From Actinokineospora sp. NBRC 105648 (GTDB lineage Bacteria > Actinomycetota > Actinomycetes > Mycobacteriales > Pseudonocardiaceae), in assembly GCF_030269645.1 (NCBI RefSeq), contig NZ_BSTR01000044.1, positions 1 to 64,000 of the forward strand: a stretch of DNA of 64,000 bases. Reading direction: 5' to 3'. Position numbers and translations under genes: made by a program. Positions 1 through 64,000 of the stretch are shown one piece after another. Each line of letters starts with the position of its first letter. The stretch's first letter is position 1. The notes beneath the pieces were generated by a model. The model was not told where the DNA came from. It worked only from the letters and a program-made list of their open reading frames with translations, and did not search any database.

Positions 1-420
1 GATCCTGGTAGTGACTCCGCCACGGGACCGGCCGACGGCACGATCACATGGCTCGCTCTGCCCGCCGCGGGATTCGCTCGCCCCCTGTGCGGGGCGGCGG
101 CGTGCTGATGCGCCCGCACGATGCTGGAATCGACCGATACCTCACGGTCCAGTTCAACGATCGCCCCGGCCAGCAGCCGCACCTGCGCCACCAGCGCGCA
201 CAGGGTACCGGTGCGCGACCAGCGCCAGAACCGGTTACAGACCGTCTTCCACAGCCCATCGCGCTCCGGAAGATCCCGCCACGCCTGTCTTGGCCTTGAA
301 CAACATCCCGTTGATCACCCGACGGTCATCCACCCGCGGACGACCCTCCGCCCCCGAAACGGGCAGCAACAGCTCGATGACCCGCCACTGTTCGTCAATC
401 AGCTCATGCCTACGCACCAC
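1..420 (-). pseudogene. Frameshifted IS5-family transposase fragment
   Basis: A GTG at 418-420 opens a frame starting MVRRHELIDEQW and running to VINGMLFKAKTGVA, the standard N-terminal helix-turn-helix region of this transposase family. The sequence then continues in another frame as WRDLPERDGLWKTV, NRFWRWSRTGTL, SIVRAHQHAA. The break fits loss of a 5-base tandem copy (GTGGC) near 280. A second shift is needed near 30-50 to reach GRSRGGVTTRI, the segment leading to the catalytic DDE core. IS427-type elements can use programmed frameshifting, but two shifts including a 5-base loss look like decay. The catalytic domain lies beyond the window edge. Confidence 0.75.
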
Positions 421-471
421 AACCCAAGATCACAGCAGATCACCCACACCAGCTTTGAGGACAGGCCCTAG
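1..471 (-). mobile_element. Decayed IS5-family (IS427-like) insertion sequence, one end
   Basis: The element runs on the minus strand and is cut by the window start. Its right end is recognisable: reading inward on the minus strand, GGGCCTGTCCTCAAAG begins next to a CTAG at 468-471. Such an end and such a CTAG/YTAR target are typical of IS5/IS427-type elements. The matching left end lies outside the window, so length and target duplication cannot be checked. Transposase reading frames inside are broken (next entry), so the copy is probably immobile. Confidence 0.7.
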
Positions 472-525
472 GCGCCCCGTCCTGTCGGGCTTGTTTCTCG
501 GCGAAACCGGGGGCTTTCGGCGCTG

Positions 526-1224
526 TCAGGAGTCTTGAGGGCGCGATGGATCGGGGGGACCGAGCAGGCCGTACAGCAGCAGGTCGGTGAGGGTGTCGAT
601 GGCCTCGTCGTCGGATAGGTCCGGGGTGATTGGCTCGGTGTCCTCCAGCAGCCACACTCGGCAGAACTGTTCTAGTAGGGCGATGATCGCGGAGGCGAGC
701 ACGACGGTGCGGCCCGCGAGGCGGACCCCGGCAGCACGCATGTCGTCGAGGTGGGCGCGCAGCATCGCGGTCTCTTCGTATCGTAGCGATACCACGCGCT
801 TGGCGAAGGACTCGTTGCTCAGGGCCGCTTGCTGCAACGCGATCAGGATCGGTCGGTGCCGCTCGTAGGTGTTCCACAGGACGGCGACGTGCCAGCGCAG
901 GTGTTCGCGGTTGGTGAGGTCGTGCACCGCCGTGTGGGTGGTGAGCTCGTTGCCCATCTCCGCGATCCAGTCCGCCAGCAGCGCCTCGAGCAGCGCTTCC
1001 TTATGCGGGAAGTGGTTGTAGAACGAGCCCGCGGACCGCTCGGCCGCCGCGGTGATGTCGGTGACCTTCGCGTTGAGGTACCCGCTGCGCTCGAAGACCC
1101 GCAGCGCCGCCGCCTTGAGCGCGGCCTCGGTGGCGGCGGCCTTGGCCTTCCTGGTGCCGCCGGCGGGCGGGTCCTCCCCCGCCCCCGTGCCGGGCCCGGT
1201 TCGGACCGGTGTCGCCTCGGCCAT
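526..1224 (-). CDS. TetR/AcrR-family transcriptional regulator
   Basis: A 232-residue DNA-binding repressor. The N-terminal helix-turn-helix is clear (ATEAALKAAALRVFERSGY, then VTDITAAAERSAGSFYNHF, with the family's typical YNHF turn at the recognition helix). The rest is an all-helical ligand and dimer domain of usual length. I chose the ATG at 1222-1224 because AAGGAG sits about seven bases upstream; a longer frame back to 1299 exists but has no better ribosome site. Roughly 20 residues before the HTH are Ala/Gly/Pro-rich. It precedes an MDR oxidoreductase and an alpha/beta hydrolase, and shares a 10-bp motif with their intergenic region, so it probably controls itself and both neighbours. 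The ligand is unknown. Confidence 0.88.
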   Translation of the reverse strand: MAEATPVRTGPGTGAGEDPPAGGTRKAKAAATEAALKAAALRVFERSGYLNAKVTDITAAAERSAGSFYNHFPHKEALLEALLADWIAEMGNELTTHTAVHDLTNREHLRWHVAVLWNTYERHRPILIALQQAALSNESFAKRVVSLRYEETAMLRAHLDDMRAAGVRLAGRTVVLASAIIALLEQFCRVWLLEDTEPITPDLSDDEAIDTLTDLLLYGLLGPPDPSRPQDS

Positions 1225-1550
1225 CGCCACTCCTTCGGGAGCCTGCCCTCGGCGTCGACTCCGGCACTCGCGACCGGCATAGGCGACGCCAGGTGGCATT
1301 CGTTGAACGCACGCTCAGTGAATCACCATTCTCTCAACCACTGTAGTGGGGACATCTGCACAGCACCGAGACGACACCGATCCGGAGGATCTCTGCCAGG
1401 TGAGGGCGCCGGGCTGGCCTGCGGCGCTGGCACGGTGGGCGATCTGGTCATCGCCCTCGATGATCGCCACGTCCAGGACGCGCTGCCAAGGGCCTCCCGC
1501 GGTCACCACCACAACCGTTCGCGCGCAGTCCTCTACGGCGAACTGCCCGC
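1225..1550. other. Intergenic region with the TetR promoter
   Basis: A gene-free stretch of 326 bases between the TetR start and the end of the oxidoreductase gene. It holds the TetR leader and the motif at 1315-1324. Short open frames here lack ribosome sites and recognisable products, and I see no hairpin strong enough to call a terminator. Confidence 0.5.
1315..1324. promoter_or_regulatory. Putative TetR operator half-site
   Basis: TCAGTGAATC, about 90 bp upstream of the TetR start, is the exact reverse complement of GATTCACTGA at 2574-2583 in the oxidoreductase/hydrolase intergenic region. A shared 10-mer in two nearby promoter regions beside one TetR gene suggests a common operator. The role is inferred. 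Confidence 0.4.
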
Positions 1551-2519
1551 CTACGGGATGAGTACCTGGCGGCGGCCGTCTCGATCACCCCGTTGCCAAG
1601 CCTGTTCCACCTCCGCCAGCGGGACCTCCTCCACAGCGATCTTGATCGCGCCGGCAGCCGCGAACCGGCAGAGCTTTCCGAAGGCCTTGAGGCGCACCTC
1701 GTGCGGGGCGAATCCACCTGAGCCCGATAACGTCACCCTGGCGCTGCGCAGCGCCGCCGCGGGTAGTTCGACGGTGGCGCCGGCTAGGTCGCCGACCTGC
1801 ACGATCCGGGTCTCGCGGGCGACCGGCTTGAACTCGTGCTGGGTGAGCGCGGCGAGCAGGGCTGCCATTGGCGGTCCCCACAGGTAGTCGACGACGACCT
1901 GGAAGCCGTCCTCGCCCGCCGCCGCGGCGAAAGCCGGGATCAGCTTGTCCTTGGGTAAGTCCAACGGGATCAGCGCGTCGGCGCCGAGGTCGGTCAGCGA
2001 CTCCAGGGCCTGCCGGTCTCGGCCGGCGGCCACCACGCGCCCGGCGCCGAGGAGGCGGCCCAGCTGGATCGCGAGCCGCCCGCACACCCCGGTCGCGCCC
2101 AGTACGAGCACCGTGTCGCCCTCGGCGAGCTGCCCGCGCCACACGAGGGGGAGGTAGGCGGCCATCCCCGGGTTGATGAACGCGGCGGCTTCGGCGTCCG
2201 AGAGCCCGCTCGGCAGCGGGGCCCGCGTCCACGTCGGCACGACGGTGCGCTGCGCCATCGAGCCGAACGGCGTCCGCGGCAGCGCGAAGTAGTACCGGCC
2301 ACCGTCCGGGCCGATCCCGACGCCGTCGAGGCCGCAGACGAGTGGCAGGTCAGCGGCATTGCCGCTGGTGTAGTGCTCGCCCGTCGCGCGCGCCCGGTCG
2401 ACCCGGTGCAGCGCGGCCGCCCGGACCTCGATCAAGGACTCCCCGTCACCTGCTTCCGGGTCGCTGAACTCCGCGAAGCGGGGCGGTTCGCCGAAGGCGC
2501 TGAGTACGGCCGCGTGCAT
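1551..2519 (-). CDS. MDR-superfamily zinc-independent (quinone-type) oxidoreductase
   Basis: A 322-residue NAD(P)H-dependent medium-chain dehydrogenase/reductase of the quinone oxidoreductase type. The N-terminal GroES-like half begins MHAAVLSAFGEPPRF. The Rossmann half starts near residue 140 with VLVLGATGVCGRLAIQLGR, containing the dinucleotide-binding GATGVCG turn, followed by GAGRVVAAGRDRQAL. The cysteine-rich structural zinc loop of alcohol dehydrogenases is absent. The start at 2517-2519 is favoured over an in-frame start at 2549 because AGGTGG lies six bases upstream and the protein then begins as the family does. It is divergent from an alpha/beta hydrolase across an operator-rich region, and is probably under the adjacent TetR. 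Substrate unknown. Confidence 0.85.
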   Translation of the reverse strand: MHAAVLSAFGEPPRFAEFSDPEAGDGESLIEVRAAALHRVDRARATGEHYTSGNAADLPLVCGLDGVGIGPDGGRYYFALPRTPFGSMAQRTVVPTWTRAPLPSGLSDAEAAAFINPGMAAYLPLVWRGQLAEGDTVLVLGATGVCGRLAIQLGRLLGAGRVVAAGRDRQALESLTDLGADALIPLDLPKDKLIPAFAAAAGEDGFQVVVDYLWGPPMAALLAALTQHEFKPVARETRIVQVGDLAGATVELPAAALRSARVTLSGSGGFAPHEVRLKAFGKLCRFAAAGAIKIAVEEVPLAEVEQAWQRGDRDGRRQVLIP

Positions 2520-2537
2520 GTCAGACCACCTGAACCT

Positions 2538-2606
2538 CTCGAGTGACAACTGAATCGAACTTCGATGAATTCGGATTCACTGACTTGAGATTCAGTGTGA
2601 CTCGAG
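2538..2606. promoter_or_regulatory. Divergent promoter with nested inverted repeats
   Basis: The region between the oxidoreductase (minus) and hydrolase (plus) holds an imperfect inverted repeat. Left arm 2538-2556 (CTCGAGTGACAACTGAATC) pairs with right arm 2589-2606 (GATTCAGTGTGACTCGAG) apart from one bulge. Three TGAATC/GATTCA half-sites occur at 2551-2556, 2574-2579 and 2589-2594. The middle one extends to GATTCACTGA, which recurs upstream of the TetR gene. This looks like an operator for that TetR protein (inference). Confidence 0.55.
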
Positions 2607-2670
2607 CGCGCTCGGGTGTCAAGGCCGCCTGAGACCGGGTTCTGTCGGCCTTCTGGGGTAGTCATGACCC

Positions 2671-3522
2671 GTGGGCAACGAGACGAACGTCCAAGTCAAC
2701 GGAGTCGACCTGTGCTTCCAGACCTTCGGCGCGCCGGACGCCCCGGCGGTCCTGCTGATCGCCGGGCTGTCGATGTCGATGGACCACTGGCCGGACGAGT
2801 TCTGCCGGCGGCTCGCGGCCGCCGGGCGGCTGGTCGTCCGCTACGACCTGCGGGACAACGGCCGCTCGGTCACCTATCCGCCCGGCGCGCCCGGCTACAC
2901 CGGCGCGGACTTGGAGCGGGACGCCCTGGGTTTGCTCGACGCGCTGGGCCTGGCCCGCGCGCACCTGGTCGGGTTGTCCGCGGGTGGCGGGATCGCCCTG
3001 GTCCTGGCCATCGAGCACGCGGACCGGGTCTCGAGCCTGACCCTGATGTCCACCACGTCCGGATCGGGCGACGACCTGCCCCGGCCGGTGCCGCGGTTGC
3101 GGGCACGGTTCGCCGCGCCACCACCGGAGCCGGACTGGACAGACCGCGACGCGGTGGTCGACTACCTCGTCGACGACCTGCGCGCGTTCGCCGGGTCGCA
3201 CCCGCAGGACGAGGCGGAGAAGCGCGCGCTGGCCGAGCGGGTCGTCGACCGCACCCTCGACATGGCCTCGAGCGTGCGGAACAACTGGCTCATCGACCAC
3301 GGCGCCGGTGACCCGATCCGCCCGAGGCTGGACCGGGTCACCGCGCCGACACTGGTGATCCACGGGACCGAGGACCCGCTCTTCCCCGTCGAACACGGCG
3401 AAGCACTCGCGCGGGAGATCCCCGGCGCTCGACTGCTGGCACTGGACCGGGTCGGACACGAGGTGCCCCCGCGCGCGACCTGGGACACCGTCCTCGACGC
3501 GATCGTGGCACACACGTCCTGA
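2671..3522 (+). CDS. Alpha/beta hydrolase (esterase-like)
   Basis: A 283-residue cytoplasmic hydrolase. The fold is evident from VLLIAGLSMSMDHW (oxyanion region), YDLRDNGRS, and a nucleophile elbow GLSAGG with Ser103. The acid is probably Asp235 in GTEDPLFP and the base His263 in GHEVPP, so the triad is complete. Length and motifs resemble esterases such as RdmC-type methylesterases and other alpha/beta hydrolases, but substrate cannot be read from sequence. The start is a GTG with only a weak upstream GGGG. It faces the MDR oxidoreductase across a palindromic promoter and ends in a strong hairpin shared with the convergent VWA gene. Confidence 0.88.
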   Translation: MGNETNVQVNGVDLCFQTFGAPDAPAVLLIAGLSMSMDHWPDEFCRRLAAAGRLVVRYDLRDNGRSVTYPPGAPGYTGADLERDALGLLDALGLARAHLVGLSAGGGIALVLAIEHADRVSSLTLMSTTSGSGDDLPRPVPRLRARFAAPPPEPDWTDRDAVVDYLVDDLRAFAGSHPQDEAEKRALAERVVDRTLDMASSVRNNWLIDHGAGDPIRPRLDRVTAPTLVIHGTEDPLFPVEHGEALAREIPGARLLALDRVGHEVPPRATWDTVLDAIVAHTS

Positions 3523-3525
3523 CCG

Positions 3526-3569
3526 AACTGTCCATAGTGGCCTGATCAATCAGGCCACTGTGGACAGTT
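3526..3569. terminator. Bidirectional hairpin terminator
   Basis: Arms 3526-3546 and 3549-3569 form a 21-bp inverted repeat with a single mismatch and almost no loop (AACTGTCCA... and ...TGGACAGTT). It lies between the convergent hydrolase and VWA-protein genes and would serve both. Parts of it resemble the GTCCACAGTGGAC palindrome recurring elsewhere in the window. Confidence 0.8.
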
Positions 3570-3578
3570 GGCGCACCG

Positions 3579-6164
3579 TCACTTGCGGAGGACCACCCGC
3601 GCGGTGGTGATGTTGTTGCGGTAGTCGGGGTCGCGGACCACGAGCGAAGCACCGGCCCCGGCGATGGTCTGGGCACCGGTGAGCGTCCGGTCGGAGGTGA
3701 CCGTCACGGCGTAGCTAGTCGACGTGCCGGACGCGAGCGTCGGGAGGTAGAACGCGACGACGCGCCCGTGGTCGGTGACTATGCCGCCCGCCGGGTTGGT
3801 GACGCGCGTGCCCTTGGGCAACGTGATGCCCGAGAGGATCGCGGTCGCGGCGGCCGGGCCGTTGTTGCGGACCGTTAGCGTCACGACAAACGGTGCCCCG
3901 CTCGTCGCGGTGGCGGGAGCGGAAAGGCTGACGGCGATGTCGGCCCTCGCCGGACCCTGAGGTGCGGTGACGTTGCCGGTGAAGGTGGCCGGTGTCGTCA
4001 CGCCAGGCGTGGTCGCCGTGATGGTGACCAGCCCGGTCGTGCTCCCCGCGGTCAAAGTGGGTGCGGTGGCCTGCCCGTTGGTGCCAGTGTTCACCGTCGC
4101 GGCGGTGGCACCGCCCGCGAAAGCGGCTGTACCCGCGGTGACCGTGAAGGTGACCGGCGTGTCGACGGCCGGACCACCGGCGGTGTTCGTGACCGTGGCG
4201 ACCAGTGGTGCGGCGAACGAGGTGCCCGCTGTCGCGGACTGACCGCTACCCGAGGTAGCCGCGATGGACGCCGGTACGGCGTTGGTAACCGATCCGGTGA
4301 ATGTCGCGGGCGCGATCCCCGGAGCGCTCGCCGTGATGGTGACGCCCCCGGCCGTGCGTCCCGCCGTCAACACGGGTGAGGTCGCCCGCCCGTCAGTGCC
4401 GGTGGTCGCGGTCGCCGTCGCCGCGCCGCCGGGGAATGTGGCGGGGCCGGTAGTGGCGAAAGTGACGGGAGTACCCGCCGAGGGCTGCCCGATGGTGTCG
4501 GTCACCGTGGCCACGAGCGGCGCGGCGAACGGAGTGCCCGCCGGGGTGGACTGGCCGCCGCCCGAGGTGGGGGCGATGGCGCGGGGTACGGCAGCGGTGA
4601 CGGTCTCGGTGAAGGTGGCGATCGAGGTGGTGCCCGGTGCGCTCGCAACCACGGTAACTGCCCCGGGAGTGATGCCCGCGGTCAAGGCGGGCGTGGTCGC
4701 GCGGCCGTCGGTCCCCGAGGTGACCGTCACCGATGTCGCGCCGCCGGGGAAGGTGGCCGGACCGGCGAGGGTGAAGGTGACGGGTGTTCCCGCCACGGGC
4801 TGCGAGGTGGGGTTGAGCACCGACGCGGTCAGTGCCGTCGGGAAGGCGGTTCCCGCGGGGGTTGACTGGCCGTTGCCCGCGACCGGGGCGAGCGTCAAGT
4901 CCGCGCCGGGGGTCGCGGCGTTGTCGAAGATTTCCCGCAAGATGGCCGAGTAGTCCGCGGCCGTCCCGTCCGGCCGGTAGACGTACCGGCCGCCGGTTTC
5001 GCGGGCCAGCCGTTCGAACACCGCCCGCGCCGACGGTGTCTCAGCCGCCGCACGCGTGTCCCCCGCCGCGACGCAGTCGCCGGAGAGCAGGACGTGCACC
5101 GGGACACCGAGGCCCCGGGCGCGGCCGATCAGGCCGTCGATGTCGCCGCTGTGCGGGGACGCGTCGGTGACCAGCACGATCTCGCCCGCGCTGTCCTCGT
5201 CACCGGTCAGGCGGTCCAGCGCCAGGCTCACCGCGCCTGCGGAGTCCTCCGGGCAGTCGTCGCCGCCGCTGGCGTAGAGGCCGTTGACGGCCGCGATGGC
5301 AGCGGCGGAGTCCGTGGTGTTGGGCAGCACCAGCGTCGGGCTGTCCTTGAAGGTGATCAGCTCGTAGGACACCTCGCGCTGCACCTGGTCGTAGTCCTCG
5401 CCGCCGCGGCTGCCGATGAACCCGGCGAGCGCGGACTTGGCCCCCGCCAGCTCGTTGCTCATCGACCCGGTGTCGTCGACGGCCATGTCGACCCGCAACG
5501 GCGGCCAAGTCGATACCAGGTTCTGGACCTTGACCTCGGCGCCGCACGAACCGGTGTGCGTGGTCTCCATGGCGGTGCGGTTCATCGGGTTCCGCGCCCC
5601 GCCGGGGACCTTGAGGATGGCGAAGTTGACCTCCGCGCCGGTGGTGAGGAAGTCGTCCTGGTAGACCGATCCGTGGCGGATGCCCACCGGACTCGGGTCC
5701 CGCGAGACCGTGGAGGCCATGAACCCCGAGACGGCGGCGGTCTGCGGCCCGAACGGGCAGGTGATGACGGTTTTCGCGTTGCCGGTGATCCCGGCGCCCC
5801 GCCCGTTGATCTGGGCCACGACGCTGCCGAAGCCGAAGAACACCCCGGCGGTCCCCAGCTGGGCGCGGGTGGCCACCGCGTCCTCGACGGTGACCCGGTT
5901 GCTCCCCCGGTCGATTGTGTACACCTTGGACGGGTCGAGCTGGTTCAGGTAGTCGAGCTTGAGGCCGCGCAACAACTCCCCCAGCACGGGGTTGCTCGCC
6001 ACAGCGGCACGGCTGTAGTCCACCGACATCTTCGCGATGTCGTTTGTGGACACACTCTTATCGGCGGCGGGCGCCTGCTCGGCGGCCGCGGGTGACACCC
6101 CGACGCACAGGGCTATCGCCACTGCCGCGGCCAACCCCAATTCACGGATCTTCGTCGCACTCAT
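3579..6164 (-). CDS. Secreted VWA-domain protein with Ig-like repeats and a DUF11 domain
   Basis: An 861-residue exported protein. Residues 1-28 form a Sec signal peptide (KIRELG, hydrophobic core, cleavage near AAA-EQ). A von Willebrand factor A domain spans about 222-415, with the metal-binding MIDAS motif DDTGSMS (Asp230, Thr232, Ser234) and a later VTDASPHSGD. Three tandem Ig-like (bacterial Big_1/invasin type) repeats follow at about 427-720. Each carries GQS.AGT at its start and PVTF...FPGGA in the middle. A DUF11-like beta domain (about 735-855) ends the protein. No sortase motif or C-terminal membrane helix is visible, so it is probably released or held by interactions. The start at 6162-6164 has AGGAAGG just upstream. 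Role probably adhesion or matrix binding; partner unknown. Confidence 0.8.
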   Translation of the reverse strand: MSATKIRELGLAAAVAIALCVGVSPAAAEQAPAADKSVSTNDIAKMSVDYSRAAVASNPVLGELLRGLKLDYLNQLDPSKVYTIDRGSNRVTVEDAVATRAQLGTAGVFFGFGSVVAQINGRGAGITGNAKTVITCPFGPQTAAVSGFMASTVSRDPSPVGIRHGSVYQDDFLTTGAEVNFAILKVPGGARNPMNRTAMETTHTGSCGAEVKVQNLVSTWPPLRVDMAVDDTGSMSNELAGAKSALAGFIGSRGGEDYDQVQREVSYELITFKDSPTLVLPNTTDSAAAIAAVNGLYASGGDDCPEDSAGAVSLALDRLTGDEDSAGEIVLVTDASPHSGDIDGLIGRARGLGVPVHVLLSGDCVAAGDTRAAAETPSARAVFERLARETGGRYVYRPDGTAADYSAILREIFDNAATPGADLTLAPVAGNGQSTPAGTAFPTALTASVLNPTSQPVAGTPVTFTLAGPATFPGGATSVTVTSGTDGRATTPALTAGITPGAVTVVASAPGTTSIATFTETVTAAVPRAIAPTSGGGQSTPAGTPFAAPLVATVTDTIGQPSAGTPVTFATTGPATFPGGAATATATTGTDGRATSPVLTAGRTAGGVTITASAPGIAPATFTGSVTNAVPASIAATSGSGQSATAGTSFAAPLVATVTNTAGGPAVDTPVTFTVTAGTAAFAGGATAATVNTGTNGQATAPTLTAGSTTGLVTITATTPGVTTPATFTGNVTAPQGPARADIAVSLSAPATATSGAPFVVTLTVRNNGPAAATAILSGITLPKGTRVTNPAGGIVTDHGRVVAFYLPTLASGTSTSYAVTVTSDRTLTGAQTIAGAGASLVVRDPDYRNNITTARVVLRK

Positions 6165-6502
6165 GGACCTTCCTTTGTCGAAGCGGGCACTATCCCGGCG
6201 TTCGCGACACCTCACAAACCCGTTAGCCCCGCCGACGAGGAATCACCCGTGCAACCCGATCCCCCACCTGGGTGGGTGCACGAGCACACTGGGAGTGGAC
6301 TTGGACGCGACGCCCCGATCGGGGGCCGGCGGCAAGGGCGGGGCCTGGCGGGCGGGCGCCGACGCTCGCCGTCCGGTCGACCTCGTCCCGCAGATGGTGC
6401 ACGGCGATCTACCCGGCACCGTTGGACGAACCACGAACCCCAGAGTGCGCGGGTGAGGGTCGGGGCTGAGCTGGTCGGCCCCGACCTCCACTCGCCGGTG
6501 GA
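6165..6502. other. Intergenic region between VWA gene and siderophore operon
   Basis: A gene-free stretch of 338 bases. It contains the VWA-gene leader at its left side and a terminator hairpin at 6458-6486 at the end of the siderophore operon. Open frames crossing it lack ribosome sites and coding character. Confidence 0.5.
6458..6486 (-). terminator. Terminator-like hairpin after the siderophore operon
   Basis: GGTCGGGGC (6458-6466) and GCCCCGACC (6478-6486) pair in a 9-bp GC stem with an 11-nt loop, 17 bases past the hydroxylase stop. No U-tract follows, as is common in high-GC actinomycetes. Confidence 0.55.
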
Positions 6503-7429
6503 TCAGGTGGCGTTGGATGGTTCGGCCATGGCCACGGCGATCTTGCGGGGGCCGGTGAACGGTTCGCGGCCGTGAGCGACTGACATGTTGTCCACCACCA
6601 GCAAGTCGTCGCGCTGGTAGTCGAAGCGGGTTGACGCGGTGCGGAAGCAGGCTCGTAGGTGGGCGACCACGTCGTCGGGGATTGGGGTGTTGTCGCCGTA
6701 GTAGGTGTTGTTGGGGAGTCCTTCTTGGCCGTACAGGTCTAGCAGGCCCTCCCGTACGTCGTCGGGGAGGCTGCTCTCGTGGAAAAGCACGATGTGGTTG
6801 AACCACACCGGGAGGCCGGTCACCGGGTGGGTGTGGACGGCGTCGCGGACGGCTGTGGTGCGCAGACCCTCGTCTGTCCACTCGGGAGTGATACCGCCTG
6901 CCGCGCACTGCCGTTCGACCTCGGTGCGGCTCTCCGTGCCGAACACGGTGGTCCAGCGCAGGCCGACGTCCTCGCCGTAGTTGCGCACGACCATCCACTT
7001 GCGACGCTCGAACTCCGCCCGCACGTCCGGGTCGACGGTCTCGTAGACCGCGCGGACCGACGCCAGCGGGGTGGCGCCCTGGGTCAGCGGCGGCTCGACG
7101 CAGTGGAAGAACAGCGTCAGCGGCCACACGGCCTGGTAGGACATCTCGTTGTGCAGCGGGATCTCCGCCGCCCGCGGGTACTCTGTCGAGGTGTAGACGT
7201 TGCCCTTGATCACGCTGCGCGGCGAGGACTGCTCGGTGTAGGTCAGCGGCTCGCCGGACAGGGCGCGCACGGCGTCGGCGAGGCCGTCCGGGCCACCGAT
7301 GTCGAAGCCGCGCAGCAGCACGGCTCCCTTGGCGTGCAACAGGTCCCGGATGGCCGCGCGGTCGCGGCGCAGGCGGTCGAGCACGGGGCCGTCGCCCTCG
7401 ACGACCTCAGCCAGGGTCGGTGCGGTCAT
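6503..7429 (-). CDS. SyrP-like Fe(II)/2-oxoglutarate hydroxylase (TauD/TfdA family)
   Basis: A 308-residue non-haem iron dioxygenase expected to beta-hydroxylate an amino acid bound to, or destined for, the NRPS. The iron triad is His93-x-Glu95 in HNEMSY plus His286 in NMSVAHG, with Arg295 (GPRK) positioned for 2-oxoglutarate. HxE rather than HxD is characteristic of the SyrP/clavaminate-synthase-like branch, several of which hydroxylate Asp in siderophore or lipopeptide assembly. It is the last gene of the siderophore operon, 31 nt after the binding-protein gene, with GGAGG seven bases before its ATG. The best candidate substrate is the Asx residue activated by the NRPS at 27255-31853 (inference). 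Beta-hydroxy-Asp would add a bidentate iron ligand. Confidence 0.85.
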   Translation of the reverse strand: MTAPTLAEVVEGDGPVLDRLRRDRAAIRDLLHAKGAVLLRGFDIGGPDGLADAVRALSGEPLTYTEQSSPRSVIKGNVYTSTEYPRAAEIPLHNEMSYQAVWPLTLFFHCVEPPLTQGATPLASVRAVYETVDPDVRAEFERRKWMVVRNYGEDVGLRWTTVFGTESRTEVERQCAAGGITPEWTDEGLRTTAVRDAVHTHPVTGLPVWFNHIVLFHESSLPDDVREGLLDLYGQEGLPNNTYYGDNTPIPDDVVAHLRACFRTASTRFDYQRDDLLVVDNMSVAHGREPFTGPRKIAVAMAEPSNAT

Positions 7430-7460
7430 CAGTGGTCCTCCGTGGGTCGAGCGGGGTGGT

Positions 7461-8534
7461 TCACGCCTTGCCCGCCGCCTGGACCAGCAGCGGAACGATC
7501 TTGTCCAGCGCGTAGGGGATGCTCAGCGTGGAGGGGAACGCCAGCGACAGCGCGGTCTCGACCTCCAACGGCACGTAGGCGCCGCGCTTGACCGCGGGCA
7601 GGGCCTGGAAGAGGCGGTCGGCCTCGACCTTGGCCCGCTCCTCGGGGTTGCGGAAGGAGAACAGGACCACGTCGGCGTCGAGCAGGGCGGTGTTCTCCTG
7701 CGCCACGACCGCGCGCCCGGCCGGACCGGACTGCGGCAGGCCGGTGACCTTGTCCGACAGCTTCATCCCGAGCTGGGAGATGAACGCGGCCGAGGCGTCG
7801 GCGGGCAGGATGATGGTGGCCAGGGCACCCTCGGCGTTGAGCAGGTTGAAGGTGAACGTCTTGCCCGCGAGCGCGGCCCCGTGCTGCTTCTTCGCGGCGT
7901 CGATCTTCGAGGTGACCTCGGCGACCAGCTTGTCGGCCTCGTCCTCGCGGCCCAGCGCGGTGCCGATCCGGCCGACCCGGGTCTGCCAGGTGTCCTCGGC
8001 GACGTCCTGGGCGTAGGACAGCGTGGGCGCGATCGCGCTGAGGTTGGCGTAGTCGTCGGCCAGGCTGTAGCTGTCGGTGGCCAGGATCAGGTCCGGGCCG
8101 AGCGCGATGATCTTCTCGAACGGCAGGCTGTCCTCATAGGACAGCTGCTCGACCTTGGCACCACCCAGCTTGGCCTCGACCCACGGCGGCAGGCCGGAGT
8201 CGAAGTTGGACGCCGGGGTGGTGGCGAGCGGGTTCACCCCGAGCGAGACGGCCTCGTCCAGGTCGCGCATGAAGCCGACCGTGACGACGCGCTGGGGCCG
8301 GGCCGGGATGACGGCCTTGCCCTCGGCACCGTCGATCGTCACCGGGAAGCCCCCGCCGCCCGCCGCGGGCCCCGCGGAGGTGGTGGGCGCGGACCCGGCG
8401 GAACCTCCGCTCCCGCACGCCGCCAGTCCGGCGGTGAGCGCGCCCACGCCGGTCGCGGTCAGGAAGAACCTCCGGGACAGCGGGCGCGCCACGCCAGTCC
8501 CGTTGTTGTGCACCATGTCGTTCGAGCCTCTCAT
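7461..8534 (-). CDS. Ferric-siderophore ABC transporter substrate-binding lipoprotein
   Basis: A 357-residue FecB/FhuD-type (class III) binding protein. The N-terminus has a twin-arginine-like RRFFLT at 21-26 and a lipobox LAAC with Cys40, then a Gly/Ser-rich linker. The mature part shows the periplasmic-binding fold of iron-chelate receptors: PQRVVTVGFMRDLDEAVSLG, LGPDLILATD, and a C-terminal helix pair. It follows the last NRPS by 14 nt and so is co-expressed with it. It probably captures the ferric form of the product at the membrane. The permease and ATPase partners are not in the window. A second in-frame ATG at 8514-8516 has AGAGG upstream and is an alternative start. Confidence 0.9.
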   Translation of the reverse strand: MRGSNDMVHNNGTGVARPLSRRFFLTATGVGALTAGLAACGSGGSAGSAPTTSAGPAAGGGGFPVTIDGAEGKAVIPARPQRVVTVGFMRDLDEAVSLGVNPLATTPASNFDSGLPPWVEAKLGGAKVEQLSYEDSLPFEKIIALGPDLILATDSYSLADDYANLSAIAPTLSYAQDVAEDTWQTRVGRIGTALGREDEADKLVAEVTSKIDAAKKQHGAALAGKTFTFNLLNAEGALATIILPADASAAFISQLGMKLSDKVTGLPQSGPAGRAVVAQENTALLDADVVLFSFRNPEERAKVEADRLFQALPAVKRGAYVPLEVETALSLAFPSTLSIPYALDKIVPLLVQAAGKA

Positions 8535-8548
8535 GCTTTCTTGCCTGG

Positions 8549-11500
8549 TTACTGCTGGTCGGTGAGGGCGGCGGCGGCGATCGGACCGACGTCGCGCAGT
8601 GCCGCCGCGCCCATCAGGTCCTCGTGCGGCCAGTCGACCTCGCGCACGGACACGCGGCCCGCGACGTGGGGAGCCCAGTCTGGCGGTTGGCCATCGGAGG
8701 CGCGGACGAGCGTGAGGTCGCCCCGGTAGCGGTCGAGCGGGCCATCTCGGTCCACAGTGGACACTGTGCGCAGGCTCGTGACCAGGTCGCGGGCCCGCGC
8801 TTCGGGGAGTCCGGCGAGCACCGCGTCCGGGACGGTGTCCTCACCGGGTTCCTGGTCGGTGGTGGGGTGGCTGTCGAGCAGGACGAGCGCGCGGACCTCG
8901 CGGCCCGCCCGCTCGAGCAGGCAGGCGATCGCGTGGGCGATCACTCCGCCCAGCGACCACCCGAGCAGACACACCGGGCCTGCCGGAGCGGTCTCGGCGA
9001 TGGCCGCGGCGTAGCGCTCGGCGACCTCGCGCAGCGTGGGCTCGCCGGTGAACTCCGTGGCCTGCAGGGCGAACACCGGCCGGTCCGGCAGGTGGGGCAG
9101 CAGGCCCGCGTAGGCCCAGCCGAGCCCGAGCGCCGGGTGCACGCAGAACAACGGTGGCGCGCTCCCGTTGGCGCGCAGGGGCATGACCGTGTCCAGCGCC
9201 CGGTCACTTTGCTGAGTGCCCAATCGCGCCGCGATGCCCGCCGGGGTCTGGCCGTCGAGGATCAGCCGGACACCGACCGCCGTCCCCAGTTCGGCACGAG
9301 CCCGGGAAGCGAGCCGGGCAGCGAGCAATGAATGCCCGCCCAGGGCGAGGAAGGAGTCGTCGGGGCCGACCTCCGGCAGGTCGAGCACCTCGGCGAAGAG
9401 GGCGCACAGCGCCTTCTCCGCCGGGGTGGCCGGTTGCCGGGTGGACGTGGTGGCGAAATCGGGAGCGGGCAGGGCGCGCCGGTCGAGCTTTCCGTTGGGC
9501 AGGGTCGGGAACTCCGCCAGCACCACCACCGCGGAAGGTACGAGGTACTCGGGCAGCAGCGCCGCGAGCCCGGCCCGGATGTCGGTGTCAGCGGCACCCG
9601 ACGACCGGACCACGTAGGCCACGAGCCTGCCGGACCGCACGACCACCGCCGCCCGGCCGATCCCCGGAAGTCCACTCAAGACAGATTCGACCTCGCCCGG
9701 CTCGACCCGGTGGCCGCGGACCTTCACCTGGTCGTCGGCCCGGCCGAGGAAGTCGATGGTGCCGGAGGCGTTGTGCCGCACCAGGTCACCGGTCCGGTAG
9801 AGCCTGCCACCGGACCCGAACGGGTCGGCGACGAACCGGGACGCGGTCTCGGTCGGCCGTCCCACGTACCCGCGCGCCACGCCCGCGCCGCCGACGTACA
9901 GCTCACCGGGCACGCCCGCGGGCACGGGGTTGAGGGCCGAGTCGAGGACGTAGGCCGTGGTGTTGGCCATCGGGAGGCCGATGTGCGGCGCGGTGCCCGG
10001 CAGCACGCGCGTCCATAGCGCGTCGACCGTGGTCTCCGTGGGACCGTAGAAGTTTAGCCCGGTCACCCCGGCCCCCGCGAGGTTGCCCCAGAGCGCCGCC
10101 CCGACCGCTTCCGCTCCGGTCGCGACCACGGACGGCCGGTGCTCGCCGGCCAGCAAACCGTCCGCCACCAACAACTCCAGCAACGACGGCGGCACGTCCA
10201 AGAAGTCCACCCGGTGCTCCCGCACATAGCCGACGATCTCGACCGAGTCGCCCATCAAATCGTCGGGCAACACGTGCATCTCGTGCCCCGACAACATCCA
10301 CACCAACGGGTCCACCGACCCGTCGAACGCGAACGACAACGCGTTGAGCACCCGGACCGCCCGTCCCAGCGGCTCCATCACCGCTCGGCGGTGCGCTTGC
10401 GCGAGGTTGGCCAAGCCGCCGTGGGTCGCCACGACACCCTTGGGGCGACCGGAGGAGCCCGAGGTGAACACGATGTACGCGGCCGAGTCCGGCCCCAGCG
10501 GACCGAGCGGCACGCCCGTGCCGGTCCAGGTCCGCGGGTCTGGCCGAACGCCGTCGAGGTCGTCGCGGGCCGTGATCACGATCGCGGGCGTGGCCTCGGC
10601 CAGCACCGCAGAAACCCGGGCAGCCGGGTAGACGGGATCGACCGGGACCACCACTCCCCCGGCCCGCCACACCGCCAACATCGCCACGACAACGTCCACC
10701 GACCGCGGCAACACCACCGCGACCCGGGTCTCCCTACCGACACCGAGGGACACCAGGTGTGCGGCCAACCTGTCCGCCAGCGCGCCCAGCTCGCCGAAGG
10801 TCAGCGACACGCCCGCACAGACGACAGCCACGGCGGCGGGGTCCTGCGCCGCGATCAAATCGAGGGCGAGAACCTCGGGGAACGCGACCACGTGGTCGTT
10901 CCAGCGAACCTGGTCGGCCGGGGACGAGCCACCGACCCGGCCAACCGGGCGCGCGGGATCGGCGGTGATCGCGGTCAGCACGTCGGCCAACCGCGCGGCG
11001 ATCTCGGCCGCTCGGCGGGGTGCCACGAGGTCGGCGCGGTGCTCCAGCAACAGGCGCTCACCGGGTACGGCGGTCAGCGTCAGCGGGTAGTGGGTCGCGT
11101 CCTCGGTGTCCACAGCGGACACTCGCAGGTCGAGCGCGTCGCGCACCCGGTCGATACCGTCGTCGTCGACGGGGTAGGACTCGACGACCACCAGGGTGTC
11201 GAACAGCGGCCCAATTCCGGCGAGCGCCTGCACCTCGGCGAGGCCGAGGTGGTGGTGTTCCAGCGTCGCGGCCTGGGTCTGGTGCAGCATGCCTAGTAGC
11301 TCTGCCACCGAACGCCCCGGCCGCAGGTCGAGCCGGACGGGGACAGTGTTGATGAACAGTCCGACCATCGCCTCGGCCCCGGGAAGGTCGGCGGGCCTGC
11401 CCGAGACGGTGGCGCCGAACACGACGTCGTCGCGCCCGGTGAGTCTGCCCAGCGTGATTCCCCAGGCTGCATGCACGAGCGTGCTGAAGGTGACCCCCAG

Positions 11501-12177
11501 ATCGCGGGCGCGCTCGACTAGGTCGACACCGTCGAAGGGCACCGGGATCCGGACGGTGCGCGCGGACGTGGTCGGCTCGCCCACCGGCGCGAGCAGCGTC
11601 GGCTCCGTCAGGCCGTCCAGGACACCACGCCACACATCCAGCGAGGTGGCCCGGTCCCGGCGGTTGAGCCAGGAGAGGAAGTCGCGGAACGGGCGGGGTG
11701 CGGGCAGCGGAATGCCCGCGTAGATGGCGAACAGATCGCGCAGCAGCAACGGCGCGGACCAGCCGTCCAGCAGGATGTGGTGGTTCGACAGGACCAGCCG
11801 GTGCCTATCCGGACCGGTCCGGATGAGCAGGAACCGGATTAGCGGCGGCTCGTCCATGGTGAACGGGGCCGCTCGGTCCGCGGCGAGCGCGTCGTCGACC
11901 GCGGGCCCGGTCAGCTCGACCTCGGTCCACGGCACGGCGACCCGGCGCAGCACGACCTGCACCGCGCCCGCCGGGTCGGCGACGAACGCGGCCCGCAGGT
12001 TGGCGTGGCGCGCGATCAACGCCTCCGCCGCCGATCGCAGCCGGGCCGGGTCGAGCGGGCCGGTGAGGTCCACGACCGTCTGGACGGTGTAGACGTCCTC
12101 GGTGTCGAGGGTGGCGTGGAACAGCAGGCCCTCTTGCAGCGGCGCGAGCGGCAGTACCTCCTCGATATTCGACCGGC

Positions 12178-12181
<4 letters not shown>
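8549..12181 (-). CDS. NRPS, terminal module C-A-PCP-TE
   Basis: A 1210-residue termination protein. C domain about 5-420 (HHILLDGWS at 134-142; N-terminal LPLAPLQEGLLFH marks the DCL type that accepts a D-residue, matching the epimerase at the end of the previous protein). A domain about 425-905 with specificity residues D620 G621 D624 D662 A687 G689 F711 V719 D720 K898; this acidic code I cannot assign (partial likeness to Arg codes at D278, G301, D331). PCP about 915-985 (GGHSLL, Ser951). Type I thioesterase about 1005-1205 (GWSLGG Ser1076, Asp1103, His1186). The start GTG overlaps the upstream stop in GTGA, replacing a longer frame without NRPS homology. The A-PCP part is nearly a copy of module 2 in the upstream protein. 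Confidence 0.93.
8750..8762. repeat. Recurrent palindrome GTCCACAGTGGAC
   Basis: A perfect 13-mer palindrome within the thioesterase-coding region. Exact copies recur at 15451-15463 and 18457-18469, both inside NRPS coding sequence. One-mismatch copies occur at 11108-11120, 54449-54461 and 56206-56218. Function unknown. Confidence 0.6.
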
Positions 12182-27254
<15,073 letters not shown>

Positions 27255-27258
<4 letters not shown>

Positions 27259-30200
27259 GCGCGCTTCCATTTCGCTTCGAGGGCGTCGAGTTGGCTCTGG
27301 TCCAGGGAGATCAGCGACATGTCCGAGGGCGTGCGGCCACCGGCCCCACCGCCCGCGGCGTGCCGGGCCAGCCCGCGCAGCGCCGTGCGCCAGTGCTCGG
27401 CGAGGGACTCGACCTCCGCCTGGTCGAACGCACCTTCGGCGTACATCCAGTGCGCGACAAGGCAAGGACCGTCGGCGGTGTCCTCGGTGACGGCGTTGAC
27501 CACGAGGCCGGTGAACGGTGGCATCGCCGGGTCGTACGCGGCCGAGAGCCCGCCCGCCGGGACGGTCCACCCGGCCTCGCCCGCGGCGTCGAACCTGCCT
27601 AGGTAGTTGAAGCCGATCCGGGGCGCGGGCAGTACGGCGAGGTTGGTGTCACCGCGCAGGTGGCGCAGCACTCCGTAGCCGATGCCGTGGTCGGGCAGCG
27701 AACGCAGGTGTTCCTTGATCCGCTTGACCAGGGTGCCCGCGGCGGGACCGCCGTCGAGCGCGGCGGCGAGGTCGACGCCGGTGGTGTCCAGCCGCACGGG
27801 GTGCTGGCTGGTGAACCAGCCGATGGTGCGGGACAGATCGGTGCCCGGAACAGCGGCTTCCTGCCTGCCGTGCCCTTCCAGCAGCACGCTGAACGAGCGC
27901 GCGGAGCTGTCCCACGACCCGACGGCGACGCCGAGGGCGGTCAAGAGGACGTCGTCGACACCGGCGAAGAACAGGGCGGGAACGGAAGTCAGCACGGCGT
28001 CGGTGGTCTCGGCGTCCAACCGAACCGTGACCGTGCGGACATCCGACCAAGTGTGGTCCGAGCGCAACGCCCTACCCGACAATGGGTCTGGCCCGTCGAG
28101 GACGGACCGCCACACCGCCGACTCCGACGCCCGATCGGCCGCCCGGTCAGCGAGCCCCTTGGCCCACGCGCGGAACGAGGTCGGCACAGCGGCGAGCGCT
28201 TGGTCTCGGTACGCGGCGGCGAGGTCCTCCACGAACACCCGCCAGGACACCCCGTCCACGACGAGGTGGTGGGCGACGACGAGCAGCCGGGCCGTACCCG
28301 GGAACCACACGGCCTGCACGACCACGCCGGCCGTCAGCGCCAACCTGGCCGCCGCGGCGCTCAACTCAGTGTCCACATCAGACTGACCGGCGCGCAGCAC
28401 CGACTCGGCCCGGACAGTGCCGACCGGCTGGAACTCCAGTGTGGGCAGGCCGTCGCCCCGGGTCAGCCGCGCGCGCAAGGCGTCGTGCCGGTCCAGCACG
28501 GCCTGCAGCGCACGGACCAGTCGGGGTTCCTCGATCGGGGCCGGGGCGTCGAGCAGCAGCGACATCCGGTGTCCGTCGCCGAGGGGTCCGCGCTCGGCGA
28601 ACGAACGCATGATCGGCGTCAGCTCGACCGGGCCGACCCCGTCGTCCGCGGCGCGGGTGGTCGAGGCGGCGGCGATGGGCTTGGTGACGGCAGCGAGCTT
28701 GGCCGGGGTTCGGTGGGCGAACACGTCGCGCGGAGTGATCTTCAGGCCGGCCTTGCGGGCCCGGCTCACCAAGCGGATCGCGACGATGCTGTCGCCGCCG
28801 AGCTCGAAGAACGAGTCATCGACCCCGATCGACTCCTGGTTCAGCACCCCCGCGAACAGCTCCGCGATCACCGCCGCCAGCCCGCTCGCCGGGGCGGTGG
28901 CAGCCGGTGCAGCGGCAGCCGGGGCCGCGGCGAAGTCCGGCGCGGGCAGCGCGCGCCGGTCGAGCTTCCCGGACGGGGACAGCGGGATCTCCGGCAGCGG
29001 GATGACCACGGCGGGCACCATGTGCTCGGGCAGGACCGAGGCGACGTGGGCGCGCACCGCGCCGAGGTCGAGGTCTCGGGAGCCGACGACGTAGGCGGCC
29101 AGATAGGTCCCGCCGGGGCCATCGGTCCGGGCGATCACCGCGGCGCGGTCGACGTCGGGGTGCGTGGTGAGCACGGCGCTGACCTCGCCCGGTTCGACGC
29201 GGTAGCCGCGGATCTTGACCTGCTCGTCCACCCGCCCGCGGAACTCCAGCGTGCCGGTGGGCAGCAGGCGGACCCGGTCCCCCGTGCGGTAGAGCCGCCC
29301 ATCACCGAAGGGGTTGGCGACGAACCGCGCCGCCGTCAACTCCGGTCGATTCAGGTAGCCGCGTGCGGCCTGCGCACCGCCGACGTACAGCTCGCCGTCG
29401 ACGCCGACCGGGACCTGTCGCAGCCGGTTGTCCAATACGTGGCAGGTGACGTTGTCCACCGGCGATCCCACCGGCACCGGGCCAGGCGCGACGACACCGT
29501 CGACGGCCTCCACGGTGTGCAGCAGGCAGCCGACGGTGGTCTCGGTCGGGCCGTACTCGTTGATCACCTCCAGCCCCGGGGGCACGCGCCACCCGTCGAG
29601 CGCCTCGCCGCGCAGCGCCTCGCCCGCGATCACCAGCGTGCGCGGCCCGGAGTCTGCGAAGCGGACCGACGGCAGCAGTGGCAGGTGGCTCGGGGTGATC
29701 TTGAGGAACGTCGCGGCGCCGACCGCGTCGGCGATCGCGTCCGGCGAGTCCCCGCACAGCTCCAGGCAGCCGCCGGTGACCAACGGGCCGAACAGGGGCG
29801 TGACGGTGAAGTCGAACGAGATCGACGAGTGCGCGAGGGTGTGCCCGGACAGCCCGGCGAACCGGCGCACCGCCCACGCGAGGTGGTTGCGCAGAGCACC
29901 GTGCGAGACCACGACCCCCTTGGGCACGCCGGTGGAACCTGAGGTGTAGATGACGTACGCGGGGTGCTCGGGCCGAAGGGCGGTCTCCGGGTCGCCCGGC
30001 GGGAAACCGGCGAGCCGGTCGGCGGTGTCGGGGGCGTCGAGCAGGACAGTCGACAAGCCGGGGGTGGCGGGCAGCCGGGCGTCCTGGGTGGTGAGCAACA
30101 GCTCGGGCCGGGCGTCGGTCAGCATGAACCGGACTCGGTCGGCCGGGTACTCCGGGTCGACGGGCACGTACGCCGCGCCCGCCTTCGCCACGGCCAGCAC

Positions 30201-31853
30201 GGCGACGACCATGTCCACCGACCGCGGCACGGCCAGCGCCACCACGGACTCGGGGCCGACGCCCTCCCCCACCAGCAGCCTGGCGAGCGCGGCGGCGCGC
30301 CGGTCGAGCTCGGCGTAGGTGACCCCGCGGCCCGCGGCCAGTACGGCCCGAGCGTCCGGTGTGGACACAACCTGTCGAGCGAACAGCGCGGGCAGCAGGG
30401 GTTCCGCGACCTCGGCGACCGTGTCGTTCCACGCGCGTAGCCGGGCGCGTTCGTCGTCGGTGAGGACGGGCAGGTCGGTGACGAGGGTCCCTGGTGCGGC
30501 CAGGACGGTGTCGAGGAGCAGGTCCAGGTGGCCGAGGAGCTGCGCGACCAGGGCCGTGCCGTGCGGGGTGGCCGGGTGGTTGGCCTCGACGGCGAGGTCG
30601 TCGCCGTCGGTCTCGACAGCCAGCGTCAGGGCGAACCGGGCGTCGGGGCCCGGCACGTGCCTGCGTACGGCGGCGAAACCGGCCTGGCGGAACGGCTCCA
30701 GCACCGGGGCGCGCAGGGACAGGACGACGTCGAACAGCCCGGCGTCACCACGCCCCCGGCCGGGGTCGACCGCGCGCGCCACGTCGTCGAGGTCGACGTC
30801 CTGGTGGGCGTAGGCGGCCAGACAGGTGCGCTTCGCGCGGGCGAGCAGGTCGGCGAAGGTGTCGCCGTCCTCGACCCGGGTGCGCAACGGGATGGTGTTG
30901 CCCAGGTAGCCGACCACCTCGGCGCCGCCCGCGAAGTCGCGGTTGACCACGGGAGCGCCGATCACCAGGTCGCGGGCACCGGTGTAGCGGTACAGCAGGG
31001 CGGTGACGGCGGCCAGCAGCACCATGAACGTGGACGCGCCGTCGGCCTTGGCGAGTGCGCGGACGCGGGCGGCGGTGCCCGGGCGCAGCGGGCGCTGCTG
31101 GTCCACACCGGACTCCGCTTGCCCCAGCAGCGGCAACTCCAGCGGCTCGGGCGGGTCGGCAAGAGCGTCCCGCCAGAACGTGAGTCCTTCGGCGGTGCCG
31201 GGACTGTCGCCCGCGAGATCGGTGAACTGGCGGGCCGGGGGCAACACGGCGTCCGGACGCGCGTACAGCTCCAGCAGCTCGCCGAAGAAGACCGCGGTGG
31301 TCGCGTCGTCCCAGGCGATGTGGTGGGCGACCACGACGACCGTCGTGGAGTTCGGCCCGGTGGTCAGCACACCGACGCGTAGCGGGGAGTCCACCGCGAG
31401 GTCGAACGGCGCGCCGCCCAGCTCCCGGCACACTCTGTCCACTTCAGACTCCCGCGCGCCTTCGGGCAGCCCGGTGAGGTCGCGCAGGTCGAGCACGGGG
31501 GCCAAGTCCGCGTGCGCGACCTGAACCACGTCGCCGTCGTCGACCATCTGATAGGTGGTGCGCAAGATGTCGTGCCGCGCGACAACCGCCCGCACAGCCC
31601 CGGCGAGGGCATCGACGTCGAGCGGGCCGACCAAGTCGGCCGCGATCCGGACGTTGTAGCCGACCGAGAGCGGGTCCAACTGCTGCAGCGACCACATCCG
31701 CCGCTGCCCCGCCGTCAGCCCGCGCTCCCGCCGAGCCGCCGCCGGGGGTCGCGCCGCGGCGGGTGTCTCGGCCAGCTGGCGCTCGGCCAGCCTGCGCCGC
31801 AGCAGCTCGCGGCGCAGGGTGTCGATGTCGGCTTGCCCGTCCTGGGTCGCCAC
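27255..31853 (-). CDS. NRPS, single module C-A(Asx)-PCP-E
   Basis: A 1532-residue elongation module. A short helical N-terminal docking segment ([19 protein letters not shown]) precedes a C domain with HHIAWDD near residue 179. It differs from the LCL and DCL domains downstream, as expected for one accepting the aryl-heterocycle starter. The A domain core near 681 (SFDFTV) gives code D-F-T-K-V-A-E-V-G-K, in the Asp/Asn group. Lys278 is shared by both; Glu322 favours Asn, while the pathway logic (SyrP-like hydroxylase) favours Asp. PCP has GGDSIV near 1019; the epimerase has [10 protein letters not shown] near 1196. It ends in a TPSDMSLIS docking helix like the next protein. GTG start with AAGAGG upstream, 79 nt after the ligase gene. 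Confidence 0.92.
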
Positions 31854-31932
31854 GCTCGTGCCTCTTCCTCGTCGGACCCGGTCGCGCGCGGCGCGGACCC
31901 CGGCCCTGTGGTCGTGTGGGTGTGGGTGGGAC

Positions 31933-33546
31933 TCAGTCGCCGGAGAGGCGCTCGACCAGCTCGCGCTTGCTGATCTTCCCGACCGCGGTCAGCGGGAACT
32001 CGTCGAGCACGACGAGCCGGTCCGGCAGCTTGAAGCGCGCCACGCCGAGCGCGACCAGGTGCGCCTTCAACACCTTGAGCTTGGGCGGCCCCTGCTCGCT
32101 CGCGACGATGACGGCGCACACCTGCTCGCCGAGCAGCTCGTCGGGCAGGCCGATCACCGCCGCCTGGGCCACGGCCGGGTGGGCCAGCAGCAGGTCCTCC
32201 AGTTCGGTGGCGGGCACCTTCTCGCCGCCGCGGTTGACCACGTCCTTGACGCGGCCCTCCACGACGAGGTGACCGCTGGGCAGCGCCCGCACCAGGTCGC
32301 CGGTGCGGAAGAAGCCGTCGGGGGTGAAGACCGTGGCGTTGTACTGCTCGGCCCGGTAGTAGCCGCGCGGGGTGTACGGACCCCGGGTGAGCAGCTCGCC
32401 GACGGTGCCGGGGGCCACGTCGTGGCCGTCCTCGTCGACGACGCGGATCTCGTCGTCGGGGCTCAGCGGCCTGCCCTGCGTGGTCTCGACCAGCTCGGCC
32501 GGGTCGTCGTCGCGGGTGTAGTTGAGCAGCCCCTCGGCCATGCCGAACACCTGCTGCGCCCGGCACCCCAGCGCCCCCGGGATCGCCCTGGCCAGGTCGG
32601 CGTCCATCTTGGCCCCGCCGACCTGCAGCAGCCGCAGGCTCGAGCGGTCGCCCGCCGACCAGGCCGCCGCGTCGACCCACAGCCGGGCCATCGGCGGCAC
32701 CAGGGCGGTGACGGTGATCCGCTCGCGCTCGACCAGCTCGAAGGCGACGTCCGGACTGGGCGCCGGCGACAGCACGGCCGTGCCGCCGACCCCGAGCACA
32801 CCCAGCAGACCCGGGCACGCCAACGGGAAGTTGTGCGCCACCGGCAGGCTGACCAGGTAGCGGTCGGCCGCGGTCAGCCCGCAGACCTCGGCGCTGGCCC
32901 GGGCGTTGTAGGCGTAGTCGTCGTGTGTGCGGGTGATCAGCTTGGGCCTGCCGGTGGTGCCGCCGGAGATCAGCAGCACCGCCACGTCGCCGGGGTCCAC
33001 CGGTGGCAGGCCGGCGAGCACCGCGGGGTCACCCGCGACGGTGTCGAACGCGGCGAACCGACCGGGGTCGCCGACGACGAGCACGTGCCCGGCGACCGAA
33101 GGGATCTCCCCGGCCAGCTCCCGGTGGTCGAAACCCTGGTGGGTGTCGGGGATGACGTAACCGACGGCGCCGGACAGCTCGGCCAGGTGCGCGATCTCGG
33201 TGCGCCGGTGCGCGGGCAGCGCCATGACCGGCACCGCGCCGACCCGGGCCAGCGCGAAGAGCAGGACGACGAACTCCGCGACGTTCGGCAGCTGCACGAT
33301 CACCCGGTCGCCGCGCCGGATCCCGCGGGCCAGCAGCCCGGCGGCGAGTACGTCGGCCGACCGGTCCAGCTCCCGGTACGAGATCCGCCGCGCCCCGTCG
33401 ACGACCGCGACGGCGTCCCCGAACCGCTCGGCCCACTCGGTGAGCAGTCCGCCCAGCGCCACCCCGCGCCAGTACCCGATCGCCCGGTACCGCTCCGCCA
33501 CCTCCGGCGGCCAACCGACCGCCCCGTCGAGCAATGCTCCGTTCAC
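31933..33546 (-). CDS. Salicyl-AMP ligase (stand-alone aryl adenylation enzyme)
   Basis: A 537-residue acyl-adenylating enzyme of the DhbE/EntE/MbtA group. It activates an aryl acid with ATP and loads it on the aryl carrier protein of the neighbouring fusion. Motifs in order: [20 protein letters not shown] (ATP loop), [14 protein letters not shown] (aryl-acid pocket; the N-F segment is typical of salicylate/DHB enzymes), [34 protein letters not shown], and the catalytic Lys in [10 protein letters not shown]. Because the neighbouring fusion makes salicylate and no DHB genes are present, salicylate is the likely substrate. The GTG start overlaps the upstream stop in GTGA; the next in-frame Met would remove conserved N-terminal sequence. 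Confidence 0.92.
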
Positions 33547-36500
33547 GCCTGCTCCCCCGTTCCGCCTGCCGCGGCGAGCACCTCGGCGTCGCTCATGGAC
33601 TCGATCTCCCACACCAGTTCGGCCACCGCCTCCAGCCGCCCGGGGCGCTCCTGCGCGCGGACCAACTCGGCGGCGAACCCGGCCACCGTGGGCGCGGCGA
33701 ACAGCGCCCGCACCGACACCGCGCGGGTGTCGAGCAGCTCGCGCAGGCGGGACACGATGGCGGTGGCGACCACGGAATCCCCGCCCACGGCGAACAACTC
33801 CTCGTCGCGGCCGACCCGCGGCAGCCCGAGGACCTGCCGCCAGGCGAGGTCGACGACCTTCTCCAGCGGGGTCTCCGGCCCGGCCGAGTCGTCGCGGGCG
33901 GGGTCGCTGACCAGCGCGCTCACCGCCTTGCGATCGACCTTCCCGTTGGTGCTCAACGGAATCGCGTCGAGCAGCGCGATCCGGTCCGGCACCATGTGGG
34001 CCGGGACAACACCGCGCAGCCGCCGCGCCAGGGCGGCGAGGTCCGGCCCGTCGTGCGCGGGCACGATCCCGGCGACCAGGCTGGGCCGCGGACCGCCGAC
34101 GACCGCGGCGACGGCCTCGCGGACCGCCGGATCGGCCAGCAGCGCGGCCTCCACCTCGCCCAGTTCGACCCGGTAGCCCCGGATCTTGACCTGGTCGTCG
34201 CGGCGGCCGAGGAACTCGATCGTGCCGTCGTCCTGGTAGCGGGCCACGTCGCCGGTGCGGTACCAGCGCAGCCCCTCGTGGGTGACGAACCGGTCGGCGG
34301 TGCGCTCGGGGTCGCCCCGGTACCCGCGCGCGACACCGGCCCCGCCGATCCACAGTTCGCCGGGCACCCAGTCCGGGCAGTCCCGGCCCACCGCGTCGAC
34401 GACCCGGCACCGCACACCACGCAGCGGCGTGCCGTAGGGCACCGCGTGCCAGTGGTCCGGCACCGGGCCCGCCACCTCGCGCACCGTGGAGTGGATGGCG
34501 GTCTCGGTGGTGCCGCCCAGAGCCACGAATCGACAGCCCGGCACTACCGCGGCCAGCCGAGGCGGCAGGTCGACGCCAACCCAGTCTCCGCCGAGCAGCA
34601 CCAACCGGAGTGAGTCGCCCAGCGCGACACCGGAGACGAGCAGCAGGTCGAGCAACGCGGGCACGCAGTTGAGCACTGTCACGCCGTGCTCGGCGACGAG
34701 CTCGGCCCAGGACGTGGCGTCGCGCCGATCGTGCGCCACCGTCACCACGGCGCCACCGACCGACAGCGGGGCGAACAGGTCGAACACCGACAGGTCGAAG
34801 TCCAGCGCGGACAACGCCAACGCCCGGTCGCCCGGGCCGATGCCGAACCGCTCGACCAGGTCGTCGATGGTCGACATCGCCGCCCGGTGCGGCACCTCGA
34901 CGCCCTTGGGCTCGCCGGTCGAGCCGGAGGTGAACAGCACGTACGCCAAGCGTTCCTCGTCACCGAGGACCGGAGCGGACAGCGGGCTGGCCGTCAACGC
35001 CTCGGCGATCGTCAGCGCGCCATCGGTCTCCCCGATGAGCACCCGATACCCCGCCAGCGCGGCGATGCGACGCGCGCGGGATTCGGGCTGCTCAACACCG
35101 ACCGGCACGTACACCGCGCCTGCGGCGAGCACGCCGAGGACCGCCACGACCTGGTCCGGCCCCTTGGGCAGGGTCACCCCCACCGTGTCGCCGGGCCGCA
35201 CACCGCGCTCCACGAGCGTGGCCGCCACCCGCAACGCGCGGTCGGCCAGTTCCGCGTAAGAGATCCGCTCACCCCCGAGCACCGCGGGCGCATGCGGCGT
35301 TTCGGCCGCGCGCGCGAAGAACCCCTCGTGTAGCAGCCTTCCGCTGCGCGGCCCGTCGGTGGCGTTAACCGCCGCCCGTCGTTGCCGCTGCGCCGCGGGG
35401 AGGAGGTCGGGGACTGGCGTCGCCCAGGCGTCCGAGTCCGCGGCGAGCGCGTGCACGAGCTCGGCGAAGGCGGTGAACATCGCGTCCACGACACCGTCGG
35501 CGAACTCCTCGTCGCGGGAGTCCCAGTTGACCAGCAGGCCGCCGTCGAGCTCAGTCACCTGGGCGTCGAGCAGCACCTGCGGGCCCTGCGAGATGATCCA
35601 CACCGCGTCGCCGAAGCACCGCCGGGCACCCTCGTCGAACAGCTCACCCAGGCTCAGCGCACTGGTGAACACCACCGGTGCCAACACCTGCTCGCCGCGC
35701 AGCCGGGTCAGGTCGCGCAGCACCTCGACGCCGGTGTGGTCGGCGTGCGCGGCGTCGGCGTGCATCCGGGACTGGACCAGCGCGGCCCGGTCGGCGAACG
35801 ACGCCCGCCGCGACAGGTCGATCTCCAGCAGCACGGAACTGGTGAAGTCGCCGACGAGCGCGGGCACGTCCGGGTGCACCGGCTCGCGGTCGAAGAGCGG
35901 GACGTTGATCAAGAACCGGGGGTCGGCACTCCAGTGGCCGATGGTCTCGGCGAACGCGGTGGCCACGGCCATCGCGGGCGTGATGCCGTGCGCCCGCGCC
36001 CGTTCGGCCAGCGCGCGCCGCTGCTCGGGCGAGAGCGTCGTGGCCCGGCGCGCGACACGGGGAACACCGGTGGACGGGCGAACCGCGGCAGGCAGGTCAG
36101 GCGCGCCAGGCAGGTTGGGCAGGCGTTCGCGCCACCACTGGGCGGACTCCCGCGCGGCGTCCCGCCGAGCGAGTGGGCGCGCGGCCCGGTACTGCCGGTA
36201 GCTGTAGGCGGGCGCGGGTCGGACCACCTCGGGTCGGGCGTAGCTCTCGGCGAGATCGGCGAGCATGATCCGGTAGCTGACCGCGTCCGCGGCCACCATG
36301 TCGACGTCGAGGTGCAGGCGGGTGCGCCCCTCGGGCAGCAGCGTCAGCTGGGTCGCGAAGACCTCGCCCGACTCGATGTCGAGCAACCGGTGCGAGTTTC
36401 CCTCGCGGATCGTTGCCAGGTGGGCGGACCGCTCGTCCTCGGTGAGCGCGCGCAGGTCGTGCACGACCAGTCCGCGCCAGCCCGAGGTCGCCGCGATGCG

Positions 36501-38393
36501 CTGCCGCCCGTTGTCGGTGACGACGACGCGCAGCATCTCGTGGCGGGCGACGAGCGCCTCGATCGCGGCGCGCAGCCGGTCCGGGTCGACGCCGTGGCCG
36601 TCGAACTCGGTGTAGAGGTGCGCGGCGACGCCGCCGAGGCGGTGGCTGGGGGTCCGGCCGACCCAGTAGGCGTGTTGCAGCACGGCGAGGTCGAAGGTCT
36701 CATCGACCGGACCGGCGGAATCGGCCGAGTCAGCGGGCTCCTCGGTGGGCTCGGCGATGGGCTCGGCGGTGACGTGGGCAGGTGCCTGTTCAGTGGGCGC
36801 GCGCTCGACGAGCAGCTTCGACCACCCGTCCAGCGTCGGGTTCCCGGCCAGCTCGGCGAAGTTCACCTCGATGCCCGCCCGGCGCCAGGTGCCCACCATC
36901 CGCATCAGCGCGATGGACTCCAAGCCGAGCTCGAACAGGTTGGCGTGCGCGTCGATCGCCTCGGGCTCCTCGTCGGTCAGCTCGGCCACGACGTGCCGCA
37001 GCCCCGCCACCGTCGAGACTGGAGCCATCGGAGCCATCGGAGCCACCGGGGCCACCGATGTGGTCTCCGCAGAGACCGCGTTCGCCGGGACCAGGAAGCG
37101 GGAGATGCTGCGCAGCTTCTCGCGCGTCTCCTCCAGTTCGCGGTCCGGAGTGGACAGACCGACGATGCCCGCGCCCGCGCGCAGCCAGGTCCGCCCGTCC
37201 TGGGTGAACACCGTGCGCAACACCAGCGCCGCGTCCAAACCGCCGTCGGCGTCGACAGCCAGCACCGCGCCGCTGTAGAGGCCGCGCGGCTGCTCGTGCC
37301 GGGAGATCAGCTCCAAGCCCTCCGGCTTCGGGATGCCGGAGGCGGTGATCGCGGGGAACAGCGCGGCGAAGGCCTGCCAGGGCCCGTTGCCGTCGGCGAG
37401 CTCGCCGCCCACCCGGGAGGCCAGGTGCTGGACGCTGCCGCGCTCCTTGACCGTCATGAACTCCTGGACGCCCACCGAGCCCGGGCGGCACAGCGCGCGC
37501 AGCTCGTCCTGGGCCAGCCGGACCGAGATCGCGTGCTCGTAGACCTCCTTGGGGTCGCCGAGCAGCTCCACGCGCCCGGCCAGGTCGCCCGCGGCGTCGC
37601 CGACCAGTTTGCGGGTGCCCGCCAACGGCTGGGTGGACACCGTGCCGTCGGCGGCGACCTCCACCACCGTCTCCGGGCTGAACCCGGCGGCCCGGAGACC
37701 GCCGAGGTCGAGCAGGAACGACCGGGCCGGGGTGTTGCCGCGCCTGCCCACCACGTAGGTGGCGACGAGGTCGACCGGCACCGGCACCGGCACGACCCGG
37801 GACAGGATGACCTTCTGCAGCTGGTCGGCCCGGATCTCGGCGACCGCCGCAGCGACGACCTCGCGGTAGTGCGGGTCGTCGCCGTCGGCCAGGTCAAACC
37901 CGACCCTCGGCGCACCCCACGCCTCCGCCGGGGCGCCCAGCGCCCGCTCGAGCCGGTCGAGCTCCCCCTCGTCCGGCCCGAGGAGCTCGGCCCGCCCGCC
38001 CTGGAACCGGACCTCCGCCGACGGCACCACCAGGTGCAGCAGCGGTCCGTCGCCCGCGGCCTCGGCCGCGCCGTGCAGCAGGTGCGCCAACTCGAACGCG
38101 GCCCAGCCGTAGGCCCGCCGCCACGGCACCGGCAGCTCGGCGAGCAGGGTGGCCACCTGGGCCATCGGGTCGGCCGAGAGCGGCGCGGCGCGCACCAGGC
38201 CGCCGTGGGTGACGGTGATCTCGTGCCGGGTCACGCGCAGTTCGGCCACGACGCCGGAGGCGAACGTCCAGCACCCGCCGCGCTCGTAGACGACGAACGG
38301 TCCCTCCGCCCGGCGCGCCAGGCCTGCCGCCGCGGCCAGCGGGTCGGCCACCTCGGCCGGGTGGGTGCGCGTGATCCACTGGTGGACGGTCAT
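33543..38393 (-). CDS. Salicylate synthase fused to NRPS loading module ArCP-Cy-A-PCP
   Basis: A 1616-residue bifunctional protein. Residues 1-455 are a chorismate-utilising salicylate synthase of the MbtI/Irp9/YbtS type (LQKVILSR near 194, [19 protein letters not shown]). It converts chorismate through isochorismate to salicylate. An Ala/Pro/Met linker leads to an aryl carrier protein ([11 protein letters not shown], Ser near 490), a heterocyclisation domain with DMVAADAVS near 701 in place of HHxxxDG, an A domain (core DFDLSVFD near 1201) and a PCP (GGDSVV near 1538). The A code reads D-L-F-N-L-G-L-I-H-K with the [11 protein letters not shown] segment; it resembles MbtB-type Ser/Thr domains more than Cys domains, which usually carry Trp at 331. 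Salicylate synthases are normally separate proteins. ATG overlaps the MbtH stop (ATGA). Confidence 0.93.
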
Positions 38394-38608
38394 CCGCGGC
38401 GCTCCACCGCGGCGACCAGGCTCGCGGGCCGCAGGTCGGTCCAGTGGTGCTCGATGTAGTCCACACAGGACTGCCGGCTCGCGTTGCCGTGCGCGACCGC
38501 CCAGCCCGCGGGCACCTCCGCGAACGCGGGCCACAGCGAGTACTGGCCCTCGGTGTTGACCAGGGCGTGGAACTCGCCGTTCTCGTCGTCGAAGGGGTTG
38601 CCGGACAT
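38390..38608 (-). CDS. mbtH: MbtH-like protein
   Basis: A 72-residue NRPS chaperone that binds adenylation domains and supports their folding and activity. The family signature is complete: [24 protein letters not shown], then VPAGW, then [15 protein letters not shown], with the conserved tryptophans. It is the first full-length gene of the siderophore operon. GGAGG precedes its ATG, and its stop overlaps the next ATG, so its translation is coupled to the loading protein. Confidence 0.97.
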
Positions 38609-38698
38609 CTGCGAGAACCTCCAGGGGACCAGGTGGGCATGCTCGATCGACCGGCCACCACGGGCGACCGGTCGACGGACGGGAGAACTCGGGGTCGG

Positions 38699-38770
38699 CT
38701 ACTCGGCGGGCGCGCGCGTGGGCACGCCGCGGGAGGGATCACCGAACGTCGACATGCGACCGCGCACCAT
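38699..38770 (-). CDS. Possible 23-residue leader peptide
   Basis: A short frame opens 14 bases downstream (in transcription direction) of the iron box. Its ATG has GGGAG at good spacing. It encodes MVRGRMSTFGDPSRGVPTR and four more residues to a TAG stop. It lies in the long leader of the operon, 90 bases before mbtH. I do not recognise the peptide. It could be a translated regulatory leader or chance. Confidence 0.3.
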   Translation of the reverse strand: MVRGRMSTFGDPSRGVPTRAPAE

Positions 38771-38784
38771 GACCACTCCCGAGC

Positions 38785-38803
38785 TTAGGTAAGGCTAAAC
38801 TTG
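38785..38803 (-). promoter_or_regulatory. Iron box (DmdR/IdeR operator)
   Basis: On the plus strand TTAGGTAAGGCTAAACTTG matches 15 of 19 positions of the DmdR/IdeR consensus TTAGGTTAGGCTAACCTAA. It lies just downstream of the -10 of the siderophore promoter, over the expected start site. An iron-loaded repressor here would block transcription when iron is plentiful. Confidence 0.88.
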
Positions 38804-38824
38804 CTTCTACTAGAATGTAGAAGC
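38803..38824. promoter_or_regulatory. Perfect palindrome over the -10 of the siderophore promoter
   Basis: GCTTCTAC, six bases TAGAAT, then GTAGAAGC. The two 8-base arms match perfectly. It abuts the iron box and contains the predicted -10 (38814-38819), so a bound factor would also repress. A BlaI-like repressor gene is about 1.1 kb away, but BlaI operators usually have CTAC and GTAG separated by four bases, not six; the owner is unknown. Confidence 0.6.
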
Positions 38825-38841
38825 AGGTCACGCCGTGTCAA
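38814..38841 (-). promoter_or_regulatory. Siderophore operon core promoter
   Basis: On the minus strand a perfect TTGACA -35 (38836-38841) is followed after 16 bases by TACATT (38814-38819). The start site would fall near 38807, at the edge of the iron box. This single promoter appears to serve the eight-gene operon down to 6503. Confidence 0.65.
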
Positions 38842-38885
38842 GGGTGCGAGACCCTGCGCACGGTGAAGTCCTCGCGCCGCGACGG

Positions 38886-38908
38886 AAAAGCGCGCCTTCT
38901 CAGCGCGC
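38886..38908 (-). terminator. Intrinsic terminator of the M56 gene
   Basis: On the minus strand GCGCGC, seven bases, GCGCGC, then TTTT. The hairpin overlaps the stop codon of the M56 gene and would insulate the siderophore promoter from read-through. Confidence 0.6.
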
Positions 38909-39823
38909 CGACGCCAGCGACAGCAGCTCGTGGAGGTCGTAGACGCACTCGCCGGTCCACACCACGGTGCCCACGGCCAGCGCGACCGGGATCAGGCCCG
39001 GCCAGCGCAGACCGCCGATCGGTGCCATCAGCGCCGAGACCCGCCGCGGGACGGCCCCCGGCGCGGACCCCAGCGCGGCGGGCAGGCCGCGCCCCAGGGC
39101 GCCGCGGCCGGACCGCGTGGCGGCCAACGCCGCGACGCCGATGGCGCGGGCGACGCGGCGGCGGTCGCCCAGTTCGCGCGCGGCCGCCTCGTCGGCGGCG
39201 CGTTCGACCAGGAAGGCGACCTTGCGCGCGACCGGCCACAGCACGGGGTGGGCGGTGGCGGCGTGCCTGCTCAGCCAGACCAGGCGGTGGTGCTCACCCG
39301 CCAGGTGGGCGCGCTCGTGGGCGATCACCGTCGCGCGCTGGTCCGCGTCGAGGACGTCGAGCATCCCGGTGGTGACGACCACCCGCCCGGGGCGGCCCGG
39401 CAGCGCGAACGCCTCGATCCGCTCGTCGTCGACCGTCACGACATCGCCGTCGGGTTCGAGCCAGTCGACCTCGGCGCGGGCCGCGCGCACCAGGCGGCGC
39501 CGCCGGGTCCACCGCACGGCCACGACCAGCACGGCGGCGCACGCCCACACCGCCGACACCCAGGACACCCACGGTACGTGTGCGGTGTCGGCGACGACCA
39601 CCGCCGCCGACCAGTCCCCCAGCGCCGCGACCGCGGGCAGCTCGGCCAGCGCCTTGAGCCCGAAGACGACCAGGTTCACCGTGCTCGCGCAGGCCGCGAC
39701 CACCGCCGACCAGGCGAACACCCGGGCCGCGAGATCCGGCCGCAGCCGGTCGGCGAACAGCCAGGCGCCGAGCAGCACCAGGACCGGGGTCGCCAGGACG
39801 GACCAGGCGAAGTGGTCGAACAC
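38900..39823 (-). CDS. M56-family membrane metallopeptidase (BlaR1/MecR1-like)
   Basis: A 307-residue integral membrane zinc peptidase. Hydrophobic helices occur at about 5-25, 33-57 and 84-103. The zinc motif HERAH (His169, Glu170, His173) follows, with Glu207 in VERAADE as the probable third ligand, and a last helix near 275-295. There is no penicillin-binding sensor domain, as is usual in the short actinobacterial members. It is transcribed away from a BlaI-like repressor 79 bp away, the standard arrangement in which the peptidase and repressor form a signalling pair. GTG start with GGGAGG five bases upstream. The signal it senses is unknown. Confidence 0.87.
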   Translation of the reverse strand: MFDHFAWSVLATPVLVLLGAWLFADRLRPDLAARVFAWSAVVAACASTVNLVVFGLKALAELPAVAALGDWSAAVVVADTAHVPWVSWVSAVWACAAVLVVAVRWTRRRRLVRAARAEVDWLEPDGDVVTVDDERIEAFALPGRPGRVVVTTGMLDVLDADQRATVIAHERAHLAGEHHRLVWLSRHAATAHPVLWPVARKVAFLVERAADEAAARELGDRRRVARAIGVAALAATRSGRGALGRGLPAALGSAPGAVPRRVSALMAPIGGLRWPGLIPVALAVGTVVWTGECVYDLHELLSLASAR

Positions 39824-39902
39824 GCGAACCTCCCGTGTGGATGATCAAGTGTGCCACGCCACCCCCGCACCACCTCCCACCAGCGGAGGTACGATCCGGC
39901 CC

Positions 39903-40289
39903 GTGCCCAACGCGCCCGCCGGACCGCCCTCCCGACGCCTCCCCGGCGCCTTGGCGGCCGAGGTCCTCCGGGTGCTCGGCGAGGCCGCCACGGCGCTGAC
40001 CCCGGCCGAGGTGCGCGACCGGCTCGACCCCAGCGGCACGCTCTCCTACAGCACCGTCGTGACCACCCTGACCCGCCTGCACGACAAGCACCTGGCCACC
40101 CGCGTCCGCGACGGCCGCGCCTACCGCTACTCCGCCACCGCCGACCCGTCCGCCCTCACCGCGTGGCGGATGGGCAAGCTGCTGGAGAGCGAGCCGGACC
40201 GCGCCTCGGTGCTGACCAGGTTCGTCAGCGCCCTGGCCGAGGACGACGAACAACTCCTCCGCGGACTCCTGGACAAACTCGACGACTGA
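39903..40289 (+). CDS. BlaI/MecI-family transcriptional repressor
   Basis: A 128-residue winged-helix repressor. LAAEVLRVLGEAATALTPAEVRDRL, then YSTVVTTLTRLHDKHLATR and DGRAYRYSA, give the BlaI winged helix; the C-terminal half is the dimerisation region with LTRFVSALAEDDEQLLRGLL. The start is a GTG with GGAGG about a dozen bases upstream. It is divergent from the M56 peptidase, so the two probably share the 79-bp promoter and regulate themselves. I see no clear BlaI operator in that short region. Confidence 0.87.
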   Translation: MPNAPAGPPSRRLPGALAAEVLRVLGEAATALTPAEVRDRLDPSGTLSYSTVVTTLTRLHDKHLATRVRDGRAYRYSATADPSALTAWRMGKLLESEPDRASVLTRFVSALAEDDEQLLRGLLDKLDD

Positions 40290-40527
40290 CCGACCCGCCC
40301 CCGACCCGCACGCCCTGACCTGGTGCCGAGTCCGGCCCAGTCGCGGAGACGGTGCGGTGGCCCCGCAGGCACCGCAGGCGTGGCCAAGACCGGCCTGGTG
40401 CTCAAGAGCCGGGCTTGGGAGGGGCGGACCCGCGGGCGTGAGGCCCACCCGGGCCCCCGAGCTCCTGCCGAACGCCCGGCATGGCCTCGGCGGGCCGACC
40501 CGCCCCCAACTCGGCTTCCGGTGATCG
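40290..40527. other. Convergent intergenic region
   Basis: 238 bases between the BlaI-like gene and the DNA glycosylase. GC-rich; I see no clear hairpin, repeat or gene. Confidence 0.4.
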
Positions 40528-41490
40528 TCACCCGCCGACGCGGAGGTAGTGGCCCCAGTAGCCCTGCCAGGGGCCGTAGTGGCTGGCGAGCCTGGTGAAC
40601 TCCGCCTCGTCGACCGGGTGGCCGTAGACCTTGCTCGCGGCCCGCAGGCCCTCGCGGTCCGGGGCCATGCGCTCCATCCGGCCCAGCCCCCGGATCAGGA
40701 TGAACGTGGCCGACCACGGCCCGACGCCCGGCAGCGCCTGGAGCGCCGCCTGGACCTCGTCGTAGTCGCCGGTGCGCAGGAACGCCTCGTCGAGGTCGGC
40801 CCACCGGGGCAGCCCCCGGTACAGGTATCCGGCTTTCCGCTCGTTGCCGATGAGTCCGAAGAGGACGTCCTGGTCGAGTGACAGCAACTGTTCCAGGTCA
40901 GGAAACGCCGCGAAGGCCGTGCCCGCCACCGTGATCTTGTTGTCGAAGTGCGACACCAGCGCCTGCTTCATCCCACGAGCCACCGGCAGCGGCACGCGTT
41001 GGCACAGCAGGGCCCAGCAGAACAGCTCCAACGGGGATGGGAACTTCACCTGGTGATAGCCGCGCAACCGCCGGGCGATACCCGCGAACGGCGCGTCGTG
41101 CTCGGCCAACGCGTAGAACTCGCCCAGGTCGTCGGCCAGTCCCAGCTGGAAGCTGACCCGGTCGGCGACCACGGCGACGGTCTTGTCGGTGATCTCGCCC
41201 GCGGACTCCAGCTCGCAGGCCAACCCACCGTCCGAGGCGGACAGTCGGGCGCCGACCACCACCCCGTTCGCCCGTACAGCCTGGACCAGGACGTCGTCGC
41301 TCGCGCCCTGCTCCCCCACCATGGCAGGGAAACCCCGGATGAACCGCAGGCTCGCGCCGAAGTCGAACGGCGCGACCGCGGGCAACACGGTACGGGCGTG
41401 CCCAGCCGACCCGTCCACAGTGTTCCGGTCCACATTGTCCTGACCCACAGTGTCCTGATCCACACGGCCCTCCTCGGCTGTCGAGCTCAC
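40528..41490 (-). CDS. AlkA-like DNA-3-methyladenine glycosylase (HhH-GPD)
   Basis: A 320-residue base-excision repair enzyme. An N-terminal AlkA-type beta domain (FDFGASLRFIRGFPA) is followed by a helical HhH-GPD domain. There LPGVGPWSATFILIRGLGRM forms the DNA-binding helix-hairpin-helix, and the Asp in APDREGLR is in the usual catalytic position. The first 35 residues are a low-complexity Asp/Val/Thr stretch encoded by repeated ACTGTGGA/AATGTGGA units. The real start may lie further in, though GGAAGG precedes this GTG. It follows the ABC/monooxygenase operon on the same strand with a 58-base gap, so read-through is possible, but the function looks unrelated. Confidence 0.82.
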   Translation of the reverse strand: MSSTAEEGRVDQDTVGQDNVDRNTVDGSAGHARTVLPAVAPFDFGASLRFIRGFPAMVGEQGASDDVLVQAVRANGVVVGARLSASDGGLACELESAGEITDKTVAVVADRVSFQLGLADDLGEFYALAEHDAPFAGIARRLRGYHQVKFPSPLELFCWALLCQRVPLPVARGMKQALVSHFDNKITVAGTAFAAFPDLEQLLSLDQDVLFGLIGNERKAGYLYRGLPRWADLDEAFLRTGDYDEVQAALQALPGVGPWSATFILIRGLGRMERMAPDREGLRAASKVYGHPVDEAEFTRLASHYGPWQGYWGHYLRVGG

Positions 41491-41548
41491 GCACCTTCCG
41501 AGGATGCCTCACCCCACCGACATTCTCGTCGACCCGGACGGGTGGAGG

Positions 41549-42610
41549 TCAGCGGTGCCAGCCCAGGGCTGGGGCGACTGTCTCGACGAGGTCGGTGAGG
41601 AGTCGGACGTTGGCGGGCAGCGCGAACGCGGGCGGGAGGAAGAGGACGACCTCGTCGGCGGCGGCCAGACCGGGATCGGCCAAGACCGCCTCGGTGACCT
41701 CGTCCGGCGTGCCGTGGAAGACCGGGCTGATGCGGACGCCCGCTGGCAGGTCCGCGGTCACGACCGGGGTCAACGCGCCCTTGGGCCGCGAAGAGGCCAT
41801 GCCCTCGGTGCGCCGTTGCAGGTCGTAGGCGGCGTAGGTGTCCCGCAGCGCGGCGGTCGTGCCGGGCAGGATGGAGGCTGCCACGGCGACCGGGGGCGGC
41901 TCGGTCTGGTGCTTGTCGCGCCACGTGGTGCGGTAGGCCTCGATGATCCGGGCCTGGTACTGCCCGAAGGTCTCGCCCTCGGCCAGGTCGTGCAGCACGG
42001 TCCCGGTCATCAGCCCGATGCCGAGTTCGGCGGCCCGGACCGCCGAGCCCAGGCTGGCCGCGCCCTGGCGGATACGGGCCCGCAGGCCGGGGTTGTGCGG
42101 GGTGACCTTGAGCTCGGTCCCCACCGGCGCGCCCTGGCCCGGCCCGTCGACGATGTGCAGGGTCTCCCCGCCGACCGCAGCCAGGAACCGCTGCTGCCTG
42201 CGCTCGGCCTCGGCGCGGGTGTCGGTGTCGACCGCGCCGAAGATCGCGTCCCAGGTGGCGTTGGCGCCGGTGGCCACGGTCAGCTCCAGGCGACCGCCGA
42301 CCAGGAGGTCGGTGGTGCCCGCGGCCTCGGCCAGCAGGATCGGGTCCTGGTAGCGCATGGGCAGGACGGCGGTCCCGAGCGAGACGCGGTGCGTGTGCTG
42401 CCCCACGGCGGCGAGGAACGGCAGCGGCGAGGACAGGTAGTGGTCGAAGTGCCGCTGGTAGACCCAGCCGGACTGGTAGCCCAGCGCCTCGGCGGCCTCG
42501 AACAGCTCGATACCGTCGCGCAGACCCCGCGCCGGACCCGCGTCGTCGCTGAACGACACCCGGGTGTTGAAGCCGAGCCGCTGCTTGGGGCGGAAGGGGA
42601 CGGTGGTCAC
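41549..42610 (-). CDS. LLM-class flavin-dependent monooxygenase (1)
   Basis: A 353-residue luciferase-like FMNH2-dependent monooxygenase with a (beta/alpha)8 barrel. Family features: LGFNTRVSF at the first strand, LFEAAEALGYQSGW, TAVLPMRYQDPILLAEAAGTTD, LVGGRLELTVATG, and a late YDLQRRTEG loop. It is the last gene of the ABC-importer operon; its GTG overlaps the ATPase stop in GTGA. It is paralogous to the LLM at 59187-60200. It probably oxidises the imported compound, using reduced flavin from the reductase at 53883-54428 (inference). The GTGA start is preferred to a longer frame to 43096 whose extra part is the ATPase gene in another frame. Confidence 0.85.
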   Translation of the reverse strand: MTTVPFRPKQRLGFNTRVSFSDDAGPARGLRDGIELFEAAEALGYQSGWVYQRHFDHYLSSPLPFLAAVGQHTHRVSLGTAVLPMRYQDPILLAEAAGTTDLLVGGRLELTVATGANATWDAIFGAVDTDTRAEAERRQQRFLAAVGGETLHIVDGPGQGAPVGTELKVTPHNPGLRARIRQGAASLGSAVRAAELGIGLMTGTVLHDLAEGETFGQYQARIIEAYRTTWRDKHQTEPPPVAVAASILPGTTAALRDTYAAYDLQRRTEGMASSRPKGALTPVVTADLPAGVRISPVFHGTPDEVTEAVLADPGLAAADEVVLFLPPAFALPANVRLLTDLVETVAPALGWHR

Positions 42611-44265
42611 GACGCTCCATTCGCGACGGTCGGGCGCGGCGCCGGGATCGACTCGACGAGCGCCCGGGTGTAGGGCTGCCGGGGGTTGTCGAAGACCGTC
42701 GCGACCGGGCCGCCCTCGACGACGCGACCCCGGTGCACGACCGAGACGGTGTGCGCGAGCTGGCGCACCAGCGCCAGGTCGTGCGAGACGAACACGTAGG
42801 TCAGGCCGAGCTCGGCCTGCAGCGACAGCAGCACCTCGACGATGCCCGCCTGGACGCTGACGTCGAGCGCCGAGGTCGGCTCGTCGAGCACGATCACGTC
42901 CGGTCGCAGCACCAGCGACCGGGCGAGGGCGACCCGTTGCCGCTGACCACCGGAGAGAGCCGCGGGCCTGCGGGAGAGTAGGTGCGCACCCAGCCCGACG
43001 GAGTCGAGCGCCGCGCGCACCCGCTCGGCCCGCTCCTGCCGGGTCCCGACGCCGAAGCGGTCGAGCGACTCCCCGACCAGGCGCTTGACTGTCCACTTCG
43101 GATCGAGCGAGGTGAACGGGTTCTGGTAGACCAGTTGCAGGTGCCTGCGGATCGAGCGCAGGGACGCGTGCGACCGGCCGGTCACCTCCTCGCCCGCCAC
43201 CTTGATGCTGCCGCTGTCGGGCTCCTCCAGCCCGAGCAGCAGCCGGATGGTGGTCGTCTTGCCCGAGCCGGACTCCCCCACCAGCGCGTGGGTGGTGCCC
43301 GGCTCGACGACGAACGACACGTCGTCCACGGCGGTCAACGCGCGGCCCTCGACGGTGAACGTCTTGGTCACCCCGCTGACCTCGATCTTGGGCGGGCCGC
43401 TCTCCCGGACCCGGTCGCGCAGGTGCCGGTAGCGGTCGGGGTTGAGCGCGGGCACGTCGCCGTGCAGCTTGCGGGCGTACTCCGAGGTGGGCGCGGAGAA
43501 CACCACCGCGGTGGCACCCGCCTCCTGCACGACACCGTCCTTGAGGACCACCAGGGAGTCGGCCCGCTCAGCGGCGATCGCCAGGTCGTGGGTGATCAGC
43601 AGCAGGCTGATGTCCAGGTCCTGGCGCAGCCGCGACAGCAGGTCGAGGATGCGCTTCTGGATGGTGACGTCCAGCGCCGAGGTCGGCTCGTCGGCGACGA
43701 TCAGCGCGGGCCGCGGCAGCACGGTGAGTCCGATGAGGACGCGCTGGAGCATGCCCCCGGACAGCTGGTGCGGGTAGGAGTCGTGGACCCGGCGCGGGTC
43801 GTCCAGCCCCACCTGGGCGAACGTCTCCAGGATCAGGTCCTTGCGCTCGGCCGGGTTCAGCTCGCCGAGCAGGGCGGCGGCCTCCCTCGCCTGGGCGCCG
43901 ATCGTGCGGACCGGGTTGAGCGAGTTGCCGGGGTCCTGCGGTACGAACCCGATCCGCCTGCCGCGCAGCGGGCGGAACCGCCGCTCGGACAACGAGAGGA
44001 CGTCGTGGCCGTCGAACTCCACCCGACCGGTCGCCCGGCCCAGGCCGCGCGGCAGCAGGCGCAGCACCGCGCGGGCGATGGTCGACTTGCCGGAGCCGGA
44101 CTCGCCGATGAGCGCCAGGCTCTCGCCCCGCCGCAGCCCGAAGCCCACGTCGGTGACCACCTGGTTGTCGCCGTAGGCGACGGAGAGGCCCTCGACCCGC
44201 AGCAGGTCGGGGGTCGCCGCGGGGGTCTCGACCCGGTCGAGGGTCAGTCGGTCTTGCGGAGCCAT
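42607..44265 (-). CDS. Fused double ATPase of a peptide/nickel-type ABC importer
   Basis: A 552-residue protein carrying two complete ABC ATPase domains (DppD plus DppF type) in one chain. Domain 1: Walker A GESGSGKS at about 54-61, signature LSGGMLQR, Walker B LIVADEPTSALD. Domain 2 from about residue 300: GESGSGKTTTIRLLLG, LSGGQRQR, VIVLDEPTSALD, with the oligopeptide-transporter C-terminal tail (TRALVESIPAPRP). The ATG at 44263-44265 lies inside the permease gene, giving a 22-base overlap; upstream sequence in this frame is not ATPase. It would power import by the two permeases encoded upstream. Confidence 0.92.
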   Translation of the reverse strand: MAPQDRLTLDRVETPAATPDLLRVEGLSVAYGDNQVVTDVGFGLRRGESLALIGESGSGKSTIARAVLRLLPRGLGRATGRVEFDGHDVLSLSERRFRPLRGRRIGFVPQDPGNSLNPVRTIGAQAREAAALLGELNPAERKDLILETFAQVGLDDPRRVHDSYPHQLSGGMLQRVLIGLTVLPRPALIVADEPTSALDVTIQKRILDLLSRLRQDLDISLLLITHDLAIAAERADSLVVLKDGVVQEAGATAVVFSAPTSEYARKLHGDVPALNPDRYRHLRDRVRESGPPKIEVSGVTKTFTVEGRALTAVDDVSFVVEPGTTHALVGESGSGKTTTIRLLLGLEEPDSGSIKVAGEEVTGRSHASLRSIRRHLQLVYQNPFTSLDPKWTVKRLVGESLDRFGVGTRQERAERVRAALDSVGLGAHLLSRRPAALSGGQRQRVALARSLVLRPDVIVLDEPTSALDVSVQAGIVEVLLSLQAELGLTYVFVSHDLALVRQLAHTVSVVHRGRVVEGGPVATVFDNPRQPYTRALVESIPAPRPTVANGAS

Positions 44266-45092
44266 CGGCTGATCCTGTTCACGGAGAGGACGGTGGCGAT
44301 CATGACGAGGGCGGGGGCGTAGATCAGCCACGGCGCCAGCGGGTAGTCCTTGCCCACCGAGATGAGCAGGCCCCAGTCCGAGGCGGGCGGCGGGTCGCCG
44401 TAGCCGAGGAACGCCAGGCTGGCGATGATCAGGATCGAGTACCCGAACTGGAGCACCGCGAGGGTGAGCACCGAGCGGGAGGCGTTGGGGAGCACGTGGC
44501 GGGTGAGGATGTGCCACCGCGACCCACCCTGCAGGTAGGCGGCCTCGACGAAGACGGCCCGGCCGGTCTTGAGCACCTCCGACCGCATCACCCTGGCGAA
44601 GATGCCCACCGCCGAGACACCGGTGGCGATGGCGGCGTTGGTGGTCTCGAAGCCCAGCGAGCTGACCACGATGACGGCGAGCAGGAACTCCGGGATCGCC
44701 AGGAACACGTCGACCAGCCGGGCGAGCACGGTGTCGGTCCAGCCGCCGACGAACCCGGCGACCAGCCCGATCAGGCCGCCGACCAAGACCGCGATGGCCA
44801 CCGCGATCAGCGCGCTGCTCACCGAGGACGCGCTGCCGTGCACGACCCGCGCGAACAGGTCGCGGCCCAGGTGGTCGGTGCCGAACCAGTGCGCGCCGCT
44901 CGGCCCGAGGAACTTGTCCGCGGGCACGCCGACGGCCGGGTCGTGGCTGGTGAACAGGCCGGGCACGACCGACCAGAGCAGCACGAACGCCACCAGCGCG
45001 AACGAGATGACGACCGCGGGTGGGACCCGGCGGACCGCCGAACGCCGGAGCGCGGTCGTGGAGACGACAGGGGCGGGGGCGGGGGCGGTCAC
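44244..45092 (-). CDS. ABC importer permease, DppC-like
   Basis: A 282-residue membrane permease. One N-terminal helix (VISFALVAFVLLWSVV) precedes the DppC motif HWFGTDHLGRDLFARVVHG. Five further helices follow, with an EAAYLQGGSRWHILTRHVLPN segment that is the EAA loop contacting the ATPase. The GTG start overlaps the stop of the DppB-like gene in GTGA. It forms a heterodimeric channel with that protein. Confidence 0.9.
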   Translation of the reverse strand: MTAPAPAPVVSTTALRRSAVRRVPPAVVISFALVAFVLLWSVVPGLFTSHDPAVGVPADKFLGPSGAHWFGTDHLGRDLFARVVHGSASSVSSALIAVAIAVLVGGLIGLVAGFVGGWTDTVLARLVDVFLAIPEFLLAVIVVSSLGFETTNAAIATGVSAVGIFARVMRSEVLKTGRAVFVEAAYLQGGSRWHILTRHVLPNASRSVLTLAVLQFGYSILIIASLAFLGYGDPPPASDWGLLISVGKDYPLAPWLIYAPALVMIATVLSVNRISRWLRKTD

Positions 45093-46084
45093 GGCGCGAC
45101 CACCTCCGCCAGGTCGCGCGGCTCCGGTCGGGCGGCCGAGGTCGTGCCGCCGAGCCGCACCCGGGGGTCGAGCAGCGGGTACACCAGGTCGGCGACCAGG
45201 TTCACCACGACGAACACGATCGCCGCCAGCGTCACGATCGCCTGCAGCACCGGGAGGTCCTGGGTGGTCACCGACCGCTCGACCAGGCTGCCGATGCCGG
45301 TGCGCCCGAAGATCTGCTCGGTGATGACCGCCCCGCCGAGCAGCTCGCCGACGGTCAGCGCGATCACCGTGACCACCGGCAGCGACGACGGCTTGAGCAG
45401 GTGCCGCAGGAACAGCCGGGTCCGGCCCAGGCCGCGGGAGCGGGCGACCGAGGCGTACTCCTCCCCCGCCTCGTGGTCGAGGTTGGCGATGAGCACCTCG
45501 GTCACCCGCGCCGAGACCGGGATGCCCAGGGCGACGGCGGCGAAGAAGGTCGCCAGGCCGCCCTCGGAGTCGATCACCTGGAACAGCCCCAGCTGGAAGG
45601 CGAACACGTTGATCAGCACCAGGCCGATCACGAAGTTCGGCATGGACAGGAACAGCGACGGGAAGGCCCGCAGCAGCCGCCCGACCCGCCTGGGCAGGTA
45701 CTGCGCGCCGAAGGCGGTGCCGAACGCGAGTACCAGGGCCACCCCCAGCGCCGAGAGCGCCAGGACCACAGTGGAGCCGAGCACCTCGCCCACCTGCCGG
45801 GTCACCGGCAGGCCCGAGCGCAGCGAGACCCCGAGGTCGCCCACCACGAACCGGGACAACGACGACCACAGCTGGACGTACACCGGTCGGTCGAGCCCGT
45901 AGTAGGCCACGATCCGGGTGATCTCCTCCTCGGTGAACCCGTTCTGCGGGTTGCGCAACGTGTTCGTCACCGGATCGCCGGGCAGCACGCTGATCACCAC
46001 GAAAGTGAACATGTACGCCAGCAGGATGACGACGACGGCCTGCAGGACGCGCCGCAGCGCGTACTTCGCGTAGTCCCGGTTCAC
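45089..46084 (-). CDS. ABC importer permease, DppB-like
   Basis: A 331-residue membrane permease. It shows the DppB/OppB N-terminus (RRVLQAVVVILLAYMFTFVVI, then LPGDPV) and ITRIVAYYGLDRPVYVQ. Six helices follow, with the EAA-like loop EEYASVARSRGLGRTRLFLRH. It begins 10 nt after the binding-protein stop and overlaps the next permease by four bases, so it sits firmly within the operon. Confidence 0.9.
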   Translation of the reverse strand: MNRDYAKYALRRVLQAVVVILLAYMFTFVVISVLPGDPVTNTLRNPQNGFTEEEITRIVAYYGLDRPVYVQLWSSLSRFVVGDLGVSLRSGLPVTRQVGEVLGSTVVLALSALGVALVLAFGTAFGAQYLPRRVGRLLRAFPSLFLSMPNFVIGLVLINVFAFQLGLFQVIDSEGGLATFFAAVALGIPVSARVTEVLIANLDHEAGEEYASVARSRGLGRTRLFLRHLLKPSSLPVVTVIALTVGELLGGAVITEQIFGRTGIGSLVERSVTTQDLPVLQAIVTLAAIVFVVVNLVADLVYPLLDPRVRLGGTTSAARPEPRDLAEVVAP

Positions 46085-46094
46085 GGCGTCCCCG

Positions 46095-47747
46095 TCAGCC
46101 GATCCAGGCGGTGTAGTAGTTGGCGTAGGCCAAACCGTTGTAGGTCACGCCGTGCACCTTCGGCGACTGCAGGTAGATCCGCTGCACGATCTGGGTGAGC
46201 GGGACGAAGTAGCCCTGCTGGAGCACGTGGCCCTGCAACTGGTCGAGCAGCGGCGCGCGGGACTCCACGGTGGCGGCGCGGGCCACCCCGGTCGCCAGCT
46301 CGACCAGCTTCGGGTCGCTCTGACCGAGGCCGAACCAGTTCTCGCCCTTGTTGGCGTCGGTCAGCACACCGGCCACCGTGCCCGCGTCGATGAAGCTGCG
46401 GGTCACCTCGTAGGCGGCCACGCTGGGGCTGTTGACCTTGACCCGCTCGCCGTAGGTCACCACGTCGAAGGCCTGGATGGCGACCTTGAAGCCGATCTTC
46501 TTGAGCTGCTGGGCGACCAGCTCGTCGACCGACTTGGCGGTGGCCAGGTAGGGGTTGGCGTAGAGGGTGAGCTCGAGCGGCTTGCCGTCCTTGGCGCGCA
46601 GGCCGTCGGCGCCCCTGGCCCAGCCCGCCTCGTCGAGCAGGCCGTTGGCCTTGGCCGCGTCGAAGGCGAAGTCGGCGCTGTGGTCGGTCGAGCCGGGGAC
46701 GTTGCTCTGGAAGAACGACTGCGCGGGCAGCCAGTCCTCGGTGTAGACCGTCGAGATGATCTCCTTGCGGTCGATGCCGTGCTGCAGCGCCCGCCGGACC
46801 CGCAGGTCGTCGAACGGCGCGACCTTGGTGTTCACCGCGAAGCCGTTGACGAAGCCGAGGTAGCGCGGGGTCGCGGTGGTGAAGCCCTGGGCCTTGAACG
46901 AGGCCAGCTCCTGCGGGGACGGGTTGTAGGCGACGTCGGCCTGGCCGGACTGGACCGCGGCGGTGCGCACCGAGGGCTGCGCGACGAGCTTGTAGGTGAT
47001 CGTGTCCAACCGGGCCGGTCCCTGGTGGCTCAGCGCCTTGGGCGCCCAGTCGTAGTCGGCGCGCTTCTTGAGCACGACGCTGTCGCCCTGCTTCCAGGAG
47101 GCCACCACGAACGGGCCGCTGCCCAGGTCGTTGGACAGGTCGGCCTGCTGCGCGGCGGGCAGCGCGATGGTCTTCGGCGAGATCAGGATCGAACCGTGGT
47201 AGCCCAGGGTGGGGATGAAGCCGAGGGTCGGGGCGTTGAAGGTGACCTTGACCGTGGTCGCGTCGACGGCCTCGGACGCCTTGTAGGTCTTCGGGAACAG
47301 CCCGATGGGGTTGATGCCCCGGGTCGGGTCGCCCTTGGACCAGATGTCGAGGTTGGCCACGACGGCGGCGGCGTCGAGCGGCGTGCCGTCGGAGAACGTG
47401 ACGCCCGAGCGCAGCTTGAGGGTGAACTGGGTGGCGTCGGTGTTCTGCTCCCAGCTCTGCGCGATCCAGGGGCTCACCGCGCCCTTCTCGTCGACGTAGA
47501 CGAGCTTGTCGGTGAGGTGGCCCCAGATGTGGCCCTGGAAGCTGGAGATGGCGCTGTTGTTCGGGATCCAGGTGTCACCGAGCGAGTCGATGAGGAAGGT
47601 GACGGCGCCGCCCTGCTTGGGTTCGGCGGAGCCCCCCGAGCTCGCCGCACCGCCGGGCGCACACGCGGCCAGGCCGATGACGGCGGCCAGGCCGACGATC
47701 ATCCGCGATGTGCGGCCGGGTGGACGGACTCGGCGTGAGGTCTGCAC
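46095..47747 (-). CDS. Extracellular solute-binding lipoprotein, family 5
   Basis: A 550-residue peptide/nickel-type binding protein. A signal sequence ends in the lipobox LAAC (Cys29), followed by a Gly/Ser-rich tether. Mature landmarks are SWEQNTDATQFTLKLRSGVT and FSDGTPLDAAAV (the family-5 signature region), VRRALQHGIDRKEII, and a C-terminal GLAYANYY. Family-5 proteins bind peptides, nickel chelates, glutathione and other small molecules. The sulfur-oxidising neighbours suggest an organosulfur ligand, but this is inference. The start GTG at 47745-47747 has AGGAG upstream; a longer frame to 47849 would cross the promoter. It is the first gene of a five-gene operon. Confidence 0.88.
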   Translation of the reverse strand: MQTSRRVRPPGRTSRMIVGLAAVIGLAACAPGGAASSGGSAEPKQGGAVTFLIDSLGDTWIPNNSAISSFQGHIWGHLTDKLVYVDEKGAVSPWIAQSWEQNTDATQFTLKLRSGVTFSDGTPLDAAAVVANLDIWSKGDPTRGINPIGLFPKTYKASEAVDATTVKVTFNAPTLGFIPTLGYHGSILISPKTIALPAAQQADLSNDLGSGPFVVASWKQGDSVVLKKRADYDWAPKALSHQGPARLDTITYKLVAQPSVRTAAVQSGQADVAYNPSPQELASFKAQGFTTATPRYLGFVNGFAVNTKVAPFDDLRVRRALQHGIDRKEIISTVYTEDWLPAQSFFQSNVPGSTDHSADFAFDAAKANGLLDEAGWARGADGLRAKDGKPLELTLYANPYLATAKSVDELVAQQLKKIGFKVAIQAFDVVTYGERVKVNSPSVAAYEVTRSFIDAGTVAGVLTDANKGENWFGLGQSDPKLVELATGVARAATVESRAPLLDQLQGHVLQQGYFVPLTQIVQRIYLQSPKVHGVTYNGLAYANYYTAWIG

Positions 47748-47794
47748 GGGGCTCTCTCCTCGAAACGGGTCGAAATGAGGTGGGGGATGGGACG

Positions 47795-47862
47795 AATCTA
47801 GGAGCGGCTCCCGCGCGGGGTCCAAGACGAAATGGGGATCGGATCCCATCCAGGAGTCTTAT
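47795..47862 (-). promoter_or_regulatory. Regulon promoter B (binding-protein operon)
   Basis: Minus strand, in order: activator-like box ATAA-N9-ATGGGATCCGATC (47862-47837), 11 bases, TTGGAC -35 (47825-47820), 19 bases, TAGATT -10 (47800-47795). Transcription would start near 47788, giving a leader of about 40 bases with a ribosome site. The same spacing occurs at promoters A, C and D. The box also lies 35 bp upstream of the divergent molybdoenzyme gene, where TAGCAT at 47885-47890 is a possible -10 seven bases before the GTG. Confidence 0.72.
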
Positions 47863-47897
47863 CAACGGTGGCCGCGGGCCTGGCTAGCATCGGGGCG

Positions 47898-50204
47898 GTG
47901 AGTACCAGTTCGCACTGGGGCACCTACCGGGTGGAGGTGTCCGCCGACGGCCGTGACGTGCTGGCCGCCCACCCCGAGGGCCCCGACGCCGCGCCCGCGA
48001 TCGGCAACGTCGCCGACGGCCACCGGCACCGCTCGCGGGTGACCCGGCCGAGTGTGCGGCGCGCGTGGCTCGAACACGGGCCGGGCAAGGACTCCAGCCG
48101 CGGTGACACACCCTTCGTCGAGGTGGACTGGGACACCGCGCTCGGCCTGGTCGCGGGTGAGCTGGAGCGGGTGCGGTCGACCTTCGGCAACCAGGCCATC
48201 TTCGGCGGGTCCTACGGCTGGGGCAGCGCGGGCAGGCTGCACCACGCGCAGAGCCAGCTGCACCGGTTCCTGAACCGGATCGGCGGCTACACGCGCTCGG
48301 TCAACGACTACAGCCGGGGCGCGAGCATGGTGCTGCTGCCGCACCTGATCGGCGCGCGGGGCACGCTCGACCTGCGGCACAAACCCGTGTCCTGGGCGGA
48401 CATCGCCGCGCACACGGACCTGCTGGTGAGTTTCGGCGGTGTGCGGCGGTCGAACACGTGGGTGGTGCCCGGCGGGCACGCCCGGCACGTCGGGTCGGAC
48501 TTCGCCCGGGCCGTGGGGCGCACGACCGAGGTGGTGGCGCTGTCCGCCCAGCGGGACGACGCCTTCACCGACCTCGGCGCCGAGTGGGTGGGTGTCATGC
48601 CCGCCACGGACACCGCAGTCATGCTCGCCCTCGTGCACGTGCTGGTCGTGGACGGCCTAGCCGATGACGAGTTCCTCGCGAGGTACACGGTCGGCGCCGA
48701 CGAGGTACGGCAGTACGTGCTGGGCTCGGTGGACGGGGTGGCCAAGACGCCGGAGTGGGCCGAGCGGATCAGCCGGACGCCCGCGGCGGTGATCCGCTCG
48801 TTGGCCCGCCGGATGGCGGCCGGTCGCACGCTGGTGAACGTCGTGTATTCGCTGCAGCGCGGCGAGCGCGGGGAACAAGCGGTGTTCGCGGCGCTGACGC
48901 TGGCGGCGTTCCTCGGCCAGATCGGCTTGCCCGGCGGCGGATTCGCGCACGGTTTCGGGTCGATGGGCGACTACGGGGTCGGGGTCGCGGGCCCGCCGTT
49001 GCCGACGTTCCCGCAGGGGCGCAACCCGGTGTCGGACTTCATCCCGTGCGCGCGGATCAGCGACCTGCTCCTGAATCCCGGCACCGAGATCCCGTACAAC
49101 GGCGGTGTCGTGCGACTGCCGGAGACGCGGCTCGCGTATTGGGCGGGCGGCAACCCGTTCCACCACCACCAGGACCTCCGGCGGCTGCGCCGCGCTTTGT
49201 CCACTCTGGACACCTTCGTGGTGCACGAGACGCACTGGACGCCGACCGCCCGGCACGCGGACGTGGTCTTGCCGGTGGCGTCCACATTGGAGCGTGATGA
49301 CCTGGCAGCGGGGGCGGGCGACAGCCGGTTGCGCGCTTCGCCGCGCGCGGTGCCACCTCGTGGGGAGGCCCGGGAGGAGTTCTGGATCTACACGGAGTTG
49401 GCCGCGCGACTGGGCGCGGACTTCGCCGAGGGGCTGGACTCGTCGCAGTGGTTGGAGCGGATCTACTCGACCTGGCGCGCCGCGCCTGGCTCACCGCCCG
49501 CCCCGTCATTCGCCGAGTTCTGGCGCGATGGTGGCGTCGACCTACCGCAGATCCCCTATCAGGACACGGTCTTCTCCTCGTTCCGGGAGGACCCGGTATC
49601 CCACCCGCTGGAAACCCCGAGCGGGCGGATCGAGCTGTTCTCGGCCACGGTGGCGGGCTTCGACCTGCCGGACTTCGCCGGACACGCGCAATGGCGGGAA
49701 CCTTCGCAGTGGTGGGGTTCCACACTGGCGGCGGAGTTCGACCTGCACCTGTTGTGCAACCAGCCCTCGCACCGACTGCACAGCCAACTGGACATGGGCG
49801 CCGCCAGCCAGTCGACCAAGGTGGCCGGCCGGGAGGCGGTGCGCCTGAACCCCTCGGACGCGGCGGCCCGGGGACTGACGGACGGCGACGTGGCCCTTGT
49901 GCGCAGCGCCCAGGGAACCCTGCTGGCGGGCGTCGTCGTCTCCGACGCCCTGCTGCCGGGGGTGGCCCAGATGCACACCGGGGCCTGGTACGACCCGAGT
50001 GCGCCATCCGTCGCGGACTGCGTCAACGGGAACGTGAACGTCCTGACCCGGGACGTCGCCACGTCGACCTTGACCCAGGCCACCAGCGGCGCCCACGTGC
50101 TGGTGGCGGTCACCCGCTACGACGGACCGGTGCCACCGGTCCGGGCCTACGAACCGCCCGTCTTCGAGGGACAGGAAACGGGAGAACCGCTCTCACCACG
50201 GTAA
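47898..50204 (+). CDS. bisC: BisC/TorA-type molybdopterin oxidoreductase (sulfoxide or N-oxide reductase)
   Basis: A 768-residue bis-MGD molybdenum enzyme of the DMSO-reductase family. GGSYGWGSAGRLHHAQSQLHR and GGYTRSVNDYSRGA place Ser139 as the molybdenum ligand, as in the TorA/DorA/BisC branch. GLPGGGFAHGFGSMG, HETHWTPTARHADVVLP and a C-terminal cofactor-binding domain (HSQLDMG, then NPSDAAARGLTDGD) complete the family. No iron-sulfur cysteine motif and no Tat signal are present, which fits a cytoplasmic BisC-type reductase of biotin or methionine sulfoxide. I chose the GTG at 47898; the start has no strong ribosome site and may be nearly leaderless. It is divergent from the ABC operon and probably recycles oxidised sulfur compounds. 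Confidence 0.85.
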   Translation: MSTSSHWGTYRVEVSADGRDVLAAHPEGPDAAPAIGNVADGHRHRSRVTRPSVRRAWLEHGPGKDSSRGDTPFVEVDWDTALGLVAGELERVRSTFGNQAIFGGSYGWGSAGRLHHAQSQLHRFLNRIGGYTRSVNDYSRGASMVLLPHLIGARGTLDLRHKPVSWADIAAHTDLLVSFGGVRRSNTWVVPGGHARHVGSDFARAVGRTTEVVALSAQRDDAFTDLGAEWVGVMPATDTAVMLALVHVLVVDGLADDEFLARYTVGADEVRQYVLGSVDGVAKTPEWAERISRTPAAVIRSLARRMAAGRTLVNVVYSLQRGERGEQAVFAALTLAAFLGQIGLPGGGFAHGFGSMGDYGVGVAGPPLPTFPQGRNPVSDFIPCARISDLLLNPGTEIPYNGGVVRLPETRLAYWAGGNPFHHHQDLRRLRRALSTLDTFVVHETHWTPTARHADVVLPVASTLERDDLAAGAGDSRLRASPRAVPPRGEAREEFWIYTELAARLGADFAEGLDSSQWLERIYSTWRAAPGSPPAPSFAEFWRDGGVDLPQIPYQDTVFSSFREDPVSHPLETPSGRIELFSATVAGFDLPDFAGHAQWREPSQWWGSTLAAEFDLHLLCNQPSHRLHSQLDMGAASQSTKVAGREAVRLNPSDAAARGLTDGDVALVRSAQGTLLAGVVVSDALLPGVAQMHTGAWYDPSAPSVADCVNGNVNVLTRDVATSTLTQATSGAHVLVAVTRYDGPVPPVRAYEPPVFEGQETGEPLSPR

Positions 50205-50213
50205 GAGCGGTTC
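50184..50213. terminator. Bidirectional hairpin terminator
   Basis: GAACCGCTCT (50184-50193) and AGAGCGGTTC (50204-50213) form a perfect 10-bp stem with a 10-base loop. It overlaps the stop codon of the molybdoenzyme gene and lies 35 bases from the stop of the convergent flavoenzyme gene. Confidence 0.75.
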
Positions 50214-50248
50214 CACCACGTCGGGGGCCGATTGGGCGCGTGCAGAGC

Positions 50249-51445
50249 TCAACCTGCACTGGGTGCGAGGAGTACCCGCTTGCCTGCCGCGACCAGGGCG
50301 GCGTCCTCCTGGGGTGGGTGGACGCGGACGCACAGCACGTCACGCAGGTGGCGCTCCAGCCTGTTCCGGCGGGACAGCGCGGGATTGCCCAGGGCCGCGA
50401 TCGCGGTCTGCACCGCCGTGACGGCGGCGCGGCCGATCGCCACCTTGATCACCGAGAGCTGGGGGACGACGGTCTCGTCCCCGGCCTCGACGCGCAGCAA
50501 AGCGCCGTGCAGCAACGTCTCCGCCTGGGCGATCTGCAGGTCGATCTCCCCCGCGACCGACTGGATGCGCTCGGTCGTGGCGATGGGGCGGCCGAGCGCG
50601 GTGGGCACGCGCGAACGGGCGAAGTCCGCGAACGCCTGCCGGGCCGCCCTCGCGACACCGATGTACAGGGCCGGGTGACCGAAGCTGCTCGGTCCGGCCG
50701 TGGCCGCCGGGTCCCGGTAGACGCCGTCGGGCCCGCGCGGGATCTCGACGAACGACCCCGCAGGCAGCTGGACCGCCTCGTAGCGGACGTCGTGGGTGTT
50801 GGAGGCGCGCAGGCCCAGGTGGTCCCAGGTGTCGTGCCAGGTGATGCCGGGCCGGTCGCCGGGGACGATCGCGTGGCCGACACGCGGGGCGTCCGGGTTC
50901 CCACCCGGTTCGTCGGCGACCGCCCACACCAGGTGGTAGGCCAGGGCCGCACCGCCGGTGGCGTAGGACTTGTGGCCGTCGAGCACCCAGCCGGACGCGC
51001 TGCGCCGGGCCGTCGTCTTCGGCAGCCCGCCGCGGGCCGGGGCGCCCAGTTCCGGCTCCGCCCGGATGGCGTTGACCGGTGCCGGGCCCGCGATCGAGCG
51101 CTCCAGCAGGTCGTCGTAGAGGGCCGCTGGCCAGTGCGCGTTGACGGCCTGGGCCGTGTGCGCCATCAGCGTGTTCGCCGCGATCAAGGCCACCGACGGA
51201 TCGCCCTCGCCGAGTGCGGTGAGGATGCGGGCGGTGTCCCGCGGGCCTGCTTCCGCTCCGCCATAACGCTTTCCGACGGTGGCGGTGAGCAGGCCCGCGC
51301 GGTGCGCGGCGGCGAGACCACGCACCGGCACGGCGCCGCTCTGGTCGTACTCCGCCGCGGTCTCGGCGATCTCGGCCGTGACCGCCGCGAGCGCGTCGTC
51401 GGTGAGGTCCGGGACGGGGAGGCCGAGGACAGGGGTGCTCGTCAC
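50249..51445 (-). CDS. Acyl-CoA dehydrogenase-fold flavin monooxygenase (SfnB/DszC-like)
   Basis: A 398-residue flavoprotein. The acyl-CoA dehydrogenase fold is visible: helical N-domain, beta domain with GWVLDGHKSYATGGA and WHDTWDHLGLRASNTHDVRYE, and a C-terminal helical bundle with RIQSVAGEIDLQIAQAE. The usual catalytic Glu and CoA-binding features are not obvious. The ITWHDTWDHLGLRAS region and the monooxygenase neighbour point to the sulfur-oxidising SfnB/DszC group, which uses reduced flavin and oxygen. Its GTG overlaps the stop of the LLM gene in GTGA, so the two form an operon. Substrate unknown. Confidence 0.8.
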   Translation of the reverse strand: MTSTPVLGLPVPDLTDDALAAVTAEIAETAAEYDQSGAVPVRGLAAAHRAGLLTATVGKRYGGAEAGPRDTARILTALGEGDPSVALIAANTLMAHTAQAVNAHWPAALYDDLLERSIAGPAPVNAIRAEPELGAPARGGLPKTTARRSASGWVLDGHKSYATGGAALAYHLVWAVADEPGGNPDAPRVGHAIVPGDRPGITWHDTWDHLGLRASNTHDVRYEAVQLPAGSFVEIPRGPDGVYRDPAATAGPSSFGHPALYIGVARAARQAFADFARSRVPTALGRPIATTERIQSVAGEIDLQIAQAETLLHGALLRVEAGDETVVPQLSVIKVAIGRAAVTAVQTAIAALGNPALSRRNRLERHLRDVLCVRVHPPQEDAALVAAGKRVLLAPSAG

Positions 51446-52662
51446 GCCTGGCCCGCCGTGGCGTAGCGGCGGTACGGCTCGGCGTAGTTGCCGAGGTGCT
51501 CGGCCTGGAGCGTGCCGCGCGTGCCGGTCGCCGCGCGGTGGGCGAGTTCCTGGCGCACCAGGGGAAGCACGTGCTTGCCGTAGTCCACGGCGTCGGCGAG
51601 CGTGTCGTAGCCCCGGATGCTCACCAGGTCGGCGCCGCGGTCGACGTAGTCGAGGATCGCGGCCGCGACCGTCTCCGGCGAGCCCACCAGCGCGGTGGAG
51701 GCACCACCGGCGTTGGTGACCGCGGCGGTCCGGGTCCACAGCGCCCGGTCGTAGAGGTCGGCCTTCTCCGCGAACGAGAGTGCCCGCTGCGAGCCGACGT
51801 TCTGCGGCGAGCCCTTCTGCACCAGGCTCTGCTTGCCGTAGGCGGACTTGGCGAAGGTGTCGGCGATCTTGGCGACGTACTCGTGGGCCTTCTGCCAGGC
51901 CAGCTCGTCGGTCTTGGCGATGATCGGGCGGAAGGTCACCCAGATGCGCGGCAGCGTGGTGCGGCCCGCGGCCCCGGCGATCGCGTGGACGCGCTCGATC
52001 TCGGCGCGCAGGTCGTCGAGCGGCTCGCCCCAGAAGCTGAAGATGTCGGCCTTCTCGCCGCCGACCTGGAACGCCTCGTCCGACTGGCCGCCGATGGAGA
52101 TCGGGATGGGGCCTGCGTACGGCGCGAAGCCGGGGCCGAAGTCGTCGAACTTGTAGAACTCGCCCTCGTGGCTGAACGGCGCCGGCTCGGTCCAGGCGCG
52201 CCGCAGCACGTCGATGTACTCCGAGGTGCGCGCGTAGCGGCGGTCCTTGGGCAGGTAGTCGCCGTGCCGGGCCTGCTCGGCGTCGCTGCCGCCGGAGATC
52301 AGGTGGACCACCGCCCGGCCCTCGGTGAGCTGGTCGAGGGTCGCGAGCTTCTGGGCGCCGACCTGCGGGATGGTCGTGTTCGGGCGCAGCGCGACGATCG
52401 GCCTGAGGTGCTCGGTGAGCTGGCCGACGGCCGCGGCGGTGACGAACGAGTCCGCGGAGTTGGAGCCGTAGGGCAGCAGCGTGTAGTCGTACCCGCCCTC
52501 CTCCAGGGATCGGACGTAGGTGCGGAAGTACGCCAGGTCGATCCCCCGGCTCGGGACCGGGTTCAGCTCGGTCGACGGGTTCAGGTGCGACAGGCTGATG
52601 AACTCGACCACGGGCGAGGCGGTCTCCGGGATCTTCTGGTCGAAAGCAGGTGCGCTGGTCAC
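51442..52662 (-). CDS. LLM-class flavin monooxygenase (2), alkanesulfonate-monooxygenase-like
   Basis: A 406-residue FMNH2-dependent monooxygenase resembling SsuD and related sulfone/sulfonate enzymes. Key segments: VEFISLSHLNPS, AYFRTYVRSLEEGGYDYTLL, ALRPNTTIPQVGAQKLATLD, GRAVVHLISGGSDAEQARHG, RRYARTSEYIDVLRRAW, then PYAGPIPISIGGQSDEA. Such enzymes cleave C-S bonds or oxidise sulfones with flavin supplied by a separate reductase. The GTG at 52660-52662 has no ribosome site. A -10 (TACGTT) ends six bases before it, so the mRNA may be leaderless. First gene of a two-gene operon under promoter A. Confidence 0.87.
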   Translation of the reverse strand: MTSAPAFDQKIPETASPVVEFISLSHLNPSTELNPVPSRGIDLAYFRTYVRSLEEGGYDYTLLPYGSNSADSFVTAAAVGQLTEHLRPIVALRPNTTIPQVGAQKLATLDQLTEGRAVVHLISGGSDAEQARHGDYLPKDRRYARTSEYIDVLRRAWTEPAPFSHEGEFYKFDDFGPGFAPYAGPIPISIGGQSDEAFQVGGEKADIFSFWGEPLDDLRAEIERVHAIAGAAGRTTLPRIWVTFRPIIAKTDELAWQKAHEYVAKIADTFAKSAYGKQSLVQKGSPQNVGSQRALSFAEKADLYDRALWTRTAAVTNAGGASTALVGSPETVAAAILDYVDRGADLVSIRGYDTLADAVDYGKHVLPLVRQELAHRAATGTRGTLQAEHLGNYAEPYRRYATAGQA

Positions 52663-52668
52663 CGCTCG

Positions 52669-52736
52669 AACGTATGGCGCGGCCCGGGCGGGCGTCCAAG
52701 ACAAGAGCGCGATGGGTTCCGATAGGTCCGCGTTAT
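52669..52736 (-). promoter_or_regulatory. Regulon promoter A (LLM/SfnB-like operon)
   Basis: Minus strand: box ATAA-N9-ATCGGAACCCATC (52736-52711), 11 bases, TTGGAC (52699-52694), 19 bases, TACGTT (52674-52669), then six bases to the GTG start. It matches promoter B in every spacing. The 13-base part of the box is the inverted repeat ATCGG-AA-CCCAT. The geometry implies a leaderless transcript. Confidence 0.72.
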
Positions 52737-52815
52737 CGACGGGGTCAGGCACTGTTGTCGACGGGGTCAGGCACGGTGTCCACGGGGTCAGGCGCTGTGA
52801 TCGACTGGTCAGGCC
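52736..52815. repeat. Tandem 21-22 bp repeats
   Basis: Three and a half head-to-tail copies: 52736-52757, 52758-52778, 52779-52800 and a partial 52801-52815. Each is a variant of TCGACGGGGTCAGGCACTGT. The array abuts the activator box of promoter A and runs into the end of the LysR gene. It might be an upstream binding array or a simple replication-slippage repeat. Confidence 0.6.
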
Positions 52816-53708
52816 CCCTGGGCGACGGTGTCCGCGGCGGGCACGAGCTGCAGGTGCGGGCGCTGGGCGAAGAACTCCACCCCGGCCGAGAGCGCGGTCT
52901 GCTCCACCTCGGACGCCAGGCCCCGGCGGGCGACCATCCGCAGGTGGGTCGTGCCCGCGTCGGGCAGCTCGCCGCAGACGGTCAGGCCCGGCGGGCGGCT
53001 GCCCGTGCTCGGCAGCAGCGCGACACCGAGACCGGCACGGACACCGGCGAGGACGCCCTCCAGCGTCGTCGACTGCGCGGTGACCTCGACGTGGCGCCCC
53101 TCGCCGGTCAGGATCGAGAGCGCCCGCTCGCGCAGGCCGCACGGCTCCTCGAAGGCGATCAGCGGCCAGGTCTCTCCCGGCCCGGGCGGCTGCCAGCCGC
53201 GCGCGGTGTACCAGACCAGCGGCAACCGCCCGACCAGGTGCCCGGGGCCCTGCCCGCCCGGGTCGAGCACGAAGGCGAAGTCGACCGTGCCCTTGCCGAC
53301 GGACTCGGCCAGCTGGGTCGACCGGCCGATCTCGAAGCGGGTCGCGCAGTCGGGGAACGCGGCCTGCAGCGCCCGGATCATCTCCGGCAGGATCTGCCCC
53401 GCGCTGTGCTCGGTGGAGCCGACCACGATCGTCTGACTGGGCCGCGCCTGCAACCTGCGCAGCGACGCGTCGTGGACCTCGACGATCCGCCGCGCCTCGG
53501 CCAGTACCCGCTCACCCTCGTGGGTGAGGCGCATGTTGCGCCCGTCCCGCTCGAACAGCTTGCGCTTGAGCCCACGCTCGAGGAGCCGCACGTGCTGGCT
53601 CAGCGCCGGCTGGCTGATGTGGCGCACCGCGGCGGCCTTGCTGAACCCGCCGCACTCGGCGATCGCGACGAGCGTGCGCAAGTGTTCCAGGTCGAGCGAG
53701 TTCGTCAT
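52809..53708 (-). CDS. LysR-family transcriptional regulator
   Basis: A 299-residue regulator. The N-terminal winged HTH reads LDLEHLRTLVAIAECGGFSK, AAVRHISQPALSQHVRLLER and LFERDGRNMRLT. The C-terminal part is the periplasmic-binding-like effector domain. The ATG at 53706-53708 is the natural family start; a -10-like TCTAAT ends six bases before it and there is no ribosome site, so it too may be leaderless. It is flanked by promoters A and C and is the most likely activator of the shared regulon (inference). By analogy with CysB/Cbl regulators it could sense a sulfur metabolite. Confidence 0.9.
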   Translation of the reverse strand: MTNSLDLEHLRTLVAIAECGGFSKAAAVRHISQPALSQHVRLLERGLKRKLFERDGRNMRLTHEGERVLAEARRIVEVHDASLRRLQARPSQTIVVGSTEHSAGQILPEMIRALQAAFPDCATRFEIGRSTQLAESVGKGTVDFAFVLDPGGQGPGHLVGRLPLVWYTARGWQPPGPGETWPLIAFEEPCGLRERALSILTGEGRHVEVTAQSTTLEGVLAGVRAGLGVALLPSTGSRPPGLTVCGELPDAGTTHLRMVARRGLASEVEQTALSAGVEFFAQRPHLQLVPAADTVAQGA

Positions 53709-53742
53709 GTCCCGATTAGAGCTGATCGAGCCACCATCCCAT

Positions 53743-53757
53743 ATGCCTGACCGGCAT
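53743..53757. promoter_or_regulatory. LysR-type autoregulatory box
   Basis: ATGCC-TGACC-GGCAT, a palindrome that fits the LysR T-N11-A rule (T53744, A53756). It is centred about 42 bp upstream of the LysR start, over its -35 region. This is the usual place for LysR self-repression. Confidence 0.5.
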
Positions 53758-53789
53758 GTGAGAACGCGGGCCGAGGCCCTTGCCAACCC

Positions 53790-53857
53790 ATAACCCCTGC
53801 GCATGGGATGTGATCGCGAAAGGCTCTTGGACACGCCCACCCACCCCGGGCGATGGT
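53790..53857 (+). promoter_or_regulatory. Regulon promoter C (flavin reductase)
   Basis: Plus strand: box ATAA-N9-ATGGGATGTGATC (53790-53815), 11 bases, TTGGAC (53827-53832), 19 bases, then GATGGT (53852-53857) as a weak -10. Spacing equals promoters A and B, but the strand is opposite, so the match is not a local duplication. The start would lie near 53864, leaving a short leader with AAGGAG before the ATG at 53883. Confidence 0.65.
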
Positions 53858-53882
53858 GGACTCGGAGCGGAAGGAGCACAAG

Positions 53883-54428
53883 ATGAGTCGTCCCACCGAG
53901 GTCACCCGAGATCCACGCACAACGGACACGGCACTCGCGGGCCTCCCCCAGGACCTCGACCAGGGCGTCCTGCGCGCCGCCTTCGGCGCCTTCCCAACCG
54001 GCGTCGTCGCCGTCGCCGCACGCGTGGACAACCAGGTGGTCGGCATCGCCGCCAGCTCGTTCACCTCGGTGTCCCTGGACCCACCCCTGGTCTCCTTCGC
54101 CATCAGCACCACATCCCGAACCTGGCCCGCACTACGCCGCGCAGACCACCTGGGCGTGACTGTGCTGGCCGACCACCACGACCGAGTCGCCCGCCAACTC
54201 GCAGGCCCGGCCGACACCCGCTTCGCCAACCTCGACACCACCACCGACGACAACGGCGCAGTAACCCTGCCCGACGGTGTCGCTTGGTTCGACACCACGA
54301 TCCACCACCAGGTAGAGGCAGGCGACCACACCATCGTCCTACTCCGCCTGCACGCGGTAGCGCACGTCGAACACAAAAGACCACTGGTCTTCCACCGAAG
54401 CGGATTCGGCCTACACCGCCCCACCTGA
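53883..54428 (+). CDS. Flavin reductase-domain protein (NAD(P)H:FMN reductase)
   Basis: A 181-residue protein of the HpaC/ActVB-type flavin reductase family. The N-terminal segment LRAAFGAFPTGVVAVAARV, then GIAASSFTSVSLDPPLVSFAIS and the late HVEHKRPLVFH are typical of this split-barrel fold. It should supply FMNH2 to the three LLM enzymes and the SfnB-like enzyme nearby. The ATG at 53883 has AAGGAG six bases upstream; an earlier in-frame ATG at 53853 lies in the core promoter. It is divergent from the LysR gene and is expressed from promoter C. Confidence 0.88.
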   Translation: MSRPTEVTRDPRTTDTALAGLPQDLDQGVLRAAFGAFPTGVVAVAARVDNQVVGIAASSFTSVSLDPPLVSFAISTTSRTWPALRRADHLGVTVLADHHDRVARQLAGPADTRFANLDTTTDDNGAVTLPDGVAWFDTTIHHQVEAGDHTIVLLRLHAVAHVEHKRPLVFHRSGFGLHRPT

Positions 54429-54560
54429 CCCCACGGCCCACGGCCATAGTCCACAGTGGAGCCTCCCCACCAGCCCCACCCACAAACTCAACTGAATCCC
54501 ACCCCCACCAAACCGCAGCGGAAAGGCCGACCCCGCTGGAACGCAAGTCCCGCTACGAAT

Positions 54561-54698
54561 GCTCGATCTAGTGGACTCGCTTCGTGTGGGGGGAGAGTGC
54601 CGCTAAACTTGCCGTGGGTGGGGATGCCCTTCCCTGCCCTTTGCTCTCCACCGCGGTGCTCCAGGGGCCCCACACGAAGCGAGTTCACTAGATCGAGC
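54561..54698 (+). repeat. Palindromic repeat unit 1 (138 bp)
   Basis: Terminal arms 54561-54591 and 54668-54698 are inverted repeats of 31 bases with one mismatch (outer GCTCGATCTAGTG, inner CGCTTCGTGTGGGG). The interior carries GCCGCTAAACTTGCCGTG and GGTGGGGATGCCCTTC, which recur in inverse orientation in unit 2. It may be a MITE-like or REP-like element, or a structured RNA. Confidence 0.85.
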
Positions 54699-54793
54699 CC
54701 CCTATCTTTTCCTCGGGCAACCCATGTCTACAAGCCACCCGTGGCGTCGACCCCAGGGCAGCACATCCCATGAGCTGCCCGAGCAAGAGCGGG

Positions 54794-54933
54794 GCTCGAT
54801 TGGCTGGACTGCCTTCGCGCGGGGCCCCTAGAGCACCGCGGTGGGGAAAAAGCGTGGAGTGAAGGGCATCCCCACCACACGGCAAGTTTAGCGGTGCTCT
54901 CCCCCCACACGAAGGCAGTCCACCCAATCGAGC
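54794..54933 (-). repeat. Palindromic repeat unit 2 (140 bp, inverted copy of unit 1)
   Basis: Terminal arms 54794-54824 and 54903-54933 are inverted repeats of 31 bases with three mismatches. The interior is the reverse complement of unit 1 with substitutions and small indels. At arm positions 8, 9, 10, 18 and 19 the two units differ, yet both arms within each unit have changed together, so pairing is kept. Confidence 0.85.
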
Positions 54934-54974
54934 ACAAACGTAACGGGTCTTGCGTACCAGCGGGCTCGGCATTT

Positions 54975-54998
54975 AGAGATTGAGAGATTCAGAGATTT
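54975..54998. repeat. Three tandem AGAGATT(N) octamers
   Basis: AGAGATTG, AGAGATTC and AGAGATTT follow one another just past the stop of the ketopantoate-reductase-like gene. This is an AT-rich patch in a GC-rich region; function unknown. Confidence 0.5.
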
Positions 54999-55018
54999 AG
55001 GGCTCTCTCCAGAGGCGT

Positions 55019-56029
55019 CTACGCCGGCTCGGGCACCGTGTTCAGTTCGGGCAGGATGGTCACCAGGTCGTTGTCGTCCAGTGAGCGGGCCGGGGTTCGC
55101 TGGGCCACCGCACGCCCGATCCGTGCCAATACCGCTGCGTTGACCGGTGCCTCGTGTCCGTGGAGTCGGGCCAGTAGGACGATCTCGCCGTTCAGGAACT
55201 CCGATTCCACGGTGGCGCCCCTGACCAGGCTCTGCCACGTGGAGTGTCCGATGCGTTCGTGGCCGGGGATTGGCTGGGACACGAATCCCGAGAGGTCCTG
55301 CGTGCTCTCCTCCGCCACGTTCGCAGCCCGGATGCCGGCCGCCGCGAGCACTTCCCGGGCCTCCTGTCGGACGAGTTCGCCCGCCCGGGTGCGCAAGGGT
55401 GAGTCGGGGTAGAGCGCGTCCAGGGCGTTGGGCAGGATCGAGATCAGCTTGCCCGCCTTGAAGGACACGATGTCGGGCACGATCTCGAAACCCAGGTTGG
55501 ACTCGGTGAAGTCGGTCGCGATCGTGTCGAGGCGGGGGTCTGTGCCGGTTGGGTACTTGCCTGCCCAGAAGACGCCCGCGATCGGTGCGGCCGGTGAGAT
55601 GACCTCGCCAGGGGCTACGTGCGTGGCGGGGGACCATGACACAGCACCGAACACTGTGCTGAAGCGGCGCAGGGCACTTCGTTCGCTGTCGAGTCCATTT
55701 TGGAGTGTCAGGACCGGGAGCTCGGTAGCCGCGACGCCGGTGCCGACCGGTTGCCAGGCCCAGGCCGCGAGTGCCGTGTCGGCGTCCTGGGTCTTGGTGG
55801 CCAGGACGAGCACGTCGTCCGGCCGCAGTTCCAGTTCGGCGGGCTCGCCGACCACCGGCAGTTGCAACGTCGTTGTGCCGTCCGGGCGGATGTAGCGCAG
55901 GCCGGTCTCGCGCAGGGCGGCGAGGTGTGCGCCGCGGGCGACCAGTACGACTTCGCGGCCGGTCAGGTGCAGTTCGGCGGCTGTGGTGGCGCCGACCGCG
56001 CCTGCGCCGATGACCACGTAGCGGGTCAC
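55019..56029 (-). CDS. Ketopantoate reductase (PanE/ApbA)-family protein
   Basis: A 336-residue NADP-dependent dehydrogenase. It begins TRYVVIGAGAVGATTAAEL, a Rossmann fold with the GAGAVG turn, then VLVLATKTQDADTAL, LTLQNGLDSE (conserved Asn) and a C-terminal helical ApbA_C domain (VSFKAGKLISILPNALDALY). Pantoate synthesis is possible, but the location with an alpha/beta hydrolase in the sulfur region suggests another 2-keto acid or a related substrate. The GTG start overlaps the hydrolase stop in GTGA. Confidence 0.83.
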   Translation of the reverse strand: MTRYVVIGAGAVGATTAAELHLTGREVVLVARGAHLAALRETGLRYIRPDGTTTLQLPVVGEPAELELRPDDVLVLATKTQDADTALAAWAWQPVGTGVAATELPVLTLQNGLDSERSALRRFSTVFGAVSWSPATHVAPGEVISPAAPIAGVFWAGKYPTGTDPRLDTIATDFTESNLGFEIVPDIVSFKAGKLISILPNALDALYPDSPLRTRAGELVRQEAREVLAAAGIRAANVAEESTQDLSGFVSQPIPGHERIGHSTWQSLVRGATVESEFLNGEIVLLARLHGHEAPVNAAVLARIGRAVAQRTPARSLDDNDLVTILPELNTVPEPA

Positions 56030-56739
56030 AGTGCCTCCACGCGTTCGATGGTGGGGAGGTCGGAGCCGAGTCGCAAGCGTTCCAGGAAGCGGACGACCAC
56101 GGCGGCGGCTGTGCGGTGGGTCTGGTTGTTGAGTGCGTCGTGGGCGGTGTCGGCGAGGCTGATCAGTTCGCCATGCGGCAGCCGGCCGTACCAATCGCGC
56201 ACATCATCCACTGTGGACAGTGTGTCGGCTGCGCCGTGCACGCCGAGCACCGGAACCGGGATGGCCGTCGGGTTGGCGCGCTCGATCCAGTCCGCGGGCG
56301 GGGCCGTCCACAGGGCACCGCGCTGGAACTCGGAGTCGTCGGTGAGCCGGGCCCGGTGGGTCGGGCAGGTGGTGCGGGCTTCCAGTTCCGCGTCCCAGTC
56401 CTGCTCGACCTGGGACGCCTGGCCGACCGGCAGGCCCGCCAAGACGAGGCCCTGCACGGTGACACTGCGCTCCGCGACGAGCAGGGCCGCGAACAGGGCG
56501 CCGGTGTCGGAGCCGAGCAGCACGTGCGGGGCGGCCTCGTCGGCGAGCAGGGCCTTGACGGTCGCGGTGGCGGCGGCCGGGTCGCCGGTCGGGTCGTCGA
56601 GGACGTGCACCCGGTAGGCGTCGAAGCTCAGCCGCAGGCCGAGGCGCTGGTAGACGGCGGCGTCCTCGCCGCGGCCGGGCAGCACCACGACGGTCGCGCG
56701 GGCGGCCAGGTGGGGCGGGATGTCGTATGTGGCGGTCAC
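56026..56739 (-). CDS. Alpha/beta hydrolase
   Basis: A 237-residue hydrolase. VVVLPGRGEDAAVYQRLG is the oxyanion-loop region and LLGSDTGALFAALLV the nucleophile elbow, where Asp follows Ser (G-S-D-T-G). Acid and base candidates are the Asp in VHGAADTLS and the His in ADTAHDALN. The start GTG at 56737-56739 has GGAG six bases upstream; a longer frame to 56844 would run through promoter D. It heads an operon with the ketopantoate-reductase-like gene. Its promoter matches the regulon architecture, which ties this otherwise unplaced pair to the monooxygenases. Confidence 0.8.
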   Translation of the reverse strand: MTATYDIPPHLAARATVVVLPGRGEDAAVYQRLGLRLSFDAYRVHVLDDPTGDPAAATATVKALLADEAAPHVLLGSDTGALFAALLVAERSVTVQGLVLAGLPVGQASQVEQDWDAELEARTTCPTHRARLTDDSEFQRGALWTAPPADWIERANPTAIPVPVLGVHGAADTLSTVDDVRDWYGRLPHGELISLADTAHDALNNQTHRTAAAVVVRFLERLRLGSDLPTIERVEAL

Positions 56740-56786
56740 GAGGGCTCCGTAGTGGGTGGGCAGGGCACGCGAGGGCGGCAGTGGCG

Positions 56787-56854
56787 AAACTATGGGCACG
56801 GGTCCGCGCGGGTCCAATGCGCGTTCGTGATGGTGAGCCATCACGAATCGTCAT
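56787..56854 (-). promoter_or_regulatory. Regulon promoter D (hydrolase/PanE-like operon)
   Basis: Minus strand: box ATGA-N9-ATGGCTCACCATC (56854-56829), 11 bases, TTGGAC (56817-56812), 19 bases, TAGTTT (56792-56787). All spacings equal promoters A and B; the box is more diverged but keeps ATGG-N4-CCAT. It also overlaps a perfect inverted repeat, TTCGTGATGG (56824-56833) and CCATCACGAA (56838-56847). Confidence 0.65.
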
Positions 56855-56869
56855 CACTGGAACCGGCCG

Positions 56870-58213
56870 TCACTGGATGGCCTTGCCGGGGTTGAGGATC
56901 CCGGCCGGGTCGAACACGGCCTTGACCCGCCGGTGCAGGTCGAGCACCGGTTCGCCCAGCTCGGCGGCGAGCCAGGGGCGTTTGAGCACGCCGACGCCGT
57001 GCTCGCCGGTGAGCGTGCCGCCCACCGCGAGGGCCTGGTCGAAGATCGCGGCGACGGCCCGCTCGACCTGCTCGGGTGGGGCGCTGTCGGCGAGCACGAT
57101 CGGGTGCAGGTTCCCGTCCCCGGCGTGCGCGAACACGAAGATCCGCACGCCGGTGCGCGCCGCGATCGCCGCCACCGCGGTGACCGTCTCGGCGAGTCGC
57201 GAGCGGGGCACCGCGATGTCCTCGATCAGCACCCGGCCGTGCCGCTCGATGGCCGGGAGCGCGGCCCGGCGGGTCGCCACCAGCCGGTCCGCCGTGGCCG
57301 GGTCGGTGGTGGCCTCGAAGGCGGTGGCCAGCGGCCGGATCAGGCGTTCGGCCGCGGCCAGTTCGGCCTCGGCGCCGTAGCCGTCGGTCTGCAGGAGCAG
57401 GAAGACCTCGCCCCGGGTGTGCAGGTCGCTGCCCTGCGCCTCGTCGATCGCGACGAGGGTGGCCTGGTCGATCAGCTCCGCGGTGGACGGCCGCAACCCG
57501 TTGCGCTGCAACAAGGTTATCGCCGCGACGGCGTCCTCGGCGGTGGCGAAGAAGACGCCTGCCGTGGCGGTCGAGACTGGCAGCGGGGACAGCCGCAGGG
57601 TGGCGCCGACGATCACCCCGAGCGTGCCCTCGGAGCCGACCAGCAGGCTGGTGAGGTCGTACCCGGTGACGCCCTTGATCGTGCGGCGGCCGGTGCTGAT
57701 CAGGCTGCCGTCACCCAGGACCGCGTCCACGGCGAGCACGGCGTCGCGGGTCACCCCGTACTTCACGCACCGCAGGCCGCCCGCGTTGGTGGCGATGTTC
57801 CCGCCGATGGTGGAGATCGCGGCGCTCGCCGGGTCAGGGGCGTACCGCAGGCCGTGCGTGCCCGCCGCGTCGTCGAGGTCGGCGGTGACCACGCCGGGCT
57901 CGACCACCGCGATCGCCTCGTCGGGGCGGATCTCCACGATCCGGTCGAGGCCGGACAGGTCGAGCACGATCGAGCCCGCGCCCGCGATCGCGCCACCGGC
58001 CACCCCGGTACCGGCGCCGCGCGGCACGACCGGTACGCCGTGGGTGGCGGCGTGCGCGACGGTGCGCTGGACGTCGTCGACGCTGCGAGCGAAGACGACC
58101 AGATCAGGGAGTCCGTCGGGGATCGCGCCCGAGCGGTCGAGCGAGACCCTGGTCAACTCGTCGGGATCGGTGGACCAGGCGGCGAGGTCGTCGGTCAGCG
58201 CGGCGAGGCTCAC
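56870..58213 (-). CDS. GlcD-type FAD-linked oxidase
   Basis: A 447-residue flavoprotein of the glycolate oxidase GlcD / D-lactate dehydrogenase / D-2-hydroxyglutarate dehydrogenase family. The FAD-binding PCMH domain (about 35-210) has VPVVPRGAGTGVAGGA and ISTIGGNIATNAGG. The C-terminal FAD-oxidase domain has the metal-binding FVFAHAGDGNLHP and the end motif TLTGEHGVGVLKRPWL followed by FDPAGILNPGK. Oxidation of a 2-hydroxy acid is expected. The GTG start overlaps the rhodanese stop in GTGA, so the two are co-expressed. Confidence 0.9.
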   Translation of the reverse strand: MSLAALTDDLAAWSTDPDELTRVSLDRSGAIPDGLPDLVVFARSVDDVQRTVAHAATHGVPVVPRGAGTGVAGGAIAGAGSIVLDLSGLDRIVEIRPDEAIAVVEPGVVTADLDDAAGTHGLRYAPDPASAAISTIGGNIATNAGGLRCVKYGVTRDAVLAVDAVLGDGSLISTGRRTIKGVTGYDLTSLLVGSEGTLGVIVGATLRLSPLPVSTATAGVFFATAEDAVAAITLLQRNGLRPSTAELIDQATLVAIDEAQGSDLHTRGEVFLLLQTDGYGAEAELAAAERLIRPLATAFEATTDPATADRLVATRRAALPAIERHGRVLIEDIAVPRSRLAETVTAVAAIAARTGVRIFVFAHAGDGNLHPIVLADSAPPEQVERAVAAIFDQALAVGGTLTGEHGVGVLKRPWLAAELGEPVLDLHRRVKAVFDPAGILNPGKAIQ

Positions 58214-59028
58214 CGGGCACCGGTCGCGGCCGGGCGGTCGGGGTCGCTGGACCACTGGGACCACGAACCCGGGTAGAGGGCCGCATCGATGCCCGCGATC
58301 CGCAGCGCGGCGATCGTGTGCGCGGCGGTGACGCCGGAGCCGCAGTACACCGCGACCTGGTCCCCCGGCCGCGCGCCGAGTGCGGCGAACCGCTCGCGCA
58401 GCGCGTCGGCGGGCAGGAAGGTGCCGTCGTCGGCCAGGTTCTCGCTGGTGGGGGCACTGATCGCGCCGGGGATGTGGCCCGCGCGCGGGTCCACCGGCTC
58501 GACCTCCCCGCGGTACCGCTCCCCCGCGCGGGCGTCGAGCAGCACGCCGGGCCAAGTGGCGGCCTCGTCGATGTCGATGGTCGGGAGTTCGCCGTCGGTG
58601 AGGGTCGCGTTGCCGGGCTCAGGGGTGACCTCGCCGGTCTCCAGCGCGTGGCCCGCGGCCGTCCAGGCAGCGAGCCCGCCGTCGAGCAGCCGCACGTCCC
58701 GCAGCCCCGCGTTGCGCAGCAGCCACCACGCCCGACCCGCCGCGAGGTTGCCCGCGGCGTCGTAGACCACGACCGTGTCGCCGTCGTTGATCCCCCAGGC
58801 GCGGACGGCCTCCTGCAAGACGGCGCGGGTGGGCAGCGGGTGGCGGCCGTCGCCCGGACCGGGGTGGGCGGCCAGGGTCGACTCCAGGTCGACGTAGACC
58901 GCGCCCGGGATGTGGCCCGCGGCGTGGGCGGGTCGACCATCCGGCGCGCCCAGGCTCCAGCGGACGTCGAGCAGGCGGGTGTCGGCGATCCGGGCGTGCA
59001 GCTCCGGTGCGGAAATGGTGACGGTCAC
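58210..59028 (-). CDS. Two-domain sulfurtransferase (rhodanese, SseA/TST-like)
   Basis: A 272-residue thiosulfate or 3-mercaptopyruvate sulfurtransferase. Tandem rhodanese domains: an inactive N-terminal one (RLLDVRWSLG, GHIPGAVYVDLE) and an active C-terminal one with Cys229 in the loop CGSGVTA. The CGSGVTA loop is common to SseA-type proteins. The GTG at 59026-59028 lies six bases after a -10-like TACGAT, suggesting a leaderless mRNA; a longer frame to 59106 has no ribosome site. It handles sulfane sulfur, which supports a sulfur theme for the island. Confidence 0.9.
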   Translation of the reverse strand: MTVTISAPELHARIADTRLLDVRWSLGAPDGRPAHAAGHIPGAVYVDLESTLAAHPGPGDGRHPLPTRAVLQEAVRAWGINDGDTVVVYDAAGNLAAGRAWWLLRNAGLRDVRLLDGGLAAWTAAGHALETGEVTPEPGNATLTDGELPTIDIDEAATWPGVLLDARAGERYRGEVEPVDPRAGHIPGAISAPTSENLADDGTFLPADALRERFAALGARPGDQVAVYCGSGVTAAHTIAALRIAGIDAALYPGSWSQWSSDPDRPAATGAR

Positions 59029-59034
59029 GCCGAA

Positions 59035-59040
59035 ATCGTA
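59035..59040 (-). promoter_or_regulatory. Predicted -10 of the rhodanese operon (leaderless)
   Basis: TACGAT on the minus strand followed by six bases and the GTG start, the same geometry as promoter A and the LysR gene. No TTGGAC or full activator box lies upstream, so this operon seems to be outside the regulon. Confidence 0.4.
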
Positions 59041-59186
59041 GGGGCAAGCGCACCCCGGGCACCCCTCGGAATCTCCGATGGGCATAGATCGGCGATCGTG
59101 ATCCACCCCGGTCCGCCTGGTGGAACCGGCGCGCCCACCCGGTGGAGCGCTGCCAGAATGGACAGTCCCCGGACAGTGGAGGACGT

Positions 59187-60200
59187 GTGAGCGCGGAACC
59201 GTTGCGGAAGCTGGGCTTCCTCACCATCGGGTTGTTCGACCCGGCCGACCCGCGCGCCGGGCACGAGACCACGCTCGAGGTCATCGAGCTGGGCGAACGG
59301 CTCGGGTTCGACAGCGCGTGGGTCCGCCACCGGCACCTGCAGTACGGCATCTCCTCGCCGGTGGCCGTGCTCGCCGCGGCCAGCCAGCGCACCAGCCGCA
59401 TCCACCTCGGCACCGCCGTGATCCCGCTGGGCTGGGAAAACCCGCTGCGGCTGGCCGAGGACCTGGCCACAGTGGACATCCTCGCCGGCGGCCGGTTGAA
59501 CCCGGGCGTCAGCGTCGGCCCGCCGATGAACTACGACGAGGTGAAGGACGCGCTGTACCCGGACACCGCCGACGTCGAGGACTTCAGCCACACCCGGGTC
59601 CGCAGGCTGCTCGACCTGGTGCGCGGCGAACGGGCGTCGACCTTCAGCGGTACCAAGGGTTTCGAGGCCTTCTCCGACCGCGTGCAGCCGCACTCCCCCG
59701 GCCTCGGCAGCAGGCTGTGGTACGGCGGCGGCAGCCTCGGCTCGGCACGCCGGGCCGGTGAGAGCGGGATGAACCTGCTGACCAGCAGCGTGGTGCAGGC
59801 GGAGGAGTCGGAGGACTTCGCGGAGATCCAGCTGTCCCACATCCGGGAGTTCCGCGCCCACCACCCCGACGGCGACAAGGCCCGCGTCTCGCAGGGCCTC
59901 GTGGTGATCCCGACCGACTCGGCGACCGCCGAGCAGCGGGCGAAGTACCTGGCGTACGCCGAAAGCCGCACACCGCGCACCACCACGCCCCAGGGCCCGC
60001 GCCGGATGATGTTCGCGCCGGACATCGTGGGCACCTCGGCGGAGATCGCGGACCGGCTGCACGCGCACGCGGCGTTCCGCGAGGTCTCGGAGGTCGCCTT
60101 CGCGCTCCCGTTCGCCTTCGACCGCGCGGACTACGTCCAGATCCTCACCGACATCGCCACCCACCTCGGCCCCGCCCTGGGCTGGCAACCCACGACCTGA
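59187..60200 (+). CDS. LLM-class flavin-dependent monooxygenase (3)
   Basis: A 337-residue luciferase-like monooxygenase paralogous to the one at 41549-42610. Shared landmarks are LGFLTIGLF, LGFDSAWVRHRHLQYGISSP, GTAVIPLGWENPLRLAEDLA and LAGGRLNPGVSVG. The C-terminal part has PRRMMFAPDIVGTSAEIADR and ends in LGPALGWQP, close to the APALGWHR end of the paralogue. The GTG at 59187 has GGAGG five to six bases upstream, better than an ATG at 59142. It is divergent from the rhodanese operon (158 bp) and convergent with the LuxR gene (6 bp). Confidence 0.86.
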   Translation: MSAEPLRKLGFLTIGLFDPADPRAGHETTLEVIELGERLGFDSAWVRHRHLQYGISSPVAVLAAASQRTSRIHLGTAVIPLGWENPLRLAEDLATVDILAGGRLNPGVSVGPPMNYDEVKDALYPDTADVEDFSHTRVRRLLDLVRGERASTFSGTKGFEAFSDRVQPHSPGLGSRLWYGGGSLGSARRAGESGMNLLTSSVVQAEESEDFAEIQLSHIREFRAHHPDGDKARVSQGLVVIPTDSATAEQRAKYLAYAESRTPRTTTPQGPRRMMFAPDIVGTSAEIADRLHAHAAFREVSEVAFALPFAFDRADYVQILTDIATHLGPALGWQPTT

Positions 60201-60206
60201 CGAGGG

Positions 60207-63044
60207 CTAGCGGTCGGCGGTGGCGTCGGCCAGCACGGCCGCTATCTCCACGCGCGATCCCACGCGCAGCTTCTGCAGCACCGCGGCGACGTGCAGCTCC
60301 ACCGTGCGGACGGACAGCCCGAGGCTGGACGCGATCTCCCGGTTGCTGCGGCTCGCCGCGGCCAGACCCGCGACCTCACGCTCGCGCGGCGAGAGTCGGT
60401 CGCCGTAGGCGGGGCGACCGCGTTTGCGGGTGGGCAAGGCCTGATGGGCGCGCAGCACGTCGTGGCAATGCCGTACCCGGACGGTCGCGCCGAGCTCGAC
60501 GAAGACCGCCTCGGCGTCGCGCACGAGGTGTACGCCGTCCTGGCCCGCCGCCAGCGCGCACTCCCCGTGCCCGAGTCGGGCCCGGGCCCACCAGAACCGG
60601 CGGGGCATCGCCGCGAACGCCGCCTCCGCCTCGGCGTACCCGGCCAGTGCCGCGTCGAGGTCGCCCCGCCGGTGACCGAGCACGGCGCGGCCCAGGACGA
60701 GGGCCGCGTCCGCCGCAGGGCAGTCCAGGTCGCGCACACCCTCCGCGTGCTCCTCGAGCAGGTCCTCGGCGGCACCGAACCGGTCCACCCGGCACAGCAG
60801 GTCGACCGCCACCGGGGTCACCTCCGCGGCCCAGACCCACATGCCGGTGCGCCGGACGACCTCCAACGCCGCGTCCAGCTCCGGCACCGGTTCGGCGCGG
60901 ATCGGCCCGCGGTGGCGCGACTCGGCGACGAGGACGTACGCGGCGGCAGCCACCGGTGGCGCGGGCGGCGTGCCCGCGACCAAACCCCGCAGCAGGCGCA
61001 GGGCGTCGGCGGAGTCCCCCGCCTCCGCCGCGAGCGCGCCCGCGACCAGCCGGTACCCGGCCGCGATCCGCGGCAGCTCGACGTGGTCGGCGGCCGCGGC
61101 CCGCTCGCGCAGGCCCTGCCAGTCGCCGCGCAGCCAGTCGAGCAGCACGTCGTTCGCGCCCAGGTGCTCCTCGGTGAACGGCGCCGCGAACTCCCGGGCC
61201 AGCTCGCGGCCGCGCACCATGTCGTCCCCGGCCCGCCGGTAGTGGCCCAGCCAGCAGGCGGCCTCGGCGAAGTTGAAGCAGGCCCGCACCAGGTGCTGCC
61301 CGCGCTCGAAGTCCGCGGGCGTCGCCAGGACCTCCTCGGCCAGCGACCACGCCTCGGGCCTGCCGCACTCCAGCAGGGCGGAGGCCTTGTTGACCAGGAA
61401 CGCGAACCGGGCGACCGGGTCGACGAGGGTCTCGGCCAGCGCGTCCGCCTCGCGCAGCCAGCGCAGGCCGACCCGCACGTGCTGGTGGCAGGCGTTCGTG
61501 CTGGCCAAGCAGGACATCACCCGGGCGGCGAGGTCGGGCCTGGACGCGCGCAGCTCACCGACGGCCGCCTCGAGCTCGCGGTAACCCGCGGCCGCGTCGC
61601 CCGCCTGGTTGACCAGCAGCAGGCCCAGGTCCTTGCGCAGCTCGCCGCGGACCTCGACGGGCAGCCCGACGGTGGCCAGCAGCCCGCGCAGCACCTGCTC
61701 GGTCACGGCGAAGTCCAGGCCGTAGAGGGCGACCGGGCCCAGCTTGACCGCCAGCCGCCGGCGCTCGGCGAGGTCGTCGGTGGTGTCGAGCAGCTCCCGC
61801 AGCGCGGCGAGCGCGGCGCCGGTGTCGCCCACCACGATCGCCCGGTCCACGCCAGCCTCGACGCTGCGGCGCCAGGCCGCGTGCTCACCCGCGGCCTTGA
61901 GGTGGTGGCCGACGCGCATGTGCCGCGGCTCCCCCGGCGCCGCCTGCAGGACGGCGGCGGCCCGGCGGTGCAGGTTGCGCAGCGCGCTGGGTGTCAGAGT
62001 GCGGATGACGGCGTGGCCAGCGAGGTCGTGCGTGCAGCGGTAGCGCCCGTCGGACTCCTGGAGCAGCCTGGACACGACGAGCCGATCCAGCGCGTCCTCA
62101 CCCACTTCGGGGCGGACCTCGGCGACCGCGCACAGCTCGGCGGCGGCCGTGGGCACCCCGAGCACCGCCGCCGCGGTGACCAGTCCGCGGGCGGCACCGT
62201 CCAGCGGCGCCAACCTGCCGCCGATCAGTTCGAGGTACCCGTCCGAGACGTAGTTGTCGGCTGAGCTGTCGCCGGTCAGGGTCTCCCACGGGGCGGCGCC
62301 GGGCCCGGCGCGCTCGATCGCGGCCCGCACCACCTCCTCGATCGCGAACGGGAGCCCTCCGGTCAACCGCAGCAGGGCGGCCGCGGGCGCGGGCCCGGTG
62401 GAGCGCGCCACCGCGTGCGCCATCGCCGCCGTCTCGGTGATCGACAGCGGCTCCAGCCGGACCACGCCGGTGGCCACCCCGGAGCGCGGCGGGGTGATCC
62501 CCCAGGACCGCTCACCCGGGCGGTGGCTCAGCACCAGCGCGAGGTCGGGCGGCAGGTGGCCGACCAGGAACCGGAGGAACTCCACGGTCGCGTCGTCGGT
62601 CCAGTGGAAGTCGTCGAGGACGAGCACCGCCGGACCGGCGAGCGCCAGCAGGTGCCGCAGCGCGCGGTAGCGGCGGTGCCGCTCCATCCTCGGGTCGTCC
62701 GGCGGCGCGGCGGGGGCGGGCAGCCGGGGACCCAGCTCCGGCAGCAGCGGGACCAGGGCGCCGAGGACGGGGTCCGGCTGGTCGGTCCAGGGCACGGAGT
62801 CGTCCGAGAGCAGGGCGTCGACCAGCGGGGCCAGCGGCAGCGGCTCGCGCAGCGACTGGCAGGTGCCGACGAGCTTGCGGCGGCCGCGCAGGGCCGGGTG
62901 GGCCAGCAGCTCCTCGATCAGCCGGGTCTTGCCGACCCCGGCGTCGCCCACGACCCGCACCACCGCGGGTGGGCCCGCCACCAGGTCCAGCAGCGCCCGG
63001 ACCTCGTCGGCGCGCCCGACGAGGGGGGTGACCGCCTGTGCCAT
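60207..63044 (-). CDS. LuxR-family regulator with AAA ATPase domain (LAL type)
   Basis: A 945-residue transcriptional activator. An N-terminal ATPase has Walker A GDAGVGKT (33-40) and Walker B VLVLDDFHW. A long helical-repeat sensor (TPR/MalT-like) fills the middle, and a C-terminal LuxR HTH reads LSPREREVAGLAAASRSNRE, then LGLSVRTVELHVAAVLQKL. LAL proteins commonly activate secondary-metabolite clusters when bound to a ligand and ATP. I chose the ATG at 63042-63044 because GGAGG lies six bases upstream; starts at 63071 and 63095 are possible. No neighbour fixes its target. Confidence 0.9.
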   Translation of the reverse strand: MAQAVTPLVGRADEVRALLDLVAGPPAVVRVVGDAGVGKTRLIEELLAHPALRGRRKLVGTCQSLREPLPLAPLVDALLSDDSVPWTDQPDPVLGALVPLLPELGPRLPAPAAPPDDPRMERHRRYRALRHLLALAGPAVLVLDDFHWTDDATVEFLRFLVGHLPPDLALVLSHRPGERSWGITPPRSGVATGVVRLEPLSITETAAMAHAVARSTGPAPAAALLRLTGGLPFAIEEVVRAAIERAGPGAAPWETLTGDSSADNYVSDGYLELIGGRLAPLDGAARGLVTAAAVLGVPTAAAELCAVAEVRPEVGEDALDRLVVSRLLQESDGRYRCTHDLAGHAVIRTLTPSALRNLHRRAAAVLQAAPGEPRHMRVGHHLKAAGEHAAWRRSVEAGVDRAIVVGDTGAALAALRELLDTTDDLAERRRLAVKLGPVALYGLDFAVTEQVLRGLLATVGLPVEVRGELRKDLGLLLVNQAGDAAAGYRELEAAVGELRASRPDLAARVMSCLASTNACHQHVRVGLRWLREADALAETLVDPVARFAFLVNKASALLECGRPEAWSLAEEVLATPADFERGQHLVRACFNFAEAACWLGHYRRAGDDMVRGRELAREFAAPFTEEHLGANDVLLDWLRGDWQGLRERAAAADHVELPRIAAGYRLVAGALAAEAGDSADALRLLRGLVAGTPPAPPVAAAAYVLVAESRHRGPIRAEPVPELDAALEVVRRTGMWVWAAEVTPVAVDLLCRVDRFGAAEDLLEEHAEGVRDLDCPAADAALVLGRAVLGHRRGDLDAALAGYAEAEAAFAAMPRRFWWARARLGHGECALAAGQDGVHLVRDAEAVFVELGATVRVRHCHDVLRAHQALPTRKRGRPAYGDRLSPREREVAGLAAASRSNREIASSLGLSVRTVELHVAAVLQKLRVGSRVEIAAVLADATADR

Positions 63045-63579
63045 GCCCGTCCTCCAGCGCGTGGCCGCCATCCGTAGGCGAACACTGTCGCTCACTCCGC
63101 CGTTCGGGGCAATGTCGCAGGTGGGCGCGGTGCGGGGGGTGGATCACCGGCGCGCCGGGTGGACCACCGAGGAAATACCTCGTGGCTGACTGTCCGGTCC
63201 TACCTGGAAAAATACCCGGACTACCTGGTAAATATTCCCGCACCGAAGCGCAAATCAACCCTGCGGGCCATTGTTAATGATGCCCTGACGTCAAGTGAAC
63301 CGAACCTTGACGGCCCCTATTTTCCGTGGATAACCTGGCAATCGTTCCGGCCGGCGTCCCCCATCTCCATTCTGGCCGGAATTGAAAAACCCCTGTCGAC
63401 CTGGACGGCGGCGGAAGCGAACGCCGACCGCCGTTTCCGGTGAATCGCCCCCACAAGGGACATGGCCGAACCGGACTTCCCCCGCCGTTCACGTCGACAG
63501 CCATTTCCCGCGGTGTCCCCCGCACGCTCCGCGTGCGGTTCCCCTGCATCCGTGAGCGCCTGCTCCGGGAAGGTTTCCG
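63045..63579. other. Long divergent intergenic region
   Basis: 535 bases between the LuxR gene and a secreted-protein gene, clearly more AT-rich than its surroundings from about 63170 to 63400. It contains a 21-bp tandem repeat (next entry) and presumably both promoters. The longest frame (63159-63443, plus) has low third-position GC and no known domain, so I do not call it a gene. Confidence 0.5.
63200..63241. repeat. 21-bp tandem direct repeat
   Basis: Two head-to-tail copies, CTACCTGGAAAAATACCCGG (63200 on) and CTACCTGGTAAATATTCCCG (63221 on). Paired direct repeats of one helical-turn multiple upstream of a LuxR-family gene are plausible regulator sites; which gene they serve is unknown. 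Confidence 0.5.
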
Positions 63580-64000
63580 ATGTCATCGAAAACCCTGCGC
63601 TACGCCGTCACGCTGGTGACGGCCGGGGCGCTCTGCGTCATGCTGGACTCCTCGAGCTCGGCCGCGCCGGGAGCGGGCGCGGCGTGCGCCGCCCAGGCCG
63701 ACGCGCTCGCCGAGGGACTGCCGAGCTGCGTCTCCGCGGCGGTGGCGCTCGACCGGCTGCCCGCGGTCGGCGAGTCGGCCACGGTGCGCGTCGCCCTCGG
63801 TGCCAAGACCCGGGTGGACGGCGCCCGCCTCACCCTCCGGCTGCCCGCGAGCCTGCGGCTGGAGACCGGCGGCACCGGCCTCTCGGCGCCGCGGCCGGTC
63901 GGCCTCGACCAGGTCGCGGAGCAGACCTTCGCCCTCACCACGACGGGCCGCTCGGTCAGCGTGCGCGTCACCGCCCTCGCCGCCGGGCCCGCGCAGATCC
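63580..64000 (+). CDS. Secreted protein, N-terminal part (runs off the window)
   Basis: The frame opens at ATG 63580-63582 with GGGAAGG about six bases upstream and is still open at the window end (140 codons seen). Residues 1-33 look like a Sec signal peptide (SSKTLRYAVTLVTAGALCVM, then small residues near SSAAPGAGA). The mature part is beta-rich (AVGESATVRVALGAKT, LTLRLPASLRLETGG), suggesting an Ig-like or DUF11-type extracellular domain. Product unknown. Confidence 0.7.
   Translation, partial: MSSKTLRYAVTLVTAGALCVMLDSSSSAAPGAGAACAAQADALAEGLPSCVSAAVALDRLPAVGESATVRVALGAKTRVDGARLTLRLPASLRLETGGTGLSAPRPVGLDQVAEQTFALTTTGRSVSVRVTALAAGPAQI

What the first reader, a model, noticed from the sequence alone, without database searches (positions are those of the whole stretch)
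54561..54933. A 373-bp nested palindromic element with covarying arms
Two units (138 and 140 bp) lie in inverse orientation. Each has 31-bp terminal inverted repeats (1 and 3 mismatches) and a shared interior (CCGCTAAACTTGCCGTG and flanks). At five arm positions the units differ, but both arms within a unit changed together. The segment between units has its own inverted repeat, so the whole can fold as two hairpins or one long hairpin. Paired changes point either to selection on base pairing (RNA or cruciform) or to transposon-end homogenisation. No coding sequence fits.
Basis: seen in the sequence. Interest (0 to 1): 0.8.

Follow-up and report, generated by a model that had tools for sequence, protein, structure and literature searches.

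The report
Repeated folding hairpins between converging genes
Two copies of a roughly 140-letter folding DNA repeat, present hundreds of times in this soil bacterium and many times in its relatives, sit between two genes that run toward each other; in related genera the same repeat forms both ends of a jumping gene that encodes a likely DNA-cutting enzyme.

Summary
The 373-bp segment is two head-to-head copies of a ~140-nt hairpin. The window's genome (genus Actinokineospora) holds about 300 such cores (320 hits against 8 for a reversed control). A covariance model finds the family in 16 of 16 genus genomes, in 10 of 46 sampled genera of the family, and in no genome outside the genus among 296 sampled from the class. 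Covariation is strong: 21 of 31 outer and 11 of 11 inner pairs changed on both sides. In the genus, G-U wobbles far outnumber A-C mismatches (38:3 after clustering), so one strand's fold is selected, not a cruciform. Units avoid promoters, prefer gaps between convergent genes, and in the amplified subfamily carry a terminator-like hairpin on that strand (79 of 79; other strand 5). A. diospyrosa has the same eight genes here but a 52-bp gap instead of 590 bp. In four genomes of three other genera, pairs of these hairpins flank DUF222-HNH (REP13E12-type) genes, outward-facing in all 27 pairs found complete; one such element is absent at the same site in congeners. I read the window element as a MITE-like derivative kept as a directional 3'-end hairpin. 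Mobilisation by the HNH protein is inferred.

The parts
54561..54698 (+). hairpin unit 1 (138 nt); + is the strand with the AGGGG bulge on the 3' side
   Evidence: one of 42 units of RNA model R1
54794..54933 (-). hairpin unit 2 (140 nt), head-to-head with unit 1
   Evidence: 138.4 bits
54561..54591 (+). unit 1 outer stem, 5' arm (31 nt); partner 54668-54698
   Evidence: covariation
54668..54698 (+). unit 1 outer stem, 3' arm
54595..54603 (+). unit 1 inner stem, 5' side (GAGTGCCGC); partner 54653-54661
   Evidence: 11 of 11 inner-stem column pairs covary
54604..54609 (+). TAAACT, single-stranded motif (TARNCT-like) of the family
54616..54649 (+). apical hairpin plus T-rich tail, terminator-like on the + strand of unit 1
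54663..54667 (+). AGGGG bulge 3' of the inner stem; with the next CCCC it reads GGGGCCCC
54699..54793 (.). spacer between the units with its own inverted repeat (54712-54726/54769-54783)
54794..54824 (-). unit 2 outer stem, one arm; partner 54903-54933
54903..54933 (-). unit 2 outer stem, other arm
54533..54557 (.). outer inverted repeat, left copy (CCGCTGG..GCTACG)
54939..54963 (.). outer inverted repeat, right copy (CGTAACGGG..CAGCGG)
54510..54985 (.). approximate extent of homology between the genomic copies of the two-hairpin module
   Evidence: 30 copies aligned with 60-base flanks
53853..54428 (+). flavin reductase gene, convergent left neighbour
55019..56029 (-). ketopantoate-reductase-like (ApbA) gene, convergent right neighbour

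Best explanation
The window element is a non-autonomous, MITE-like derivative of a hairpin-ended mobile element family of Pseudonocardiaceae. SHOWN: one structured ~140-nt unit (31-bp outer stem, ~11-bp inner stem, TARNCT-like motif, purine bulge) is repeated hundreds of times in this genome and is found in all 16 genus genomes searched; the same kind of unit, in inverted outward-facing pairs, bounds DUF222-HNH genes in three other genera; elements are present or absent at orthologous sites; in the genus the fold of one particular strand is conserved by paired changes and tolerated G-U wobbles. INFERRED: copies spread when a DUF222-HNH protein (or a relative, now absent from most of this genus) recognises the folded single strand and inserts or converts it at new sites; copies that survive lie at gene 3' ends because, transcribed through in the + direction, they end or protect the transcript. 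In the window each converging gene has one unit in its own sense direction, so the pair would work as two back-to-back directional terminators or insulators. Whether the selected strand is RNA (more likely) or single-stranded DNA is not settled.
For: Copies: 320 core hits against 8 for the reversed control. Range: 16 of 16 genus genomes and 0 of 25 others among relatives; 26 of 150 in the family, 6 of them of the genus; 2 of 296 in the class sample, both of the genus. Structure. Strand: own G-T 172 against A-C 5 over 96 of 98 units; 30 representatives at 90% identity 38:3, 15 at 80% 15:2. Context: 37 of 64 own loci convergent, 4 divergent, 0 of 67 overlapping a gene call (about 26/165 and 68/165 for other gaps by subtraction). 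Solo units of other genomes, 67 places: 32 convergent, 20 tandem sense, 5 tandem antisense, 2 divergent, 8 at ends. Terminator-like: 79/79 distinct amplified own units against 5/79 on the other strand and 31/79 shuffled. Empty site: 52 bp in A. diospyrosa, same eight genes. DUF222-HNH gene beside the unit: G168 18/18 loci, G137 11/11, G173 5/20 read, G061 3/11 read; 27/27 complete pairs outward-facing; DUF222 over cut-off in four of four proteins, one per genome. In G061 the 21-base outer arms of 8 gene-less and 4 gene-bearing units are the same but for one base each in L266 and L268. One composite is present in G168 and missing in congeners.
Against: No transposition seen and no target-site duplication found by eye. 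Of 11 genus genomes searched only two have DUF222 genes, 1 in the own and 2 in G006, none with a unit in about 1.5 kb of flank, so no mobiliser is visible for the window's copies. Of 30 DUF222 loci read, 27 from other families, none has a unit and only L169 has any stem-loop of the length sought, a single one. Units in G085/G136 (15 loci) and G122/G142 (2) have no such gene nearby. The Pfam HNH model passes its cut-off in one of the four proteins (L209), just misses in L204 (21.1 of 21.4), scores 17 in L211 and is not reported for L131. Strand asymmetry fails outside the genus: G-T 8 against A-C 6, G173 solos 0:5. The terminator-like hairpin is missing in 12 of 15 ancestral-type own units, in G085 (0/8), G137 (0/14) and G173 composites (0/7; 7/7 on the other strand); in G173 solos shuffles do as well (10/11). 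Recent own solo units in tandem contexts: 5 sense, 5 antisense; congeners 6:4. No RNA data.
Confidence: 0.58

Rival explanations
1. Host-encoded bidirectional terminator/insulator that multiplied by recombination among repeats; no dedicated mobile element is involved and the HNH association in other genera is secondary (endonuclease genes invaded the hairpins).
For: Convergent enrichment and promoter avoidance; directional terminator-like hairpin; A. diospyrosa carries a plain short inverted repeat in the same gap; the window's convergent pair at 2671-3522/3579-6122 has an ordinary 44-nt palindrome; 6 of 8 G085 unit loci have their counterpart, with the unit, among the 7 unit-bearing G136 loci fetched (the other two were not looked up); 30 DUF222 loci read elsewhere lack the hairpins.
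Against: A terminator does not need a 31-bp outer stem, a conserved bulge and motif, hundreds of near-identical copies, or lineage-specific subfamilies; HNH proteins only 23-58% identical between genomes sit in the same outward-facing arrangement.
Confidence: 0.2
2. REPIN/RAYT-like single-stranded DNA element moved by a Y1 (HUH) transposase.
For: Inverted doublets forming long hairpins with compensatory changes, as described for REPINs (abstract and passages of PMC3116915).
Against: No Y1_Tnp match in the own genome; 1 of 11 genus genomes searched has one. The unit is 140 nt with internal motifs, not a 20-60-nt REP (sizes recalled).
Confidence: 0.05
3. A conserved regulatory or processed small RNA (3'-UTR-derived) whose multiplication is incidental.
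For: Strand-specific pairing selection in the genus, conserved single-stranded motifs found on one strand only (TARNCT-like and AGRGG patterns, 0 on the other strand in every set), sense orientation in 20 of 25 tandem cases.
Against: No Rfam family reaches gathering (1 and 1 weak miRNA hits); own recent solo copies 5 sense to 5 antisense; subfamilies differ from species to species.
Confidence: 0.12

Closest known systems
REP13E12 (13E12 repeat family; DUF222-HNH) elements of actinobacteria
   Same: Multicopy DUF222 protein with an HNH-like C-terminus; 'REP13E12/HNH endonuclease/DUF222' is named as a repetitive class of mycobacteria in PMC10589994 (passages). That the two are the same family is recalled.
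   Different: Here the gene lies between two inverted structured hairpins; 30 DUF222 loci read elsewhere show none; the window copy has no gene.
REPINs / RAYT
   Same: Extragenic inverted hairpin doublets in hundreds of copies with compensatory changes (PMC3116915, abstract and passages).
   Different: No Y1 transposase in the own genome; longer unit with internal conserved motifs; partner in other genera is an HNH-type protein.
Bacterial MITEs such as Correia/NEMIS and ERIC (recalled; PMC10969869 and PMC2229807 seen only in a search listing)
   Same: ~100-160-bp palindromic, intergenic, non-coding repeats that can fold when transcribed.
   Different: No sequence relation known to me; no target-site duplication found here; candidate partner is not a DDE transposase.
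HEARO/IscB (HNH endonuclease-associated RNA and ORF; recalled)
   Same: A structured element beside an HNH endonuclease gene.
   Different: No Rfam match; NCBIfam's IscB model hits one of four proteins at 23.8 bits against a cut-off of 175, over residues 253-315 only; two inverted copies, gene in either orientation.

Membership tests
REPIN/RAYT | Y1 (HUH) transposase gene in the genome | tested here: not met
   PF01797: 0 in G000; 1 of 11 genus genomes searched
REPIN/RAYT | extragenic inverted doublets that fold as hairpins | tested here: met
   98 own units: 31 pairs (30 head-to-head, 1 back-to-back) and 36 solos; folds
MITE | terminal inverted repeats, no coding capacity, many copies | tested here: met
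MITE | target-site duplication | tested here: inconclusive
   none seen by eye at 9 G168, 7 G137 and 5 G173 composites; A. diospyrosa too diverged between the genes for an exact junction
MITE | shared ends with an autonomous element in the same genome | tested here: inconclusive
   met in G061, where gene-less and DUF222-HNH-bearing units share the outer arms; not found in the window's genome
REP13E12 (DUF222-HNH) elements | encodes a DUF222 plus HNH protein | tested here: not met
   window copy has no gene; composites of four other genomes have DUF222 over cut-off in 4 of 4, HNH over cut-off in 1 of 4
IscB/HEARO (OMEGA) | IscB protein over its cut-off and HEARO/omega RNA | tested here: not met
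   23.8 bits against 175 for one of four proteins; no HEARO match in five loci searched
intrinsic terminator | GC-rich hairpin followed by a T tract, in the sense direction downstream of a gene | tested here: met
   54616-54649 (shuffles mean 0.4); 79 of 79 distinct amplified own units on the + strand; not general across the family
intrinsic terminator | RNA 3' ends at the site | not testable with these tools
   no transcript data

The most novel reading that the evidence does not exclude
DUF222-HNH endonucleases and these hairpins form a mobile ribonucleoprotein-type system: the transcribed hairpin is bound by the HNH protein and serves as recognition or guide element, with its 3' end pointing out of the element into flanking DNA, so that the hairpin alone can be copied to new 3'-end sites in trans. 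It would be an HNH-plus-RNA mobile class unrelated to IscB and would explain how REP13E12-type genes spread.
Probability: 0.13. Interest if true: 0.92.

Novelty: new variant of a known kind. Interest (0 to 1): 0.72.

Why it matters
Repeated DUF222-HNH (REP13E12-type) genes occur in many copies in some actinobacteria (for example 50 matches in one genome), and I know of no described mechanism for their spread. An inverted hairpin pair around such genes, with gene-less hairpins sharing the same outer arms in the same genome (G061), gives a concrete substrate to test. The family is also a natural experiment on strand-specific folding selection in a mobile repeat and on how mobile hairpins become 3'-end signals. 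My searches of open-access full text found no description (listings, plus passages of two papers); most subscription papers and all preprints were outside that library.

Tried and rejected
Cruciform in double-stranded DNA as the selected form: rejected for this genus because G-T wobbles (A-C mismatches on the other strand) outnumber A-C 172:5 in the own genome and 43:1 in congeners; not rejected in other genera (8:6).

One-off duplication and hidden coding sequence: rejected. RAYT: rejected. Known RNA family: Rfam gave only two miRNA-precursor hits far below gathering.

Sense orientation as a general rule: convergent contexts make the '5' neighbour on the same strand' count automatic, so only tandem contexts were used. 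There the own ancestral-type units are 5:0 and own recent ones 5:5, congeners 6:4 and other genera 14:1.

Pseudoknot between the AGGGG bulge and the loop: looked at by eye in the sequences, no consistent partner. Target-site duplication: not found.

Dropped before counts: 3 of 101 own hits as partial; 2 of 98 units with fewer than 27 pairs in the wobble count; 3 of 67 own loci and 8 of 67 other places at sequence ends. One search had counted two G013 places twice in its context table (69 entries); removes them, and its figures are used here. Five congener loci with clustered or paired units (L103, L104, L112, L120, L128) were left out of the solo count. Own regions were chosen because one search listed cores in them (first 100 places, contigs C1-C19). 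In G173, 25 of 36 model matches were read; in G061, 12 of 19. The G136 loci were fetched because they hold units, so cannot show losses. The 26/165 and 68/165 backgrounds assume that the 64 element gaps are distinct and at least 150 bp. The family- and class-wide searches scored 21 and 10 candidates per genome with strict filters, so absences there are weak.

Full report
Observation. The 5' arms of the two units differ at five positions, the 3' arms at those five and four more. Each unit folds at z -9.3 to -11.0 on either strand, and 54520-54960 as one long hairpin at z -23. A 25-nt outer inverted repeat encloses the pair (54533-54557/54939-54963). Alignment of 30 genomic copies shows homology from about 54510 to 54985.

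Copy number and range. BLASTN gave 80 matches in the own genome from 40 scored of 338 candidates, each place counted on both strands because the unit is palindromic. The core CCGCTAAACTTG with up to one mismatch occurs 320 times, its reversed control 8 times. Some copies lie within about 60 bases of a contig end (for example C7:57, C13:7, C15:51), as expected when repeats break an assembly. In 41 own regions (853,292 bases, chosen for hits) there are 98 full units: 36 solo and 31 pairs, 30 head-to-head and one back-to-back. Covariance model R1 was built from 42 units, 20 of the own genome and 22 of congeners. It finds the family in 16 of 16 genomes of the genus and in none of 25 other relatives. 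It finds it in 26 of 150 genomes of the family, 10 of 46 genera, 6 of the 26 being of the own genus, and in 2 of 296 genomes of a class-wide sample, both of this genus. The latter two searches scored few candidates per genome. Genus name: the best named relative of the neighbouring ApbA protein is Actinokineospora diospyrosa at 76%, and its contig has the same length (136,794) and genes as contig C19 of G015, a genome of the window's genus.

Structure under selection. On the MAFFT alignment of 42 units, 94.8% of cells pair in the 31-bp outer and 11-bp inner stems; 32 of 42 pairs have changes on both sides (outer 21 of 31, inner 11 of 11); 0 of 500 shuffles reach any measure, and slid versions drop to 35-46% paired. 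Relatedness inflates such counts, so I asked a second question. A pair drifting through a wobble is G-T on one strand and A-C on the other. Oriented with the AGGGG bulge 3', 96 own units show 172 G-T and 5 A-C cells in the outer stem, and 33 distinct congener units 43 and 1. Clustered to 30 representatives at 90% identity the ratio is 38:3, to 15 at 80% it is 15:2 (binomial p 1e-8 and 0.002). In this genus one strand is therefore selected as a folded single strand. In other genera wobbles are rare and the ratio is 8:6, with G173 solos 0:5, so the strand claim is limited to the genus. The TARNCT-like and AGRGG patterns, where found, lie on that same strand only; they match 11 and 33 of 36 congener units, for example, and the AGRGG pattern matches none of the 12 G061 units, which have a GGGGGT-type bulge instead.

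Position. Of 67 own element loci none overlaps a gene call. Among 64 with neighbours, 37 are convergent, 23 tandem and 4 divergent; other gaps of at least 150 bp are about 26 convergent and 68 divergent of 165 (p 1e-9 and 7e-8). For solo units at 67 places of other genomes: 32 convergent, 20 tandem sense, 5 tandem antisense, 2 divergent, 8 at ends (20:5, p 0.004). Recent own solo units are 5 sense and 5 antisense in tandem contexts. Composites are less biased, 6 convergent of 22 with both neighbours known (against 32 of 59 solos p 0.045), which hints that the 3' bias comes from survival rather than insertion. The apical part of the unit looks like an intrinsic terminator on the + strand: 54616-54639 with a T-rich tail, 79 of 79 distinct amplified own units (other strand 5, shuffled apical part 31), 27 of 33 congener units (2; 11), 14 of 21 in G168 (0; 6). 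It is not a family-wide trait: 3 of 15 ancestral-type own units, 0 of 8 in G085, 0 of 14 in G137, 0 of 7 G173 composites; 4 of 4 G061 composites have it on both strands.

Presence and absence. A. diospyrosa keeps eight genes in the same order around this locus, with flavin reductase and ApbA converging across 52 bp that hold a simple inverted repeat and no R1 match, although that genome has at least 78 units elsewhere (G015). Here the gap is 590 bp. The sequence between the genes is too diverged to read the exact junction. By contrast, in the close pair G085/G136 (flanks 92-96% identical) 6 of 8 G085 unit loci have a unit-bearing counterpart among the 7 G136 loci fetched; one pair of orthologues (L138/L276) differs by two double, pairing-preserving changes, which could equally be conversion by another copy.

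The partner. In G168 model hits came as inverted pairs about 1.6 kb apart. Reading them showed an open frame between the hairpins: DUF222 (76.9 bits) with an HNH-like C-terminus, the REP13E12 type (type recalled). Of one protein per genome, DUF222 passes its cut-off in four of four and Pfam HNH in one (L209), narrowly missing in L204, at 17 bits in L211 and unreported in L131, so the HNH label for G168 and G137 rests partly on likeness by eye and on homology to the others. Over all loci read, such a gene adjoins the unit at 18 of 18 G168 loci (one truncated), 11 of 11 G137 loci (two broken), 5 of 20 G173 loci and 3 of 11 G061 loci; none at 15 G085/G136 and 2 G122/G142 loci. In 27 loci both hairpins were detected, always outward-facing; the gene lies in either direction. 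The proteins are 23-58% identical between genomes, so the association is old or repeated. In G061 gene-less and gene-bearing units share their 21-base outer arms but for single bases in L266 and L268. The L132 element of G168 is missing between the same neighbours in G137 (153-bp gap) and G153 (49-bp gap); in G087 the gap is about 720 bp without an element match. Against this: of 11 genus genomes only the own (1 gene) and G006 (2) have DUF222, no unit lies in the fetched flanks of 30 DUF222 loci, 27 of them from other families, and one search found a stem-loop of the length sought at only one of them (L169).

Reading. The simplest account that covers all of this is a mobile element family with hairpin ends, some copies carrying a DUF222-HNH gene and others not, whose gene-less copies multiplied in Actinokineospora and persist at gene 3' ends, where the folded, terminator-bearing strand is transcribed. 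Mobility in trans by the HNH protein and the RNA nature of the selected strand are inferences. A host terminator that the endonuclease gene later invaded is the main rival.

Known families. REPINs resemble it most in anatomy (PMC3116915, abstract and passages), but there is no Y1 transposase. MITE criteria are met except target-site duplication and a visible mobiliser. HEARO/IscB is a resemblance only: no RNA-family match and an IscB score far below cut-off. For REP13E12 I saw passages of PMC10589994; Gordon et al. 1999 is known to me only through its reference list. The listings show no paper describing hairpins around these genes.

Noticed in passing
L076 9779-9867 and 10287-10373 (own genome C4, about 219179-219267 and 219687-219773): Two tRNA-like genes, alike except around the anticodon and a few other bases, flank a solo hairpin unit. 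ARAGORN calls one 'tRNA-???' and the other Gly(tcc); the long variable arm and odd anticodon loop suggest non-canonical tRNAs (recalled: allo-tRNAs).
   Followed up: no
window 3526-3569: 44-nt near-perfect palindrome in the gap between another convergent gene pair (2671-3522 +, 3579-6122 -): an ordinary bidirectional-terminator-like site, useful for comparison.
   Followed up: partly
window 54500-54560 and own copies such as L085 10100-10400, L095 (second half of the stretch shown): Further, shorter repeats (CCGCTGGTACCGCAGCGG / GGCCGACC type, and CGGGCAACGAAGACGGC type) lie in tandem beside the hairpins.
   Followed up: no
window 54970-55005; L076 9317-9712: Degenerate GAGATT-type repeats directly right of the element, and a ~390-bp GGA-rich tract beside another copy.
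   Followed up: no
L104 (G005) 640-1885: Cluster of five hairpin units in one 1.2-kb stretch (three on one strand, then two on the other), the densest array among the loci read.
   Followed up: no
L138/L276 (G085/G136): Orthologous units in closely related species differ by two double compensatory pairs toward the commoner variant, which may be gene conversion between copies.
   Followed up: partly
L155 (own genome C14:120240-121175, minus strand): The only DUF222 gene of the own genome is 42% identical to the hairpin-bounded protein of G061 (L209) but has no unit in its flanks.
   Followed up: partly
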